Assembly: GCA_002706765.1 (NCBI GenBank)
Contig: PAJV01000076.1
Location: forward strand, 248,001 to 312,000
Source of the DNA: Gimesia sp.
Lineage (GTDB): Bacteria > Planctomycetota > Planctomycetia > Planctomycetales > Planctomycetaceae
DNA: 64,000 nt
Direction of reading: 5' to 3'
A model generated the notes under the pieces. That model made no database searches. It worked only from the letters and a program-made list of their open reading frames with translations, and was not told the DNA's origin. The position numbers and the translations under genes were made by a program. Below, in pieces: positions 1 through 64,000 of the stretch (the stretch's first letter is position 1; every line of letters starts with the position of its first letter).

Positions 1-404
1 CACCAGAAGACGGAAAGAACCGTCTGCCCGGCCAGTCTCTGTTTGGGATCATCTACCCCGCCGGACTCAGCTCCCATGCCACTGGAATCCGGTCCCTGGA
101 TGGCATCGTACAGGTTACCCTGATCGAGATAAGGCAGCAGGCTCGCATGCCAGGTCCAGCCATGACCATTGTAAGTGGTACCGGCTGCATTCAACAGAAC
201 GATGCTGCCCGGCGGCAGCGAACTGAAGGCTTCGTGATAGTTGTGGGTCGCCAGACCGATCTGCTTCAAATTATTTTTGCACGTGTTGCGACGTGCAGCT
301 TCGCGGGCCTGCTGAACAGCGGGCAGCAGCAGGGCAATCAGGATCGCAATAATTGCGATGACCACGAGTAACTCAATCAAAGTGAACCCTCTTCGATTTT
401 TCAT
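1..404 (-). CDS. DUF1559 prepilin-like protein, partial (3' part outside window)
   Basis: The start codon is at 404-402 and the frame runs off the left edge. The N-terminus is a type IV prepilin signal: a short basic leader (MKNRRG), then [15 protein letters not shown] and a long hydrophobic helix of about 20 residues. This is the planctomycete DUF1559 family, secreted pseudopilin-like proteins present in dozens to hundreds of copies per genome; their function is not established. The visible part is very close to the complete paralogue at 3549-4496, including the shared glycine/serine-rich stretch around GMGAESGG. The two probably arose by local duplication. Confidence 0.9.
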
Positions 405-841
405 ATAAACCTCTTCTTGAAAAATTGTTTCGCAGGAACGTGTACGAGTAAAAATAAATCCAAAACGTGTATCCGAAAGGTTGCTTTCACAAAGAAGATC
501 AATTGAGAACGGTATAGAAACATCTCTAAGTGGATTTCAAAACACTCTTGAGAAGAGTTCTCAGTACGATGTGAATGGCGGAATTCTAGTGCTGTTCTGT
601 GAAAGTAATATGAAGAATGAATGAGCTTATCGAGAGTTAAGCTGACGCTTATGTGAACCGTTTTGATGAAGAATCTGTGAATAATTTCTCTGATTGATTT
701 CACAGTTTGTCCACGACATTGTTTTTCGCGAACTTTTTGTGGCGGTGTGGTGTCAGGAGATATGAAAAGGACGGAAAATCATGGATCTGTAGAAATCAGG
801 CAGTATTCATGAATCCTTAACGCAAAATACAAGGAAATATC
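405..841. other. Intergenic region between divergent genes
   Basis: No convincing gene is seen here. The stretch must carry the promoters of the DUF1559 gene (minus) and the receiver-like gene (plus). A ribosome-binding site AAGGAAAT precedes the ATG at 842. A 100-codon minus-strand open frame in this region has no recognisable features and no good ribosome-binding site, so I do not call it. Confidence 0.5.
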
Positions 842-1138
842 ATGAAGGTTTATCTGGACGATGAACGACGTGCCCCGACGGGCTGGCAACAGGTACGCAA
901 TTCCCAGGAAGCGATCGAATTATTAAAAGCAGGCGGCGTCCAGGAACTCAGCCTGGGCAACGATGCGCGCGGCGCGGGCGAGGAAGTGCTGCGTTGGATT
1001 CAAGAGTCAGTCTCGATTTGTGATTTTGATTCCCCCGTGATCGACGTGCACACGGTCAATCCCGCGGCCCGCAACCGTCTCACTTCTGGTATCCGCGCAA
1101 TTCAACGGATGACGGAGTGTTGCTGCGGCGCAGACTGA
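842..1138 (+). CDS. Cyclic-phosphate-processing receiver-like domain protein (degenerate)
   Basis: A 98-residue single-domain protein. The start MKVYLDDERRAP-GW and the later VHTVNPAARNR segment match the small stand-alone receiver family known as cREC_REC (cyclic-phosphate processing receiver), proposed from genome context to act with RNA-end or nucleotide-processing enzymes. In relatives I recall, the second strand ends in LSLDHDLG; here it reads LSLGNDARG, which looks like an in-frame loss of the four residues DHDL that carry acidic pocket residues. Activity may be altered or lost. It stands alone with a good ribosome-binding site. The family call is by pattern memory, not a search. Confidence 0.7.
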   Translation: MKVYLDDERRAPTGWQQVRNSQEAIELLKAGGVQELSLGNDARGAGEEVLRWIQESVSICDFDSPVIDVHTVNPAARNRLTSGIRAIQRMTECCCGAD

Positions 1139-1241
1139 CACGAGATCAAAAGGCAGATAGTTCCCGGCGAGTTCTGTTTTCCGCCGGGACGCTTCTGCTG
1201 TTCTCCTGAGGCGAACGGATCTGGAAAGCAGGTGAACTGCT

Positions 1242-1721
1242 TCAGTGCTCCGGGCTGTCTTCTTCAAACATGGCATCGAAGCGGCGCTGCATCTCTTCGT
1301 GCGTTACATCTTCGATGTGGCTGCCGAGCAGCCATTCATGACCAAACGGATCGCGGATCTTTGCTGCGCGTTCTCCATAGAACTGATCTGCAGGTTCCAT
1401 GATCAGACTGGCTCCTGCCTGTACCGCTTCCTGTGTCATTGCGTCGACGTCCTGCACATGGAGGTGAATGGCAGAGCCGGTGGGCGTGGATGCTGTGGGA
1501 GCGTAAATGCCATACTCCGGATACTCGTCTGAAACCATGATGGTCGCTGAACCAAATTTGAGTTCGGCATGACCAATCCTGCCGCCGGGCTCAGTCAGCC
1601 GAAAGTCCTCTACCGCTCCGAACGCCCGCTGATAGAATTTGATCGCGGCGGCAGCGTCCCGAGTGCGCAGGTAGGGAAAAACTTCTTTGATCTGGTTCGA
1701 GTCTGTGTTGCTGTGGGGCAT
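1242..1721 (-). CDS. VOC family (glyoxalase/PhnB-like) protein
   Basis: About 159 residues from the ATG at 1721, chosen because TTAGGAAACG lies just upstream; a longer frame from 1760 has no such site. The protein has the paired beta-alpha-beta-beta-beta pattern of the vicinal oxygen chelate fold: VFPYLRTRDAAAAIKFYQRAFGA near the N-terminus and AAKIRDPFGHEWLLGSH near the C-terminus. The DPFGHEW motif is typical of the PhnB/YP-type subgroup often annotated as glyoxalase/bleomycin-resistance/extradiol dioxygenase. The substrate cannot be told. The adjacent AraC regulator on the same strand may control it. Confidence 0.85.
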   Translation of the reverse strand: MPHSNTDSNQIKEVFPYLRTRDAAAAIKFYQRAFGAVEDFRLTEPGGRIGHAELKFGSATIMVSDEYPEYGIYAPTASTPTGSAIHLHVQDVDAMTQEAVQAGASLIMEPADQFYGERAAKIRDPFGHEWLLGSHIEDVTHEEMQRRFDAMFEEDSPEH

Positions 1722-1808
1722 TGTTTCGTTTCCTAAATCTGAGCTGGTGATATGTTTCAACAGCAGCCAGTTTAATCAGTAACACACCGCGTGTATTGGA
1801 AAAAATTA

Positions 1809-2627
1809 TCACTCAGTCATCAGCATATGATTTTTCCGATCCGGTGCGACGGGCCGGTATTCCAGCGGCGTGACGCCTGTGAATTCCCTGAAGTCTTGAA
1901 TCAGGTGGGACTGGTCGTAATAGCCGTGCTTGAGAGCGACGTTCACCCAGGGGAGTTGATTGCCCCTGACGATCTGGTCCAGGATGGACTGAAAACGCTG
2001 GATACGACAATACAGTTTGGGGGTCAGCCCGACTGCGTTTTGAAACTGTCGAATGAATCTCTGGCTGCTGAATCCCAGCGCTTCGCTGACGGCTTTCACA
2101 CTGGTGGGACGGGAAGTGCGAAACAGTTCGGCGGCGTGGAGCATCGCCTGATAATTCGGGTCGGGTTCTGTCAGTCGATCTAGCAGCGCCTGCTCCAGAA
2201 TACCGAACCGCTCGGCTGTTGAAGTTGCCTGCAGCAGTTGTTCCCGTACGCGGAGGGCCTGCGTTCCCCAGAACTCCTCGAGGCTGAGATGCTGGTTCAG
2301 GAGCGTTTTCACGGGGACTCCCAGAAAGGGAGCAGCGCCGCCGGGATGAAAATGGACGCCGATGGTGGGAGAGAACCGGGACGTGTCGAGTCCAAACGGC
2401 TGTGAGTAAGCTCCCGAGACTGTGGCTCCTGAAACGGAACGGGGGGAGTTGTCTGCAGGGTCGAAAATCCGGATCGGCTGGTCATCCTGGAGTTTGAAAA
2501 TCAGGTCGACGCTGCCGGTGGGCAGGATGCGTTCCTGCTGCCAGTTGCGGTGTTCTCCCGGAGAAAACCACAGGCATTTGACAAAGAGGTCGAGCGGGTT
2601 CTGGAAGCGGGTTCGGGATTCGATCAT
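1809..2627 (-). CDS. AraC family transcriptional regulator
   Basis: A 272-residue protein. The N-terminal half (roughly residues 1-150) resembles the DUF6597-type sensor seen in AraC regulators (WQQERILPTGSVDLIFKL, then GVHFHPGGAAPFLG). The C-terminal 100 residues contain two helix-turn-helix units: SVKAVSEALGFSSQRFIRQF and WVNVALKHGYYDQSHLIQDF, followed by the family signature TGVTPLEYR. It lies directly upstream of the VOC gene on the same strand, with about 87 bases between them. The effector and targets are unknown. Confidence 0.9.
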   Translation of the reverse strand: MIESRTRFQNPLDLFVKCLWFSPGEHRNWQQERILPTGSVDLIFKLQDDQPIRIFDPADNSPRSVSGATVSGAYSQPFGLDTSRFSPTIGVHFHPGGAAPFLGVPVKTLLNQHLSLEEFWGTQALRVREQLLQATSTAERFGILEQALLDRLTEPDPNYQAMLHAAELFRTSRPTSVKAVSEALGFSSQRFIRQFQNAVGLTPKLYCRIQRFQSILDQIVRGNQLPWVNVALKHGYYDQSHLIQDFREFTGVTPLEYRPVAPDRKNHMLMTE

Positions 2628-2692
2628 GGGCCGCGCTCGTTGCGAATCAGGTACGAGTGGCTGGTTGGTGACAGCCGGAGAACTGGCTCAAG

Positions 2693-2783
2693 ACTGTGTC
2701 CAGTTTTACTGTAGCGTCTTCAGGGGCATTTGAACCGAGTATAATAGATTGAGAGACGCTATGGTTAAATGTGATGCGCTCTA
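2693..2783 (+). repeat. Dispersed imperfect-palindrome element, copy 1
   Basis: First of four related ~92-bp sequences in this window (others at 24049, 27906 and 30574), all in the same orientation. It starts ACTGTGTCCAGTTTTA. An inner perfect inverted repeat, TAGCGTCT (2712-2719) and AGACGCTA (2754-2761), is extended outward by an imperfect stem. The loop carries GAGTATAATAGA. It sits upstream of the AraC gene. Confidence 0.75.
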
Positions 2784-2906
2784 GGTTACGTTTTCTGGCC
2801 CTATTTTAATAGAATCCGCGTACCTGTTCCACCGGAAAGGGGCTGCTCTCTGGCGAGTGCTGCCGGCGGGAGAACTGCCTGAGTTACCGTCTGAAAACGT
2901 CTCTAC

Positions 2907-2957
2907 CAAAAAAATTTCCCCCCATTCTTGTGTTCAGAGAACAACAAAAACGGGGGG
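2907..2957 (-). terminator. Rho-independent terminator of the small basic protein gene
   Basis: On the minus strand a run of six C (2957-2952) pairs with six G (2923-2918) and is followed by AAATTTTTTT. It lies downstream of the 34-residue gene at 2989-3093. The loop is about 28 bases long with some internal pairing. Confidence 0.6.
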
Positions 2958-2988
2958 CTGAAAGTCTGCTTCAAGTCAGACAGCAAGA

Positions 2989-3093
2989 TTATTTCTTCTT
3001 GCTGGTTTTACCTTTGGCAGTTTTGGTTGTCTCTGCAGTTTTGCCAGTTTGCTTTTTGGCATCTTGCCCAATCTTAGAAGTAGATTTGGCCAT
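2989..3093 (-). CDS. Small lysine-rich basic protein (34 aa)
   Basis: A 35-codon frame reading MAKSTSKIGQDAKKQ and ending TSKKK, very rich in Lys and Thr and without hydrophobic segments. The ATG at 3093 is preceded by GGAGAACGAGTG, a strong ribosome-binding site, and a terminator-like hairpin follows the gene, so I consider it real. The composition resembles short histone-tail-like or nucleic-acid-binding peptides, but no family is recognised. Its product is probably cytoplasmic. Confidence 0.6.
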   Translation of the reverse strand: MAKSTSKIGQDAKKQTGKTAETTKTAKGKTSKKK

Positions 3094-3502
3094 CACTCGT
3101 TCTCCAAATAAAAGGAGGTTAAGAAACAGATATGAACTAAGATATTCATATCGACGCGTAAGTTACCAATCTTTGCAGAATTTGAAATATCAGAGTTCAC
3201 AATTTTTAAATATTTGCGAAGAATATTTTGAAATGACTTCTGCGTGGTTCTTTCTTCGTGCGTCGCGCTGCCTGGAAACGAGTGGTGACACACGTCGTGA
3301 AAGGGGCCGTGCCCTGCTCTGCTGATCGTTCGTCTGATGCGAAACCGGGTCGGCGATGGTCTTCAACAGACAACGACAAACTGTCCGAGTGACTGCGCGA
3401 ATTCAGGAGGATCGCTCCTCTTCAATGGCAGACAGGCGAGTGGAGTCCGGTATCCACCCGCCTGCTCTTAATTCTGAAATTGTCGGATTTCCAGTTGGAA
3501 AA

Positions 3503-3524
3503 CGCGTGAAAACGGTTTCACGCG
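3503..3524 (-). terminator. Perfect 9-bp hairpin downstream of the DUF1559 gene
   Basis: CGCGTGAAA (3503-3511) pairs with TTTCACGCG (3516-3524) around a four-base loop. On the minus strand it is followed by TTTTCC and lies 24 bases after the stop of the gene ending at 3549. It is a plausible weak terminator or 3'-end stabiliser. The rest of 3094-3548 shows no gene. Confidence 0.55.
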
Positions 3525-3548
3525 ACGATCCGGCTCTGTGGTCTCCTG

Positions 3549-4496
3549 TTAGAAATCAGTGCTCAGGGTTTCCCGTTTGGCCCGGGTGCTGATTGCCCGG
3601 TAGAGGGCCATGTCCATGTTCTCAGAGAGGAAACGAACGCGTCCGTCACCGAATACGAAGTGGGCACCGCCGGTGTGGTAGCTGCCCGCTGCTTCTTCGC
3701 CGTAGGAGTTAATGGGGTCATTGCCTTCGGCGGCAATCAGGTATTCTGTCATTTCGGTGGGAGGGTTACTGTCAGCTCCGTTTGAGAAACAGTGCTTGCG
3801 GTCACTGCCGCCTCCGCCCAGCATGTCGGAATCTCCACCCGAGTCGATGACTTCACTGACCAGGATGGTGTTGGAGAGACCATCGGTGATGTCACGAAAG
3901 GCAACACTGCTGCTGATATAGAAGACACCGTCAGCGCCCATGCAACCGCCTTTCGCTGCCATGCCGGCGGCATCGGTGATACTGCCACTGATGCAGTTAT
4001 CACCCGAACTGCCGATGAGCGTACCCATATTGCCGTTGTAGTTGGAGGGGGAGTAGCCATTCTTCTGGGCTCCCAGGGTCACATCCGGTTGTGAAGGGCA
4101 CCAGAAGACGGAAATGACGGTCTGCCCGGCCAGCTGCTGTTTGGGATCATTCACCCCGCCGGACTCGGCTCCCATGCCACTGGAATCGGGACCCTGGATT
4201 TGATCATACATGTTTCCCTGATCGAGGTAAGGCAGTATGCTGGCGTGCCAGGTCCAGCCATGACCGTTGTATCGAGAGCCGTTATACCAGACGATACTGC
4301 CCGGCGGCAGGGAGGTGAAGCTGTCGTGGTAGTTGTGTAATGCCAGGCCGATCTGCTTCATATTGTTTTTACAGCTGTTGCGGCGAGCGGCTTCGCGTGC
4401 CTGCTGGACTGCCGGTAACAGCAGTGCAATCAGGATCGCAATAATGGCGATCACTACCAATAATTCGATTAATGTGAATCCTTTTCGATTCTTCAT
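3549..4496 (-). CDS. DUF1559 prepilin-like protein
   Basis: A 315-residue protein with a type III prepilin-type leader ([28 protein letters not shown]) followed by [12 protein letters not shown], the usual DUF1559 N-terminal block. The C-terminal part has the family's [20 protein letters not shown] motif. Such proteins are thought to be processed by a prepilin peptidase and exported; their function in planctomycetes is unknown. It is highly similar to the truncated gene at 1-404, with an almost identical central segment. GGGGGTAAGG precedes the ATG. Confidence 0.95.
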
Positions 4497-5071
4497 CCTT
4501 ACCCCCTTGGAAAATGAGCTTGCAGTAATGTGCAGTGAAATTGAATAAATAAGTTGAGAGGAGATTCTTCCGGGTTCACCGCTGACCGATGAAATGCCTG
4601 CTGGAAAAGTGTTCTTTTTAGAAATCCCAGCGACTTGAGTTTGATGAGAATAAATCTCTTCTGACGGGTGTGCCGGGAGTCTACAGCGGAATTGTGAAGA
4701 TTTTGTGAGGGGTTAATGAGGATATGAAGGGGTAAGCCGATTCTGATGTAACTCTTTAAGGTTAAGAGTTTATGAAGAATTCAGTGTACTGTGCTCACAG
4801 CCAACCAACTCAGGTCTTTTCTGACTTCGGCAGAGGCATCTATTGTAACAGCGGCACTGAAAAAAAAGGGGTTTTTGTAAGATGACCGGGGTTCATTGAA
4901 TCTTAATGAAAGATAAAAGAAACGATCACAAATGCCGGTTTTGATGACTGAAAATCGGTCTTGAGCAGTATCCCCGGCCCGAAAAAATTATGAATTATTT
5001 GAGCAAGGAACAGAAAAAACGAATCCCGTTTGTTCTCCGGGGGTTCTTCCCGACTTGGGGGACGTTTGCAC
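4497..5071. other. Gene-free upstream region of the DUF1559 gene
   Basis: This region holds the promoter of the DUF1559 gene on the minus strand and A/T-rich sequence up to the tandem array. I see no gene, RNA or strong hairpin in it. Confidence 0.4.
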
Positions 5072-6600
5072 GTTCTCTTTTTTCCACCACTAGAGACACG
5101 AAACCGTTTGACTGTCATTAAACATTCCCCATCCCCGTGGGTGCTCCCGGATGCAATCCGGGACGAGCGCAGCGAGCAGGAGGTCTTCGCTGCCGGTGCC
5201 GAACGTTTTGAGGCGTGAGGAATCTGCCTGCCGGAACGAGTCAGGTAGGCTGTCTCTCAATCCATCCATTTCCCTGGCACCTCCTGTTGTCTGCGACAAC
5301 CTCGAATTCCATTCGAGGTCACCCGGAGTATTGATCCGTTCTCTTTATTACTCCACGCAAGACACGAACAGACTCGAAACTGTTTGTCTGTCATTAAGTA
5401 TCCCCCATCCCCGTGGGTGCTCCCGGATGCAATCCGGGACGAGCGTAGCGAGCAGGAGGTTTCAGCTCCCGGTGCCGAACGTTTCGGGACGTGAGGAATC
5501 TGCCTGCCGGAGCGAGTCAGGTAGGCTGTTTCTCAATCCATCCATTTCCCTGCCACCTCCTGTTGTCTGCGACAACCTCGAATTACATTCGAGGTCACCC
5601 GGAGAATAGATAGGTTCTCTTTTCTTCTATCACGAAACGCACGAAAGAAAGCAATGGGTGCTCCCGGATGCAATCCGGGACGAGCGTAGCGAGCAGGAGG
5701 TCTCAGCTGCCGGTGCCGAGTGTTTCGGGATGTGAGGAAGCTGCCTGCCGGAGAGAGTCAGGTAAGCCGTTTCTCAATCCGTCGATTACCCTGCCACCTC
5801 CTGTTGTCTGCGACAACCTCGAATTACATTCGAGGTCACCCGGAGAATTGATCGGTTCTCTTTTTTTCGATCACGAAACGCACGAAAGTAAGCAATGGGT
5901 GCTCCCGGATGTAATCCGGGACGAGCGCAGCGAGCAGGAGGTTTCAGCTGCCGGTGCCGAACGTTTCGGGACGTGAGGCATCTGCCTGCCGGAGCGAGTC
6001 AGGTCAGCTGTTTCTCAATTCATCGATTGCCCTGGCACCTCCTGTTGTCTGCGACAACCTCGAATTACATTCGAGGTCACCCGGAGTATTGATAGGTTCT
6101 CTTTTTTCTACCATGAAAAAGTACGAACAGACACGAAACCGTATGACTGTCATTAAGCATTCCCCATCCCGGTGGGTGCTCCCGGATGCAATCCGGGACG
6201 AGCGCAGCGAGCAGGAGGTCTCAGCTGCCGGTGCCGAACGTTTCGGGACGTGAGGAATCTGCCTGCCGGAACGAGTCGGGTAAGCTGTTTCTCAATCCAT
6301 CGATTTCCCTGCTACCTCCTGTTGTCTGCGACAACCTCGAATTCCATTCGAGGTCACCCGGAGTATTGATCCGTTCTCTTTTCTTCTATCACGAAACGCA
6401 CGAAAGAAAGCAAGGGGTGGTCCCGGATGTAATCCGGGACGAGCGCAGCGAGCAGGAGGTCTCAGCTGCCGGTGACGAACGTTTCGGGACGTGAGGAATC
6501 TGCCTGCCGGAACGAGTCGGGTCAGCTGTTTCTCAATCCATCGATTTCCCTGCTACCTCCTGTTGTCTGCGACAACCTCGAATTCCATTCGAGGTCACCC
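5072..6600. repeat. Tandem array of a multi-hairpin element, six units
   Basis: Six copies of a unit beginning GGGTGCTCCCGGAT start at 5139, 5415, 5656, 5897, 6174 and 6415. The spacings are 276, 241, 241, 277 and 241 bases. Each unit has short stems with three-base loops: CCCGGAT/ATCCGGG, GTTGTC/GACAAC and CTCGAAT/ATTCGAG, plus an imperfect CTGCCTG/CAGGTAG stem. Loops vary between copies (GCA or GTA; TCC or TAC) while the stems stay intact. The size difference is a ~35-bp spacer segment present before units 1, 2 and 5. Open frames in the array merely repeat with the unit. The array appears non-coding; conserved stems suggest structured RNA or DNA hairpins. Confidence 0.9.
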
Positions 6601-6860
6601 TGCGGGAATGTAGCAGGATGCCATGATCAGCTGGTTCGGGTGTGGACAAACTGGTGTTATTTTGTTGACGTGGGCTGTCGTAGTGTCATAATGTCTATTT
6701 GTGCGGGCTTTATCTGATTCAAACTTTCACATCGTGAAACATTGCTTCTTTTCAGAACGCATGGCAGCCTGTCTTTTCGCTTTCTCCCTCTGTCAGCGGC
6801 GAGACAGACCTCAAACGCAGGCTGGTATGTTTTGACAACTCTGATTTGAAAGCAGGTGGA

Positions 6861-7973
6861 ATGATGGATCTGATTGACCGGATGAAAGACATTGCCTCAC
6901 GGATTCCCAAACAGCGGGAGTACACGCAGACCGAAGAGGCCACCAAGAACGCGTTTGTCATGCCCTTCATCAGTGCGCTGGGCTACGACGTGTTTAACCC
7001 CCTGGAAGTCATCCCCGAGTTCACGTCGGACGTCGGCATCAAGAAGGGGGAAAAGGTCGATTACGCGATCACCAAAGATGAGAAGATCATCATCCTGGTC
7101 GAATGCAAATGGTCGGGAGCCGACCTGGACAAGGTGCACGCATCGCAGCTCTATCGTTATTTCTCGGTCACGTCGGCCCGGTTTGCGATTCTGACCAATG
7201 GCATTGAGTATCAGTTTTATTCGGACATCGATGAGCCGAACAAAATGGATTCGAAGCCCTTCTTCGTGTTCAACATGCTGCACATCGAAGATCACGAGAT
7301 CAACGAACTCAAGAAGTTCACCAAGTCGGCGTTTTCGCTGGAAGATATTCTGACGACCGCCAGCACACTCAAGTATGCAGGCTCGATCAAGAAGATCCTG
7401 GAAGAAGAACTCAAGGCCCCGTCGGAAGACTTCGTGCGGTTCTTTGCCTCGCGCGTGTATGACGGCCGCCTGACGCAGGTGGTGGTGGAGCAGTTCACGA
7501 AGATTGTGAAAGACGCCCGCAGCCAGTTCATCAACGAGCGGATCAACGAACGTCTGAAGACTGCCCTCTCCGCCGACCAGTCGGAAAGCGCGTTTGTCGA
7601 AGCAGCAGACGCCAGCGAGAACGGCGAAGACACCTCCCCCCGCGACGGCATCGAAACCACGCCGGAAGAACTGGACGGTTTCAACGTAGTGAAAGCGATC
7701 CTGCGGGAAGTGGTGGATGTCTCACGAATCATCATGCGCGACACGAAAAGCTATTGCGGCGTCCTGCTGGACGACAACAACCGCAAACCAATCTGCCGCC
7801 TGCGGTTCAATCATTCACAGAAATACCTGGGCCTGCTGACAAACAAAACCGAAGAAAAAATCGCGATTGATAACGTGGATGATATCTTTAAGCACTCAGA
7901 GCGATTGAAGGCTGTGATCGGGGAGTATGAGGGTGGGAAGGTTGATTGTATAGAAAATAGTATCAATGAGTAA
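6861..7973 (+). CDS. Type I restriction-like nuclease-domain protein (HSDR_N / COG4748 type)
   Basis: About 370 residues. The N-terminal domain carries a PD-(D/E)XK nuclease core: an early Glu (TEEATKN), then VDYAI with Asp near residue 67, then ILVECKW with Glu and Lys near 81 and 83. This resembles the N-terminal domain of HsdR and stand-alone COG4748 proteins. No helicase motifs are present, so it is not a full restriction subunit. The C-terminal part (EETT-rich linker, then CRLRFNHSQKYLGL) looks like the conserved tail of this family. The start is chosen at 6861 or 6864 behind AGGTGGA. Its stop overlaps the next gene by 8 bases, indicating co-translation. It could be a solitary defence nuclease. 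Confidence 0.8.
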   Translation: MMDLIDRMKDIASRIPKQREYTQTEEATKNAFVMPFISALGYDVFNPLEVIPEFTSDVGIKKGEKVDYAITKDEKIIILVECKWSGADLDKVHASQLYRYFSVTSARFAILTNGIEYQFYSDIDEPNKMDSKPFFVFNMLHIEDHEINELKKFTKSAFSLEDILTTASTLKYAGSIKKILEEELKAPSEDFVRFFASRVYDGRLTQVVVEQFTKIVKDARSQFINERINERLKTALSADQSESAFVEAADASENGEDTSPRDGIETTPEELDGFNVVKAILREVVDVSRIIMRDTKSYCGVLLDDNNRKPICRLRFNHSQKYLGLLTNKTEEKIAIDNVDDIFKHSERLKAVIGEYEGGKVDCIENSINE

Positions 7974-8568
7974 TCATACTCTAATAAGGATCGAGAAAGT
8001 GTGCTTTAATTTTCAGAAACTTATAGACTCATTACCACTTTTTGTTGAGTCACTTGCTTGGCCGCTTGTTACGTTGACAATTGTGTGGATACTCAAAAAT
8101 GATATTCATGATGTGATAACTCGAATTGCAGAAGCAAAATTTCCTTGGGGAAGTATTGCTTTCGGTGATTCGAAGGCAGATATGTTGCCAGTAGAAACTA
8201 CGGGAATTAAAGACTCAGATTCAACTGATTTCAGTTCTGTCCATGTTGATAAATTTGCGAATCTTTACTGGCTGGCAAATGATATCATGTGGACATCAGG
8301 TGCTTTATTACGAAATGGGCCTCGCGATGCTTTGATGCGTGGATTCAGGCAAATACTACATCACCTGAATATTATTGGTTTGGCAGATTCGGAGCATGGC
8401 AAGTTAATTGCAGAACTCAATCATGCAGTTCTATCTGAAGATTCCCTTACAGCTGAATTTCGGTCAGAAGTTGCATCTAAGCTTCAAAATGCAAGTTATA
8501 GAATTGGGCATTTGCTTGCTGGTCAACAAGAGGGATTTGATAATGGACTAGGCACTAAGAATAAATAA
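7966..8568 (+). CDS. Membrane-anchored protein of unknown function, paired with the nuclease
   Basis: A 200-residue protein. One hydrophobic segment near residues 24-44 (LPLFVESLAWPLVTLTIVWIL, quoted in parts: LPLFVESLAW and PLVTLTIVWIL) is a likely membrane anchor, followed by a short amphipathic stretch and a largely helical soluble region. No family is recognised. The coding sequence is noticeably more A/T-rich than the nuclease gene before it, although its start overlaps that gene's end by 8 bases. A membrane protein tightly coupled to a nuclease suggests a two-gene defence module, but this is inference from context only. Confidence 0.65.
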   Translation: MSNHTLIRIEKVCFNFQKLIDSLPLFVESLAWPLVTLTIVWILKNDIHDVITRIAEAKFPWGSIAFGDSKADMLPVETTGIKDSDSTDFSSVHVDKFANLYWLANDIMWTSGALLRNGPRDALMRGFRQILHHLNIIGLADSEHGKLIAELNHAVLSEDSLTAEFRSEVASKLQNASYRIGHLLAGQQEGFDNGLGTKNK

Positions 8569-8649
8569 CCTTTCACTGCTCTATCAAGACGTTGTTATTT
8601 CTGGATCGCTGGCGGGTGTTTGAAATTCATCCATGACTTATAGTTTAAA

Positions 8650-9159
8650 TCAGGTGTCGGCGTATTCCGGGAATCGATTCACGGCAATTTGAATGAGACG
8701 CATCAAGTCGCGGCCTTGGCCTTTCGTTAAAGATTTCCAAACGGAAAAATCATGATTTACAGGAGCTGAATCGGGGGTAGCGTGAGGCCATGGATACTCT
8801 GTATTGGGTCCATTGTTGGCAAGAGCTGGAGAAATTCGTTCCAGGTCATAGGCGATTGGTAATACCGATCTCAACCAACTTTGGAATTGATTATAATTTG
8901 TAAAAGTAAAAAGAGTTGCAATTCGCTCTCGATCTGTCTGACGGATTTGGCCTAAGAATCTGAGAAAATGAACAAATCCAGCATGACTTCTTGGAGGAGG
9001 AGAACCAGACCTCCAGAAATATGCCTTTGCGATTTTTTCAGTCACCATCTGAAGGTAATGGAGGGTGTGGCATTGAGCGATACCAGCACTCTTTAAGAGC
9101 AGAAATGCCTCATGATCAGATTTTGCCTGGTGCCACCAATGTTCCTGATAACGATTCAT
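8650..9159 (-). CDS. HEPN-like domain protein
   Basis: A 169-residue, mainly helical protein. The start (WWHQAKSDHEAFLLL, then HYLQMVTEKIAKAYFW) follows the HEPN pattern in which a first helix with Trp and acidic residues is followed by an xxxEKxxKA helix. RSHAGFVHFL near residues 57-66 may correspond to the catalytic R-x-H region of HEPN RNases, although spacing is not the canonical R-x4-6-H. It is the last gene of a three-gene minus-strand cassette, and its ATG overlaps the previous stop as ATGA. HEPN proteins often act as RNase toxins; the role here is inferred. Confidence 0.65.
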   Translation of the reverse strand: MNRYQEHWWHQAKSDHEAFLLLKSAGIAQCHTLHYLQMVTEKIAKAYFWRSGSPPPRSHAGFVHFLRFLGQIRQTDRERIATLFTFTNYNQFQSWLRSVLPIAYDLERISPALANNGPNTEYPWPHATPDSAPVNHDFSVWKSLTKGQGRDLMRLIQIAVNRFPEYADT

Positions 9160-9506
9160 TGGGGAAGAGTTTCAAACTGGTCATTGGGGAATGCGATCAA
9201 ATCGTCAAGAGACCAGCCGTTTGGCAATGACAAATTATCAGATTGAATCTGTTGCCATTGTGCAGGTGTCACATCAAGAACAAAGAGTCTGTGAGCATTT
9301 TCAGTTCCCGTGTCGATACCAAAATCAATTGGTTCCAACGAATCCTCAGTACGATCTCCTGACAACGTATTGATTTCAACAAAGCGAATTTCGCGTGCAT
9401 CTGCATTCGTAGGCAGATAGAAGATCTTTTCGATTCCAGGGTCAGTTTTAAGATGTTCTTGAGCATACCAGCTTGCCCAGGAGTCTCTGTTAAAATTATC
9501 TGGCAT
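9156..9506 (-). CDS. Conserved hypothetical protein, HEPN-cassette middle gene
   Basis: A 116-residue acidic protein without signal peptide or membrane segment. It has segments IFYLPTNADAREIRFVEIN, PIDFGIDTG and LFVLDVTPAQWQQIQS, which I associate with small planctomycete proteins of unknown function. It overlaps the upstream antitoxin-like gene by 11 bases and the downstream HEPN gene by 4 bases, so the three are very probably translated together. It could be a structural partner or an antitoxin component. No catalytic motif is evident. Confidence 0.6.
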   Translation of the reverse strand: MPDNFNRDSWASWYAQEHLKTDPGIEKIFYLPTNADAREIRFVEINTLSGDRTEDSLEPIDFGIDTGTENAHRLFVLDVTPAQWQQIQSDNLSLPNGWSLDDLIAFPNDQFETLPQ

Positions 9507-9768
9507 GATTCTTGGTTCCGGTTATTACTGATTCATAGTCATTGTAAATATCCATTGCGGGATCGTTCCAGTCGCTGGATTCACAGGAACGGACGAGCTG
9601 CCTGCGGAGGTCTTCTTCGGTTACTTCATCCGAACGACCCTTGCTGACGTCTCCAGAAATTTTCGCATAGATGTCTTTTCTTACCAGGACACATTCCGTC
9701 CCTTCGACATCCACGGGGATTTCTTCGCCACGAGAAATCGCCTCTGCTTGCTCTTTTGTCAGTTTCAT
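9496..9768 (-). CDS. Antitoxin-like small protein, first gene of the HEPN cassette
   Basis: A 90-residue protein starting MKLTKEQAEAISRGEEIPV at 9768; GGAGGG lies five bases upstream, so the longer frame from 9813 is rejected. The N-terminal pattern (helix, then GTECVLVRKDIYAKI) is shared with short planctomycete proteins commonly found upstream of toxin-like genes. The C-terminus is acidic and probably flexible. It leads a three-gene cassette with overlapping ends. The antitoxin role is an inference from position and size; no DNA-binding motif is obvious. Confidence 0.65.
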   Translation of the reverse strand: MKLTKEQAEAISRGEEIPVDVEGTECVLVRKDIYAKISGDVSKGRSDEVTEEDLRRQLVRSCESSDWNDPAMDIYNDYESVITGTKNHAR

Positions 9769-9943
9769 GGGACCCTCCAAAGGAATTGTTACAGACCAAC
9801 AGTAATGTGGCAATCTAATTTATCAGAGACGGTCTGGAACAATGTATATTATAGAATAATGCTCTATCTGGATCAGGTCAATCATCAATTTTGTAACGGG
9901 ACAGTAGAGAATATTCTGGAATGGCTAAGGTTCATCTTGCACG

Positions 9944-9986
9944 AAAAAGGGGGCAGGAGTCGATGGGATGACTCCTGTCCCCTTTA
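9944..9986. repeat. REP-like hairpin, family B copy 1
   Basis: An AAAGGGGGCAGGAGTC arm pairs with GACTCCTGTCCCCTTT around an eight-base loop, giving a stem of about 16 bp. Related hairpins lie at 10664 and 11370. The GC stem followed by T residues also fits a terminator. Confidence 0.75.
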
Positions 9987-10136
9987 GCCTTTATCCAATA
10001 ACAGAAGAACTAAAAGTGGCGAAAAACACTTTGATTTAGACAGGGAAGTACGCAGTGGGTATAATTAAAGGTAATCCCTACCTGGAGCGGTTCCAGGCGA
10101 GTCCAGGTGGGAAATATTGGATAAAGGACTGGTACA

Positions 10137-10646
10137 ATGGATAAGCCCAATCTTGGTGAGCCCGACGCGCATGTGATGATGCGGCATGCAAAAACAATAC
10201 TGCGTTTTCTGCTGATTTTAGCACTGATTACTACGAGCGTACTCTTACTATTCTTACCTCAGGCGGCCTATCTGGCTGCATCCGCAGTGCTTGTGCTGTT
10301 TATTGGTTTCGTCATTGTGAGTTACCTGGAACGGCAATCACAAGCGAAAGTGCTTCGCAGCAGAAATCAGTCGAACATTTCACAAAAAGAAGTGGAAATG
10401 GATGTCCAATACGCGGGCATTTATACCGCCATCGCCTTGACGCTGTTCTTAGCTTTGGGGGTATTAATCCTGGCAGCAACCCTGGTCGAAGACTGGTCGA
10501 TGGTGGGTATGGTCGCAGCAGTTTTCTTTCTCATGTCGGTCTTTCTCCTGTTCCCTTTCATTCCGCTGTTTATCAGAGAAGCAAAGTACGAAGAACGAGA
10601 TAAGCTCCAACACGAAGCTGAGCTTCATGAAGAACCAAAAAAATGA
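10137..10646 (+). CDS. Polytopic membrane protein, unknown function
   Basis: A 169-residue protein with four predicted membrane segments in two pairs: about residues 23-42 and 44-65, then 95-115 and 120-145. A charged middle loop (ERQSQAKVLRSRNQ) and a charged C-terminal tail (EERDKLQHEAELHEE) flank them. The ATG at 10137 is preceded by AAAGGA. No family is recognised. It is isolated, with family B hairpins on both sides, so it probably forms its own transcript. Confidence 0.7.
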   Translation: MDKPNLGEPDAHVMMRHAKTILRFLLILALITTSVLLLFLPQAAYLAASAVLVLFIGFVIVSYLERQSQAKVLRSRNQSNISQKEVEMDVQYAGIYTAIALTLFLALGVLILAATLVEDWSMVGMVAAVFFLMSVFLLFPFIPLFIREAKYEERDKLQHEAELHEEPKK

Positions 10647-10663
10647 AGCTGCTATCAAATGGA

Positions 10664-10720
10664 TTGATGAATAGAAAAAAGGGGCCAGGTGTCAATTAAT
10701 CAACTCCTGACCCCTTTGAT
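10664..10720. repeat. REP-like hairpin, family B copy 2
   Basis: The sequence TTGATGAATAGAAAAAAGGG starts this copy and is shared with copy 3. The arms AAAGGGGCCAGGTGT and AACTCCTGACCCCTTT pair imperfectly. It starts 17 bases after the stop of the membrane protein gene and may terminate its transcript. Confidence 0.7.
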
Positions 10721-10813
10721 CTCCCTCGGCTTAACAGATATTGAATCGCGCCTGCCACCGGACTTTTCGGTACTCCTGCTACCCATTTTCTGTTAAGCAT
10801 ATGACGTATTTGG

Positions 10814-11149
10814 CTAACCTGCAGATAAACAATAACCTTGTTTCGGTGGGTATTTGTTCAAAAGATCCAGGAGCCGCTGACATCTTTCAATCGAAAAATC
10901 GTGATCATTCGATCCTTCTATTACATTAAGTCGCTTGAAATTATCCAGAATTATTCTGACTTCCTGTTTGAATTGTTCGACATTGGTTTCATCAATTTCT
11001 AGATACCCTGTGAAGGCTAATTTCAATAATTCTAAGTGATTCGAGTCTATTACGGGATGCCAATATTCACGAGCTTCATTACTACCGCATACGGGAATTG
11101 CAGTATCAATATCCTCCCCTTCTTTAGAACAATAAAATGAGTGCCCCAT
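10814..11149 (-). CDS. Conserved hypothetical protein, small and soluble
   Basis: A 111-residue protein beginning MGHSFYCSKEGEDIDTAIPV, with AAGGAAAAAAC just upstream of the ATG. It is acidic and mostly helical, and the C-terminal segment (ERCQRLLDLLNKYPPKQGY) looks like a compact helical end. It has no signal peptide and no known domain. The gene is A/T-rich compared with most of the window. Small soluble proteins of this kind sometimes act as immunity proteins, but nothing here proves that. Confidence 0.55.
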   Translation of the reverse strand: MGHSFYCSKEGEDIDTAIPVCGSNEAREYWHPVIDSNHLELLKLAFTGYLEIDETNVEQFKQEVRIILDNFKRLNVIEGSNDHDFSIERCQRLLDLLNKYPPKQGYCLSAG

Positions 11150-11369
11150 GTTTTTTCCTTCTACAATAAATATAAATTATCCTATCAAACTATATGATAA
11201 TTCCCAATCCGTTATATCCAACCTGCTGTTTTCTTTACATCCCTTTTTCACCAAAACTATTATATTGTTGTAACAATAATGGCTTGTTAGAAATGAATTT
11301 TTTTATCTAGACGGGGCCACTGAAAATGTCTAAATTTAATTGCGTTATCACAGCATTTCTCGCTTCATT

Positions 11370-11426
11370 TTGATGAATAGGAAAAAGGGGTCAGGAGTCA
11401 AAAAAAAGAATCCTGACCCCTTTGAT
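11370..11426. repeat. REP-like hairpin, family B copy 3
   Basis: Begins TTGATGAATAGGAAAAAGGG, nearly identical to copy 2. The arms GGGGTCAGGAGTC and GAATCCTGACCCC form the stem, followed by TTTGAT. It lies 43 bases beyond the 3' end of the methyltransferase gene and could terminate it from the other side. Confidence 0.75.
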
Positions 11427-11468
11427 GTAGCTCTCACAACGGATATATCGAGAAGTATTGTCTACATT

Positions 11469-12296
11469 TTACTGTTTCTGAAACTTCAGTAACTCACCCT
11501 GCTGGGCTGCCTCGATTCTGCGGGCAGCAATTTCGCAGTACTGCTCTGATGCCTCGAAGCCTATGGCATAGCGTCCCTCCAGAACAGAGGCGACCAGTGT
11601 TGTGCCTGATCCGCAGAACGGGTCGAATGCCAGACCACCGACGGGTACACACTGGATCAGACTCTGCATCAGTTGTGTAGGCTTTCCAGTCATGTGGTGT
11701 TTATCAACCTGCTTCACACCGATTGAATAAGAGCCTGCAAACGGTCCCCGATCGGTCAATCGAGGTACAATTCCTTTAGTACCCCAGGGGATGTATTCGC
11801 ACTGGTGCCGAAAGTATCCTTTGTGTGGTGCCCTGGCCCCGCCTCCCTTGTCCCAACTGATCAGCCCTTTATAGCAGAAACCGCCTGCCTGGATTGCATC
11901 GGTCGTGGTGGCCAGCTGCCGCCAGTCTGTGAAAACCAGACAGTATGCCGAGTCTTTACAGGCGTTGAATGCCTGGCTGATCCAAAGTGTGCACCAATAT
12001 TTGAATGATCTTTGATCTCGGAAGTCACCGCCAAAGGAAGGACGGCCGAGGGTGTTACCACTATGGCAATACTTTTTAGAGGGATCGGCTCCTACAGCAC
12101 TGCCTGCTGCACCTGAGCAATACGGAGGATCTGTGATCAAGGCATCAATTACATTAGCTGGTAGATTGCTGCTTAGTTCAAGTGTATCACCTTGATAAAT
12201 GGCAATCCCTTTTGATTCAAAAAACGGTTTACCCAGTTTTTTCCTGGCTGCTTCATATTGTCGGTTCTTTCTGCGGGTCATTTTTTTTCGAGCCAT
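11469..12296 (-). CDS. Site-specific DNA-methyltransferase (N6-adenine type)
   Basis: A 275-residue protein. The catalytic motif IV DPPY is at about residues 56-59, and the S-adenosylmethionine-binding motif FDPFCGSG is near the C-terminus at about 224-231. This is the order of the beta-type N6_N4_Mtase family. DPPY favours adenine N6 methylation. The N-terminus is basic (MARKKMTRRKNR). No endonuclease partner is adjacent, so it is an orphan or phage-type enzyme; the terminase-like gene nearby on the same strand supports a prophage origin. GGAGA precedes the ATG. Confidence 0.88.
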   Translation of the reverse strand: MARKKMTRRKNRQYEAARKKLGKPFFESKGIAIYQGDTLELSSNLPANVIDALITDPPYCSGAAGSAVGADPSKKYCHSGNTLGRPSFGGDFRDQRSFKYWCTLWISQAFNACKDSAYCLVFTDWRQLATTTDAIQAGGFCYKGLISWDKGGGARAPHKGYFRHQCEYIPWGTKGIVPRLTDRGPFAGSYSIGVKQVDKHHMTGKPTQLMQSLIQCVPVGGLAFDPFCGSGTTLVASVLEGRYAIGFEASEQYCEIAARRIEAAQQGELLKFQKQ

Positions 12297-12358
12297 CAGT
12301 TTCTGTTCTCCATTCAGTTAACTTTATGTAGTGGCCTCGATACCAGATCGTTTGTTGG

Positions 12359-12385
12359 GTGCCACTGTCGGCTTGTCCGACAGTG
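12359..12385. repeat. Palindromic repeat, family C copy 1
   Basis: GTGCCACTGTCGGCTTGTCC is followed by GACAGTG. CACTGTCGG and CCGACAGTG form a 9-bp perfect stem with the loop CTTGT. An inverted copy is at 12507-12533. Confidence 0.75.
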
Positions 12386-12506
12386 AATGTGTTGGGGTGT
12401 AGACTGTGCTTTCTCTTTTCATAACTGGTTGCCACTCTTCCTGTGAGATGTGATGTTGAGGCTCTTCTTTCTGTTCTTTTTTATCTGGATTGGGGTGTTT
12501 TCTGAG

Positions 12507-12533
12507 CACTGTTGGGCAAGCCAACAGTGGCAC
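12507..12533. repeat. Palindromic repeat, family C copy 2 (inverted)
   Basis: CACTGTTGG and CCAACAGTG form a 9-bp stem with loop GCAAG, followed by GCAC. Read on the minus strand it matches copy 1 except for a C-G to T-A change on both sides of the stem and one loop base, so the pairing is preserved. Confidence 0.75.
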
Positions 12534-12652
12534 ACGGGCATTCAAATTCATCGGATTCACTGCTCTATCTTCATCTCCCCTTGCCTGTGCCGATTCGTAT
12601 CATCTGCTTCTGTATCTCTGCTGGTCTGCTCTGTGTGGGCTGGTGGGGTTGG

Positions 12653-13036
12653 TTAGCTGTAGAGGCCCAGGAGTTTGTCCAGGCGTTCGCGGGCCTGGAG
12701 TTGCTCGCGGATGCTCGTTTTGGGGTTGGCGATGATGCTCTTGTAGAAGTTCACTGTATCGGCGAAGTTTCGTTCGGCCTCTTCTTCATCCAGAAATAGC
12801 AGCAGTTCGAGGTCGGCGGCGGCGCGCTGGTTGCTTTCGCGGGCTTTGATTTTCCGACGGGCCGTCTGGATGTAACGATTGAGGGAACACGGCTTGAGGC
12901 CGGTTTCGGCGGCGAGTTCGGTTTTGATATTGCTGATCCGTGTGTTCAGATCCAGCAGAATCATGATCAGTTCGATCAGTTGAGTCTGTTCTTCAACGCT
13001 GAGACGCTGGCGGGTTTTGAGAAGGGAGTCGGTCAT
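12653..13036 (-). CDS. Terminase small subunit-like helical protein
   Basis: About 127 residues from the ATG at 13036, chosen because GAGAGGA lies nine bases upstream; the in-frame extension to 13303 is proline/threonine-rich and looks non-coding. The start MTDSLLKTRQRLSVEEQTQL and the region ETGLKPCSLNRYIQTARRKI suggest a helix-turn-helix. The end SIREQLQARERLDKLLGLYS resembles the C-terminal part of phage terminase small subunits. With the methyltransferase it may be a prophage relic; no large terminase gene is present. Assignment is tentative. Confidence 0.5.
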   Translation of the reverse strand: MTDSLLKTRQRLSVEEQTQLIELIMILLDLNTRISNIKTELAAETGLKPCSLNRYIQTARRKIKARESNQRAAADLELLLFLDEEEAERNFADTVNFYKSIIANPKTSIREQLQARERLDKLLGLYS

Positions 13037-13628
13037 GAATTTCATTCCTCTCTGTGTGTTGAACGGGATACGGGTTGGATTACCTGAGACTGTGCTGGTT
13101 GGTCCAGCCGACGGGATGCGGCCGGATTGTGTGCTTGTGGGCTGTGTGCTGCTGGGTTGGGCATCGCTGGTCGATTCTCTTGTTGCCGGTGTTCCTGTTG
13201 AGGCTTCTGGCTCGGGTTCTGGCCCGGGTTCTGTTTTGCCGGGAAACGTGTCCGGTCTCCCCGGGTGTGTCAAGGATCTTCGCGAAGGGCGCGCGGGGGT
13301 CAAGGGGCATCTGAAAAAAACGAGTGGTCGATACGGGTTGAAGCCGGGGCGATCCGGGGCGACAGCCGGGCGGTCCCGGGGCGAAGCGTTGCGACGTGCG
13401 TTGACCCGCAGGCATACAGCGCGAACTACTGCCGTTTGTGCCGGTAAATTCCGGCGATTTTCACTGTGGATTCCAGTGAAAACCGGGAACCGGTGTCGCG
13501 TGTTTCAGTGCACTGTAAACTGGACACGCGCGCGACCCAAAACAGCGCTTATCGCCGTTGGCGCGCCGCGGTCAAGTGCAGTTTATGCAGCGGGAGTGCG
13601 GAAATGTGTAGCAGCTGGTGCGGGACGT
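13037..13628. other. GC-rich intergenic region
   Basis: A gene-free stretch, distinctly richer in G and C than its left flank. Repeated CCGGGGCGA-like words occur near 13340-13385, together with two segments containing CACTGTGGATTCCAGTG and CAGTGCACTG. I see no protein gene that is more than a shadow of neighbouring frames, and no recognised RNA. Confidence 0.4.
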
Positions 13629-13745
13629 TCAGTCCTGGAGGCGAATCGTGACGCTGGCGGCGTGGGCGGTGAGGCCTTCCTTTTCGGCGAGCAGCGTGAT
13701 GCCGGGCGCGTCGTTTTTGAGTCCCTGCTGGTTGTAGTAGATGAC
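13629..13745 (-). pseudogene. hisD: Detached C-terminal 38 codons of hisD, in frame after an amber codon
   Basis: Directly after the TAG at 13748-13746 the same frame continues for 38 codons (VIYYNQQGLKNDAPG at the start, AEKEGLTAHAASVTIRLQD at the end) to a TGA at 13631-13629. The EGLTAH segment is the expected C-terminus of histidinol dehydrogenase, carrying the His equivalent to E. coli His419, a zinc ligand. The codons are intact, so the interruption is a single base change (or sequencing error), or the amber codon is read through. Confidence 0.85.
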
Positions 13746-15005
13746 CTAGGAACGTTTGAGGAAGTCAATCGCACACAGGCCGTTGGCGAAGCGGGCGGTG
13801 CCTCCGGTGGGGAGGACGTGCGACGGGCCGGCGTAGTAGTCGCCTGTCGCGACCGGTGTGTAATGTCCCATGAAGATCGCGCCGGCGTTCTGGATTTTGG
13901 CGAGTTGCTGATCGGGGTTGGCGGTCGAGATGTGCAGGTGCTCGGGAGCCAGCAGATCGGTATAGCGGGCAGCTTCGTCTTCGTCGCGGGCGAGAATCAA
14001 CGCGCCATAGTCGAGCAGACTCTGGCGGGCGAGATCGCCGCGCGGGAGCTCGTTGAGCTGACTGATGAGTGCTTCGCGGACGGCTTCGATCAGCGGGGCA
14101 TGCCAGGTGATGAGGACGCCGGAACCGGGGCTGTGTTCGGCCTGCGAGATCAGATCGCTGGCGATGAACGCGGGGTTCGCGGTTTCGTCGGCGAGCACGA
14201 TGACTTCACTGGGGCCGGCGATGCTGTCGATGTCGACTTCGCCGAAGACGTGACGTTTGGCAAGCGCGACGAACAGGTTACCGGGGCCGACAATTTTGTC
14301 GACGCGTTCAATGCCTTCGACGCCATACGCGAGGGCCGCAACGGCCTGGGCACCGCCGACACGGTAGATTTCGGTGATGCCGAGCTCCTGGCAGGCGGCG
14401 AGGATGTCGGTGTTGTAACCGCCGAAGTCGGTGGGCGGGACGACGACGACGATCTCTTTGACACCGGCGGTCTGTGCGGGGATCGCGGTCATCAGCAGTG
14501 TGGACGGATACGCGGCCGCGCCTCCGGGAATGCAGACGCCGACCCGTTTCAAAGGGAGATACCGCTGGCGAAGTTCGACGCGGGACTCCCCTGCTTCGCG
14601 GAGGACTTTGACGTCGTCGGGCAGCAGAGCCGACTGAAACTCGATGATGTTCTCGCGGATGCGACGCAGCGTGGCGAGGTACTCGGGATCGGCTTTGGCG
14701 TGAGCTTCTTTGAGTTCCTCAGCCGAGACGCGCATGGTCTCGGGGGTGAGCTGCTTGCGGTCGAGCTTTTCCGAGTAATCGAGGAGCGCGGCGAGACCTT
14801 TGTCACGGACATCGTTGCAGATGCGTTCGACGACTTCCTGCGGCGAGAGGGGTGCGCCGAAGAGTTCGATCGTACGTTGTCTGCCGGCTTCGGAGACGAC
14901 ATTGCCGCGCGGGCTGAGCTTTTCGCGGAGTTCGCTGAAGAGCGCGGTGGCGTCGTCGCGGGTGCAGTCGATGGTGGTGATGTCGAGTTCGCTGTGCTGT
15001 GTCAT
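13746..15005 (-). CDS. hisD: Histidinol dehydrogenase, truncated by an in-frame TAG
   Basis: The enzyme for the last two steps of histidine synthesis (L-histidinol to L-histidine with NAD). In 419 residues it contains QAEHSPGS (Gln and His zinc ligands), PEHLHI (catalytic Glu-His) and TGDYYAGPSHVLPT (Asp ligand). The frame stops after DFLKRS; relatives usually continue KRSS or KRTS, so TAG probably replaces a Ser codon such as TCG. The remaining 38 codons follow in frame and hold the fourth zinc ligand. As annotated the product should be inactive unless the codon is suppressed. It lies 18 bases downstream of glyA, so the two are probably co-transcribed. Confidence 0.93.
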   Translation of the reverse strand: MTQHSELDITTIDCTRDDATALFSELREKLSPRGNVVSEAGRQRTIELFGAPLSPQEVVERICNDVRDKGLAALLDYSEKLDRKQLTPETMRVSAEELKEAHAKADPEYLATLRRIRENIIEFQSALLPDDVKVLREAGESRVELRQRYLPLKRVGVCIPGGAAAYPSTLLMTAIPAQTAGVKEIVVVVPPTDFGGYNTDILAACQELGITEIYRVGGAQAVAALAYGVEGIERVDKIVGPGNLFVALAKRHVFGEVDIDSIAGPSEVIVLADETANPAFIASDLISQAEHSPGSGVLITWHAPLIEAVREALISQLNELPRGDLARQSLLDYGALILARDEDEAARYTDLLAPEHLHISTANPDQQLAKIQNAGAIFMGHYTPVATGDYYAGPSHVLPTGGTARFANGLCAIDFLKRS

Positions 15006-15023
15006 GAGTCGGGTATCAGTCTG

Positions 15024-16265
15024 TTACGCGATGCCGGGCACGGGATAGCTCTGTGCGAATTCCGCGATTTCCCCTTTGACGGTTTCGATGTTGGCTTCGT
15101 CTTCGGGAGCACCGAGGACTTTGAGGATCCAGGCACCGACCTTTTTCATTTCGTCTTCTTTCATGCCCCGGGTGGTGAGGGCGGCGGTACCGATGCGGAT
15201 GCCGCTGGGATCGAGCGGTTTGCGCTGATCGTAGGGGATCATGTTTTTGTTGACGGTGATGCCGGCCTTGTCGAGTGCTTCTTCAGCGATTTTGCCGGAG
15301 AGATCAATCGCGGTGACATCGCAGAGCATGAGGTGGTTGTCGGTTCCGCCGGATGCGAGTTTGATGCCGCCGGCCATCAGGGTATCGGCGAGTGTTCTCG
15401 CATTGGCGACGATCTGTCGGGCGTAGGCTTTGAAGTCTTCGGTGGCAGCTTCCTGGAAGCAGATGGCTTTGCCGGCGATGACGTGTTCGAGTGGGCCGCC
15501 CTGGATGCCGGGGAATACTTCGCGGTTGAGATCTTTGGCGTATTTCTTTTTCATGAGGACGAAGCCGGACCGGGGACCACGCAGTGTTTTGTGAGTGGTG
15601 GAAGTGACGAAGTCGGCGACTTCGACGGGGTTGTTGTGCACGCCGCCCGCGACGAGGCCGGAATAGTGGGCCATATCGACCATGAGGACCGCACCGACTT
15701 CGGCTGCGATTTCGGCGAATTTGGGGTGATCGATTTCACGGGGGTAAGCGGAGGCCCCGGCGATGATCATTTTGGGTTTGTGTTCGCGGGCGAGTTTCGC
15801 GACCTGGTCGTAGTCGATCTGGTGGTTGTCTTCACGGACGCCGTAGGGCACGGGATTGTAGAGGGTTCCCGAGAAGTTCAATTTCATGCCGTGAGTGAGG
15901 TGACCGCCGTGCGCGAGGTCCATGGCGAGGAAGGTGTCGCCTGGCTTTAACACGGTGAAGTAGACGGACATGTTGGCCTGTGAGCCGGAGTGAGGCTGGA
16001 CGTTGGCGTATTCGGCTCCGAAGAGGCTGCAGGCGCGATCGCGGGCGAGGTTCTCGACGACGTCGACGTATTCGCATCCGCCGTAATAGCGACGTCCGGG
16101 CAGGCCTTCGGCGTATTTGTTCGTGAGGATCGAGCCGGCCGCTTCCATAATGGCGGCGCTGGTGTAATTTTCAGAGGCAATCAGCTCCAGGCCATTCTTC
16201 TGGCGCTGTGCTTCAGACTGAATACATTTCCAGATTTCCGGATCACACGACTCGAGCACGGACAT
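15024..16265 (-). CDS. glyA: Serine hydroxymethyltransferase
   Basis: Converts serine and tetrahydrofolate to glycine and 5,10-methylenetetrahydrofolate, with pyridoxal phosphate. About 413 residues from the ATG at 16265; GGGAG lies about 10 bases upstream, and the 10-residue extension to 16295 is rejected. Typical segments are [31 protein letters not shown], then the PLP-lysine region [12 protein letters not shown], and [13 protein letters not shown]. It is the first gene of a probable glyA-hisD unit and is divergent from the BRCT gene. Confidence 0.97.
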
Positions 16266-16421
16266 TCCAATCAACTCCCATGGATATATGGTCAAATTCG
16301 GGGGTACAAACGGTACCTTCAGCAGGAAAAAACATATTTTGCTCCCTTATAATGAAGGATTGCCCTGAAAGCTACCCAACGGATTCCCGTATCATTATCC
16401 TCGGAGAAAGTTTACTGCTGT

Positions 16422-16466
16422 GGGGGTATGATATTTTTGCGACTGGCATTTGATAACCCCCTTTTT
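16422..16466 (+). terminator. Terminator-like hairpin in the leader of the BRCT gene
   Basis: GGGGGT (16422-16427) pairs with ACCCCC (16456-16461) and is followed by five T. It lies only 38 bases before the ATG at 16505 and points toward that gene, so it may be an attenuator, or a terminator for an unseen short transcript. Confidence 0.4.
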
Positions 16467-16504
16467 ACTCGATATTTCTGATTTAATGTATTATTACTTG
16501 ATCT

Positions 16505-17770
16505 ATGTCTGAGACTGACGAAGAACAACCTGATCAACTGCTTCAAGGCTCCCCTGCTCTGCAGGGAGAACGCGTGGTGTTTACGGGCACGCTCGCTTCG
16601 ATGACACATCAGAAGGCGGGCGAGTTCGTCGAGCAGCATGGGGGGCAGACCGCTCAGCATGTGAGCCGCCAGACGACGCTGCTGGTGGTGGGCGAAGAGG
16701 GTTGGCCGCTGGAGTCGGACGGATCGCCTTCGGTGAATCTGACGCATGCCCAGGAGCTGATTGCCGAGGGCGTTTCGATTCAGATCATCAAGGAATCGGA
16801 CTGGCTGGCGCTGATTGAACTCCGCGAGCCGGGCGTGAATGTGGATCAGCTCTATACGCCGGCGATGCTGACGCAGATGCTGGATGTGCCCGTGGGGACG
16901 ATTCGCCGCTGGGAACGCCAGGGACTGATCAAGCCGGCACGCAAGATTTACCGTCTGCCCTACTTTTCCTTTCAGGAAGTGGCGAGCGTCAGGCGGCTGT
17001 CACAGCTGCTGGAATCGGGAGTGAATCCGCGGGAGCTGGAAAGCAGTCTGCAGCACCTGGGGAAATTCTTCAACGAGATCGACGCGCCGCTGTCGCAGCT
17101 GACATTGCTGGCGCAGGATGCACAGCTGCTGCTGAAAGATGAGCGGGGGTTGATTGATCCGCGACAGGGACAGCGGGTGTTCGACTTTGGAACTGCAGAG
17201 ACCGAAGTGCCTGAGCTGGCGGACGAGGAATCGTTCGAGGGGACGATTGAATTCACAGAGCATCTGCAGCCGACGGAACCGGTTGACCGGAGTGCGGACG
17301 AATGGTTCGATGAAGGCTGCCAGCTGCTGGATGCCGGCGAAGCGAAGCCGGCGATCGAAGCATTTCGACTGGCGCTGCTGGGGCAACCCGATATGCCCGA
17401 AGCCCATCTGCATCTGGCGGAAGCGTTGTATCTCAACGGAAATACCGAAGGGGCGCTGGAACGCTATTACGCGGCGGTGGAATGGGATCACGATTACATC
17501 GAAGCCTGGACGCAGCTGGGTTGCCTGCATAACGAGCTGGGCGATCCGGAGGCGGCGCTGCACGCGTTTGAGATCGCCTTGCAGGTTCACCCCGATTATC
17601 CGGATGCGCATCTGCATAAAGCGGAAGTGCTGCATCAGCTGAATCGGGTGGAGGAAGCGGTTCCCCACTGGAAGATCTACCTGGACTTCGACGAACTGGG
17701 CCCGTGGGCGGAACTCGCGAGACAGCGACTGCAGGAATACGACGACGGGGAAGATCTGCAGTTCCCCTGA
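16505..17770 (+). CDS. BRCT - MerR-type HTH - TPR fusion protein
   Basis: A 421-residue protein with an unusual domain order. Residues ~18-105 form a BRCT domain (LQGERVVFTGTLASMTHQKAGEFV, quoted in two parts: LQGERVVFTGTLAS and MTHQKAGEFV; then HVSRQTTLLVVGEEG), as in bacterial DNA ligase. Residues ~118-185 are a MerR-like helix-turn-helix (YTPAMLTQMLDVPVGTIRRW, then RQGLIKPARKIYRLPYFSF). Residues ~260-400 are TPR units (AEALYLNGNTEGALERYYAA, LGDPEAALHAFEIALQVHPD). It could be a DNA-damage-linked regulator, but that is inference from the domains. The gene is alone on the plus strand, divergent from glyA. Confidence 0.85.
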   Translation: MSETDEEQPDQLLQGSPALQGERVVFTGTLASMTHQKAGEFVEQHGGQTAQHVSRQTTLLVVGEEGWPLESDGSPSVNLTHAQELIAEGVSIQIIKESDWLALIELREPGVNVDQLYTPAMLTQMLDVPVGTIRRWERQGLIKPARKIYRLPYFSFQEVASVRRLSQLLESGVNPRELESSLQHLGKFFNEIDAPLSQLTLLAQDAQLLLKDERGLIDPRQGQRVFDFGTAETEVPELADEESFEGTIEFTEHLQPTEPVDRSADEWFDEGCQLLDAGEAKPAIEAFRLALLGQPDMPEAHLHLAEALYLNGNTEGALERYYAAVEWDHDYIEAWTQLGCLHNELGDPEAALHAFEIALQVHPDYPDAHLHKAEVLHQLNRVEEAVPHWKIYLDFDELGPWAELARQRLQEYDDGEDLQFP

Positions 17771-17985
17771 CGGTTGAATTGTTGGATTTGGTTGCAGTGA
17801 ACTGCTTTCACTGATTCGTGGGCGGGAAATGTCTGTACGTCTGATATTCGGCTTTTGCCCGCTGCGCCCCTCCTTATAATTGTTACTCAGTTCTTTGGCA
17901 TAATTGCTTGCTTCCAAAATGCTTTCGGGTTATGTTGTTATTTTGACGCCAAAATAAAACCCTGGAAGACTGGAACCAATTCCCG

Positions 17986-19164
17986 ATGAAAATTGAACGC
18001 ATCGAAACTCTGGTGTGTTATGCCCGGATGCGAAACTGGGTGTTTGTCAAAGTAATCACTGATCAGCCCGGCCTGTATGGCTGGGGAGAAGCGACGCTGG
18101 AGTGGCATACGCGTGGCGTTGCGGGGACGATTGAAGATCTGTCCCAGCTGTTGATTGGCGAAGATCCGCGGCGGGTGGAATATCTGTGGCAGATGATGTG
18201 GCGTCAGCATTTCTGGCACGGGAGCGGTGTGACGCGCTCGACGGCGATTGCGGGAATTGACCTGGCGCTATGGGACATTCTGGGGAAGGTTCACGGCGTG
18301 CCCTGTCATCAGTTATGGGGCGGACCGGTTCGCGATTACATTCGGCTGTACTGTCACCTGGGTGGCGGGAACATGGAGTCGTTCTACCAGACTTCGACCG
18401 ACAATGCGGCTCAGTTTGCAGAGCTGGCACAGGCAGCGGTCGCCGACGGGTTTTCAGCGTTCAAATCGATGGCGGTTCCGCCGACGATGCCGATCGAGGG
18501 ATTGAAACCGATCAAGGCAGCCGAGGATTGTGTGGCGGCGATGCGGGACGCGGTCGGCGATGAAGTGGATATCATGGTGGACTGTCATGCCCGCCCTTCA
18601 CCGGCGATGGGGCTGCAGTTTGCGAAGGCGCTCGATCCTTACGGTCTGTATTTTTTCGAAGAGCCCTGCTGGCCGGAATCGATGGACAGCCTGGCGACGA
18701 TCAATGCGGCGGTGACAACGCCAATTGCGACGGGCGAACGGTTGACTCACCTCGCGGCGTTTCGCGATCTGTTTGAAAAACGGGGTTGTGAAATCTGTCA
18801 GCTGGACCTGACCCACTGCGGTGGTTTCACGGAAGCACGCCGGATCGCTGCGCTGGCGGACGCGTACCGGATTTCGCTGGCACCGCATAATCCACAGGGG
18901 CCTGTGAGTACGGCGGCTTCACTGGAATTTGGATTCTCGCAACCAAGCTATATCATTTGTGAATCGGTGCATGACGATGTACCGTGGAGACAGGATGTGG
19001 TGGAAGAAGGTTTTGTGATCGATGCCAAAACGCGGACGGTCAAGCCGAACCAGAAGCCGGGACTGGGGATTTCGATTAACGAAGCCGAAGTGAAGAAGCA
19101 TCCGTTTCAGCAGGAAACCGTGCAGCGCGTCTTCTACCAGGATGGCGCAGTCGGAGACTGGTAA
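17986..19164 (+). CDS. Mandelate racemase/muconate lactonizing enzyme family, galactonate-dehydratase-like
   Basis: A 392-residue enolase-superfamily enzyme. The metal-binding and acid/base residues are visible: DCHARPS (Asp and His near 199-201), FFEEPCWPE (Glu near 224) and TGERLTH (Glu near 250), then HNPQGPVS (His near 301). The His after the first Asp and the C-terminal His fit the D-galactonate dehydratase subgroup, which converts aldonates to 2-keto-3-deoxy acids. It starts a four-gene plus-strand operon with a ceramidase-like gene, a DapA-like aldolase and an MFS transporter. The exact sugar acid is not determined. Confidence 0.88.
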
Positions 19165-19225
19165 GGCGCGGCTCACGCCTGGCGCTCTCAATTCTTCAAT
19201 TTTCATTCAATGAACGGAACGACTC

Positions 19226-20620
19226 ATGAGTGAATCGACTCTACAGGCGAAAACACAGTCTGCCTTTCGGGGACGGATTGGCGTGGCGACCGTTGATATC
19301 ACGCCACCGACGGGAATTTATGCCCGCAACTGGGGGGCGGCGAAACATGATGTGGCGGATTGGATTCACCGCCGCCTGACTCTGAATGCGCTGGTTCTGA
19401 GTGAGACCAATTCGAAACAGCCGCTGGTATTTCTGGATGCAGATCTCGGCTGGTGGCGTTCGCTGCCGACATTTCACCGGTTTCAATCCAGACTGCTGGA
19501 AGAGTTAGGACTGGATGAAGCGTCGCTGATTTTCGGAGTCAGTCATACACATGCTTCGCCTCCATTGACTGATCCCGACCCGGATCTGCCGGCGAGTGCT
19601 TCACTGGCGGAGTACCTGGAGACGGTGTACCTGGCTGCTGTTAAGGTGACACGGGCGGCGATGAAGAATGCGACGGAAGCGGTACTGGAGTGGAAGACCG
19701 GATGTTGCGGACTGGCCTCAATGCGGGATCTGCCGGACCCGGAGGGAGAGCGGATCGTCTGTGGCTGGAATCCGGATAAACCGGCCGACGATACGCTGGT
19801 TGTAGGTCGGATCACAGATCTGGAGGGAGCGCTGCAGGCAGTGATTGTGAATTATGCTTGTCATCCAACGACGCTGGCCTGGGAGAATACGGCGATCTCG
19901 CCCGACTATCCCGGCGCGATGCGGGATACGATCAGGGAAACATTGGATGTCCCTGCGCTGTTCATGCAGGGCGCATCGGGTGAGCTTTCACCCCGCTATC
20001 AATATGTGGGTGATGTGGCAGTCGCGGATCGACATGGTCGCCAGCTGGCGTATGCTGTGCTGGCGACGCTGGAAGATATGGAGCCGCCGGGAACCTGTCT
20101 GAAATATTCGGGAGTGATGGAATCCGGGGCGCCGCTCGCTGTCTGGAAGCATGCGGTGGACAAGCCGGGCGTGAAACTGAAACGCATGCAGACCCGGGTG
20201 GAAATTCCTCTCAAAGACTGGCCGACTGCGGATGAACTGGAAGCGCAGCGGCAGGCGTGTACGGACCGGGCTCTGGAAGAACGGTTGCGGCGACGACGAA
20301 ATATCCGGCGGGGAATCGGAGACGGCAAGACGCTGGAATTGCCGATCTGGGTGTGGCAGATGGGAGAGGCGATTCTGATCGGCAGCCCGACGGAAGCGTA
20401 TTCCATTCTGCAGCGGGAACTGCGACGTCGTTATCCTGATCGGACGATTGCCTGTCTGAATCTGATTAATGGAACGACCGGATACCTGGCACCGGCGGAG
20501 TTGTATGATCTGGATCTGTACCAGGTGTGGCAGACGCCGTTTGAGCGGGGCGGACTGGAGCAGGTCATCGAAGCGATGGCAGATGCGATTGGTAAGATCA
20601 TCGAAACGGAAACGGTTTGA
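19226..20620 (+). CDS. Neutral/alkaline ceramidase N-terminal-type protein
   Basis: A 464-residue protein whose segments match the N-terminal domain of neutral/alkaline non-lysosomal ceramidases: RIGVATVDITPP, then GVSHTHASP (zinc-binding His pair), NYACHPTTL and QGASGELSPR. No signal peptide is seen, so it is probably cytoplasmic, unlike secreted ceramidases. In planctomycetes such proteins are abundant and their substrate is often not a ceramide. Its position between sugar-acid genes suggests an amidase or hydrolase acting on a sugar derivative. It starts 61 bases after the dehydratase gene. Confidence 0.82.
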   Translation: MSESTLQAKTQSAFRGRIGVATVDITPPTGIYARNWGAAKHDVADWIHRRLTLNALVLSETNSKQPLVFLDADLGWWRSLPTFHRFQSRLLEELGLDEASLIFGVSHTHASPPLTDPDPDLPASASLAEYLETVYLAAVKVTRAAMKNATEAVLEWKTGCCGLASMRDLPDPEGERIVCGWNPDKPADDTLVVGRITDLEGALQAVIVNYACHPTTLAWENTAISPDYPGAMRDTIRETLDVPALFMQGASGELSPRYQYVGDVAVADRHGRQLAYAVLATLEDMEPPGTCLKYSGVMESGAPLAVWKHAVDKPGVKLKRMQTRVEIPLKDWPTADELEAQRQACTDRALEERLRRRRNIRRGIGDGKTLELPIWVWQMGEAILIGSPTEAYSILQRELRRRYPDRTIACLNLINGTTGYLAPAELYDLDLYQVWQTPFERGGLEQVIEAMADAIGKIIETETV

Positions 20621-20663
20621 GTTCGCGAAGAATTCCGAATAAAGAGACAGAAAGAACAAGGAT

Positions 20664-21569
20664 ATGGCGGCATTGATTCAGGGGGTCTTACCGGTTCTGC
20701 ATACGCCTCTCTGTGAGGACGAGACGATTGACGCGGACGCTTTCGCGCGGGAAATCGACTGGTGTTTTGAACTGGGAGCCGATGGTGTGTGCGGCGCGAT
20801 GGTTTCAGAAGTGCTGCGTCTGACTTATGAGGAACGACTGAATCTCACAAAGTTGATGGTGGAACTGACGGCAGGTCGAGGAACGGTGATTGCGAGTGTG
20901 GGTGCAGAGAGTACGCGGCAGGCGGTTGCCTTCGCATGTCAGGCCGAGGAAGCTGGTTGTGCCGCGGTGATGGCGATTCCCCCGGTGACGACAGCCCTGC
21001 CCGATGCGGCGCTGTGGGATTATTTTACTACGCTGGCCGAACAATGCAGTCTGCCGCTGGTGGTGCAGGACGCTTCGTCTTATGTCGGTCGTGCGATTTC
21101 GATTGAGTTTTACAAACGACTGCTGGACGAATATGGTCCGGAAAAAATTCTGTTCAAACCGGAAGCTTCGCCGATCGGACCGAATCTGTCTGCGCTGCGG
21201 GATGCGACGGGGGGACGGGCCCGGATCTTTGATGGTTCGGGGGGGATTCTGCTGGTAGACGCATATCGGCGTGGAATCAGTGGTACGATGCCGGGCGTGG
21301 ATCTGCTGGATGGGATTATGGCATTGTGGCAGGCGCTGCAGGCAGGCGATGACGAAGCCGTCTATCGGATTTATTTTCCGATCTGTGCAATTGTGGCGCT
21401 GCAGCTCCAGGCGGGGCTGGATGGTTTTCTGGCGATCGAAAAGTATCTGCTGGTGAAGCGGGGGATTTTCAGTTCGGATCGTCGGTGTGAACCCAGCGCG
21501 TGGAGCCTGGATGAGGAGACCCGGACAGAGGTGGACCGGTTGTTTGAGTTGCTGATGAAATCATTGTAA
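20664..21569 (+). CDS. DapA/N-acetylneuraminate lyase family aldolase
   Basis: A 301-residue TIM-barrel protein of the dihydrodipicolinate synthase family (GVLPVLHTPLCEDETIDADA at the N-terminus). The Schiff-base lysine is probably in ILFKPEASP. The usual YNxP segment containing the proton-relay Tyr is replaced by VVQDASSYVG, so chemistry may differ from standard DapA. In this operon it most likely cleaves the 2-keto-3-deoxy acid made by the upstream dehydratase. It is not the lysine-pathway dapA, by context. Confidence 0.87.
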   Translation: MAALIQGVLPVLHTPLCEDETIDADAFAREIDWCFELGADGVCGAMVSEVLRLTYEERLNLTKLMVELTAGRGTVIASVGAESTRQAVAFACQAEEAGCAAVMAIPPVTTALPDAALWDYFTTLAEQCSLPLVVQDASSYVGRAISIEFYKRLLDEYGPEKILFKPEASPIGPNLSALRDATGGRARIFDGSGGILLVDAYRRGISGTMPGVDLLDGIMALWQALQAGDDEAVYRIYFPICAIVALQLQAGLDGFLAIEKYLLVKRGIFSSDRRCEPSAWSLDEETRTEVDRLFELLMKSL

Positions 21570-21587
21570 AGATCGTTGCGGGGAGTG

Positions 21588-22958
21588 ATGAGAGTGAATG
21601 AATCAGAAAACGCGTCCGCGCGAGAAGATGCGACTCCAACGCATGCCCGCTTCATGGTGCTGACGCTGTTGTGCCTGGTGGCAGCGGTCGCTTATGTCAG
21701 TCGCAATGCGATTTCGGTGCCTGCGAAGCTGATTCAGGAAGAACTCGATATGAGCCTGACCCAGATGGGCTGGGTGATGAGTGCCTTTTTCTGGAGCTAT
21801 GCCCTGTCGCAGATTCCGAGTGGCTGGGTCGGACATGTCTGGGGAACGCGGCGTGCCCTGACCGCGTTTGCCATCCTGTGGTCGATTGCGACGGCGCTGA
21901 CTGGCATGGCGACGGGGTTCTGGATGCTGATCGGTGTGCGTCTGATTTTTGGTATTTCGCAAGCCGGGATATTCCCGTGCTGTGCGAGTACAATTTCCAA
22001 ATGGCTGCCCAAATCTCGACGCGGTTTTGCCAGTGGTCTGCTGGGAAGTTTCATGTCGATCGGGAGTGCCTTTGGGGCTTTCAGCATCGGCCTGCTGCTG
22101 CAGGGAATTCATTATGAAGGTCTCCAGATTCCGGGTCTGTCCTGGCGGACGATCATGTATCTCTGCGCGGTGCCAGGTTTCGTGTGGGCGTTCTGGTTTT
22201 ATTACTGGTTCCGGGACCGGCCTGAAAAGCATCGAGGTGTGAATTCAGCAGAGCTGGAGATCATTCGTGGTGGTGAAGTCAAAGCAAAACCGGAAGCGGC
22301 GACAGATCAGGAACAGGATGAGCATGGCGAGTCGACCCCCTGGGGAGAAATTCTGACCAGTTTTTCAATGTGGATGATTTGTGCTCAGCAGTTCTTTCGG
22401 GCCGCTGGTACGATTTTCTACATGACCTGGTTTCCCGTTTATCTGCAGAAAGCGCGGGGCATTACCATCGCCTCTTCGGGCATCTGGACCAGTTTCCCAT
22501 TGCTGTCTTTTGTGGTGGGAAATTTCCTTGGCGGGATTGCCGTTGACTGGGTCCTGCAGCGAACCGGAAGTCGCCGCTGGAGCCGACAGGGAGTGGCGAT
22601 TGTCGCGATGCTGGGCTGTGGATTGTGTACCCTGTGTGCTTATTTCGTGAGTGAGATGAATCTGGCAATGACGTTGATTACAGTCAGCATGTTTTTTGCC
22701 GGCCTGGGAGGCGCCTGTGGATACACGGTGACGATTGATAAGGGAGGCCAGCATGTGGCGCCGATTTTCGGGATGATGAATATGGCAGGCAACCTGGGAG
22801 CAGCTTTACTTCCCGTGATTGTGGGAGCCATGTTCCAGGCTCAATTTTATAAACCGGTGCTGATTCTGATGACTGGCATTTATCTCGCTGCAGCGGCCTG
22901 CTGGATGCTGTTGAATCCCAACGGGACGGTGTTTGAAGAAAAGCGTTCGGGGAAGTGA
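21588..22958 (+). CDS. MFS transporter, sugar-acid (anion:cation symporter) type
   Basis: About 456 residues with 12 predicted membrane segments. The first segment ends near AYVSRNAISVPAKLIQEEL, and the loop WGTRRALTAFAILWS is the usual MFS signature between helices 2 and 3. The start QMGWVMSAFFWSYALSQIPS and the end resemble ACS-family hexuronate/galactonate transporters. It is last in the operon and follows the aldolase by 18 bases, which supports uptake of the catabolised sugar acid. The ATG at 21588 follows GGGGAG closely; GTG at 21594 is the alternative start. Confidence 0.88.
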   Translation: MRVNESENASAREDATPTHARFMVLTLLCLVAAVAYVSRNAISVPAKLIQEELDMSLTQMGWVMSAFFWSYALSQIPSGWVGHVWGTRRALTAFAILWSIATALTGMATGFWMLIGVRLIFGISQAGIFPCCASTISKWLPKSRRGFASGLLGSFMSIGSAFGAFSIGLLLQGIHYEGLQIPGLSWRTIMYLCAVPGFVWAFWFYYWFRDRPEKHRGVNSAELEIIRGGEVKAKPEAATDQEQDEHGESTPWGEILTSFSMWMICAQQFFRAAGTIFYMTWFPVYLQKARGITIASSGIWTSFPLLSFVVGNFLGGIAVDWVLQRTGSRRWSRQGVAIVAMLGCGLCTLCAYFVSEMNLAMTLITVSMFFAGLGGACGYTVTIDKGGQHVAPIFGMMNMAGNLGAALLPVIVGAMFQAQFYKPVLILMTGIYLAAAACWMLLNPNGTVFEEKRSGK

Positions 22959-23010
22959 GAGTAAAAAACTCTGACCAGCCGAAACCGGTCAGAGCGGAAT
23001 GACGGGTGGT

Positions 23011-23178
23011 CTAATTCAGGCTCCAGAAGATGATATAGGTGCCGACGACAACAGTATAGCAGAAGGTGCAGACCATCATCAGCGTGAGAATTTTTCCCGC
23101 ATGTGCATCATCGGTTGTCATCGATTCAATTTCTGTCTCTGTGTAGGGCAGGTCCTGATCGGGCTGTGGCTCATTCAT
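23011..23178 (-). CDS. Small single-span membrane protein (55 aa)
   Basis: A 55-residue frame, MNEPQPDQDLPYTETEIESM at the start, then one hydrophobic segment (ILTLMMVCTFCYTVVVGTYI, about residues 30-49) and the end IFWSLN. An acidic N-terminus and C-terminal anchor suggest a small membrane-associated factor. No family is known to me and the ribosome-binding site is weak. It is convergent with the MFS gene and lies 32 bases before the PIG-L gene on the same strand as that gene, so it could be its downstream partner. Confidence 0.5.
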   Translation of the reverse strand: MNEPQPDQDLPYTETEIESMTTDDAHAGKILTLMMVCTFCYTVVVGTYIIFWSLN

Positions 23179-23220
23179 AGATGTCGTCTTTATATATATA
23201 ATCTGAGTGAAGTGATGCGT

Positions 23221-23985
23221 TTATTTTTCAAGCAGCTGGAGTAACAGGTTACTGGAAGGATATGGGTGTCCGCAATGTTGGACGAAGGCTTCGCCGTAGG
23301 CGGCACCAATTTTTTTGCCGCGGGCTGCAGACCAGCGTTCGGTTCCGTCGAGATATTCATCCAGGCCATGCTGTTTGCGAAGCCAGGCCCGCTGGCTTTC
23401 ATGGCAGGCCAGCATCTTGATTTTGAGATCGAACGTTTCTGAGATATCGATGATAAACTGCGGTTCGATGGGGTTCCCGAAGTAGTCGCAGCCTTCGATC
23501 GGGTCGACATAGTACAGATGGGGTATCTTTTCCGTGGGAGGGGCTGGCTGAAACTGATGGGTAGTGTAGTTGGGAGCAGAAGCACCAAAGCAGGCATCGC
23601 GGACCAGGCGGCTGGTCATTTCGTGGTCACTCATGTAGTCGACCGGAGGCGCGGTGATGACGATATCCGGACGGGCTTTACGGACGGCTTCGGTGACCCG
23701 CTGGCGGGAATCCTGATCGATGACGATGGACAGATCGCGGAACTCGAGGCACATGTAATCGGCTCCCAGCATGTCGGCTGCTTTCCGGGCCTCGGCGCGA
23801 CGGACATTCGCGATTTCCACCGGTCCCATCTCTGCACTGCCGCAATCGCCGGCGGTCATCGTGGCGATGGTGATGTGGCATCCCTGATTTTTCAGGAGGG
23901 CTAAAGTGCCCGCGCACTGGATTTCGATATCGTCAGGATGGGCGTGAATCGCGAGAATTCGTGGAGATTCTGCCTGATTTGCCAT
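23221..23985 (-). CDS. PIG-L family deacetylase
   Basis: A 254-residue LmbE-like zinc-dependent N-acetylglucosamine deacetylase. The metal motif HPDD is at residues 16-19 ([16 protein letters not shown]) and the second motif is MSDHEMTSR near residue 120. The family removes acetyl groups from GlcNAc-linked substrates, as in bacillithiol or mycothiol synthesis and other pathways. It stands close to the NagB-PIG-L fusion gene on the opposite strand, so both may act on amino sugars. The substrate is unknown. Confidence 0.92.
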
Positions 23986-24048
23986 GGAAAATTCTCTCTC
24001 TGTACATTGTAGGTCAAATAAGTGGTAGTGAGCTTATCTTGAAACTAT

Positions 24049-24140
24049 ACTGTGTCCAGTTTTACAGTAGCGTCTCCAGAGGCAGTCGGATCGAGTATAA
24101 TAGTACGAAAGACGCTATGGTAAAATGTGTTGTGCTCCAG
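24049..24140 (+). repeat. Dispersed imperfect-palindrome element, copy 2
   Basis: It begins ACTGTGTCCAGTTTTACAG and keeps the TAGCGTCT...AGACGCTA arms. A TTTT/AAAA pair in the outer stem is better paired than in copy 1. It lies between divergent PIG-L genes. Confidence 0.8.
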
Positions 24141-24300
24141 TTATAATAAACATTCATAAAAAAAACACGCACACCGGAGTTACTGTTCGCGTGGTTACTT
24201 TCAATTCGCAGTTCAGTCCGGTGAAATCGTTATAAATAGAGATGTGATTCTGCTGGAGAATGGCTCCCCTCTTTCTTGCTTTACAGGTAAAATTCGTCTG

Positions 24301-26199
24301 ATGGCTATCGATATTTCCCGCTCCGTTCATGTTACTCCCAAATCCAAATTTGTGCGACATACGAAAGTGCCTACCGTCATTTTCGAAACGTCATCTGAAC
24401 TGGCCCGATATGTAGCCGGCGTGGTGGCAGATCTGATTCGCAAAAAAAACAATGCCGGCAACCCGGCTATTCTGGGGCTGCCCACCGGTTCGACTCCGCT
24501 GGGCGTGTACCGTGAACTGATTCGCCTGCACAACGAGGAACAGCTGGACTTCTCCAATGTGATCACATTCAATCTGGATGAATACTGGCCGATGGCTCCG
24601 GATTCGATTCACAGCTATCACAAATTCATGCAGGAGAACTTTTTTGATCATGTGAATGTGAAACCGGAGAACATTCACATTCCCCGTGGCGATATTCCGG
24701 CGGAAGAGGTGGATCAGTTCTGTGAAGAGTATGAACGGGCCATTGAGCAGTATGGCGGCCTGGATCTGCAACTGTTGGGGATTGGACGCTCGGGACATAT
24801 CGGTTTCAATGAGCCGGGAAGTGCACGCAACAGTCTGACCAGGCTCGTAAACCTGGATCCTGTGACACGTCGCGATGCCGCGAGTGGCTTTTTCGGCGAA
24901 GATAATGTGCCTCATCATGCGATCACGATGGGGGTGGGAAGTATTCTGTCCGCCAAGAAAATTATCATTATGGCCCTGGGCGAACACAAAGCGGCCGTGG
25001 TCAAAAAAGCGGCTGAACTGGAAGTGACAGATGAGGTTTCCGCCAGTTTTCTGCAGACCCATACAAATTCCGTATTCGTGGTTGACAGCGCCGCGGCTGC
25101 TGAGTTGACGGCGGTGAAGACTCCCTGGATCGTCGGGAATATTGAATGGACGCCTCTTCTGGAGAAAAAAGCGGTCATCTGGCTTTCCAGAGAAGTAGGT
25201 AAACCACTGTTAAAGCTGGAATCGGATGATTTTCTGCACAATCACCTGCACCAACTGCTGCATCAGTACGGTTCTGTCGGACAGATTCGGGAGAGCGTAT
25301 TTGATTCGCTGCTGGAAGGGATCTGTACCAAACCAGCGGGTGTGGATCCTCAACGTGTGATCGTTTTCAGCCCGCACCCCGATGACGATGTGATTTCGAT
25401 GGGTGGCACATTGATTACCCTGGCCGACCAGGGACACGAAGTTTATATCGCTTACATGACCAGCGGAAATATTGCCGTGTTCGATCATGACGCGTTGCGG
25501 CATATCGATTTTGTCTGTGAATTTCATCAGCTGTTTCATGCGGATGATCGGGCGGTGCTGGAAAATCTGCAGAACCTGAAAGCAAGTATTGAGAACAAAA
25601 AAGCGGGTGATCTGGATACGGAAGCGATGCTGGGAATCAAAGGGTTGATTCGCAAAACAGAAGCGACTGCCGGTGCGGATGTCGCGGGAGTGCCCGAAGA
25701 ACGCCTGCGGTTTCTGGATTTACCATTCTATCGCACGGGTCAGGTTTCCAAAAAGCCGATCGGTGAAGAAGATATCGCGATCGTGGCAGACCTGCTGCGG
25801 GAAGTAAATCCGCATCAGATCTATGTCGCCGGGGATCTATCCGATCCCCATGGAACGCACCGGGTTTGTGCAGAAGCTGTGATTAATGCCGTCAATGTGG
25901 TTTCCGAGGAAGGTGTGTCTCCGGAATTCTGGATGTATCGCGGGGCCTGGGAAGAGTATGAACCGCATGAGATTGAGCGGGCAGTTCCGTTGAGCCCGGA
26001 AGTGGTTCTCCGAAAACGGGAAGCCATTTTCAAGCATGAATCGCAGAAGGACAGTGCGTTCTATCCGGGGGGTGATAAACGGGAATTCTGGGTTCGCGCA
26101 GAAGATCGAACCCGAAATACAGCCCGAGTTTACAATGAACTGGGGTTGCCCGAATATTTTGCAATCGAAGCGTTCAAGCATTATCACGGCGAGCTTTGA
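24301..26199 (+). CDS. nagB: Glucosamine-6-phosphate deaminase fused to a PIG-L domain
   Basis: About 632 residues from the ATG at 24301 (MAIDISRSV). Residues ~35-290 form NagB: LPTGSTPLGVYREL, FNLDEYWPM (catalytic Asp) and GIGRSGHIGFNEPGS. Residues ~350-600 form a PIG-L domain with HPDDD (VIVFSPHPDDDVISMGG). NagB converts glucosamine-6-phosphate to fructose-6-phosphate and ammonia. Such long NagB-PIG-L fusions are known from Bacteroidetes and planctomycetes. A deacetylase plus deaminase in one chain fits amino-sugar breakdown. The longer frame from 24244 has no good start signal. Confidence 0.93.
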   Translation: MAIDISRSVHVTPKSKFVRHTKVPTVIFETSSELARYVAGVVADLIRKKNNAGNPAILGLPTGSTPLGVYRELIRLHNEEQLDFSNVITFNLDEYWPMAPDSIHSYHKFMQENFFDHVNVKPENIHIPRGDIPAEEVDQFCEEYERAIEQYGGLDLQLLGIGRSGHIGFNEPGSARNSLTRLVNLDPVTRRDAASGFFGEDNVPHHAITMGVGSILSAKKIIIMALGEHKAAVVKKAAELEVTDEVSASFLQTHTNSVFVVDSAAAAELTAVKTPWIVGNIEWTPLLEKKAVIWLSREVGKPLLKLESDDFLHNHLHQLLHQYGSVGQIRESVFDSLLEGICTKPAGVDPQRVIVFSPHPDDDVISMGGTLITLADQGHEVYIAYMTSGNIAVFDHDALRHIDFVCEFHQLFHADDRAVLENLQNLKASIENKKAGDLDTEAMLGIKGLIRKTEATAGADVAGVPEERLRFLDLPFYRTGQVSKKPIGEEDIAIVADLLREVNPHQIYVAGDLSDPHGTHRVCAEAVINAVNVVSEEGVSPEFWMYRGAWEEYEPHEIERAVPLSPEVVLRKREAIFKHESQKDSAFYPGGDKREFWVRAEDRTRNTARVYNELGLPEYFAIEAFKHYHGEL

Positions 26200-26537
26200 T
26201 CGGTTTTTGCGATCCCTCTTTTGGGAGTCTCTCCCCTGCTCTGATCAGGGAGAGCGGAAAACTGTCTGAAATCGGCCCCCGAATTGTAATTTTTGCCAGC
26301 TTCGTCTTGCCTTGAAAGTGGATTTTCGCGTAAAACTCGCGGCATAAAGTGTTAAACACAGGAATTTTGCTGAGGGAGTGGCAGAATTCGCTTCAGGGCG
26401 TCTTCCGCAGAACTGTAACGGTCACCATTCAGATTGACGCGGGCCAAACGTTACAGTACCCCAATTCGGGATCAGACTTTCGCGACCTCGGTACTTCAAA
26501 TAGTGACAGACTCTCAAAGGAAGGAGAGCAATAAACG
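26200..26537. other. Intergenic region with a 9-bp inverted repeat
   Basis: A gene-free region of 338 bases. ACTGTAACG (26412-26420) and CGTTACAGT (26449-26457) form a perfect inverted repeat around 28 bases, upstream of the lipoprotein gene. GGAAGGAGAG precedes the ATG at 26538. It may be an operator or a structured leader. Confidence 0.5.
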
Positions 26538-27905
26538 ATGAGGCATCGACTTCAAATCTATTCGATCGCAGCAGGTTTGCTGTTAATCACCCAGTTCGGT
26601 TGTGGCAGCGGAGATACGGCAACGCCCCAGGCGGCAGGAAATCATACAGACGGTAAGCTGGATGGCGCCCCTGCGGATACGAAACTGGAATCCGTGCCGA
26701 AGGCTTCAATCACACAGGTCTCCCAGACAGGATCGGGGCCTGCCTTGACGCCGAATATGGTGCAGACCGCCAGCCTGGAACGCGATCAGCGTGACCTGGA
26801 CGATCTTGATGGCGATGAAGCTTCGCTGGCGGATGAAGAAGTAAAAATTCAGGAACTCAAAGAAGGTTCTGCCGAGTGGAATGTGCGGGAGATTACCCGT
26901 CTGAAAGTTCAGGGATTCCCCAAAACCGAGAATGTCGATGAACTGAGAGCCGCCCGTACAGAGCGGAATAAGAAAATCATTCAACTGGCGATGGAAGCGG
27001 TCAAGCAAACTCACGCGGATCAGGAAAAGCAGCGCCTGTTCGCCGTCTGTATCAATCATCTGCTGGATGCTCATCTGCAACTGGCATTGCAGGGCGATCA
27101 GGAAAGTATCGATGCATTATACGATCATTCTGAGTCCCTGTTTAAACGGGATCCCAAATCACAGTCTGCTGCAGACGCCGGATTCGCAGTGGCTAAATTC
27201 GCGAATACGAGTGCTCAGCGATTTGCCAAACAGGAGCCCCGCTGGATTGAAGAATTCGTCAAGCAGTCACGTTTGTTTGCATCACGGTTTCCTCAGGAAT
27301 CGGTGCGTGCTCCTCAGCTTCTGCAGGCGGCTGCCGAAACCAGTCAGCTTTATGGCTTGAATAAACAGGCGCTGGACTGCTGTCTTGATCTGGAATCACG
27401 CTTTCCCAAAAGTAATGAAACCGCTCAGGTACTCGGACTGTCCCGTCGTCTGAAGTTGAAAGGCAATCCTCTGCAACTGGCTGGCGAAACCATCGAAGGA
27501 GGATTTGTTTCGATCGATGATTATAAAGGGAGTGTGGTGCTGGTTGTCTTCTGGGCTACCACAGCGCGGCCTTTTATTGAACAACTGCCCGAGATTCAGG
27601 CGTTGTCTCAGAAATACCGAAAATACGGATTTGAAATTGTCGGGGTGAATCTGGATCTGGAAGAACCTGCCATCGATGCCTTTCAGGAAAAGACTCCTCT
27701 GGACTGGCGGCAGATCTTTTATTCCTCTCGAGACAAGCGAGGCTGGAATAATCCGGCAGCAGTATTTTATGGTGTGCGGACTGTGCCGATGCTGATGCTG
27801 GTGGATCATACAGGCGTGACGGAACTGGTGACTTCGGAAGCGAAAGATCTGGAAGAGCCACTGCGGTCGCTGCTGCGAAAGAAGACAGCAGCAAATGCGA
27901 ATTAG
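26538..27905 (+). CDS. TlpA-like thioredoxin-fold lipoprotein without the CXXC motif
   Basis: A 455-residue exported protein. It has a short hydrophobic signal ending at Cys22 (LLLITQFGC), a loose lipobox. Residues ~30-310 are acidic and helical and may hold TPR-like helices. Residues ~315-440 are a TlpA/AhpC-TSA thioredoxin domain (GSVVLVVFWATTARPFIEQL, then YGVRTVPMLMLVDHTG with the cis-Pro). The redox motif normally reading W-C-x-x-C is WATTARPF, so no active-site cysteines are present. A structural or binding role is likelier than disulfide exchange. Copy 3 of the dispersed repeat and a terminator follow. Confidence 0.85.
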   Translation: MRHRLQIYSIAAGLLLITQFGCGSGDTATPQAAGNHTDGKLDGAPADTKLESVPKASITQVSQTGSGPALTPNMVQTASLERDQRDLDDLDGDEASLADEEVKIQELKEGSAEWNVREITRLKVQGFPKTENVDELRAARTERNKKIIQLAMEAVKQTHADQEKQRLFAVCINHLLDAHLQLALQGDQESIDALYDHSESLFKRDPKSQSAADAGFAVAKFANTSAQRFAKQEPRWIEEFVKQSRLFASRFPQESVRAPQLLQAAAETSQLYGLNKQALDCCLDLESRFPKSNETAQVLGLSRRLKLKGNPLQLAGETIEGGFVSIDDYKGSVVLVVFWATTARPFIEQLPEIQALSQKYRKYGFEIVGVNLDLEEPAIDAFQEKTPLDWRQIFYSSRDKRGWNNPAAVFYGVRTVPMLMLVDHTGVTELVTSEAKDLEEPLRSLLRKKTAANAN

Positions 27906-27997
27906 ACGGTGTCCCGTTTTAAAGCAGAGTCTTCACAAGCATTTGGACCTGGTATCTGAGTTCGAGAGACGCGATGGTTGAATGCGATATGTTCTAA
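27906..27997 (+). repeat. Dispersed imperfect-palindrome element, copy 3 (diverged)
   Basis: ACGGTGTCCCGTTTTA at the left and GAGAGACGCGATGGTTGAAT at the right align with the other copies, but TAGCGTCT has become AGAGTCT-like and the TATAAT word is lost. It begins immediately at the stop codon of the lipoprotein gene. Confidence 0.6.
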
Positions 27998-28016
27998 TCA
28001 CAAAGAAACAGACTGA

Positions 28017-28059
28017 ATGAAAAAAGCTCCGAAGGTTAATTGAATCTTCGGAGTTTTTT
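28017..28059. terminator. Bidirectional rho-independent terminator
   Basis: CTCCGAAG (28027-28034) and CTTCGGAG (28046-28053) form the stem, with A-rich sequence before and six T after it. It lies between the convergent lipoprotein and HEAT-repeat genes and can serve both. Confidence 0.85.
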
Positions 28060-28081
28060 CGTAGTGTCAGTCAAAATTGAT

Positions 28082-30325
28082 TTATGGAAGTGGCGTGGTG
28101 GGCTTGAATTCCTGCAGTCGTTCGCCAACCACTTTGTTGTCGGGCATCAGGGTTCCCATTACAGATGCCAGGGCCGTATTTAGTTTGGGATCTGTGGCGG
28201 TCTGGTAGGCTTCCCGGATTGAAGCAACATTTTTGGAATCAACGAGCAGACCGAATTTCTGGATGTGAAATGCCAGTTGCAGGGCGGCGATTTCTTTGAC
28301 ATCGCTGTCCATGGTTTTGTTTGTGACGATGGTGACCAGATCTGCCTGGGCTGTGCGTGTGGGGATTCCGCCAAGAGTGATCAGGGCATTCGCGGCCAGA
28401 TTCCGGTCGGCGACCAACGGCAGCAATGGCTTTTCAGCGGGTGTCAGGTCATAGATCCTGCTGCGCTGGCTGGAAGCGATGTGCGACAGCCAGTACAGGG
28501 CGGCAGACCGGTATTCGGAACGGAGTTCACCGGTTAATTCAGGGGTTTTCAGGCTGTTGAGAAAAGGCCTGATCTGTGTGCCGATATCTTCTGTATTTTC
28601 TGATTCTACTACATATTGGACCAGCGGATAATGACGCGTTGCGTATTCGATTTTGTTTTTCAGACGCAGCGGGCCATAGATGATGATGGGGATATTTGCG
28701 GTTCGGGAATCAGCCCTGAGATTTGCAATGGTCTGTGAAAGGCCCCAGCGCATGATATTATATTCGAGTGCAATGAATTCGACATCCATGCGTGCGGTGG
28801 CTGCTTTGAAGCCTGCCATACCTGTTTGAGTGGACTGGGTTTCGTATCCGAGTTCGTGAAACAGCCCTGCCATTGTCTGACCTCGAGGAATGCTGCTGTC
28901 GACAAGAACTGCAGCCTGTTTTCCTTCTCCCCCTAAAGCACGGGTCAGGATGGCAATCACCCGGGTTGCTCCGGGAAACGTATGCGCGGGGTCGAGTTGC
29001 ATGATCGTCGTCGCTGCGGCGAACTGCACGCGGCGGTCGGGATAATTCAAAGCAGCAATCAGTGAGGAATGCTGGTCCAGTTTCTCATACAGCAGATTGC
29101 GGGAACCAATCTGTCCCAGCGCTTTCAATGCCGCCAGTGCACTGGGAGTGTGTCCCTGTTTCATTGCCAATGACAGTACCTGACTGACTGCTTTAGGACC
29201 AGAGAGTAATGCCAGGTTGAAAGCAGTTCCTGGCCCTTCGGGAAGCGGTGTATTCCAGCCGACCCGGTAAGCTTCCAGCGCGAGTGTCATCGCGAGATAA
29301 AGCGTCTGTACGTCCTGTTTTTCCGGGGACATTTCCAGAGCTTCTTTGGCCAGTCGCTGACCTTCGATCAGCCCGACTTCCTGGGCTGGTAGTTCTTTCT
29401 GAACGACAGTCTGTTGAGCGCTGTCCCAGACCCAGATTTTCTGATTGTTTGAGGCATCCGTGTGATTCTTGTAAAACTGCAGGGCAGCGTTTTTTAATAC
29501 CTGTTGTGCTTCGTGGCGGTTGAGCTCAAATACATTTCGTGGATTTTTGCCCAGGATTTTTGAGAGGGCCTGGCGGGCGGCAATTTGAACGCTCTGTTCC
29601 TGGCTTTGTGAAAAAGCCGGATTCCAGAGGTAGAGCGCTGCTGATGGATCAGCGATGTCGCCGAGTACTTCAGCAGCGATCTTGCGGACACGATTCTCCG
29701 GAGCCCGTAAGGCCGCAATCAGTGGTTCTACGACCGGTTTTCCCAGCTGTGATAAGGCGAATGCCAGTTCGTCATTTTTGGCAGGATCTTCGCTGACGTT
29801 TAACTGTTTCAAGATGGGAGGCGCGACGATCGACCCGGCAGATTTGAGCTGGATAATCGCGATGTTTCGATCCGTAGGAGAACCAGACAGATCGTTGATT
29901 AATTTATTAATGCGAGCGGGATCAGTGGCGTAAGCACGGAAGGCGGCTTCCATCTGATTCAGCAGGGTGATCGATTCCGGCTGCAATGCTTTGTTATTCG
30001 CCAGGGACAGGAATGCCGCGGGCCCATGTTCATCGCGGAGTGCCAACAGGGTTTCCTGGTCGAGGTTGGCTTTCAGCAGTTGCTCCAGGTAGGGTTTGGC
30101 AGAAGCGGCATGTCCGAGTCCGGTCAGTTGAATGACTGCCTGCAGCATTTGAGCAGGCGTCTCCGGTTTTGACAGCAGGAGTTCATCAGCAGAAAGACCG
30201 GTAATCGTCGCTGACTTTTGTAATTGCGGAGGAATTTCCTCCTGTGACCAGACGTGGGAGGACGTACTCAGGGTGCAGAAAATGACCAGAGCAAAGGCTG
30301 CCAGGATCCGATTATTAAAAGACAT
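28082..30325 (-). CDS. Exported HEAT-repeat protein with pseudo-receiver domain
   Basis: A 747-residue protein with a clear signal peptide (MSFNNRILAAFALVIF, cleavage near VWSQ). HEAT-type repeats occur at about 150-260 (LGKPVVEPLIAALRAPENRV, then IAAEVLGDIADPSAAL) and 370-460. At ~467-588 is a receiver-like fold: AAVLVDSSIPRGQTMAGLF, then LRADSRTANIPIIIYGP. The phospho-acceptor Asp is Glu-like (FIALEYNIM) and the KP motif is missing. A receiver-like domain on an exported protein is unexpected, since phosphorelays are cytoplasmic; it probably works as a binding module. It is a single-gene unit. Confidence 0.8.
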   Translation of the reverse strand: MSFNNRILAAFALVIFCTLSTSSHVWSQEEIPPQLQKSATITGLSADELLLSKPETPAQMLQAVIQLTGLGHAASAKPYLEQLLKANLDQETLLALRDEHGPAAFLSLANNKALQPESITLLNQMEAAFRAYATDPARINKLINDLSGSPTDRNIAIIQLKSAGSIVAPPILKQLNVSEDPAKNDELAFALSQLGKPVVEPLIAALRAPENRVRKIAAEVLGDIADPSAALYLWNPAFSQSQEQSVQIAARQALSKILGKNPRNVFELNRHEAQQVLKNAALQFYKNHTDASNNQKIWVWDSAQQTVVQKELPAQEVGLIEGQRLAKEALEMSPEKQDVQTLYLAMTLALEAYRVGWNTPLPEGPGTAFNLALLSGPKAVSQVLSLAMKQGHTPSALAALKALGQIGSRNLLYEKLDQHSSLIAALNYPDRRVQFAAATTIMQLDPAHTFPGATRVIAILTRALGGEGKQAAVLVDSSIPRGQTMAGLFHELGYETQSTQTGMAGFKAATARMDVEFIALEYNIMRWGLSQTIANLRADSRTANIPIIIYGPLRLKNKIEYATRHYPLVQYVVESENTEDIGTQIRPFLNSLKTPELTGELRSEYRSAALYWLSHIASSQRSRIYDLTPAEKPLLPLVADRNLAANALITLGGIPTRTAQADLVTIVTNKTMDSDVKEIAALQLAFHIQKFGLLVDSKNVASIREAYQTATDPKLNTALASVMGTLMPDNKVVGERLQEFKPTTPLP

Positions 30326-30839
30326 TCAGTCGACTCCGTGTCGTCATGGTTGTCGGCTATTCATGGGGCTGCCTGCGAACAGATCCGTTTCTAGGCCTGT
30401 CTGTCTGGCAGATTGAATATCTCTGATGGGAATACACAGTTACAGAAATTATATACTATTCTTATCACCTTACCCAAAACAACATAATTCAATTATTTCG
30501 TTTCAAGTCTTCACAGAAATCAGGTGGTATGTATTCAAATAGACATATTCAGTGTAGAAGCTTCCGTATCTAGACTGTGTCCAGTTTTACTGTAGCCTCT
30601 CCAGGACTATTGGGACCGAGTATAATAGATTGAGAGACGCTATAGTTAAATGCGACGCGTATCTAGTATCATCGTTTCTGACGGCGATAACGGTGCAATC
30701 GAATAAAGGGGATGCACGTATCTTTGCTGTTCCCAATGTATTACACAGCGCAAGAACCCGATAACTGTTATAACCCAACCAGGGCAGGACTGGTCTTCTG
30801 AACATTCAGGGGAGGCAGATCTGACGGAGTCAGAGGATC
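30326..30839. other. Intergenic region containing repeat copy 4
   Basis: Between the HEAT-protein gene (minus) and the lysA 3' end. Apart from the repeat at 30574-30665 I find no gene; a 72-codon minus-strand frame (30587-30805) runs through the repeat and looks spurious. Confidence 0.5.
30574..30665 (+). repeat. Dispersed imperfect-palindrome element, copy 4
   Basis: ACTGTGTCCAGTTTTACTG followed by TAGCCTCT, one base different from the usual arm, and AGACGCTATAG on the right. The GAGTATAATAGATTGAGAG segment is nearly identical to copy 1. Confidence 0.8.
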
Positions 30840-32111
30840 TCAGGTCTGTTCGAGGGCAATCAGCTCTTCGTAAGTTTCCCGGCGACGGATGACATGATAT
30901 TCACTGCCATCCACCAGGATTTCTGCACTGCGGGGCCGCGCGTTGTAGTTGCTACTCATTACAGAGCCATAAGCACCCGCGCTGAACATGCAGAGATAGT
31001 CTCCCCGCTCCATGGGGGGCAGATAACGGTCTTTCGCAAAGTAGTCACAGGATTCACAGACCGGACCGACAACGTCAGCCTTCTCGCAGCCCTCGATTTC
31101 GCCTTCACAGTCGAAAGGCATGGGAACGGCTGGTTTGACAGGCCAGACACGGTGATAAGAATCGTACATCGCCGGACGTACCAGATCGGTCATGCCCCCA
31201 TCCTGAATGTAGAACAGCTTGCCCCCTTCCCGCTTGGTAAAGACGATCTGGCTGATTAACACGCCGGAATTCCCGGCGATAAAGCGACCTGGTTCCAGTG
31301 CCAGACGACAGCCGATTTCTTTAATGGTGGGGACAATCACATCCGCGTAAGTTTGAGCGGAAGGGCCTTCGTCCGTTTTGTAGCTGATGCCAAAGCCGCC
31401 TCCGAGGTTGAGCCAGTTGGTATTGTGGCCTTTCTCACGCAGTTGGGAAATGACCTCGGCTCCTTTTTTGACCGCCTTGGCATACGGATCGGTCGAGAGA
31501 ATGGGGGAACCCAGGTGCATATGAATGCCCGTCAGTTCCAGACGCTCATCTTTGAGTACCTTGTCGGCCAGTTCGGTGGCACGTTCGATATCCATGCCGA
31601 ACTTGTTGCCTTTTTTTCCCGTGGTCGTTTTGTGATGAGTTTTGGCGTCGATATCCGGGTTCAAACGTAAAGCAACGCGGCCCACACAGTTCAATTCGCC
31701 GGCGATCCGGGCGATGGCATCAAGTTCGGCTTCACTTTCGACGTCGAACATCAGGATGTCAGCCTTGAGTGCCTGACGAATTTCTTCATCGGTCTTGCCG
31801 ACACCAGCAAAGACAACGCGCGAGGTATCGGCGCCGGCCTGCTGGACGCGGAACAGTTCTCCTCCGGAGACCACATCGAAACTGCTGCCGGCATCGTTCA
31901 TCGTTTTGAGAATACTCAGGTTCCCGTTGGCTTTGACAGAATAGCAGATGACCGGATCAACTTCGGCAAACGCGTCCTGGATTTCTTTCAAGCGACCGAG
32001 AAAGTCTGATTTGGAATAAACCCACAGGGGTGTGCCAAACTCTTCTGCCAGTTGAGCAACGGGGACATTTTCACAAAACAGTTCATCATTCTGGTAATGA
32101 AATGCAGACAT
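30840..32111 (-). CDS. lysA: Diaminopimelate decarboxylase
   Basis: Decarboxylates meso-diaminopimelate to L-lysine. A 423-residue alanine-racemase-fold PLP enzyme: CYSVKANGN holds the PLP lysine (near residue 60), [15 protein letters not shown], and [10 protein letters not shown] near the C-terminus contains the catalytic Cys. It lies 103 bases after asd on the same strand, so both lysine-pathway genes are probably co-transcribed. Full length. Confidence 0.97.
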
Positions 32112-32214
32112 GGCGTAGCCTTTACGATGTAATCTTTGAAAAATGGCACTGGCGGGACGAACTCTTCAATCCGGAATCCGCCCGCAGCGACAGTGGTGGA
32201 GACGCGAAAACAGC

Positions 32215-33228
32215 TTAGGTGCAGGCTTTATGTTTAGCGAGCAACTCGGCAATTTGGACAGCGTTGGTGGCAGCGCCTTTACGGAGGTTATCACTGACGC
32301 ACCAGAAACTCAGCCCGTTCGGACAAGAAATATCACGGCGGATTCGACCGATGTAGACTTCATCACTGCCATCACAGGTAGAGGGGAGTGGATACGAGAG
32401 GTTCTGCAGATCGTCGACGACAGTGATTCCCGGAAAATCAGAGAACAACTGTCGGGCTTCTTCCGGCGAGATCGGGCGTTCGGTCTCCACAGTGATGGTT
32501 TCGCTGTGGCAGTTTGCCACGGGGATCCGGACACAGGTAGGATTGATCTGAATCGATTCATCGCCCAGAATTTTCCGGGTTTCATACACCATTTTCATTT
32601 CTTCGCTGGTGTAGCCGTCTTCTTTTTCGCTGCCAATCTGCGGGATCGCATTAAAGGCGATCGGGTGGGCGAAGACTTTGTAATCGTGGGATTTGCCTTC
32701 CAGGTAGGCGCGGGACCCTTCCAGAAGATCGCTGGTACCGGCAACACCGGCGCCACTGGTCGCCTGGTAAGTACTGACGATCACACGACGAACAGGAGAG
32801 GCATCGTGCAGCGGTTTCAAAGCCATGACCATCTGGGTGGTGGAACAGTTCGGACTGGCAATAATGCCTTTGGCTTCGAGGGCGGCTTCCGGGTTGATTT
32901 CCGGAATCACCAGTGCCACTTCGGGGTTCATCCGCCAGTAACCTGATTCATCGATGACAATCGCGCCCGCTTCTACGGCTGAGGGGAGAAATTCCGCTGC
33001 GACATCATCGGGAGTGGAAGCGATCACCAGTTCGACTCCCGCGAAGGAATCTTTGGTCAATTCTTCCAGTGTGTATGTTTTGCCTTGGAATTCCAGTGTT
33101 TTGCCTGCGGAGCGCGCTGAGGCCAGAAATCGAAATTGTTTCGCCTGGAAGTTCCGGTCTTCCAGCAGTTTCCGCATAATGTGCCCGACGGCACCGGTGG
33201 CACCAATGATGGCGACAGTATCAAACAC
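32215..33228 (-). CDS. asd: Aspartate-semialdehyde dehydrogenase
   Basis: Reduces aspartyl phosphate to aspartate semialdehyde with NADPH, the branch point to lysine, threonine and methionine. 337 residues: an N-terminal Rossmann motif (IGATGAVGHIMRKLLEDR), then catalytic SPNCSTTQ (Cys near residue 131) and FNAIPQIG. It precedes lysA on the same strand. Full length; the ATG at 33228 follows a long intergenic region shared with purD. Confidence 0.96.
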   Translation of the reverse strand: MFDTVAIIGATGAVGHIMRKLLEDRNFQAKQFRFLASARSAGKTLEFQGKTYTLEELTKDSFAGVELVIASTPDDVAAEFLPSAVEAGAIVIDESGYWRMNPEVALVIPEINPEAALEAKGIIASPNCSTTQMVMALKPLHDASPVRRVIVSTYQATSGAGVAGTSDLLEGSRAYLEGKSHDYKVFAHPIAFNAIPQIGSEKEDGYTSEEMKMVYETRKILGDESIQINPTCVRIPVANCHSETITVETERPISPEEARQLFSDFPGITVVDDLQNLSYPLPSTCDGSDEVYIGRIRRDISCPNGLSFWCVSDNLRKGAATNAVQIAELLAKHKACT

Positions 33229-33708
33229 TTTGAATTCTCCAGTAAATAAAAAGGCTAAAAGTCTTTTACAGAATAACTTTAGGTCAATTACTCAATCGAA
33301 GGATTACGATAACAGTAATTCCAGCTCTGATTTTAACACAGCAGAGGGACAGGTCTAAGCTGACAGCCCCGGTCCAAGAAGGTTCAGAGCACAATCGGGG
33401 ATTTCTGTACAATCAAAACCCGAATGAACGGGACATTATAAGGTCTCAGGCTTGATTCGTCCAATGCTGGGCATGTGTTGTCTGAAGTGAAGTGGTTTCT
33501 GAAGAAACTTTATTCCCGTCAGCAACAGATTTATTCTGGTATAGAAGTAATACACGAGCTTTTTAGCAGCAAAGTCCAAATTTCGGGAAGCGATGCTACT
33601 AGGGTCAAAACAGTGCTGATATACTCCACAGGAGTGGAATCAAGTCAGTGAGAGAAATTATCTCGCCTGAAATTTTAAGAAGAAGATAACGAGCAGGTAC
33701 CGTACACG
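33229..33708. other. Divergent promoter region between asd and purD
   Basis: A 480-base gene-free stretch that must hold both promoters. No riboswitch or long hairpin was recognised by eye. AAGAAGA precedes purD, a weak ribosome-binding site. Confidence 0.4.
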
Positions 33709-34980
33709 ATGAAAGTTTTAGTGATTGGTCAGGGAGGCCGCGAACACGCGCTGGTCTGGAAACTGGCCCAGTCGGAGAGTGTCAGTCAGGTCTTTTGTGC
33801 ACCTGGAAACGCAGGAACTCAGCTGGATGCGACAAATGTCGCCATCAGCGTTGACGATATAGCGAAGATGGTCGCGTTTGCGAAAGAGGAAGCAATTCAA
33901 CTGGCAGTGGTTGGCCCTGAAGTGCCACTGGTGGCGGGAATGTCTGATGCCCTTCGCGCCGCAGGCATTTCTGTGTTTGGACCTTCCAAGGCGGCCGCAG
34001 AACTGGAAGGCAGCAAATCATTTGCCAAACAGATGATGTGGAAGGCCAATGTCCCGACCGCCAAGTCAGAAACATTCAAAAACTTTGAAGCCGCTGAATC
34101 CTATCTCGAAGATCGTGAAGAACAGCCCCTGGTGATCAAGGCCGATGGTCTGGCTGCCGGAAAAGGGGTATTGATCTGCGATACCAGGCAGGAAGCCCTT
34201 GACGCCATCAAGTCGCTGATGAAAATTCGCGAGTTTGGTGATGCGGGGAGAACGGTCATTATTGAAGAAAAACTGATCGGCCAGGAAGTCAGTATTCTGG
34301 CAATCGTCAGTGGATCGACGATTGTTCCTCTGGAAACATCACAGGATCATAAAGCAGCCTACGATGGGGACAAAGGACCCAATACCGGCGGGATGGGAGC
34401 TTACAGCCCCGCTCCCCTGGTGACACCCGAACTGATGGACGAGATCATCGAAAAAATTCTGGTGCCGATGGTCAATGTCATGAAAATTGAAGACCGGCCA
34501 TTCAATGGGGTACTGTATGCCGGTCTGATGATAACCAATCAGGGACCTAAAGTACTCGAATTCAATGTCCGTTTTGGGGATCCCGAAGCCCAGCCGGTCT
34601 TGATGCGGCTCAAGACAGACCTCGCACAACTGCTGCTGGCGGCTGCGGAGGAGCGTCTGGACGAAATCGATGATCTGGAGTGGGATGAGAGACCGACTGT
34701 CTGTGTGGTGATGGCTTCGGAAGGATATCCTGATCAGTATGAAAAAGGGAGAGTCATTCGCGGCTTGAATGAAGCGGCTCAGTTGGCTGACACCAAAGTC
34801 TTTCACGCGGGAACGACCATGAAAGACGATCAGGTCGTCACTGACGGTGGGCGTGTTCTGGGAGTGACGGCGATTGGTGAAAGCATCAGTCAGGCAAAAC
34901 TGAAAGCGTACCAGGCGGTCAAATGCATCCGCTGGGATGGTGCCTGGTGTCGCAAGGATATTTCAGATAAGGCTCGCTGA
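33709..34980 (+). CDS. purD: Phosphoribosylamine-glycine ligase
   Basis: Joins phosphoribosylamine and glycine with ATP in purine synthesis. A 423-residue ATP-grasp enzyme: N-terminal [15 protein letters not shown], then [17 protein letters not shown]-binding [13 protein letters not shown], and the central signature [11 protein letters not shown] and [11 protein letters not shown]. Full length. It begins a plus-strand run with comB and the glycyl-tRNA synthetase gene. Confidence 0.98.
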
Positions 34981-35025
34981 GCCTCGGTTTCCCTTTTAGT
35001 CTTGAAAGAATACCCACGATCAGTC

Positions 35026-35787
35026 ATGCCTGACGAAATTCGAACCTGCTTACTGCCTGTGTTGTCACAACCGGAAGACTTTTCGGGGAGCACTGCTGTG
35101 ATTCTCGACATTCTTCGCGCTTCCTCTACGATTACGACAGCGTTACAGGCAGGGGCAGCCGCTGTGATTCCCTGTCAGGAAATTGAGGAGGCACTACAGG
35201 TTGCCCGTCAACTGAGTGATGCAACTGATTCAGAAGTATTACTGGGGGGCGAACGCATGGGGATCCTGATTGAGGGCTTTCAGCTGGATAACTCCCCTGC
35301 CCGGTATACTGCGGATGTGGTCGCCGGAAAACAGATCGTATTTACGACCAGCAATGGAACGCGGGCTTTGAAGCGTGCGATCCAGGCAGACCGGATTCTG
35401 ATCGGTTCGTTTTTGAATCTGGCGGCGGTGGTGAATGAATTGAGTCAATGTTCGGGCGTTATCTATCTCGTTTGTGCCGGGACGGATGGAGCAATCACGG
35501 GTGAAGACTGTCTTTGTGCAGGGGCGATCGCTGCAGGGCTGCAAGGTTCCGTTGCCCATGAGTTGACGCTGGACGATGCAACACGCATGGTGGTCGACTA
35601 TTTTCAGACCCAGACCGACAAGGCAGACGGGCTGTTGTCAGCAATGCGTGCCAGCCAGGGGGGACGAAATCTGATTCAACGTGGCTTTGAAGAAGATATT
35701 CAATTATGTTCTGCCCGGGATCGTTATACGGTACTGCCCGAGTACAGTCACAAATCAGGGAAAATTATGTCAATTTCAGCAGACTGA
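35026..35787 (+). CDS. comB: 2-phosphosulfolactate phosphatase family protein
   Basis: About 253 residues from the ATG at 35026 (MPDEIRTCLLP); the earlier TTG at 35002 is not needed. Conserved ComB segments are AVILDILRASSTITTAL, GGERMG, FTTSNGTRAL and CAGTDGAITGEDCLCAG. ComB removes phosphate from 2-phosphosulfolactate in coenzyme M synthesis in archaea; bacterial homologues such as this have less certain roles, perhaps in sulfonate metabolism. It starts 45 bases after purD. Confidence 0.92.
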   Translation: MPDEIRTCLLPVLSQPEDFSGSTAVILDILRASSTITTALQAGAAAVIPCQEIEEALQVARQLSDATDSEVLLGGERMGILIEGFQLDNSPARYTADVVAGKQIVFTTSNGTRALKRAIQADRILIGSFLNLAAVVNELSQCSGVIYLVCAGTDGAITGEDCLCAGAIAAGLQGSVAHELTLDDATRMVVDYFQTQTDKADGLLSAMRASQGGRNLIQRGFEEDIQLCSARDRYTVLPEYSHKSGKIMSISAD

Positions 35788-35866
35788 ACCACTGCTATTT
35801 AATGAGTAAAAATAAAATCTTTATCTGAGAATGTCTTACTGCAGACAAAAGGGAAAGACCAGAGCA

Positions 35867-37534
35867 ATGAAAAAAGAGATGGAGAAAATCGTAGCGTTGT
35901 GTAAACGGCGCGGGTTCATTTTTCAGTCGTCTGAAATTTACGGCGGTCTGCAGGGGTTCTGGGATTATGGTCCGCTGGGAGTCGAACTCAAACGGAATGT
36001 ACGTGAGGCCTGGTGGTCTGACATGATTACCACCCACAATGAGCTGGTTGCGCCGGAAGGTGCTCCCAAACCGTTCTGCATGACGGGGGTGGAAACTACA
36101 ATTATCATGCATCCCAGCGTCTGGAAGAGCTCCGGGCACTTTGATCTGTTCCATGATTTCATGGTCGATTCCAAAGAATCGAAAGCCCGGTTCCGGGTCG
36201 ATCATGTTTCGGTGGCAGTCGCTTATACCGCCGATAAAACTCCCGTCGCCTGTGAAACCTATATGGCTGATATCGGTGAAGAAGGACTCTCTAAGACCAA
36301 ACGCAAACGCCTGGAAAAGGCCCTTGCCGAATACGAAAAAGAGAACGGCCTGGAAGCCGGCGAGACTCCTCAGATTACGATCTGTAACCTGATGGAATAC
36401 CGGAAAATGCTGGCAGATGCGAATATTCCCGCGACCGGGAAACTGGAAGCACGTTGTCCTGAAACCGGGGGCGAACTGACCGAGCCCCGCGAATTCAACC
36501 TGATGTTTAAAACCATCATTGGTGCGCTTTCAGGAGAAGAAGGCACCGCGTTCCTGCGGCCGGAAACCGCACAGGGGATGTTTGTGAATTTCAAAAATGT
36601 CGTCGACAGCGGCCGTGTCAAAGTACCTTTCGGGATTGCTCAGATCGGGAAAAGTTTCCGGAATGAAATCACACCCCGAAACTACATTTTCCGTTCGCGA
36701 GAATTCGAACAGATGGAAATGGAATTCTTCTGTCACCCTGATGAATCGTTCGAGTGGTACCAGTACTGGCGGGACCGACGCTATGCCTGGTACATTAAAC
36801 ACGGGATCGCGGAAGGCAATCTGATTCTGCGCGATCATACCCAGGAAGAACTGGCACACTACTCGGTAGGAACTGCTGATGTGGAATATGCCTTCCCCTT
36901 CATGGAAGAGGATGAATATGGAGAACTGGAAGGGATTGCCCATCGCGGTGATTTCGACCTGCGTTCGCACATGGAAGGCAAGCTGGTTCGTGAAGGAGAT
37001 CAACTGGTCGTTGAAAAGAATGAGCATGGACAGCCCAAGTACAAAGGCAGCGGAAAAGATCTGACCTACTTTGATGATCAGACCCGCGAGCGGTTCATTC
37101 CCCATGTCATTGAACCGGCCGCCGGTGCAGACCGTGCGACGCTGGCATTTTTGTGTGAAGCCTATTACGAAGATGAGCAACCGGATGAAAAAGGTGAAAT
37201 GCAGACGCGGACCGTGATGCGATTTCATCCGCGCCTGGCTCCTGTGAAAGCTGCCGTGTTCCCCCTGATCAAAAAAGCGGGCATGCCGGAAATTGCTTCG
37301 TCCATTTACCAGCGTCTGAAATCAGCAGGAATTCAAGCGGTTTATGATCAACAGGGAGCCATCGGTCGACGATATCGCCGTCAGGACGAGATTGGGACAC
37401 CTTTCTGCTTGACAGTGGATGGGGAAACTGAACAGGATAACTGTGTGACACTGCGTGATCGTGATACACTGGAACAGGTGAGAATTCCCATTGACGATGT
37501 CGTTACTGAGATTCATAAGCGAATCTATGGTTGA
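35867..37534 (+). CDS. glyQS: Glycyl-tRNA synthetase, single-chain (dimeric) type
   Basis: Charges tRNA-Gly. About 555 residues starting at 35867 (MKKEMEKIVALCKRRGF). Class II landmarks: FWDYGPLGVELKRN, then FLRPETAQGMFVNFKNV (quoted in parts: FLRPETAQGM and FVNFKNV), FRNEITPRNYIFRSREFEQM (motif 2), and the C-terminal anticodon-binding region APVKAAVFPL. It is the alpha2 type, not the split alpha-beta type. A tRNA-Gly(CCC) gene lies 1.7 kb downstream, past one gene. Confidence 0.97.
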   Translation: MKKEMEKIVALCKRRGFIFQSSEIYGGLQGFWDYGPLGVELKRNVREAWWSDMITTHNELVAPEGAPKPFCMTGVETTIIMHPSVWKSSGHFDLFHDFMVDSKESKARFRVDHVSVAVAYTADKTPVACETYMADIGEEGLSKTKRKRLEKALAEYEKENGLEAGETPQITICNLMEYRKMLADANIPATGKLEARCPETGGELTEPREFNLMFKTIIGALSGEEGTAFLRPETAQGMFVNFKNVVDSGRVKVPFGIAQIGKSFRNEITPRNYIFRSREFEQMEMEFFCHPDESFEWYQYWRDRRYAWYIKHGIAEGNLILRDHTQEELAHYSVGTADVEYAFPFMEEDEYGELEGIAHRGDFDLRSHMEGKLVREGDQLVVEKNEHGQPKYKGSGKDLTYFDDQTRERFIPHVIEPAAGADRATLAFLCEAYYEDEQPDEKGEMQTRTVMRFHPRLAPVKAAVFPLIKKAGMPEIASSIYQRLKSAGIQAVYDQQGAIGRRYRRQDEIGTPFCLTVDGETEQDNCVTLRDRDTLEQVRIPIDDVVTEIHKRIYG

Positions 37535-37590
37535 ATGAATCAGTCTGGATTGAAAAATATTTCTGTAAAATAAGTCGAGAGGAGTCTGTC

Positions 37591-39129
37591 ATGGCCAACG
37601 AAAATATGGACCGTCGTGTGTTCGGCAAATACCTCGCTGGCAGTACAGCTGCTTTTTTAGCCGGTACCAATTCCGCTTCTGCAAAAGAACCGGTTGTAGA
37701 TGGAGTGACGCGTCCGTCCAACACCCTGTTGCTTGACGGGGGCGGTCAGTCTGTCTGGAATTCATCAGCACAACATGTGCGTACAAGCGGCTGGATTTCT
37801 CCAGATGGCAAAATCTTTCACGAAGCAGCCCGGAACATTCCGATTGTCGAGGAAGACGAAGTCATTGTCTGCGGGGGTGGACCTGCGGGTGTCGCCGCGG
37901 CGCTCGCGTCTGCCCGCAGTGGTGCCAAAACCCGTCTGCTGGAAGTCAATGGCTGTGTCGGAGGTGTCTGGACGGCAGGCGCACTCACGCTGATCATTGA
38001 TGCTCAAAATAAGCCCGGCATCATGCGGGAACTGTTGCAGAAACTGGAAGAACGTGGTGCCAGTAATACCCTGCCCAACGGTTCGGTCGCATATGATACC
38101 GAGAAAACCAAACTGTTACTGGAAGATCTCCTGCTGGAAGCGGGCGTCAAAATTCAACTTCATACGCGAGTCGTAGGAGCAGCCACTGACATCAATAACC
38201 GTCTGTCAGTGATTGTGACGGAATCCAAATCGGGTCGTCAGGCGTGGCGGGCCAGGGCTTTTATTGACTGTTCCGGTGATGGCGATCTGGCAGCGCAGGC
38301 GGGTTGCAGTTACGAATTCGGTCAACCTGGTACGGGGCTGACTCAGCCGATGAGCCTGATGGTTCTGTTGACCGGGGTCACATTGGATGGTATTGCTCCT
38401 TTCGTCCGCGGAGATGCAGAACCTCGCAAGCTGGGGAACCCGAAGAAAAACCTGCTGGCCGAATTCCAGCGGGCGGGCGTTGATCCTTCCTATGGGGGCC
38501 CGACGATTTTTCGGGTTCGTGACGGCCTGTTTGCGATGATGGCCAACCATGAATATGGAACACTGGCCATTGATGCGGCACATGTCACTGAAGCAACTCT
38601 GCAGGCACGACGCGAAGTGCATAAGCTGGTCAACAGTCTGAAAAAACTGGGAGATCCCTGGACCAACCTCGAGATCATCGCGACCGCAGAACAGATCGGT
38701 ACCCGCGAAGGTCGCCGGATTATGGGCCGCTATCATGTCAGCAGTGAAGATCTGAAGAACGGGGCACGGTTTGTGGACGGAATCTGCCACGTACGGTTCG
38801 GGATCGATGTTCATTCCACCAACCCAGGAAAAACGAAAGCCATCGAAAAGAAACCGTTCAAATCCAAACCTTATGATATCCCTCTGAGGGCATTGATTGC
38901 CCGGGATGTGACCGGCCTGATGATGGCAGGTCGCTGCATCAGTGGAGACTTTATCGCGCACAGCAGTTATCGGGTGACCGGGAATGCCGTGGCGATGGGA
39001 GAGGCAGCAGGAGTTGCTTCTGCGCTGGCAGCAACCACACAGAAACTGCCTCACGAAGTCCCCTTCCCTGAGGTGGCCAAGCAACTGGAAGTGATTCGCT
39101 CCGGTGAAAACCAGCAGGTGAAAAGTTAA
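37591..39129 (+). CDS. FAD-dependent oxidoreductase, secreted (Tat-like signal)
   Basis: About 512 residues from the ATG at 37591, behind GAGAGGAG. The N-terminus MANENMDRRVFGKYLAGSTA is a twin-arginine-like signal, so a folded flavoprotein is probably exported. The dinucleotide motif CGGGPAGVAAALASARSG follows, then EVNGCVGGVWTAG. It belongs to the FAD_oxidored (PF12831-type) family that is common in planctomycetes; substrate unknown, possibly a sugar or polyol. It is the last plus-strand gene of the purD cluster, but has its own strong ribosome-binding site. Confidence 0.88.
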   Translation: MANENMDRRVFGKYLAGSTAAFLAGTNSASAKEPVVDGVTRPSNTLLLDGGGQSVWNSSAQHVRTSGWISPDGKIFHEAARNIPIVEEDEVIVCGGGPAGVAAALASARSGAKTRLLEVNGCVGGVWTAGALTLIIDAQNKPGIMRELLQKLEERGASNTLPNGSVAYDTEKTKLLLEDLLLEAGVKIQLHTRVVGAATDINNRLSVIVTESKSGRQAWRARAFIDCSGDGDLAAQAGCSYEFGQPGTGLTQPMSLMVLLTGVTLDGIAPFVRGDAEPRKLGNPKKNLLAEFQRAGVDPSYGGPTIFRVRDGLFAMMANHEYGTLAIDAAHVTEATLQARREVHKLVNSLKKLGDPWTNLEIIATAEQIGTREGRRIMGRYHVSSEDLKNGARFVDGICHVRFGIDVHSTNPGKTKAIEKKPFKSKPYDIPLRALIARDVTGLMMAGRCISGDFIAHSSYRVTGNAVAMGEAAGVASALAATTQKLPHEVPFPEVAKQLEVIRSGENQQVKS

Positions 39130-39211
39130 TGGAATGCTGAGCGCCGGGTTCGAAATTGCTTGACCCGAACCAGGGGGATGTTTACGCTGTCTCCTCAGCG
39201 GTCCGAGTTCA

Positions 39212-39282
39212 GCGGCTGTCGTATAATGGTATTACCCCAGCTTCCCAAGCTGGTGACGAGGGTTCGATTCCCTTCAGCCGCT
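39212..39282 (+). tRNA. tRNA-Gly (anticodon CCC)
   Basis: A complete cloverleaf of 71 bases. The acceptor arm GCGGCTG pairs with CAGCCGC (discriminator T). The anticodon arm CCAGC-TTCCCAA-GCTGG gives CCC, and GAGGG-TTCGATT-CCCTT forms the T arm. CCA is not encoded. It lies 82 bases after the FAD oxidoreductase gene and is followed by TTTT. Confidence 0.95.
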
Positions 39283-39340
39283 CTTTTCAGACTGCCTGCT
39301 CACCTGTGACTACTGTCGAGTTTAAGCCTGCTCCTGCAGA

Positions 39341-42300
39341 TCAGAGGGGCTTCTCGAAGATCTTATCCAGTGACTTCGCTTTATCGCTGAAGTCGATTTC
39401 GATGGCACTGTGCATCCCCTGCAGAATGATTTTCTGAAAGCGAGGATCGACCTGCAGCTGCAGGATGGTGTCTTTCAGGATGTTGTCTTTAAAGCCGATC
39501 GTATCCCCGGTTCTGGCATCCAGGATTTCCAGCAGGAATGAATAACTGCGCGTCCGGGACTCCGTCCGGATTTTACTCATAAAGATCAGGAAGGGGAGCT
39601 GGTACTGAGAGGTATCAATCCAGGAACGTTTCGGCAAATTGCGGCTCCAGAGAATCTGCCCTGTTTTACCGTCGATGCTGATTAAGTCATTGTCGAGGTG
39701 CACCACATTCAAAAAAGAGTCGCTGACATAAAAGTCGTTTTGAGGAGATCGTCGTCGCGGCGTCGTGTATGAGAAATTGAAGTAGTAGCGCTCCTGATCT
39801 TTGAAGCCGATAAACTTATTGAGGCTTGTCAGGTATTCGTCAGGGATGATGGATTCGATGATGGTCTCACCAGTTTCGACGTTGAGTACGCGCAGTCGAT
39901 TGGGGGGCAGCAGGATCGCCAGTTCTGTTTCAGAAATCTGAGTCGAAAAACCGGAGTTGGAAACAGGCTCATCCAGCAGATGCTGATCAGTCAGCGGGTC
40001 CCAGAGACGAACGCGTTTTTCGGTGGTCGATGTGGTTTCGTAGAACAGCTTGCGACCGAAGACGTGACGGGAGCGACTGTTCAAATCCAGTTCGCCTTTG
40101 CGGATCAGTTCGCCGGTTGTCGTGCTGTAGACATCGTAATTCGTTCGATTGATATTAAAGGCAACCAGTGCCTGCTGGTCCCCGATCAGCCCTTTGCTGG
40201 AATCACTGAGGAAACCTGATTTGGAAGGGATGTTTTTGCGTTCCCACAAGACCTTGCCTGTCGCGGGATTTAATCCGAACAGGTGATTATCCCACTGGAA
40301 AACGCAGACGCGCGGCCCGGAGGGGCCAACATAAAACAGTGATTGCGAGTTATTTAAATCAGTGAATTCCTTTGTCCACAGTGGTGTGGAATCTTCTCCG
40401 TTCAGTTGCAGCAGCGAAACGCCATGGATCTTGCGGCTGCTACCGAGCGGAATGAAATGACCTACGCGGGTGTTTTGCGAATGATAGGGGTAGGAAATGC
40501 GATCGGAAACTTCGATCTTTCCGATGGTCTGTCCAGCGTGCTTATTGATGACATGCAGCTGTTCCCCGGATTTCAACAGCAGCTGAGATATTTCAGCAGG
40601 AGGAAGAAACTTGCGTTCATAGTTTTTATAGGTGTTTCTGGTTTCCGGGGGGGGCGTTCCCAGATCACTCTGTCTGATAATCAGGTGAGAGACTTCATGT
40701 TGCAGTGGCTGCATGGCCTGGAAGATGGTCCAGGTCTGCGAACCTCGATTAAAGCGGTTAACATACTGTTTTCCGGTGAGGCCGGTCTCAAGTGTGACCT
40801 GTGCATATTTTTTGTCCAGCTCACGCAGTAACGCGGCTGCTTCATGGGGAAGCCCGGCGGTCTGCCAGAGTTCCAGCAGTTCGCAGGTAGCGTTCGCCGC
40901 GATCTGGTCATCCGGATGACTGCGGTTCTGCATCAGCAGGAATTCAGCCTGCTGGATCTGTCCCTGTTCGATCAGTCGGTCTGCCAGTGTGCTGCGCACT
41001 TCAACAGCCTGAGACCAACTGCCGTAGGTGTCGAGAAATGCCTGCAGAGCGAGGGTGGAGCCCTCTTTCAGGGCGACCTGTTGGTCATCCGTGATTTGTG
41101 CATCCAGGGCTTCACGGTCGATGCGATCTGCTTTCGCAGTTACTTTTTCCATCAGACCCGCAACCAGGCTTTTGGTGGTGACCAGATGATCGGTGTCTCC
41201 TGCCATTGCCAGTGGCTGCTGGACTTCAATTTTCTTAAATTCCTCGGCAATTTCCATCAATGCCTGGTAGTTTTCCTGCTCAAGGAGATACTTGGATTTA
41301 CGTGAAAGGTAGCGACCTCGTTCCTGGGGGCTGGTCGCAAGTCGTTCCAGTTTCGCAAGAATCAGAAATTCATCCTGTGTCGATTGATTCAGCTCGGCGT
41401 AAAGCAGTTCCCGCAAGAGCGACTCAGATCGTGATTTTACGTTGGCAGTGGTGGAAATCGAGAGCAGAGTCTCGAGCCTGTGTTGCGCACTGTTCAAATT
41501 CCCGAGTGCCAGTTCTAGTTCGGCTTTTAGCAACTGGTCACTTTGATGTTGGGGAGAATTCAGATTCTGCTGATCAAGTTGAGGTAAGCTGGTCAGCATG
41601 GCTTCTGCCTGGGGGAATGCATCAATCTGCCAGAGTCCCAGCGAGATCAACTTACCCTGGTGGGCAATGATGTTTCCGGGATACCAGTTGTGCTGGTCCG
41701 GGTCTTGATTTGATTGCTGCGAATGATTCGCATGGGCGTATGCCGCGCCCTGGCGGAGTTTCTGTTTGAAGTCCCGGTTCAGTATTTCTGTGATCTGGGT
41801 CGTATTACTTAAGGTAAAGCCGGATTCTTTTCCTGTGGGAATATGGATGCTGAGAATGCTTCCCGTTTTTACAGGCAACAGATAATTATTCTGTGACAGG
41901 AAACCTTTGCCGGTCACAGGGCCTACGTGCAGATGCCAGAGTTCCCGTCCATCTTCGATGTGTCTGCCACGACAATAGTCCGAGCCGACAATCAGCACGG
42001 TTTTGTCAACAACAGCAGCCACATATTCCGCGTCTTCCCGGTGTACTTCTTCCCAGAGCGGAAGTCCGGTATTTAAATCGACACAATGAATATAGGGGGA
42101 ACCTGTAGGGAGATAAAAAACACGGTGTTGATCAATCAGGGGCGCAGATGTCAGGCCCGGATGACCAAAGGCGACGGGCCGATAATATCGCTTCTGTGAG
42201 ATGCGCTGGTACTGGTCTCCGTCTCCGTAGTAATAGTTCCAGAGGAGATCGCCATTCGTGGCATCAATGGCGATCAGAGTATCCATCTGGGTGGTGCAGA

Positions 42301-44032
42301 CCAGAACGCCTTGACTGCAGGCCAGAGGGCACTGCTGATAGGCGCGTGTCCGATCTGCGAATATAGGTTGATTGACGAATGCGATTCCCTGTTTCCAGTG
42401 GATCCCACCGTTCTGCGGGTTGATGCACAGAACAGAGAGTTGACTGTGATGTTCGGTCAGGGCATAAATGTAATTTCCGACTGGCAATGGTGCCCCGAGG
42501 AAATAATAGCCTTCGATACTCCAGTCGGGTCTGTTCTGCATTGCAGCCGGTTGTTTCACTGCGGGAGAAGCTGTGCCAGCAGAGTCCCGGTTGTCTGGAG
42601 CCGATTTTCCGTTTGCCGATTTTCTGTTTAATGGGAGCGCAACCAGCCGATTCCCTTTCTGAGAGACCAGGGGGAAATGAGACGAAGAGCGACGCAGTCC
42701 CATGTTGATCTGAGCCGGCGGTTGTGTGTCCGGCAGATAATCAATGGCAAAGACGTATTGGCCATTACTGCTGAGAGATCCGTAGATCGAATTGTAATTA
42801 TAAAACTTTTCCAGTGGCAGATTCTGGGAATAGGCCGAGTGAGGTGGATTCTGAGCTTCCAGTTGTTCGATCAACTGAGTGAGGCTGCCTGCACTCTGGA
42901 AGAGCCAGTCTGTATTCCCGGAGTCCACATGCACCGCCCGGACGCCATTGAAATCACGATAAATGATCAGGTCGTCGACGGCGATGGGTTGATTGACGAC
43001 CGCGGTTGAGAGATTTTCACGAAACTGTTTCTTCTCCCAGTTTCGGAGTGTTTCCAGTGGGCTGTCTTTATCTGTCCGGCCGATCGGATGGCTCCAGACC
43101 GGATTCAGATAAGGCAGACTGGCATCAACTGACTGATTGCGTTTTGCATTACCCTGTGATACGAACCACCCGGTTGTTTTACGAGTCGCGGAATCAGCGA
43201 GTGTGGTATCCAGGAACTGCAGCGCCTGTTCCAGAGAGAGTGTTCTGCCGGAGACGATGACTTTCTCTGTTCCGTATGTTTCCAGGATCTGAGCGGTTTT
43301 TTCATGCTGTTGTGACTGCTGATAGGTCAGAGCGGCTTTCAGTAAATGGACCGGTTCCAGGCGTGACTTCTGCAGACGGCTTTCGAGGAGCAGATCCCAG
43401 TAGCGTGCCGCGAAATCAAAGTTCCCCTGCTCCATATAATGGGTGGCCAGATAATTCAGGGATTCAAAACCGGCTTTCAAGGGAAAGAATCGTAAAGCCA
43501 GCAGTTCATACAGTCGCAGATCATTCGTCTGTCGTGCCTGTTGCAATAACTGGTTTGCCTGAGGTCCGGAGATACGTTCATAGTCTGCCAGTGAACGCGG
43601 CGAGAACTGGGAATACAATTGCCGGGTGCGCTCGCGGAAATTAACGGGGCGTGGCTGATCATCGGACCAGAAAAAATAGTCTTCCTGGTGATCCAGCAGT
43701 TTTTCCAGCTGCAATGCGCCTTCGGTGAACTCGCGATCCTGAAATTTCTGTTCTGCCCGCTCAAACTGAGTCTGTAGATTCCGGTTTCGGTAAATCCGGT
43801 GGATCAGAGCCTCACGTTCTTCCGAGATTGACTGATCTGGCTCGCTCTGGTCCGGGACTTCGTTTTGTTCTGGTGGATCCAGGAATGCCAGCAGCGGTTG
43901 CCTGTTCTGTTTTTCACCTGAAAGTAAATGGAAACAGGGATAAAACAGAACCACGCTCAGGCAGAGCAAGATTCTGGTTGAGGCATTCTTCGGGAATTTC
44001 CTTCCCGAGAATGCAGGATATAATCGATTCAT
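39341..44032 (-). CDS. Giant PQQ-propeller / TPR envelope protein
   Basis: A 1563-residue protein with an N-terminal signal or anchor (STRILLCLSVVLFYPCFHLL). It has PQQ-type beta-propeller repeats in two groups: about residues 340-770 (LIAIDATNGDLLWNYYYGDG, VDLNTGLPLWEEVHREDA) and 1200-1550 (FGLNPATGKVLWERK, SIDGKTGQILWSRNLP). A helical TPR-like region of about 350 residues lies between them (ALGNLNSAQHRLETLLS, LIEQGQIQQAEFLL). Such BamB-like proteins are frequent in planctomycetes and are thought to be scaffolds or sensors at the cell envelope. No PQQ enzyme partner is visible. It is a single-gene unit. Confidence 0.85.
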   Translation of the reverse strand: MNRLYPAFSGRKFPKNASTRILLCLSVVLFYPCFHLLSGEKQNRQPLLAFLDPPEQNEVPDQSEPDQSISEEREALIHRIYRNRNLQTQFERAEQKFQDREFTEGALQLEKLLDHQEDYFFWSDDQPRPVNFRERTRQLYSQFSPRSLADYERISGPQANQLLQQARQTNDLRLYELLALRFFPLKAGFESLNYLATHYMEQGNFDFAARYWDLLLESRLQKSRLEPVHLLKAALTYQQSQQHEKTAQILETYGTEKVIVSGRTLSLEQALQFLDTTLADSATRKTTGWFVSQGNAKRNQSVDASLPYLNPVWSHPIGRTDKDSPLETLRNWEKKQFRENLSTAVVNQPIAVDDLIIYRDFNGVRAVHVDSGNTDWLFQSAGSLTQLIEQLEAQNPPHSAYSQNLPLEKFYNYNSIYGSLSSNGQYVFAIDYLPDTQPPAQINMGLRRSSSHFPLVSQKGNRLVALPLNRKSANGKSAPDNRDSAGTASPAVKQPAAMQNRPDWSIEGYYFLGAPLPVGNYIYALTEHHSQLSVLCINPQNGGIHWKQGIAFVNQPIFADRTRAYQQCPLACSQGVLVCTTQMDTLIAIDATNGDLLWNYYYGDGDQYQRISQKRYYRPVAFGHPGLTSAPLIDQHRVFYLPTGSPYIHCVDLNTGLPLWEEVHREDAEYVAAVVDKTVLIVGSDYCRGRHIEDGRELWHLHVGPVTGKGFLSQNNYLLPVKTGSILSIHIPTGKESGFTLSNTTQITEILNRDFKQKLRQGAAYAHANHSQQSNQDPDQHNWYPGNIIAHQGKLISLGLWQIDAFPQAEAMLTSLPQLDQQNLNSPQHQSDQLLKAELELALGNLNSAQHRLETLLSISTTANVKSRSESLLRELLYAELNQSTQDEFLILAKLERLATSPQERGRYLSRKSKYLLEQENYQALMEIAEEFKKIEVQQPLAMAGDTDHLVTTKSLVAGLMEKVTAKADRIDREALDAQITDDQQVALKEGSTLALQAFLDTYGSWSQAVEVRSTLADRLIEQGQIQQAEFLLMQNRSHPDDQIAANATCELLELWQTAGLPHEAAALLRELDKKYAQVTLETGLTGKQYVNRFNRGSQTWTIFQAMQPLQHEVSHLIIRQSDLGTPPPETRNTYKNYERKFLPPAEISQLLLKSGEQLHVINKHAGQTIGKIEVSDRISYPYHSQNTRVGHFIPLGSSRKIHGVSLLQLNGEDSTPLWTKEFTDLNNSQSLFYVGPSGPRVCVFQWDNHLFGLNPATGKVLWERKNIPSKSGFLSDSSKGLIGDQQALVAFNINRTNYDVYSTTTGELIRKGELDLNSRSRHVFGRKLFYETTSTTEKRVRLWDPLTDQHLLDEPVSNSGFSTQISETELAILLPPNRLRVLNVETGETIIESIIPDEYLTSLNKFIGFKDQERYYFNFSYTTPRRRSPQNDFYVSDSFLNVVHLDNDLISIDGKTGQILWSRNLPKRSWIDTSQYQLPFLIFMSKIRTESRTRSYSFLLEILDARTGDTIGFKDNILKDTILQLQVDPRFQKIILQGMHSAIEIDFSDKAKSLDKIFEKPL

Positions 44033-44248
44033 CCTGCGGGTTCTCCTCAGATCAGAAACAAGTGCCTGGTATCAAGCGCATCACCGAACGCAGGCTGCAG
44101 CATTATAACATAATCAGCCGGGAGACAGACAGACTAGTTTGAAAAGGAGACCATCCTCCGGATTTAATAAATTCGCGGTATGCCAGTAGGGGAAATAAGT
44201 TAGGGATGTTTATTGTTGAATTGACATCCGTCATAGGAATCATCGACA

Positions 44249-46810
44249 ATGGAAGAATCAGATCCTGGACAGATCATGGAATGTATCAAATCCTTCACTG
44301 AAGACTGTACAGTCGGGAGAGACAGACCACGCATGCCTTGCTTTACTCACCGCAGAACCAGATCACTTTCCCTGTCTGCTTGTGGATTGCTCCTGTGGGG
44401 AGTTCTATCCGGGCTCGTTACTGTCGCCGCTGAAACGAACAAAATCCCTGCCCGACAGGCAGGAAAAGCCCCTGTCGATTTTACGCAGGAAGTTCAACCT
44501 CTGCTGGCAAAACATTGTTATTCCTGCCATGGACCTGATGTACAGGAAGGCGGATTACGCCTGGATCAGAGTGAACTGGCATTCAAAAAGCTGGAATCAG
44601 AGGCGACGGCAGTCGTGCCACATCACCCGGAGCAGAGTGAGCTGATCGCGCGCATTACGTCGAAGGATGAAAGTCTGCAGATGCCTCCCGAGGGGGAGCG
44701 GCTTAAGCCGGAACAGATTGAAGTTCTCAAAAACTGGATTCAGCAGGGCGCGGAATGGAAGAAACACTGGGCGTTCCAGCCGCCTCAGCAGAACAGTCCC
44801 CCTGAAACCAGCCAGAGTCAGTGGGTCAAAAATCCGATCGATGCGTTTATCCTGTCCGGCCTGGAGAAAAAGGGGCTGTCCCCTGCTCCGCCCGCTGATC
44901 GAGTGGCGCTGATTCGTCGCGTCTGTTTTGATCTGACCGGCTTGCCTCCGACTCCGGAAGAAGTGGATCAGTTTGTGAATGATTCGTCTCCGGATGCTTA
45001 CGAAAAACTGGTAGATCGCCTGCTGGATTCCCCCCGATATGGAGAGCGCTGGGCGCGTCACTGGCTCGATCTGGTCCGTTATGCTGATACCAACAGTTTC
45101 GAAAGGGATGGCGCCAAACCCAATGCCTGGCGTTTTCGAGATTACGTCATCCGATCATTTAATGAGGACAAACCGTACAGTCAGTTTATCAAAGAGCAAC
45201 TGGCGGGTGACGAACTGGATCAGGTGACCAACGACACGATTATTGCGACCGGATATTACCGCCTGGGGCTCTGGGATGACGAGCCGGCAGATCCGCTTTT
45301 GAGTTACTACAATGAACTGGATGATATTGTTTCCACAACCAGCCAGGTCTTTCTCGGCCTGACATTAAACTGTGCCCGCTGCCACGAACATAAGATCGAT
45401 CCGGTTCCTCACGAAGACTACTATCGATTTATGGCGTTTTTCCATGGTCTGAATTCTTATGGAACGCGCGGCGATCAACTGTCGTTTAACCAGACGGATA
45501 TTACTGCACCCGAACTAGCGGCAAAGTACGCGAAATACGACCAGCAGAAAAACGATCTCAAGCACAGAATGCATGCGATTGAAGAAACAGCGATTAAAAA
45601 AATGCCCGGGGTTGACCAGCGGCGCTCGGAAACCCGTGAGCGGGGAAAACTGCTCAAAGAAAAACTGGCCGAGTATCTGGAACCGGATGAAAGTCAGGCT
45701 TACCAGGGGCTAAAGGAAAAGTTAAAGCAGCTGGAAGCCGACCGCAAAAAATTACCTCCACGGAAAGCGGCACTCAGCGTGAGGCGGAGTCTGAAAGCGC
45801 CGCGTGAAACCTTCGTGTTACTGCGGGGGAACCCGCATGTCCCTGGTGACAGGGTGGAACCAGGTTTTCCGGAACTCTTTGGTGAGACGGAAGCCATCAT
45901 TCCGAAACCAACGCAGGATCAGCAGACTTCAGGTAGACGACGGGTTCTGGCGGAGTGGATTGCCGATGAGAACAACATGCTGACATCGCGTGTCATTGTC
46001 AATCGGATCTGGCAGCATCATTTTGGTCGGGGGATCGTGCAATCGCCGAATAACTTCGGGCAACTGGGCGTGCCTCCCACGCATCCCGAACTCTTGGACT
46101 GGCTGGCCCTGGAATTCGTGAAAGGCGGTCAGCGATTTAAAGCATTTCATAAGTTGATTCTGATGTCGAATACGTATCAGATGTCGTCCCGGCACTCGGA
46201 ACAGGCGGCAGCCGTCGATCCGGCGAATGATCTGTTCTGGCGGTTTAACATGCGGCGATTGAGCGCAGAAGAAGTGCGTGATTCCATTCTGGCAGTGAAT
46301 GGTCGCCTGAATCTGAAAATGTATGGCCCTGGTTTTTATCCCTTGATTTCTCAGGAAGTGTTACAGGGGCAATCTCGACCGGGGGAAGGCTGGGGTGATT
46401 CCTCAGAAGAAGAACGGGCACGGCGAAGTATTTATATTTTCGTAAAACGCTCGCTGGTGACTCCCCTGCTCTTCAATTTTGACTTTGCAGATACTGACAG
46501 CAGCTGTGCGGTTCGCTTTGTGACTACGCAACCGGCTCAGGCTCTGAGCATGATAAACGGCCATTTTGTCAACCGACAGGCGGAACTGTTTGCAGACCGG
46601 CTGATTGAGGAAACGGGAACAGAGTATTCCAAGTTTGTCACACGGGCGATTCGCCTGGCTTATGGACGGGCGCCACAGCCAGGTGAAGTGGCTGACGCTG
46701 TGCAGCTGATTCAAAGATTGATGCAGAAACATTCCCTGAAAGAAAAACAGGCGCTCGATTATTTCTGTCTGACGGTTTTGAATCGGAATGAATTTGTCTA
46801 TCTGGATTAA
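44249..46810 (+). CDS. Planctomycete cytochrome c / DUF1549-DUF1553 protein
   Basis: An 853-residue protein. The order is: signal peptide, then a PSCyt1-type haem-binding segment (KHCYSCHGPD, CXXCH at about 90-94), DUF1549 (ADRVALIRRVCFDLTGLPPT, then WARHWLDLVRYADT), a charged coiled-coil linker, and DUF1553 (LAEWIADENNMLTSRVIVNR, then QLGVPPTHPELLDW). The start may be the ATG at 44333, which gives a more compact signal peptide (MPCFTHRRTRS). It is paired with the DUF1501 gene 71 bases downstream, the standard planctomycete pair, believed to act in periplasmic or surface redox and polymer degradation. Confidence 0.92.
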   Translation: MEESDPGQIMECIKSFTEDCTVGRDRPRMPCFTHRRTRSLSLSACGLLLWGVLSGLVTVAAETNKIPARQAGKAPVDFTQEVQPLLAKHCYSCHGPDVQEGGLRLDQSELAFKKLESEATAVVPHHPEQSELIARITSKDESLQMPPEGERLKPEQIEVLKNWIQQGAEWKKHWAFQPPQQNSPPETSQSQWVKNPIDAFILSGLEKKGLSPAPPADRVALIRRVCFDLTGLPPTPEEVDQFVNDSSPDAYEKLVDRLLDSPRYGERWARHWLDLVRYADTNSFERDGAKPNAWRFRDYVIRSFNEDKPYSQFIKEQLAGDELDQVTNDTIIATGYYRLGLWDDEPADPLLSYYNELDDIVSTTSQVFLGLTLNCARCHEHKIDPVPHEDYYRFMAFFHGLNSYGTRGDQLSFNQTDITAPELAAKYAKYDQQKNDLKHRMHAIEETAIKKMPGVDQRRSETRERGKLLKEKLAEYLEPDESQAYQGLKEKLKQLEADRKKLPPRKAALSVRRSLKAPRETFVLLRGNPHVPGDRVEPGFPELFGETEAIIPKPTQDQQTSGRRRVLAEWIADENNMLTSRVIVNRIWQHHFGRGIVQSPNNFGQLGVPPTHPELLDWLALEFVKGGQRFKAFHKLILMSNTYQMSSRHSEQAAAVDPANDLFWRFNMRRLSAEEVRDSILAVNGRLNLKMYGPGFYPLISQEVLQGQSRPGEGWGDSSEEERARRSIYIFVKRSLVTPLLFNFDFADTDSSCAVRFVTTQPAQALSMINGHFVNRQAELFADRLIEETGTEYSKFVTRAIRLAYGRAPQPGEVADAVQLIQRLMQKHSLKEKQALDYFCLTVLNRNEFVYLD

Positions 46811-46881
46811 AAGCGAATCAGGTTACTGAAACACAGCCTGAACATTGAATTACGAGACAATAGGCTTGAAGAGGATTAACA

Positions 46882-48369
46882 ATGGCTTTGGATAAACCTG
46901 CACATCAACAGAATGGACACGCACAATTCTGTCGTCGCACACGACGGGAGTTTTTGTGGGAAACCGGCGGCGGTTTTGCATCAGTGGCTTTAACCGGCTT
47001 GATGTCAGCAGATGGCTTTCTGAATTCACAGGCACTTGCCGCTGACGGGGTGAGTCGGTACCAGAATCCGCTGGCTCCCAAAGATCCTCACTTCAAACCG
47101 AAAGCGAAGAGTGTGATCTTTCTGTTTATGTACGGCGGGCCCAGCCACGTCGATACATTTGACCATAAACCCAAGCTGTATGGCCTGGATGGCAAGACGG
47201 TTTCTGTAAAAACCAAGGGGCGCGGCGGAGAAAAAAATGAAGGCCGCGTCGTAGGGCCGAAGTGGAAGTTCAAGCGGTATGGAGAATCAGGTCAGTGGGT
47301 TTCGGAACTGTTTCCCCATCTGGCAACCTGTGTTGACGACATTGCTTTTCTGAAATCGATGACTGCCGATTCGCCCATTCATGGATCAGCGATGTTGATG
47401 ATGAATTCCGGTCGCATCTTGAGCGGTTTTCCCAGTCTCGGTTCGTGGCTCAATTATGGACTGGGAACTGAGAATGAGAACCTGCCTGGTTACGTTGTGA
47501 TGCTGGATCCGACTGGTGGGCCCATCAGTGGCGCCAAAAACTGGTCCAGCGGTTTCATGCCGGCGACTTACCAGGGAACCACGATGCGTTCCAAAGGCGC
47601 GCCTCTGATTGATCTGCGTCGTCCGGAAGGCATGTCTAAAGCGGTACAGCGGGAACTGCTGGATGCTTTGAAAGCTGAGAATGAAAAACACGAAGCCACC
47701 CGTGCCGGAAACTCGGAACTGGCAGCGCGAATTGCGAGTTATGAACTGGCTTTCAAAATGCAGCAGCATGCTCCCGAAGCAGCGGATCTGGCTGCAGAGA
47801 CACAACAGACCCAGGAAATGTACGGTTTGAACAATCCACGCACCGCTGATTTTGGCAGTCGTTGTCTGCTGGCGCGTCGGCTCGTGGAACGGGGTGTGCG
47901 ATTTATTCAACTCTACTCAGGTGGAAACCATAACGATGCGAACTGGGATGCGCACGGTGACCTCGTAAAAAATCACAGCTTCCATGCGGGAAATACGGAT
48001 CAGCCAATTGCAGCATTGATTAAGGATTTAAAGGCCCGGGGACTGTTTGATGATACGATTATTGTCTGGGGTGGTGAATTTGGCAGGCAGCCCACCGCGG
48101 AATATGCGAAAGGAACCGGCCGCGATCACAACTCTGCCGGGTTCACAATGTGGACTGCCGGGGGCGGAATCAAAGGAGGAGTTTCAGTGGGGGCGACCGA
48201 TGAACTGGGGTCTGCAGCGGTCGAAAAACCGTTCCATGTCAAACGCCTGCATGCCACGATTCTGAACCAGATGGGCCTGGACCCCAACCGGCTTTCTTAC
48301 TTCTATGGCGGCCTTGATCAAAAGCTGGTCGGCGTCGAGCATACAGAGCCGATTCACGAGATCATTTAA
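46882..48369 (+). CDS. DUF1501 family protein with Tat signal
   Basis: A 495-residue protein. A twin-arginine signal (RRTRREFLW, about 18-26) is followed by a hydrophobic stretch and the alkaline-phosphatase-like fold of DUF1501: IFLFMYGGPSHVDTFDHKP near the N-terminus and IIVWGGEFGRQPTAEY, GRDHNSAGFTMW near the C-terminus, with Asp and His residues that could bind metals. Family function is unproved. It is co-directional with and probably co-transcribed with the DUF1549/1553 gene, and convergent with the sulfatase gene. Confidence 0.93.
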   Translation: MALDKPAHQQNGHAQFCRRTRREFLWETGGGFASVALTGLMSADGFLNSQALAADGVSRYQNPLAPKDPHFKPKAKSVIFLFMYGGPSHVDTFDHKPKLYGLDGKTVSVKTKGRGGEKNEGRVVGPKWKFKRYGESGQWVSELFPHLATCVDDIAFLKSMTADSPIHGSAMLMMNSGRILSGFPSLGSWLNYGLGTENENLPGYVVMLDPTGGPISGAKNWSSGFMPATYQGTTMRSKGAPLIDLRRPEGMSKAVQRELLDALKAENEKHEATRAGNSELAARIASYELAFKMQQHAPEAADLAAETQQTQEMYGLNNPRTADFGSRCLLARRLVERGVRFIQLYSGGNHNDANWDAHGDLVKNHSFHAGNTDQPIAALIKDLKARGLFDDTIIVWGGEFGRQPTAEYAKGTGRDHNSAGFTMWTAGGGIKGGVSVGATDELGSAAVEKPFHVKRLHATILNQMGLDPNRLSYFYGGLDQKLVGVEHTEPIHEII

Positions 48370-48402
48370 ACCTTGAGTACCGTTTGACGGTGTCCCTGCC
48401 CT

Positions 48403-49758
48403 TCAATCCGAGTTCTGACTCGCTTTGATCTGCTGCTGCATCCGTGCTGTTATTTTCGGATGCTGGTCTGCCAGATTATGCTGTTCTCCGATATCGGTTT
48501 CCAGATCATAGAGCTCCAGCGGCTTCTGTGGGCTGCTGCGGACCGCTTTCCACTTGCCCGCCCGCAGTGCTTCCTTCCCGCGATATTTCCAGAACAATGT
48601 TTCGTGAGTGGGTTGTGGTTTCCCGAGCAGCGTGGGGAGATAGGAGATGCCGTCGATGTTCTGCGGTGACTCGATTCCTGCAAGGTCACAGGCCGTGGGG
48701 AGGAAGTCCCAGAAGGCACTGATGTGATCTGTTGAAGTACCGGGCTTTATTTTTCCAGGCCATTTGGCGATCAATGGTACCCTGATTCCTCCCTCATACA
48801 GATCACGTTTAAAACCGCGCAAAGGACCGTTCGAGTTAAAGAATTCGACCTGATGTTTGCCTTCCTGGTGAGGACCATTATCAGATGTGAAGAAAATAAT
48901 GGTGTTGTCATCCAGTTTCAGTTCTTTGAGCAGCGCGACCAGGCTTCCCAGGTCCCGATCCAGTCGTGTGATCATGGCGGCGAAGCCTTTTTCAGGGGCG
49001 GGCCAGTCCCGATTGGCGTAGATGCCATACTCGGGGACTTCCATGCCATCCCCGACCGCGCGGCCCCCTTCATTGTTGGCATGCGGTATCGTGTAATGCG
49101 CCTGCAGGAAAAAAGGTCGTTGCGAATTCTGCCTGATGAACTGAAACGCTTCTTCCGTCAATAAGTCATGTGAATAGGTTTCGCGGGCGAGGGAGACTCG
49201 TTTCTGGGGGCCGACTTGATTTCCCGGCAGGACGACCTTCTGTTCGTTCCTCCAGAGAAATTCCGGATAATAATTGTGAGCATTTCCCTGGTCCAGATAA
49301 CCAAACCAGAAATCAAAGCCCTGTCGACTGGGAACCCCGCTGGTACGGTGTGGTCCCAGGGCCCATTTGCCTACCCCTCCTGTCGTGTAACCGGCGTCTT
49401 TTAAAAGGGAGGTGACTGTCGTTGTTCCTGCGGGAAAATGGTACTGTTCATTCTGACTGATGGGAGTGTGTCCGCTGTGCTGGCCGGTCAGTAAAACCAG
49501 GCGCGAAGGACGACAGACGGTATGCCCGGCATAGTGGTTCGTGAACAGCATACCCTCTTTGGCGAGTTGATCAATATTCGGAGTTTGAATTACTTCCTGC
49601 CCATAACAGCCCAGGTCCCCATAACCCAGGTCATCCGCCATAACGTAGATGATATTGGGAGTCTCGGCGGCATGAGCCACTCTTAACAAGGCAAGACTGA
49701 TAATGAAAACACCTGTAATCAAACACAGGAGACGCCGTGGGCTTATGAGATAATTCAT
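48403..49758 (-). CDS. Sulfatase (arylsulfatase A type), exported
   Basis: A 451-residue protein with a signal peptide ending near AHAAETPN. The metal-binding DD is at 42-43 (MADDLGYGDLGCYG) and the formylglycine site is CRPSR at residue 82 (HTVCRPSRLVLLTG), followed by GKWALG and FFTSDNGPH. It would desulfate sulfated glycans or similar esters in the periplasm or outside. It requires a formylglycine-generating enzyme from elsewhere. Located beside the PSCyt1/DUF1501 pair, consistent with polysaccharide use. Confidence 0.95.
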   Translation of the reverse strand: MNYLISPRRLLCLITGVFIISLALLRVAHAAETPNIIYVMADDLGYGDLGCYGQEVIQTPNIDQLAKEGMLFTNHYAGHTVCRPSRLVLLTGQHSGHTPISQNEQYHFPAGTTTVTSLLKDAGYTTGGVGKWALGPHRTSGVPSRQGFDFWFGYLDQGNAHNYYPEFLWRNEQKVVLPGNQVGPQKRVSLARETYSHDLLTEEAFQFIRQNSQRPFFLQAHYTIPHANNEGGRAVGDGMEVPEYGIYANRDWPAPEKGFAAMITRLDRDLGSLVALLKELKLDDNTIIFFTSDNGPHQEGKHQVEFFNSNGPLRGFKRDLYEGGIRVPLIAKWPGKIKPGTSTDHISAFWDFLPTACDLAGIESPQNIDGISYLPTLLGKPQPTHETLFWKYRGKEALRAGKWKAVRSSPQKPLELYDLETDIGEQHNLADQHPKITARMQQQIKASQNSD

Positions 49759-49802
49759 CAGGGACCTTCTGAAGTGAGAATTCGTATTCGGAAAGACATT
49801 TG

Positions 49803-50876
49803 TTATAACCCTGTTTTCAATTGAGAATGCTTTAACGCCGGAAATTCAACAATGACTTTGATGACACCATCCCGTCGATCCCGGAACAGTTCAAACGCCT
49901 GCTGGATGTCTGCCAGCGGGAACCGGTGAGTGATGATCGGCGTGACATCGATGCGACCTTCCGAGAGCCACTGCATTGCCAGGGGAAAATCGCGGTTGAA
50001 ATCAGGATTGATGCTGGAATGGATGGTGATATTTTTGAAGACCAGATCGCGCAGGCGTACCCCGTCGATTGTTTCCGGCGGGACACCAAACACAAGAATA
50101 CTGCCTGTTGGACGGCAGAGTTCGATACAGAGATTCAACTGCTGGTCGGCATGACCGACGGCTTCGATCACAATGTCAGGCAGTTCTCCTTTCAGAATTT
50201 CTCTCACCGCCTCAAGGGGATCTGTGTGCTGATTACAGATGGTGGCCGTCGCTCCCATGGAAGGACTGACCTGCAGCCGTGATTCAAGCAGGTCGATACC
50301 GATGACTTCGCGGGCCCCCATGTTGCTGAGAGCCGCATTCATCAATTGCCCCATCGGTCCCTGGCCGACGACGGCGACAGTCTTGTCCAGCAGGTTGGGA
50401 AGTTTTTTCAGAGCGAACAACGCCGTTCCCAGGGGTTGGGCCATCAAGGCATGCTCTTCGGGGATGTTGGTGGCGATGGGGATGGTCCGTGATTCATCCA
50501 GAATGAAGCGTTCCCGCAGTCCCTGTTGTATGATCGGGACTGCCAGAACCCGGTCCCCTGCTTTCCAGCGCTGACCGTTTGTGGCCGTCACTGTGCCGAT
50601 CATTTCATGGAGCGAGTGACCGATTTCGATTTCCCATTCATCACTGCCGATAAAGTAAGGTAAATCCGATCCACAGAGACAGGTCGTTTCCGGCTGAAAG
50701 ATAATTTCGCCGTGAGCAGACTCGGATCGGCTGGCTGGTGGCAGTACGGGTTCGGGGATCTCGATGAGTTCGATTTTTCCGGGAGCGACAAGATGGCTTG
50801 CTAACAACGAACTGGTCCTGAAAAAGGAGATGGCATGAATGTTCCTGAAAAAGAAGTCCCTTCTGGAAGCCGGCAT
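49803..50876 (-). CDS. Zinc-type medium-chain dehydrogenase
   Basis: A 357-residue frame, though the true start may be TTG at 50807 (behind AGGACC), giving about 334 residues. Catalytic zinc residues are in CLCGSDLPYF and in GHSLHEMIG, which differs from the usual GHE motif. The structural zinc loop with four Cys is absent. The nucleotide-binding segment is VVGQGPMGQLMNAALSNMGA. It resembles sorbitol or threonine-type dehydrogenases, substrate unknown. It is divergent from the Gfo/Idh gene, so the two may act on one sugar. Confidence 0.87.
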   Translation of the reverse strand: MPASRRDFFFRNIHAISFFRTSSLLASHLVAPGKIELIEIPEPVLPPASRSESAHGEIIFQPETTCLCGSDLPYFIGSDEWEIEIGHSLHEMIGTVTATNGQRWKAGDRVLAVPIIQQGLRERFILDESRTIPIATNIPEEHALMAQPLGTALFALKKLPNLLDKTVAVVGQGPMGQLMNAALSNMGAREVIGIDLLESRLQVSPSMGATATICNQHTDPLEAVREILKGELPDIVIEAVGHADQQLNLCIELCRPTGSILVFGVPPETIDGVRLRDLVFKNITIHSSINPDFNRDFPLAMQWLSEGRIDVTPIITHRFPLADIQQAFELFRDRRDGVIKVIVEFPALKHSQLKTGL

Positions 50877-50979
50877 GCGGAACGGGTATAGTAATATAAA
50901 ATATACGATATAGCTTCAATTGCAATGTTGAGCCGCTGAGCTGCTTCAGCAAACTATCAGATGATTCAGGGGACGAAGA

Positions 50980-52014
50980 ATGGAGAAGCGGATCACAGTT
51001 GCTGTGTTGACGAATGAAACGGGAGCGCATTTAAGTGCTTACTTTACGGCGTTAAAAGAGATAAAGGCAGTGAAGAATGTGGTATTGTCAGATCCGGGAC
51101 AGACACAGGCGGAAGCGGCGCGAAGTCAGCTCGGTTCGAAACTGACTGCCGTATATGATCAACCCGAAACTCTGTTTCAGCAGGAAAAACCGGATCTGGC
51201 ACTGGTGACAATGCAGGCCAGACAGGCCCCGCAGGCCATAAACCTGGCATTGGAGAATGGCTGTCATGTATTTTCTGAGAAGCCGGCATGTCTGAGTGTG
51301 CAGCAGTTTGAGCCTCTGGTTCAGAAGGCGGAAAGCAAACATCTGCATTTATCACTGGCGCTGGCGAATCGCATGAATCCCGAGATTCTGTTTGCCCGGT
51401 CTTTGATTCAGGGAGGTTCGCTGGGAAAAATCTACGGCGTGGAAATGACGCTGCTGGCAGATCAGACGCGGCTGGCAAGACCCGCCTATCACAAAAGCTG
51501 GTATGCCCACAAGGATCAGGCAGGCGGGGGCTTTTTATCGTGGCTGGGGATTCACTGGATTGATCTGTCGATGTATCTGACGGAATCATCCATTACCGAT
51601 GTGGCAGGGTTTACAGCTCTGGTGGGGGGACAACCGATTGATGTGGAAGACTCGGCAGCATTTTCGTTTCGTTACGCTGCCGGATTTCTGGGAACTTTGA
51701 CCGCGGGTTATTATTTGAAGCAGGGTTACCAGTCGATGATTAAAATCTGGGGGAGTCAAGGCTGGCTGGAGATGCTGCCTTTTGAAGAACGGCATCTGGA
51801 ATGGACGTTGAATCACAATGGCAAAACGTTGAAATTTGATAAATCGACTGAGCCCCGTGGTTATACTCCTGCTGTCGAGAAAGCAGTTTCAGCTGTGGCG
51901 AATGATCAGGACCCCCTGTTGACCAGCCGCGAGAGTTTGAGAATCATTCGAACCATCTACGCGTGCTACGAGGCAGCGCAGACCGGTAAATCACAGGCGA
52001 TTCCTCAAAGCTGA
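50980..52014 (+). CDS. Gfo/Idh/MocA family oxidoreductase
   Basis: A 344-residue NAD(P)-dependent sugar or inositol oxidoreductase. The N-terminal Rossmann domain (ITVAVLTNETGAHLSAYFTA) lacks the strict GxGxxG. The EKPA motif is at about 100-103 (FSEKPACLS), and the C-terminal domain includes GGFLSWLGIHWIDLSMYL with the likely catalytic His. Cytoplasmic. It is divergent from the zinc dehydrogenase with 103 bases between the annotated starts. The substrate cannot be named. Confidence 0.92.
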   Translation: MEKRITVAVLTNETGAHLSAYFTALKEIKAVKNVVLSDPGQTQAEAARSQLGSKLTAVYDQPETLFQQEKPDLALVTMQARQAPQAINLALENGCHVFSEKPACLSVQQFEPLVQKAESKHLHLSLALANRMNPEILFARSLIQGGSLGKIYGVEMTLLADQTRLARPAYHKSWYAHKDQAGGGFLSWLGIHWIDLSMYLTESSITDVAGFTALVGGQPIDVEDSAAFSFRYAAGFLGTLTAGYYLKQGYQSMIKIWGSQGWLEMLPFEERHLEWTLNHNGKTLKFDKSTEPRGYTPAVEKAVSAVANDQDPLLTSRESLRIIRTIYACYEAAQTGKSQAIPQS

Positions 52015-52030
52015 ATGGCGTGTCTATTGA

Positions 52031-52528
52031 TTAAATGTATTCGTCGTCGTCTTTCAGATCTTTCTCAGTGATGATGCGATGGCCCTGCTCTGTTAAAGTT
52101 CTGATCCCCAGATCGATATCATCGACACATAACGCGATGGCACCTCTGCCGTGTCTGCGATAAAGCAGCGGGTAGGTGTAATCGATGTTGACTTCAGCCT
52201 GCAGCAGCGAAAGACAGATACGCATGAAAGGCTGTGTGTCATCGGGAAGCTCGACACCGATCAGGTCTTTTTCAAAGAAGGTGTAATTGGAGAGTTCAAA
52301 TATCTCCCGGGCGTGTTCGTAATTATCCAGCACGATCCGACTCATTGCCACGTCGACCGAATCCACCGTACTTAAAGCGATGATTCTGAGATCAAATTTT
52401 TCCAGCAGTTTTAAGAGTTGATGGAGATACCCGACCCGGTTTTCCATAAACACACAAAATTGTCGCAGGCAAGGCCACTCTTTGCCTGGTTCCCCGGTGG
52501 GGTAGGAAGATTGATCTTCGAATTCCAT
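52031..52528 (-). CDS. ACT-domain protein, acetolactate-synthase-regulatory-like
   Basis: A 165-residue protein. The first ACT unit is visible as CVFMENRVGYLHQLLKLLEK followed by FDLRIIALSTVDSVDVAMSR; a second ACT-like unit may follow (FMRICLSLLQAEVNIDYTYP). Planctomycete members of this group are often annotated as acetolactate synthase subunits, but no catalytic gene is nearby, so it is better described as an ACT-domain sensor, probably binding amino acids. It has its own promoter region and is convergent with the Gfo/Idh gene. Confidence 0.75.
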   Translation of the reverse strand: MEFEDQSSYPTGEPGKEWPCLRQFCVFMENRVGYLHQLLKLLEKFDLRIIALSTVDSVDVAMSRIVLDNYEHAREIFELSNYTFFEKDLIGVELPDDTQPFMRICLSLLQAEVNIDYTYPLLYRRHGRGAIALCVDDIDLGIRTLTEQGHRIITEKDLKDDDEYI

Positions 52529-52767
52529 CTATTATTCTCTCCACGATGTAAATAAATCAGGATTGAAAGATGGCACAGAACATCAATCGAACCTGAACTT
52601 GCAATGTGACAGGAACCAGAACTAAGGGCTCTCATCAAGTTCTTATCTACCGGCAATTTAAGAAAATAACCCGATAGCGTCAATAAGAGGTCTATTCTCC
52701 TGTTCCGTAAGCGGGTAAATAAAACTTCGCGGGTCATATTCCTCTGGTATGAAGCGGGGAGATATTT

Positions 52768-53448
52768 ATGATGCGAGGGAGAAATATGGACGATGTTCCA
52801 GTTCGCACTTTTTTCATCACCCTGAATTCAGGAGCCTTTGCCTTGATACGTACTTTTCTGTTCGATATGGGGAATGTGCTCGCTTTTTTTTCACATGATA
52901 AGATGTGTGAACAGATGGGGGGGCTGTGTGGCAGGTCCGGCGCGGAAATTCAGAATCTGCTGATTGAATCCGGAATCCAGTGGGAATACGAACGGGGCAG
53001 GCTTTCTCCTGCTGAATTTCACAGCTGGTTTGAGCAGACGGTAGGGCAATCCGTCGATATTCAGGCGCTGCAGACTGCTGGTTCGGACATTTTTGAACTC
53101 AACAGTACCATCATCCCGGTATTAGATGCATTAAAAACTCAGGGATATCGACTGGTGCTTCTCTCAAATACGTGTGTATCTCACTTTGAGTTCATCTGGA
53201 ATGAATTTGAAGTTCTGCAGCGATTTGATGACTATGTGACTTCCTACACTGCCGGTGCCATCAAACCGGAACCCGCCATTTTCCAATGTGCCCTGAAAAA
53301 AATCCAGTGTGCTCCTGAGGAAGCCTTCTATACAGATGATATCGTCGAATATATCAGTCAGGCGCGCCTGCTGGGGATGCAGGCAGAAGTCTTCACGGAT
53401 ACCGAGACGCTGATTTCGCAACTGGCCCGGCGGGAGATCGTGGTCTGA
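52768..53448 (+). CDS. HAD superfamily hydrolase (phosphatase-like)
   Basis: 226 residues. HAD motif I is FLFDMGNVLAFF, with the second Asp replaced by Asn-Val (DMGNV, as is common in the YihX-type subgroup). Motif II is VLLSNTC, motif III AIKPEPAIF, and motif IV AFYTDDIVEYI. It resembles alpha-D-glucose-1-phosphatase-type HAD-IA proteins. The first ~25 residues before the fold are unusual, and a TTG near 52842 (LIRTFLF) is an alternative start. GGAGA precedes the ATG at 52768. Substrate unknown. Confidence 0.9.
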   Translation: MMRGRNMDDVPVRTFFITLNSGAFALIRTFLFDMGNVLAFFSHDKMCEQMGGLCGRSGAEIQNLLIESGIQWEYERGRLSPAEFHSWFEQTVGQSVDIQALQTAGSDIFELNSTIIPVLDALKTQGYRLVLLSNTCVSHFEFIWNEFEVLQRFDDYVTSYTAGAIKPEPAIFQCALKKIQCAPEEAFYTDDIVEYISQARLLGMQAEVFTDTETLISQLARREIVV

Positions 53449-53691
53449 GCAGATCCGATCTGAGTTCCGATCCGTCTTTTCTAATGCTGCAAAACACGAT
53501 TTTGTAATTTACAGAATGTTCAGCATTCTTAACTGCTGCTCCCCTTCAGTCTCGGGTTTTGAGCAGTGTCATCCATTCTTTGGAACGTTGTTTGCGGTAT
53601 GAATTCGCGAGCTTTCGAGGTGCGCCTCGAGATCCCTCGATTTTCAACGTAAATTTAGTGTTTGTCGTTCGTTTCAATAGTGGAATGCGTT

Positions 53692-55428
53692 ATGTCGGTT
53701 GATTCTTATCCCGAGACACTGGAGTCACAACATTCTGACAGTGAAGAGCGGTCTTACCGTGAAATGTTCTCGATGGGATGGCCTCAACTGGTAACCTGTC
53801 TCTGGTTTGCGCTGCTGTTTTTCTACTTTGGCAATGTCCATATATTTTATTCAGACATCTGGGGACATGTTTCCTACGGCGAATGGATTGTTGCGCATCA
53901 GAGTCTACCAGTGTACGACCCTTTTCTCGCTCTGGCGGACGGGGTTAAGAGTATTGATGCCGCCTGGCTCTCACAGGTATTGTTTGCCAAGGTTTATGCA
54001 TCATTTGGAGTACGGGGCTTATCTCACGTCTTCGCTTTAACAGTATTCACGAGCCATATTCTCTTTTGGCTGGCGTTTTATCTGAAAACCGGTCGCGCTG
54101 GCATCAGTACCCTGGCGTCATTTCTGCTGGTGGTCATTTCTTCCAGTCGGATCGCGATTATTCGTCCCGAGATTTTTGGAACGTTGTGTGTGGCTTTGAT
54201 GCTGGTGATCATGGCCTGGTCAGAAAAATATGATGTCTGGAACCGAACAGCCAAACCAGGTGATGACACCCAAAATTCCGGAAAAAAAGCACCATTGGCC
54301 TTATTGCTGGCGCTTTACCTGGGAATCCCTCTCATTTTTCTGGCCTGGGCAAACCTGCATGGGTCTTTTGTTGTGGGACTGGCCATTCTGGGACTGCAAT
54401 TTCTGGGTAGAGTCCTGGAAGTGGGCTGGCGTACCCGAAGCCTGGTACAGGTCTGTAGTGATCCCTGGGTCAGATGCTGGCTGGTAGTGACTGAATTAGC
54501 GGTCTGCGGAGCCCTGCTCAACCCCTATCATATGGATCTGTTTCTCAACTCGCTGACATTTCCCAGGAATCCCAACCTGAAGGATGTACTGGAGTGGGAG
54601 CCACTTGAGTTCAGAGACGCCGAGGGGATCTGGTTCTGTGCCTCCTGGGTGTTGATGCTGGGCCTGTTCCGCCACAGCCGGACGCCAATTCGGACAGCAG
54701 ATATGCTGCGGGTGGGACTGTTGTCCCTGGCGGTGATTGTGGGAGTCAGAATGATTGGCTGGTTTTCTGTGGTCTTTGTCTATGCCATGGTGCCTCATCT
54801 GACAAATGTAATTCCGCGGAGAGAGTTAATTGTTCCTGTTTTAAATGACAATTCAAAACAGCCTGTTTCTTTCTGGTACCGAAAAACGCCTTTAATAACA
54901 GCCGTTTGTGCATTGATCGTCTGGTTTGGTTTCGCATTTTCGAATATTGCAACGCCGTTATTTGGTGGGAAACCCCGGCCCCTGGATAAAATTTACAGCC
55001 AGGGAACCCCCCGGAAATTGACGGAGTTTTTAAAAGAGCATCCTCCTCAGGGGCAGGTCTGGAATCCGCAGTGGTGGGGAGACTGGCTGGTCTGGGATGG
55101 GCCCGCGGAGATGAATGTATTTATGACAACCAATGCCGTTCATCTCACGCCGCCTCAGGTCTGGAGGGATTACCTGGGGATTGCCAGGGCGAATCGAGGC
55201 TGGCATGCGGTTGCAGAAAAATATGCTGTGACCACATTTATTGTGCATAAGGAGAAACAGGTCCAACTCGCCAGGCAGGTGCGCAAGTTGAAAGGTTTCA
55301 AGGTGGTATACGAAGATGATCTGAGTGTAGTGGTGTCACGGGAACCAGAGTTAATTGCTGCCGCCAGTCAGAGTGAGGTTCAGGATGCTGAAAAACCTGC
55401 CGACGAAAAACAGGAGGTGCAGCCATGA
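53692..55428 (+). CDS. Polytopic membrane protein, possible GT-C-type transferase
   Basis: About 578 residues from the ATG at 53692 (MSVDSYPET). It has about 10-12 membrane segments, starting with VTCLWFALLFFYFGNVHIFY, and a large loop after the first one (YSDIWGHVSYGEWIVAHQ), as in GT-C-fold glycosyltransferases. The C-terminal ~130 residues are soluble and probably outside (WNPQWWGDWLVWDGPAEMN). No specific family is recognised. Its stop overlaps the next start as ATGA, so both proteins are likely made together. Confidence 0.7.
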   Translation: MSVDSYPETLESQHSDSEERSYREMFSMGWPQLVTCLWFALLFFYFGNVHIFYSDIWGHVSYGEWIVAHQSLPVYDPFLALADGVKSIDAAWLSQVLFAKVYASFGVRGLSHVFALTVFTSHILFWLAFYLKTGRAGISTLASFLLVVISSSRIAIIRPEIFGTLCVALMLVIMAWSEKYDVWNRTAKPGDDTQNSGKKAPLALLLALYLGIPLIFLAWANLHGSFVVGLAILGLQFLGRVLEVGWRTRSLVQVCSDPWVRCWLVVTELAVCGALLNPYHMDLFLNSLTFPRNPNLKDVLEWEPLEFRDAEGIWFCASWVLMLGLFRHSRTPIRTADMLRVGLLSLAVIVGVRMIGWFSVVFVYAMVPHLTNVIPRRELIVPVLNDNSKQPVSFWYRKTPLITAVCALIVWFGFAFSNIATPLFGGKPRPLDKIYSQGTPRKLTEFLKEHPPQGQVWNPQWWGDWLVWDGPAEMNVFMTTNAVHLTPPQVWRDYLGIARANRGWHAVAEKYAVTTFIVHKEKQVQLARQVRKLKGFKVVYEDDLSVVVSREPELIAAASQSEVQDAEKPADEKQEVQP

Positions 55429-56633
55429 GTCCTCAAGTCATGTCGTTAAAATCCAGGCTGAAAATGGCAGGATTTCTATGTTTTCATCTGCTCCTGATCG
55501 GTGTTGTCATCACCTGGGGGGCCATTCGATTTCAAAGCTGGGAACTGCAGAAGCAGTTGCCGGAATTGCGCTTGAATCCTCTGTCTGTGGCACCTGAGTA
55601 TAATCGGCTGGAGATTGTTTCCGACGAGGATCTCGTAAAAGTGCTGAATCGCCTTCAGCCCCGCTTCAGAGGCAAGTCACCACAAATCAATCATGTAGAT
55701 CATGCACTCCGTTTCTGGGGAATCGAAGCAGAATTTGATGATCCGCAGTCACTTTCAGGTATTGAAATGCGGGATATTCTACTGGACCATCGCCGATTTG
55801 GAGATGTCTGGGGGGAAAAGACCGATCCCTTATTAGTCCATAATCAATATGGGGTCAGGACCCGGGTGCAGGAAAGTTTAGCGACATCAAGCCACGAAGA
55901 TCATACTCTTGCTACCCTGGCAGAGGTAGGAACGCCCGCTGATTATCCGGTGGTGACTTCAGAGGGCGAGACGTCACTGTCAGTGATGATCGGGGAAGCA
56001 ATGCGATCTTTCACTCTGAATCAGGTTGAGTATGAATGGTCTGCTGTCGTATTTGCCCTGTATATGAACAGCGCCAGGGACTGGATGACGACCGAAGGGC
56101 AATACATCAATTTCGATGTGATCTCGGAAAGGATCATGCGACAACCACCTGTTAAAGGCGTCTGTTATGGTAATCATCGATTACATGCACTTGTGATCCT
56201 GCTCCGAGTGGATGAACAGACTCCGATCCTGACTGAAGCAGGTCGTGAGAAAGTTGTGAGCTATCTGCAGGGGATCACCAGCCTGCTGGTCAAAAACCAG
56301 TCCGAAGAAGGATTCTGGGATAAAAACTGGGACGGTCAACCTCTGGATCTGGCTTCGGAAAGTAAATTCACTCCCGTCGCCCGCCGGGTTCTGGCGACGG
56401 GGCATGCCATGGAATGGTGGTCACTGGCACCCCCCGAAGTACTGCCTCCCGATCAAACCCTTCAGAAAGCCGGGCACTGGCTCGTGGAGACGATCCAGGA
56501 GATGCCTGAATCTGAGATTAAAGCCAGCTATACCTTCCTGTCACATGCAGGACGTGCCCTGGCGCTCTGGCGTGGAAAATTTCCTCACCAGATTCAACTC
56601 CCAGCACCCGCTCAAGTCACTGACCGTCTTTAA
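55425..56633 (+). CDS. Membrane-anchored protein with helical extracytoplasmic domain
   Basis: 402 residues. One N-terminal membrane segment (AGFLCFHLLLIGVVITWGAI) anchors a soluble domain of about 360 residues, probably outside the membrane. The later part (RLHALVILLRVDEQ, then YLQGITSLLVKNQSEEGFWD) resembles an alpha/alpha-toroid repeat such as in terpene-cyclase-like or ADP-ribosylation-type folds. Unknown family. It overlaps the upstream membrane gene by 4 bases and stands before the pilus genes, though no direct link is visible. Confidence 0.65.
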   Translation: MSPQVMSLKSRLKMAGFLCFHLLLIGVVITWGAIRFQSWELQKQLPELRLNPLSVAPEYNRLEIVSDEDLVKVLNRLQPRFRGKSPQINHVDHALRFWGIEAEFDDPQSLSGIEMRDILLDHRRFGDVWGEKTDPLLVHNQYGVRTRVQESLATSSHEDHTLATLAEVGTPADYPVVTSEGETSLSVMIGEAMRSFTLNQVEYEWSAVVFALYMNSARDWMTTEGQYINFDVISERIMRQPPVKGVCYGNHRLHALVILLRVDEQTPILTEAGREKVVSYLQGITSLLVKNQSEEGFWDKNWDGQPLDLASESKFTPVARRVLATGHAMEWWSLAPPEVLPPDQTLQKAGHWLVETIQEMPESEIKASYTFLSHAGRALALWRGKFPHQIQLPAPAQVTDRL

Positions 56634-57074
56634 TCACTTCCCTGACTGACCTGTCGTCAGATTTCTGGCTCTCAATCTCTGTTTGATCGTCTTGAGAATC
56701 CAAATGCCACTGCTTGTGTATCATGGGTAACGCTTTGCTGCAGAGTGTTAACGATTGGAAACGCAGTGGTACCGTAACATTCTCCGGTTGCCATTCAATC
56801 CAATTATTTATGGAATTGGTGCCCGGATTAATTGTTGATGGTTATAGCGGTGATGAGGTTTTCTTCAATTATCGTGAGAAAGCGCAAGGTGCATTGTGGA
56901 GTGAAAATGCGAAAAATATGGGCTGTAGGTCAAAATGGCACATCGTCTGCTGTATTTTTGCAACGTCTGCGCTGGGCGTATGCAGACGAGTTAATCTGCT
57001 TTGGTGTTAATAGCCGCTTTCGCTTGCGGTGCATCGGGTAGGAATTAACCATTTGATCTATGTGAGGAGTACGA
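56634..57074. other. Leader region of the pilus locus
   Basis: No protein gene. It contains the sigma-54 promoter candidate at 56936 and, just after it, an inverted repeat CGTCTGC (56964-56970) with GCAGACG (56982-56988). GTGAGGAG lies before the pilin ATG at 57075. Confidence 0.5.
56936..56951 (+). promoter_or_regulatory. Sigma-54 promoter candidate upstream of pilin 1
   Basis: TGGCACATCGTCTGCT keeps the GG and GC elements exactly 10 bases apart, as required for sigma-54 binding. It would start transcription about 110 bases before the pilin ATG. Confidence 0.6.
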
Positions 57075-57401
57075 ATGAATATGTTTCAGCAGTTTTGGAA
57101 TGATGAAAATGGTTTCGTCGTTTCAACAGAATTAGTGCTGATCGCTACAGTGTTGGTTCTCGGCATGATTGTCGGACTGACTACATTGCGTGATCAGGTC
57201 ATCGCGGAACTTGCAGACGTTGCCGCTGCATTTTCGAACAGCAACCAGAGCTATTCTTTTTCCGGAATTACTGGTCACTCTTCCAGCACAGCGGGTTCGC
57301 TTTTCATCGATAACACAGACTTCTGTGATGTTGATGAAGAAGACCCCGGAACCTTTTCGCACTGTATCAGCATTGTGATCGCTACTGGCGAAGGAAGCTA
57401 A
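57075..57401 (+). CDS. Flp/type IVb pilin-like protein 1
   Basis: 108 residues. A short polar head (MNMFQQFWNDENGF) precedes a hydrophobic helix with Glu at position 5 of the mature part (VVSTELVLIATVLVLGMIVG), matching Flp pilins with cleavage near Gly-Phe. The tail is Ser-rich with a few Cys (TDFCDVDEED). It is a pilus subunit or pseudopilin of the downstream Tad machinery. The ATG follows GTGAGGAG. It is one of three paralogues in a row. Confidence 0.88.
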   Translation: MNMFQQFWNDENGFVVSTELVLIATVLVLGMIVGLTTLRDQVIAELADVAAAFSNSNQSYSFSGITGHSSSTAGSLFIDNTDFCDVDEEDPGTFSHCISIVIATGEGS

Positions 57402-57416
57402 GAAGTGGCTTTTGAT

Positions 57417-57436
57417 TGGAGTGAAGTTTCACTCCA
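57417..57436 (+). other. Perfect 8-bp hairpin between pilin genes 1 and 2
   Basis: TGGAGTGA and TCACTCCA with a 4-base loop, 16 bases after the stop of pilin 1. No T run follows, so it looks like an mRNA-stabilising or processing structure rather than a terminator. Confidence 0.5.
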
Positions 57437-57557
57437 GACTGTGCGAATTGACTTAAAGAATTCTCTGATTTAATTCGCAACTGAAGATGTTTCAATTATT
57501 TTTTCAAAATGTTCAAAAGAACTGTCAAATCAGTTCACATATTAATGAGGAGTTAGA

Positions 57558-57887
57558 ATGAACATGCTTAATAAGTTCTGGAATGATGAGGCCGGTTTTG
57601 TTGTCTCGTCAGAACTCGTACTCATCGGCACAATCCTGGTTCTGGGTGTTGTTGTTGGTCTGGCTACCGTTCGCGATCAGGTGGTTCAGGAATTAGGTGA
57701 CCTTGCATTAGCTATTTCAAACATTAATCAAAGTTACAGTTTTTCAGGTGTTACAGGACACACATCCAGCACAGCTGGTTCTATGTTCGAAGACCTGACC
57801 GACTTTTGTGATCCTACGACAGATACTGCTGATGAAGAACCAGCCTGCATCTTCGTCCAAATCGACCCCGAACCCGAAGGTCCATAA
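57558..57887 (+). CDS. Flp/type IVb pilin-like protein 2
   Basis: A 109-residue paralogue of pilin 1, with almost the same N-terminal head (MNMLNKFWNDEAGF) and helix (VVSSELVLIGTILVLGVVVG). The shared segment SYSFSG and TGHTSSTAGSMF is also conserved. The tail is acidic. GAGGAG precedes the ATG. No separate sigma-54-like promoter was found before it, so it may be transcribed from the promoter upstream of pilin 1. Confidence 0.88.
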   Translation: MNMLNKFWNDEAGFVVSSELVLIGTILVLGVVVGLATVRDQVVQELGDLALAISNINQSYSFSGVTGHTSSTAGSMFEDLTDFCDPTTDTADEEPACIFVQIDPEPEGP

Positions 57888-57902
57888 ACTGCTTGAGATT
57901 CT

Positions 57903-57938
57903 CTCATCTGTTTCCGGAGACGCCCCTCCGGAAACAGA
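57903..57938 (+). terminator. Strong hairpin after pilin 2
   Basis: CATCTGTTTCCGGAG and CTCCGGAAACAGATG form a perfect 15-bp stem with a six-base loop. ATTTCT follows, so it is a terminator or a strong 3' stabiliser for the two-pilin transcript. Confidence 0.8.
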
Positions 57939-57961
57939 TGATTTCTAAAGTCTTAAGACTT

Positions 57962-57977
57962 TGGCACATAAGATGCC
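57962..57977 (+). promoter_or_regulatory. Sigma-54 promoter candidate upstream of pilin 3
   Basis: TGGCACATAAGATGCC has GG and GC 10 bases apart and shares TGGCACA with the site before pilin 1. It lies 24 bases after the strong hairpin, a sensible place for a new transcript. Confidence 0.6.
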
Positions 57978-58040
57978 TGAAGTTTGTGTAAGATCAGTTA
58001 AAATTCAATCTTGAATTACCCAGACAGGAATCGGATAGGA

Positions 58041-58334
58041 ATGAGAATTGCTTCTCAATTTTGGATGGACGAAATAGGAAGTGTTTCCCCTTTTGCAACA
58101 GTTTTGTTGATGACAATTCTGCTGCTGGGGCTTTTACCAGGTGTTGTCACACTGCGGGATCAGATCGTTCAGGAGTTTGGTGATGTGGCTGTTGCGATCG
58201 AGAGCTTTGATCAGTCTTACAGTTATTCATTTAATGGTGTCACCAGTGAATATATTGATTCCAGCAGTATCAGTGATCCAGTAAATGAGGCGCCTGCCGG
58301 ACTCGACCTTACCATCTCCGCAACGAGCGAATAA
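58041..58334 (+). CDS. Flp/type IVb pilin-like protein 3 (diverged)
   Basis: About 97 residues from the ATG at 58041 (MRIASQFWMDEIGSVSPFAT). The head and helix (VLLMTILLLGLLPGVVTLRD, then QIVQEFGDVAVAIESFDQSY) match the other two pilin-like proteins, but the Glu at position 5 is replaced (SVSPFATV), so it may not assemble or be processed in the same way. It could be a minor or tip pilin. It starts the transcript of cpaB and the assembly genes. Confidence 0.8.
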   Translation: MRIASQFWMDEIGSVSPFATVLLMTILLLGLLPGVVTLRDQIVQEFGDVAVAIESFDQSYSYSFNGVTSEYIDSSSISDPVNEAPAGLDLTISATSE

Positions 58335-58472
58335 ATCGAAGTACTTTGTGCTGAATTTGCAGCATGAATGTAATTAAAAACGAGTGTATTTCATCTGATG
58401 TCTGTTGAAGGCCAACTCCAGATGAGATCCAAACACAAATATCTATCACCGAAGATTTTCAGGGAAGTTAGC

Positions 58473-59465
58473 GTGGCAAAAATTAGTCCAGGAACCATGA
58501 CAGCAGCGATTTTCGCAATCTTACTAGGTCTCGGCGCAGCTTACACAGTGAGGCAGTATCTACATGAAAAGCCAAAACCATTTGTACTCGCTGAAGATCC
58601 ACCAGCAGGACCACAGAAAATAATGCTGCCGATTGCATCGCGCGACCTGGTTCCAGGTCAGAAACTGTCTCTTGACGATATCTCGATTCTGCAAATCACT
58701 CCCGAGCTACTTAAGAAAAACTATGATATGCAGGGTAAACAGCGGATTATGACAACACAGTATATCTCCGGCCGAACGCTCAAGACGGCGATTAAAGCAG
58801 GTCAGCCTTTTCACACGATAGAGCTATATGCCAGTGGAATGGGGCCTGGCATTTCTGAGCTTCTCGAACCTGGAAATCGGGCTGTGACAGTCGCCATTCA
58901 CAAGATTGGTAACGTGGCTGGATTTTCCCGTCCTGGCACAGTGGTTGACGTATTATTCCGCTCCAATCAAGTAGAGGGAATTCCTGAAACCACGATCACT
59001 CTTCTTGAAAAAGTGCGCGTCCTTGCTGTCGGAGATCAGGCTGTTCCCGGACATAAGGTGGGGGATGCGAAAGATGTGCACTATCCTGTTACTCTTGAAG
59101 TCTCTCCGGAACAGGGCAAAGTGCTTAAGGTGGTTGAAGATCATGGTATATTAAGCCTGGCACTACGCCACCCCAATGAAAATACAGAGGTTGTTTCAGC
59201 GGGCCGCGCCAGTGATCGACTCACACTTTCCAATATTCTTGGCTTCATGCCCAACCAGCGCGTATCCAGTATGGATATTTATCGGGGAGGTAGTCTGAAT
59301 ACTGTGCATTTCAAAGGTAACCGGGCCTACAAAAATCAGAGCTGGATCGATGCTATCGAAACCCCAGTTGCTTCTGAAGTACTCCCCACCGGCAAAGCAA
59401 CGACGACTATGAAACAGTCAGACAATAAAACTTCAGAGATCTCGACACCCGTGAGTGGTCTGTAA
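58473..59465 (+). CDS. cpaB: Flp pilus assembly protein CpaB/RcpC
   Basis: About 330 residues from the GTG at 58473 (KISPGTMTAAIFAILLGLGA), chosen because AGGGAAG lies five bases upstream; an ATG at 58398 would add 25 residues. One N-terminal membrane segment is followed by a SAF domain (MLPIASRDLVPGQKLSLDDI) and the RcpC-like domain (RAVTVAIHKIGNVAGF, then GTVVDVLF). CpaB sits in the periplasm and is thought to link the inner-membrane machinery to the secretin. No secretin gene follows here. Confidence 0.9.
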   Translation: MAKISPGTMTAAIFAILLGLGAAYTVRQYLHEKPKPFVLAEDPPAGPQKIMLPIASRDLVPGQKLSLDDISILQITPELLKKNYDMQGKQRIMTTQYISGRTLKTAIKAGQPFHTIELYASGMGPGISELLEPGNRAVTVAIHKIGNVAGFSRPGTVVDVLFRSNQVEGIPETTITLLEKVRVLAVGDQAVPGHKVGDAKDVHYPVTLEVSPEQGKVLKVVEDHGILSLALRHPNENTEVVSAGRASDRLTLSNILGFMPNQRVSSMDIYRGGSLNTVHFKGNRAYKNQSWIDAIETPVASEVLPTGKATTTMKQSDNKTSEISTPVSGL

Positions 59466-59663
59466 TCGCAGTCAGGTAATGTCTGTTCGATATCGGATGA
59501 TCGTCCTACCCACGTTGATGGATTAGCTTTAATCAGTGCAGCATTTACCAGTCATGGTACGCTTCGATTTCAGTGATGATCATGTTTATTAACAGAGAAC
59601 TTCATTGAATGTTGAATTCTCTTATCACTGGATTATAAATCTTCACACATTTAGGTTTTTAGC

Positions 59664-60998
59664 ATGGAATCACTTGGTACGAAAAAACTTTTTGTAGAAC
59701 CGGTCAGTTACCTGCCTGAAAACAGGGAAGCTGAACTGCGATTTCAGAAACAAAAAGTACTGATCCATCAGGAACTGGTTGATTCCCTCGATCTCTCCAT
59801 GCTGGCCCAGATCTCTGAAAAAGAGCTTTCTGCAGAAGTACGTGCCGTCGCAATGGAAATCTGCGATGATCATGCTGCTGTACTGGAGGGAATTGATCGA
59901 GAGAGGCTTCTGGGGGAGTTGCTGAGTGAAGTTTTCGGGCTGGGACCACTGGATCAGCTGATGCAGGATCCGGATGTGAGTGATATTCTGGTCAATCATG
60001 CCTATGAAATTCATATAGAAAAAGCGGGGCAATTACAGGAGTCGGACGTTATTTTCGCCGATAATCAGCACCTGATGCGAATTATTCAGCGAATTGTGTC
60101 ACGTGTTGGTCGCAGGATTGATGAAGTGAATCCCATGGTGGATGCCAGACTGCCAGATGGCTCCCGTATTAATGCCATCATTCCTCCCCTGGCGTTAAAC
60201 GGTCCTTCTCTGTCGATTCGAAGATTTGGAACAAAACCCTTACAGATCGATGATCTGATTGAAAAGAAATCAGTCACTCCAGAGATCGTGGACTTCCTGG
60301 CCGCCGTTGTGGATTCCCGGATCAGCATGTTGATCTCAGGTGGTACAGGCAGTGGTAAAACGACGATGTTGAATGCCCTGTCGAATTTTATTCCACGTGA
60401 GGAACGATTGATAACAATCGAGGATTCTGCTGAGTTGCTGTTGCAGCATAAGCATGTTGTTCGTCTGGAAACCAAGGTAGATAATACCGAAGGTGTGGGG
60501 GAAATCTCACAGAGACAGCTTGTGAAAAACAGTCTGCGTATGCGACCTGATCGAATCATTGTCGGTGAGGTGAGAGGTGCTGAGGCACTGGACATGCTTC
60601 AGGCGATGAATACAGGCCATGAAGGTTCGTTGACTACAATTCACGCCAATGATACCCGCGACGCACTGGCCCGACTGGAAATGATGGTGGCGATGAGCGG
60701 GTTTGATCTGCCTCTCCCTGTGATCAGACAATATATTGCAAATGGGATAGGAATCATCCTGCACGTTTCTCGTCTCAAAGGCGGACAACGTTGCATCACT
60801 AAAGTGTCTGAAATTATCTCACTGAATAGTCAGGGGGATTACAAGGTAGAAGACATATTTGGTTTTGAACAGACTGGAATTGATGACCAGGGGAAAGCAC
60901 AGGGTAAATTTTATGCTACCGGATATCGCCCCGCATGTCTCAAACGTATGGAAGCGTCCGGTATCAAATTGAGTCAGCAGATCTTCGAAAAGAAATAA
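59664..60998 (+). CDS. cpaF: Tad pilus ATPase CpaF/TadA
   Basis: A 444-residue secretion ATPase that powers pilus extension and retraction. Walker A is GGTGSGKTT near residue 226; the Asp box is in ITIEDSAELLL; Walker B region LRMRPDRIIVGEVRGAEALD and the His box TIHANDTRDALARLE follow. The N-terminal region (LGPLDQLMQDPDVSDILVN) matches CpaF. 198 bases separate it from cpaB. Full length. Confidence 0.96.
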   Translation: MESLGTKKLFVEPVSYLPENREAELRFQKQKVLIHQELVDSLDLSMLAQISEKELSAEVRAVAMEICDDHAAVLEGIDRERLLGELLSEVFGLGPLDQLMQDPDVSDILVNHAYEIHIEKAGQLQESDVIFADNQHLMRIIQRIVSRVGRRIDEVNPMVDARLPDGSRINAIIPPLALNGPSLSIRRFGTKPLQIDDLIEKKSVTPEIVDFLAAVVDSRISMLISGGTGSGKTTMLNALSNFIPREERLITIEDSAELLLQHKHVVRLETKVDNTEGVGEISQRQLVKNSLRMRPDRIIVGEVRGAEALDMLQAMNTGHEGSLTTIHANDTRDALARLEMMVAMSGFDLPLPVIRQYIANGIGIILHVSRLKGGQRCITKVSEIISLNSQGDYKVEDIFGFEQTGIDDQGKAQGKFYATGYRPACLKRMEASGIKLSQQIFEKK

Positions 60999-61069
60999 GA
61001 AATAAACCAGCGGCCTTTCGTCTCTGGATCTGAGTGTCGTGTCGTTAAAGTAAGTGGAGAACTCCTTTC

Positions 61070-62002
61070 GTGGACAGTTCATCAATAGCATTGATTTGTT
61101 TTGCTGCAGTGACAACTGCGGCACTGGCGGCTTACCTGTTCGTCCGCGATATGGCAGGAGTGGCTGGTTCAAACGGCGAGACGTTTTCCAGGCGGCCTCG
61201 GTTGCGCAGAATTCATAACGTATTTGATCAAGAGCCAGCATCCAGTCTGCTGGGAAGATTTGATCAGAGTTTTGATCGTCTGGTTCTGGAGAACGGTTCG
61301 GATTTCACACCGTTCAGTGCATTCCTCCTGTTGATTGTCTGCGGTCTAGTAACTGGTGGCAGCATTTTCATCTACTCGAACCAGCCCCTGGCCGGAATTG
61401 CCGGGATGATAGGGGGAATGATTGCAGTACTCATTATTTTGCACTTTCGTCGAAAAAAACGCATGCAGACTATTCAGGAAGAGCTTCCGGAAATGATCGA
61501 TCTGCTGGCTCGAGCGACCCACGCCGGAGCCAGTCTTGAGCAGGCAATTTCGATTGTAGGGGAGGAAACCAGAGGTCCATTGAGTTCTGAATTCAGACGT
61601 TGTGCGCGTCAACTTGATATGAACCTATCTGTGCCTGCGGTCATGAAGGCACTTTCCAGCCGCATCCAGCTGGTCGATTTGAAAATCTTAACATCTACAT
61701 TGATGCTATACCGTAAAACGGGTGGGAATCTGCCTGCCAATCTGGAACGAATGTCAGCAGTAGTCCGTGATCGCATTAACTATCGTCGTCAGATGAAAGC
61801 TTCTACAGGGGCAGGCCGTGCCTCGGCCCTACTGATGACAGTCGTCGCTCCCGTGGCCTTTGTCGTATTACTGGTGGCATTTCCTGATCATGTTTCCAAT
61901 CTCTATACCGATCCTGTTGGTAATGTCCTGTTATTGATAGCAATTGTTCTGGAAGTGATCGGGATCCTGTGGGTATCGACCCTCTTAAGAACAGATTATT
62001 AA
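61070..62002 (+). CDS. tadB: Tad pilus inner-membrane protein TadB
   Basis: 310 residues starting at a GTG (61070) behind GGAGA. Membrane segments occur near residues 4-24, then 85-120 as a pair, and two near the C-terminus (VAPVAFVVLLVAFP, VLLLIAIVLEVIGILWV). The T2SF domain signature includes ELPEMIDLLARATHAGASLE and MLYRKTGGNLPANLERMSAV. TadB and TadC form the platform for CpaF. Located 71 bases after cpaF. Confidence 0.93.
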   Translation: MDSSSIALICFAAVTTAALAAYLFVRDMAGVAGSNGETFSRRPRLRRIHNVFDQEPASSLLGRFDQSFDRLVLENGSDFTPFSAFLLLIVCGLVTGGSIFIYSNQPLAGIAGMIGGMIAVLIILHFRRKKRMQTIQEELPEMIDLLARATHAGASLEQAISIVGEETRGPLSSEFRRCARQLDMNLSVPAVMKALSSRIQLVDLKILTSTLMLYRKTGGNLPANLERMSAVVRDRINYRRQMKASTGAGRASALLMTVVAPVAFVVLLVAFPDHVSNLYTDPVGNVLLLIAIVLEVIGILWVSTLLRTDY

Positions 62003-62072
62003 AAGTCGATTTGAAATTTCACAAACTGGTTGACAAACCCTGTGATGCCGGTTGATTATTAAAGAGATATTC

Positions 62073-63077
62073 ATGTTTATCGAAATTGTCACAGTTGCCA
62101 CTTTCCTGTTAGTCTGTTTTGTGATCTTCCTGATCGGAGATGCCATCGCAGCAGGCCACCGTGCTGGTAGAAAAAATAAATCTAAATTCGATGACCGGGG
62201 AGCCAATTATTATAAAACGTCCAAGGTGGGAGTTTTCAGTCGTGCATTTGCCGGTGTCATTCCCCAGGCTGATCAGGAAATTCAGAAAATTGAACTCGAT
62301 CTGAAGCGGGCTGGTTACTACCGCTCAACGGCACTGGTGGAATATCTGGCAACACGCAATATGCTGGTAGTACTGGTATTAATCGTCACCGGTGTTGGTT
62401 GTGTGTTAGCAGACCCTGGTTCGAATATGCCGGAAATTATTCTGGTTGCGGGATTAATTATTGCGGGCGCTGGCTATGGTCTGCCTCGGATTGTCCTGAA
62501 TAATCAGGCAAACCGCCGAGTACATCGCATTCAGAGAGGATTGCCTGATGCACTTGACCTGGTGATGATGTGTCTGACCGGTGGGGTTCCCTTGCGGACA
62601 GCTTTAGAGCGTGTTACCGAAGAGGTTCGATTTTCTCATCCGGATATCGCTGTCGAATTCGAAATCATTCGTCGGCATGCAGATGCCAACTCCATGCCGG
62701 ATGCGTTAAAGCAGTTTGCGAAACGAATCGATGCACCTGATGTGAATGCCCTGTCTTTAATGATTTCTCAGACGGAGCGACTGGGGACGAATGTCTCAAC
62801 AGCCTTGATTGATTTTGCAGATGGAGTACGAAGAAAATACCGACAGCGGGCTGAAGAAAATTCCAGCAAAACCAGTATCAAGCTGTTGTTTCCCATCATC
62901 TTCTGCATGGCGCCTCCCATCTACATTCTGTTCTTCGGTCCGGCAGTTCTTGAACTGCGTAATTTCCTGATCCGTGAACATCGCCCGGGGGGTATTCTGG
63001 AACCAACGACTTACGGGGATTCCATCAGTAACACCTCTGAATCAATTCGTCTTCAGTCTGATGAGAGTGGCCTGTAA
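62073..63077 (+). CDS. tadC: Tad pilus inner-membrane protein TadC
   Basis: About 334 residues from the ATG at 62073 (MFIEIVTVATFLLVCFVIFL). The T2SF domain has GLPDALDLVMMCLTGGVPLR and MISQTERLGTNVSTALIDFA, with membrane segments at the N-terminus, near 110-150 and at the C-terminus (PIIFCMAPPIYILFFGPAVL). It is the last visible tad gene; convergent with the sigma-54 activator gene 88 bases away. Confidence 0.93.
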   Translation: MFIEIVTVATFLLVCFVIFLIGDAIAAGHRAGRKNKSKFDDRGANYYKTSKVGVFSRAFAGVIPQADQEIQKIELDLKRAGYYRSTALVEYLATRNMLVVLVLIVTGVGCVLADPGSNMPEIILVAGLIIAGAGYGLPRIVLNNQANRRVHRIQRGLPDALDLVMMCLTGGVPLRTALERVTEEVRFSHPDIAVEFEIIRRHADANSMPDALKQFAKRIDAPDVNALSLMISQTERLGTNVSTALIDFADGVRRKYRQRAEENSSKTSIKLLFPIIFCMAPPIYILFFGPAVLELRNFLIREHRPGGILEPTTYGDSISNTSESIRLQSDESGL

Positions 63078-63165
63078 AACCGAAATTGAACCAGGTAGGC
63101 AACGGGAGCGGAACAGCTGGGGACGCAGTGGTTACCACAGCTCGTATGCTTCATTCAATTCTGAA

Positions 63166-64000
63166 TTAGGTTTCCGATTGAATTTTCTTTCTGGCAGCAG
63201 GTTTGGCCTGTTCCAGCATCCCATACTTGCGCATTTTCTTATAGAGCCCGACCCGACTGATTCCCAAGGCTTTTGCAGTGGCAGTTTTGCGGTATCCATT
63301 CTCTGAAAGCGATTTCTGAAGCAGATGCATCTCACTGATCGCTACCTGATCTGCCAGTGATTTACTCTCTATGGCTCGATGCATTTCTTCCTGACGACCC
63401 TTGTTGACATCTTCGATAATGTTGGGAGAAAATTCATGAGAGGTTAATTCGCCATGATTGGAAAACAGCACAGCGCGTTGAATCTGGTTTTTTAACTCCC
63501 GCAGATTGCCGGGCCACTGATACTGTTTGAGCATCTCAGGCACACTGCGATGGATTTTTGTGATGGTGATTCCGTGTTGCTCACAGCATTCTGTGATAAA
63601 CTGGACTGCCAGAGGTATGATATCATGCGGTCTCTCACGGAGTGCCGGCAGTCGGAACTGGAGAACGTTCAGGCGGTAATATAAGTCAGAGCGAAATTTA
63701 TTGTTGCGGGTCAGTTCATCGAGCTCCACATTCGCAGCGACGATGAGGCGTGCTTCAGAAAAACGGGACTCAGTAGATCCCACCGGTTCAAACTGCCCCG
63801 TTTCAATAACTTTCAGTAATTTTGCCTGGTCTTTGGAGGAGAGGATATCTATTTCGTCCAGGAGGAGAGTCCCCTTGCCTGCCGCTTCGAAACGACCAAT
63901 TTTTGAGCGATCGGCGCCTGTAAATGAACCTCTCAGGTGACCAAAGAGTTCACTTTCAATCAAATCCGAAGGAAGTGCACCACAGGCGATGTTCTGAAAT
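63166..64000 (-). CDS. Sigma-54-dependent activator, partial (5' part outside window)
   Basis: The frame continues through the right edge (QNIACGALPSDLIESELFGH), so the N-terminal sensor is not seen. The AAA+ domain includes GSFTGADRSKIGRFEAAGKG (usual GAFTGA with Ala to Ser), LLLDEIDILS (Walker B), PALRERPHDI and WPGNLRELKN. The C-terminal Fis-type helix-turn-helix is GYRKTATAKALGISRVGLYK. It is an NtrC-like activator. Two GG-N10-GC promoter candidates before pilin genes 1 and 3 make regulation of the pilus locus plausible; that is inference. Confidence 0.95.
   Translation of the reverse strand, partial: FQNIACGALPSDLIESELFGHLRGSFTGADRSKIGRFEAAGKGTLLLDEIDILSSKDQAKLLKVIETGQFEPVGSTESRFSEARLIVAANVELDELTRNNKFRSDLYYRLNVLQFRLPALRERPHDIIPLAVQFITECCEQHGITITKIHRSVPEMLKQYQWPGNLRELKNQIQRAVLFSNHGELTSHEFSPNIIEDVNKGRQEEMHRAIESKSLADQVAISEMHLLQKSLSENGYRKTATAKALGISRVGLYKKMRKYGMLEQAKPAARKKIQSET

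Follow-up and report, generated by a model that had tools for sequence, protein, structure and literature searches.

A TAG codon inside the only hisD of a Gimesia genome: probably a very recent nonsense mutation predicting histidine auxotrophy

The hisD gene in the 64,000-nucleotide stretch of Gimesia sp. contig PAJV01000076.1 that was analysed here (the window) occupies positions 13629-15005 of the minus strand and is interrupted in frame by a TAG (13746-13748) at the 420th of its 458 codons. Judging from sequence comparison, this TAG is probably a genuine, very recent and ordinary nonsense mutation in the sole hisD of the organism, and histidine auxotrophy would be predicted. The features of the region are as follows.

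13749..15005, minus strand: hisD codons 1-419, the histidinol dehydrogenase domains ahead of the stop (PF00815, 12-374 of 411)
13746..13748, minus strand: in-frame TAG, codon 420 of the ancestral 458-codon frame (Ser in 109/109 relative loci)
13632..13745, minus strand: 38 sense codons past the stop, encoding domain IV including the EGLTAH Glu and His (match to the tail of PF00815; domain assigned by the Glu/His spacing in the available text of PMC5585171)
13629..13631, minus strand: TGA terminator, where the 458-residue HisD of the nearest relative (L005) ends
15024..16295, minus strand: glyA, serine hydroxymethyltransferase (PF00464), directly upstream of hisD on the same strand

Read from 15005 on the minus strand, the hisD frame runs for 419 codons ending in DFLKRS, meets the TAG, and then keeps 38 sense codons (VIYYNQQG...EGLTAHAASVTIRLQD) up to the TGA. 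The first-pass annotation had placed the TAG after DFLKRS with 38 in-frame residues beyond it, and its coordinates were exact when the frame was re-read. The front part matched the Pfam profile PF00815 across the catalytic domains (profile positions 12-374, E 1.7e-135, 452.7 bits), and the 38-residue tail alone matched positions 376-411 of 411 (E 8.9e-6) with 25.4 bits, slightly under the 27-bit cut-off. Since the tail matches the end of PF00815, it is not a chance open frame, and the single profile position absent between the two matches corresponds to the stop. The complete C-terminal domain with the zinc-ligand His is thus not produced under the standard code, being encoded only past the stop. 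Eighteen bases lie between glyA and the start of hisD, and the two genes are probably co-transcribed.

Several other features of the window were recorded. Downstream of hisD, at 11469-12296, is a gene for a DNA methylase (PF01555); matching the proteins of the two nearest relatives to that stretch gave no intact counterpart of it, and the window between 11.4 and 13.0 kb showed only 83% DNA identity to relative G014 in part. A palindrome-like short motif, GGCAAGCCAACAGTGGCAC, was found downstream of hisD at 12512-12533, and a similar translated string, TVGQAD, occurs near the front of an insert-bearing gene in a sulfatase region of the same genome (C76, near 415163-417115). No repeat family was shown for the GGCAAGCCAACAGTGGCAC motif, exact counts on 464 kb being low (2). 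One gene occurs in two similar copies, at 3-458 (truncated by the window start) and at 3552-4508; the relatives also have two.

His419 of E. coli HisD is taken here to be a zinc ligand. The His of EGLTAH falls on this residue, as the first-pass annotation had claimed, provided that the phmmer alignment to 1k75, which pairs query 49-456 with chain 22-427, has no gap towards its end. According to the available text of PMC5585171, domain IV of Medicago HDH (residues 438-478) is V-shaped and subunit-swapped and completes the active site of the partner, with His460* binding zinc and Glu455* the substrate; this Glu and His are five positions apart, as in EGLTAH. Likewise, in the available text of PMC11382572, one zinc His of DHPS-dehydrogenase is supplied by the second chain. 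On the same partial Medicago account, and with an ungapped alignment, the stop lies approximately six residues ahead of domain IV, so that the entire domain would be lost. The proposal that the stop removes the last zinc-ligand region agrees with this, and loss of HisD activity from the truncation is likely by analogy with the Medicago enzyme as far as PMC5585171 describes it. With the ordinary code, translation would stop at codon 420 and give a 419-residue protein without domain IV, the part that in solved histidinol dehydrogenases is swapped into the partner subunit, bringing the zinc-ligand His and the substrate-binding Glu to its active site. Because domain IV would be missing, the short HisD should be inactive and the strain should be a histidine auxotroph, which would feed on supplied histidine.

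The auxotrophy had been predicted on the proviso that no other copy of hisD exists, and a search for a second hisD had been proposed. A profile search of the whole assembly (7,896,062 bases in 78 contigs; completeness 100, contamination 1.95) returned one PF00815 match, with one TAG inside, and no second hisD in the 7.9 Mb. The stop sits at about base 261,700 of its 604,072-base contig, far from either end. The hisA/hisF family (5 matches), hisG (1), and hisB (1) were all present without internal stops.

We compared codon 420 with that of relatives, as the first-pass annotation had suggested. A PF00815 search of 40 genomes, the present one included, gave 40 matches in 37 genomes; 39 of the 40 had no internal stop, the sole exception being our own, and the three genomes lacking a match have completeness values of 76, 74 and 98, the first two being incomplete. 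We then aligned 110 loci, namely the present locus, 29 further ones from the 40-genome search, and 80 from a second search (the best 80 of 112 relatives); approximately six locus pairs look like one genome retrieved by both searches, so that independent genomes number closer to 103. All 109 relative loci, including the best 80 of 112 relatives, encode Ser at codon 420 (TCG 39, AGC 33, TCC 20, TCA 13, TCT 2, and AGT 2), and none has a stop. The usual residue is accordingly Ser, not "Ser or Thr" as first stated. The claim that one base change explains the TAG was borne out, because TCG, which differs from TAG at a single base, is the codon in the two nearest relatives (protein identity 98.9% and 98.3%). 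A direct pattern search over 17 genomes of the genus found the site in nine, with TAG in the present genome and TCG in the other eight. As in a nonsense allele or young pseudogene, the premature stop is absent from orthologues, and the genome has no second intact copy detectable with PF00815.

The remainder of the gene bears on the age of the change. Compared with the nearest relative (L005; 94.5% DNA identity), hisD differs in its head at 68 synonymous and 3 non-synonymous codons and in its tail at 2 and 1; against the second nearest relative, the values are 63 and 6 in the head and 6 and 1 in the tail. The stop is the only residue private to this HisD among 15 sequences of the genus. The absence of any other private residue indicates that the change is very recent, and the earlier claim of an undamaged tail and a recent change fits these counts. 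Sequence comparison points to selection on hisD until very recently, or still, the 38-codon tail being too short to distinguish the two. An old pseudogene was rejected because no further private residue is present, and L71, considered as a second sign of relaxed constraint, was dropped since Leu also occurs in five other members of the genus.

A stop that is the sole private residue in an otherwise perfectly kept HisD fits a single wrong base in the deposited assembly as well as it fits a mutation. In that case the organism would have an ordinary intact hisD, a possibility that we hold to be real but somewhat doubtful. The intact hisG, hisB, and hisA/hisF family and the fact that hisD is selected in every genus member where it was found speak against a nonsense mutation, and the former favors a base error; the single hisD, the Ser in all relatives, and the stop as sole private residue speak for a mutation. 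We evaluated the quality of the assembly by comparing 464 kb of the contig with 480 kb stretches of two relatives (G014 and G008). Of 264 genes intact in both relatives, 250 were tested in the present genome and 14 were dropped for want of a good match, which means that heavily broken genes may be missing from the count. In-frame stops were flagged in 11 of the 250 genes and frameshift-like breaks in none, the latter arguing against a base error. In eight of the flagged genes the stop sat near the start (within codons 5 to 21 or, in one gene, in an insert close to the front), and in two it fell among the final seven codons; the eleventh was hisD, alone among the 250 in having its stop inside a conserved internal region. 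The ten end-region stops probably reflect differences in start or end, and one insert case was examined singly. The same screen flagged 8/247 genes in G014 and 5/245 in G008, in every case with the stop among the first 34 or the last 5 codons. After filtering, hisD was the sole flagged gene in the window among the 33 (of 36) with a window match. Across the genome, an internal stop occurred in 1 of 87 sulfatase matches (TAA) and in none of 46 GFO/IDH matches, which also argues against a base error. These screens indicate a clean assembly and reduce, without abolishing, the probability that one base is wrong.

The change in hisD belongs to the C-to-A class. Among private non-synonymous changes in 29 genes of the window, this class made up 38/230 in the present genome versus 15/137 and 14/149 in the two relatives. 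On the 464 kb the share was 0.134 versus 0.118 and 0.114 (285/2132 versus 294/2537 in the two relatives together; Fisher p 0.068). This slight rise favors a base error; however, it is not significant, and no excess was observed at synonymous sites (0.058 versus 0.078 and 0.060). Systematic C-to-A damage was therefore set aside, the hint from the window having shrunk to p 0.068 on the 464 kb, which is no firm evidence of damage.

Through its TAG, hisD gains a CCTAGG. The tetranucleotide CTAG is scarce here, with 17 occurrences in the window versus 29 expected from trinucleotides and 71 versus 197 expected on the 464 kb, and it is likewise scarce in the relatives (110 versus 258 and 80 versus 222 expected).

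If the base is correct, the TAG might still be read through, by near-cognate decoding or by an undetected suppressor tRNA, often enough to supply useful full-length HisD, and the strain would then be prototrophic, its hisD being a leaky allele. In favor of this, the tail has stayed intact and in frame, and a small amount of HisD activity might be enough. Basal misreading of stop codons occurs in any bacterium. However, no tRNA with a CTA anticodon was detected at the 58 tRNA places of the genome (ARAGORN, 30 loci and 16 regions); 150 of 313 first-look candidates were scored, so that a very odd, weak, or unusual tRNA could be missed. A direct pattern for a CTA anticodon plus T arm matched 19 loci in the genome, none of them a CTA tRNA, while the reversed control gave 10 matches. 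The amber-suppressor tRNA that the first-pass annotation had thought worth seeking was accordingly not found. Two dense same-strand tRNA arrays were seen in the same survey, at C58:216486-217820 (L151; 11 or 12 genes) and C71:53455-54130 (L156; 5 genes) by ARAGORN. Several of their genes score low in covariance (30-58 bits) and carry anticodons duplicating those of single-copy tRNAs, and the arrays were possibly brought by mobile elements.

The decoding machinery and the RNA were also inspected. Two release-factor genes, 360 and 378 codons long, are full-length and free of internal stops. A length of approximately 360 codons is usual for RF1, and one of the two is presumably RF1. Among 232 genes with a readable end on the 464 kb around hisD, TAG terminates 38, TGA 101, and TAA 93. 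The RNA past the stop showed no special fold: for 13760-13629 the z value was +1.42, with 190 of 200 shuffles at least as good. Together with the absence of the stop from every relative, the intact release-factor genes, the everyday use of TAG as a terminator, and the ordinary fold all weigh against a leaky hisD, which we consider very unlikely. The functional readthrough that had been suggested is thus not supported. It is highly improbable that this UAG is decoded as an amino acid at a useful rate with no dedicated suppressor tRNA, which would turn hisD into a naturally leaky amber allele in a prototroph. Genome-wide amber recoding was rejected, because TAG ends 38/232 genes on the 464 kb and both release-factor genes are undamaged.

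Hardly any credence is due to the idea that the TAG is programmed or recoded, or that HisD is split and its last domain translated as a peptide of its own. The sole support for this idea comes from solved structures, in which the tail forms a distinct domain (PMC5585171). However, the 38 codons after the stop contain no in-frame ATG, GTG, or TTG, on which ground the separate C-terminal peptide was rejected, TAG is an ordinary terminator in this genome, and the stop is not conserved. Leaky readthrough and a programmed or split protein both lack positive evidence. The stop in hisD is best read as involving no new way of reading the genetic code. We therefore return to an ordinary nonsense mutation as the probable explanation; the rest of the gene would be undecayed because the change is young.

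If the mutation is real, it would represent strain-level amino-acid auxotrophy in a planctomycete, useful for the choice of culture media, and a caution against inferring complete pathways from the presence of genes. Should it be an error, there is one base to check in a reference assembly. Either way, the understanding of HisD and of the genetic code is unchanged. In one open-access library, we found no report joining nonsense suppressor, hisD, and amber and none on this strain, and the available main text of PMC7716864 names neither histidine nor auxotrophy.

Among known systems, the hisD of the window resembles amber alleles of biosynthetic genes that give auxotrophy, in that a sense codon has become TAG in an otherwise intact single-copy gene with loss of the last domain; it differs in being known from assembled sequence alone. 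Compared with HisD proteins of the PF00815 family, such as those of E. coli (1k75/1kae) and Medicago (HDH, 5vlb), its front 419 codons match up to domain IV and its tail encodes a match to domain IV, whereas its frame is cut ahead of that domain. With stop-codon readthrough and amber recoding it shares an in-frame stop followed by a conserved coding stretch. Unlike these systems, it has no detected UAG-reading suppressor tRNA, no recoding signal such as a downstream RNA structure, and no conserved stop, and TAG terminates genes elsewhere in the genome.
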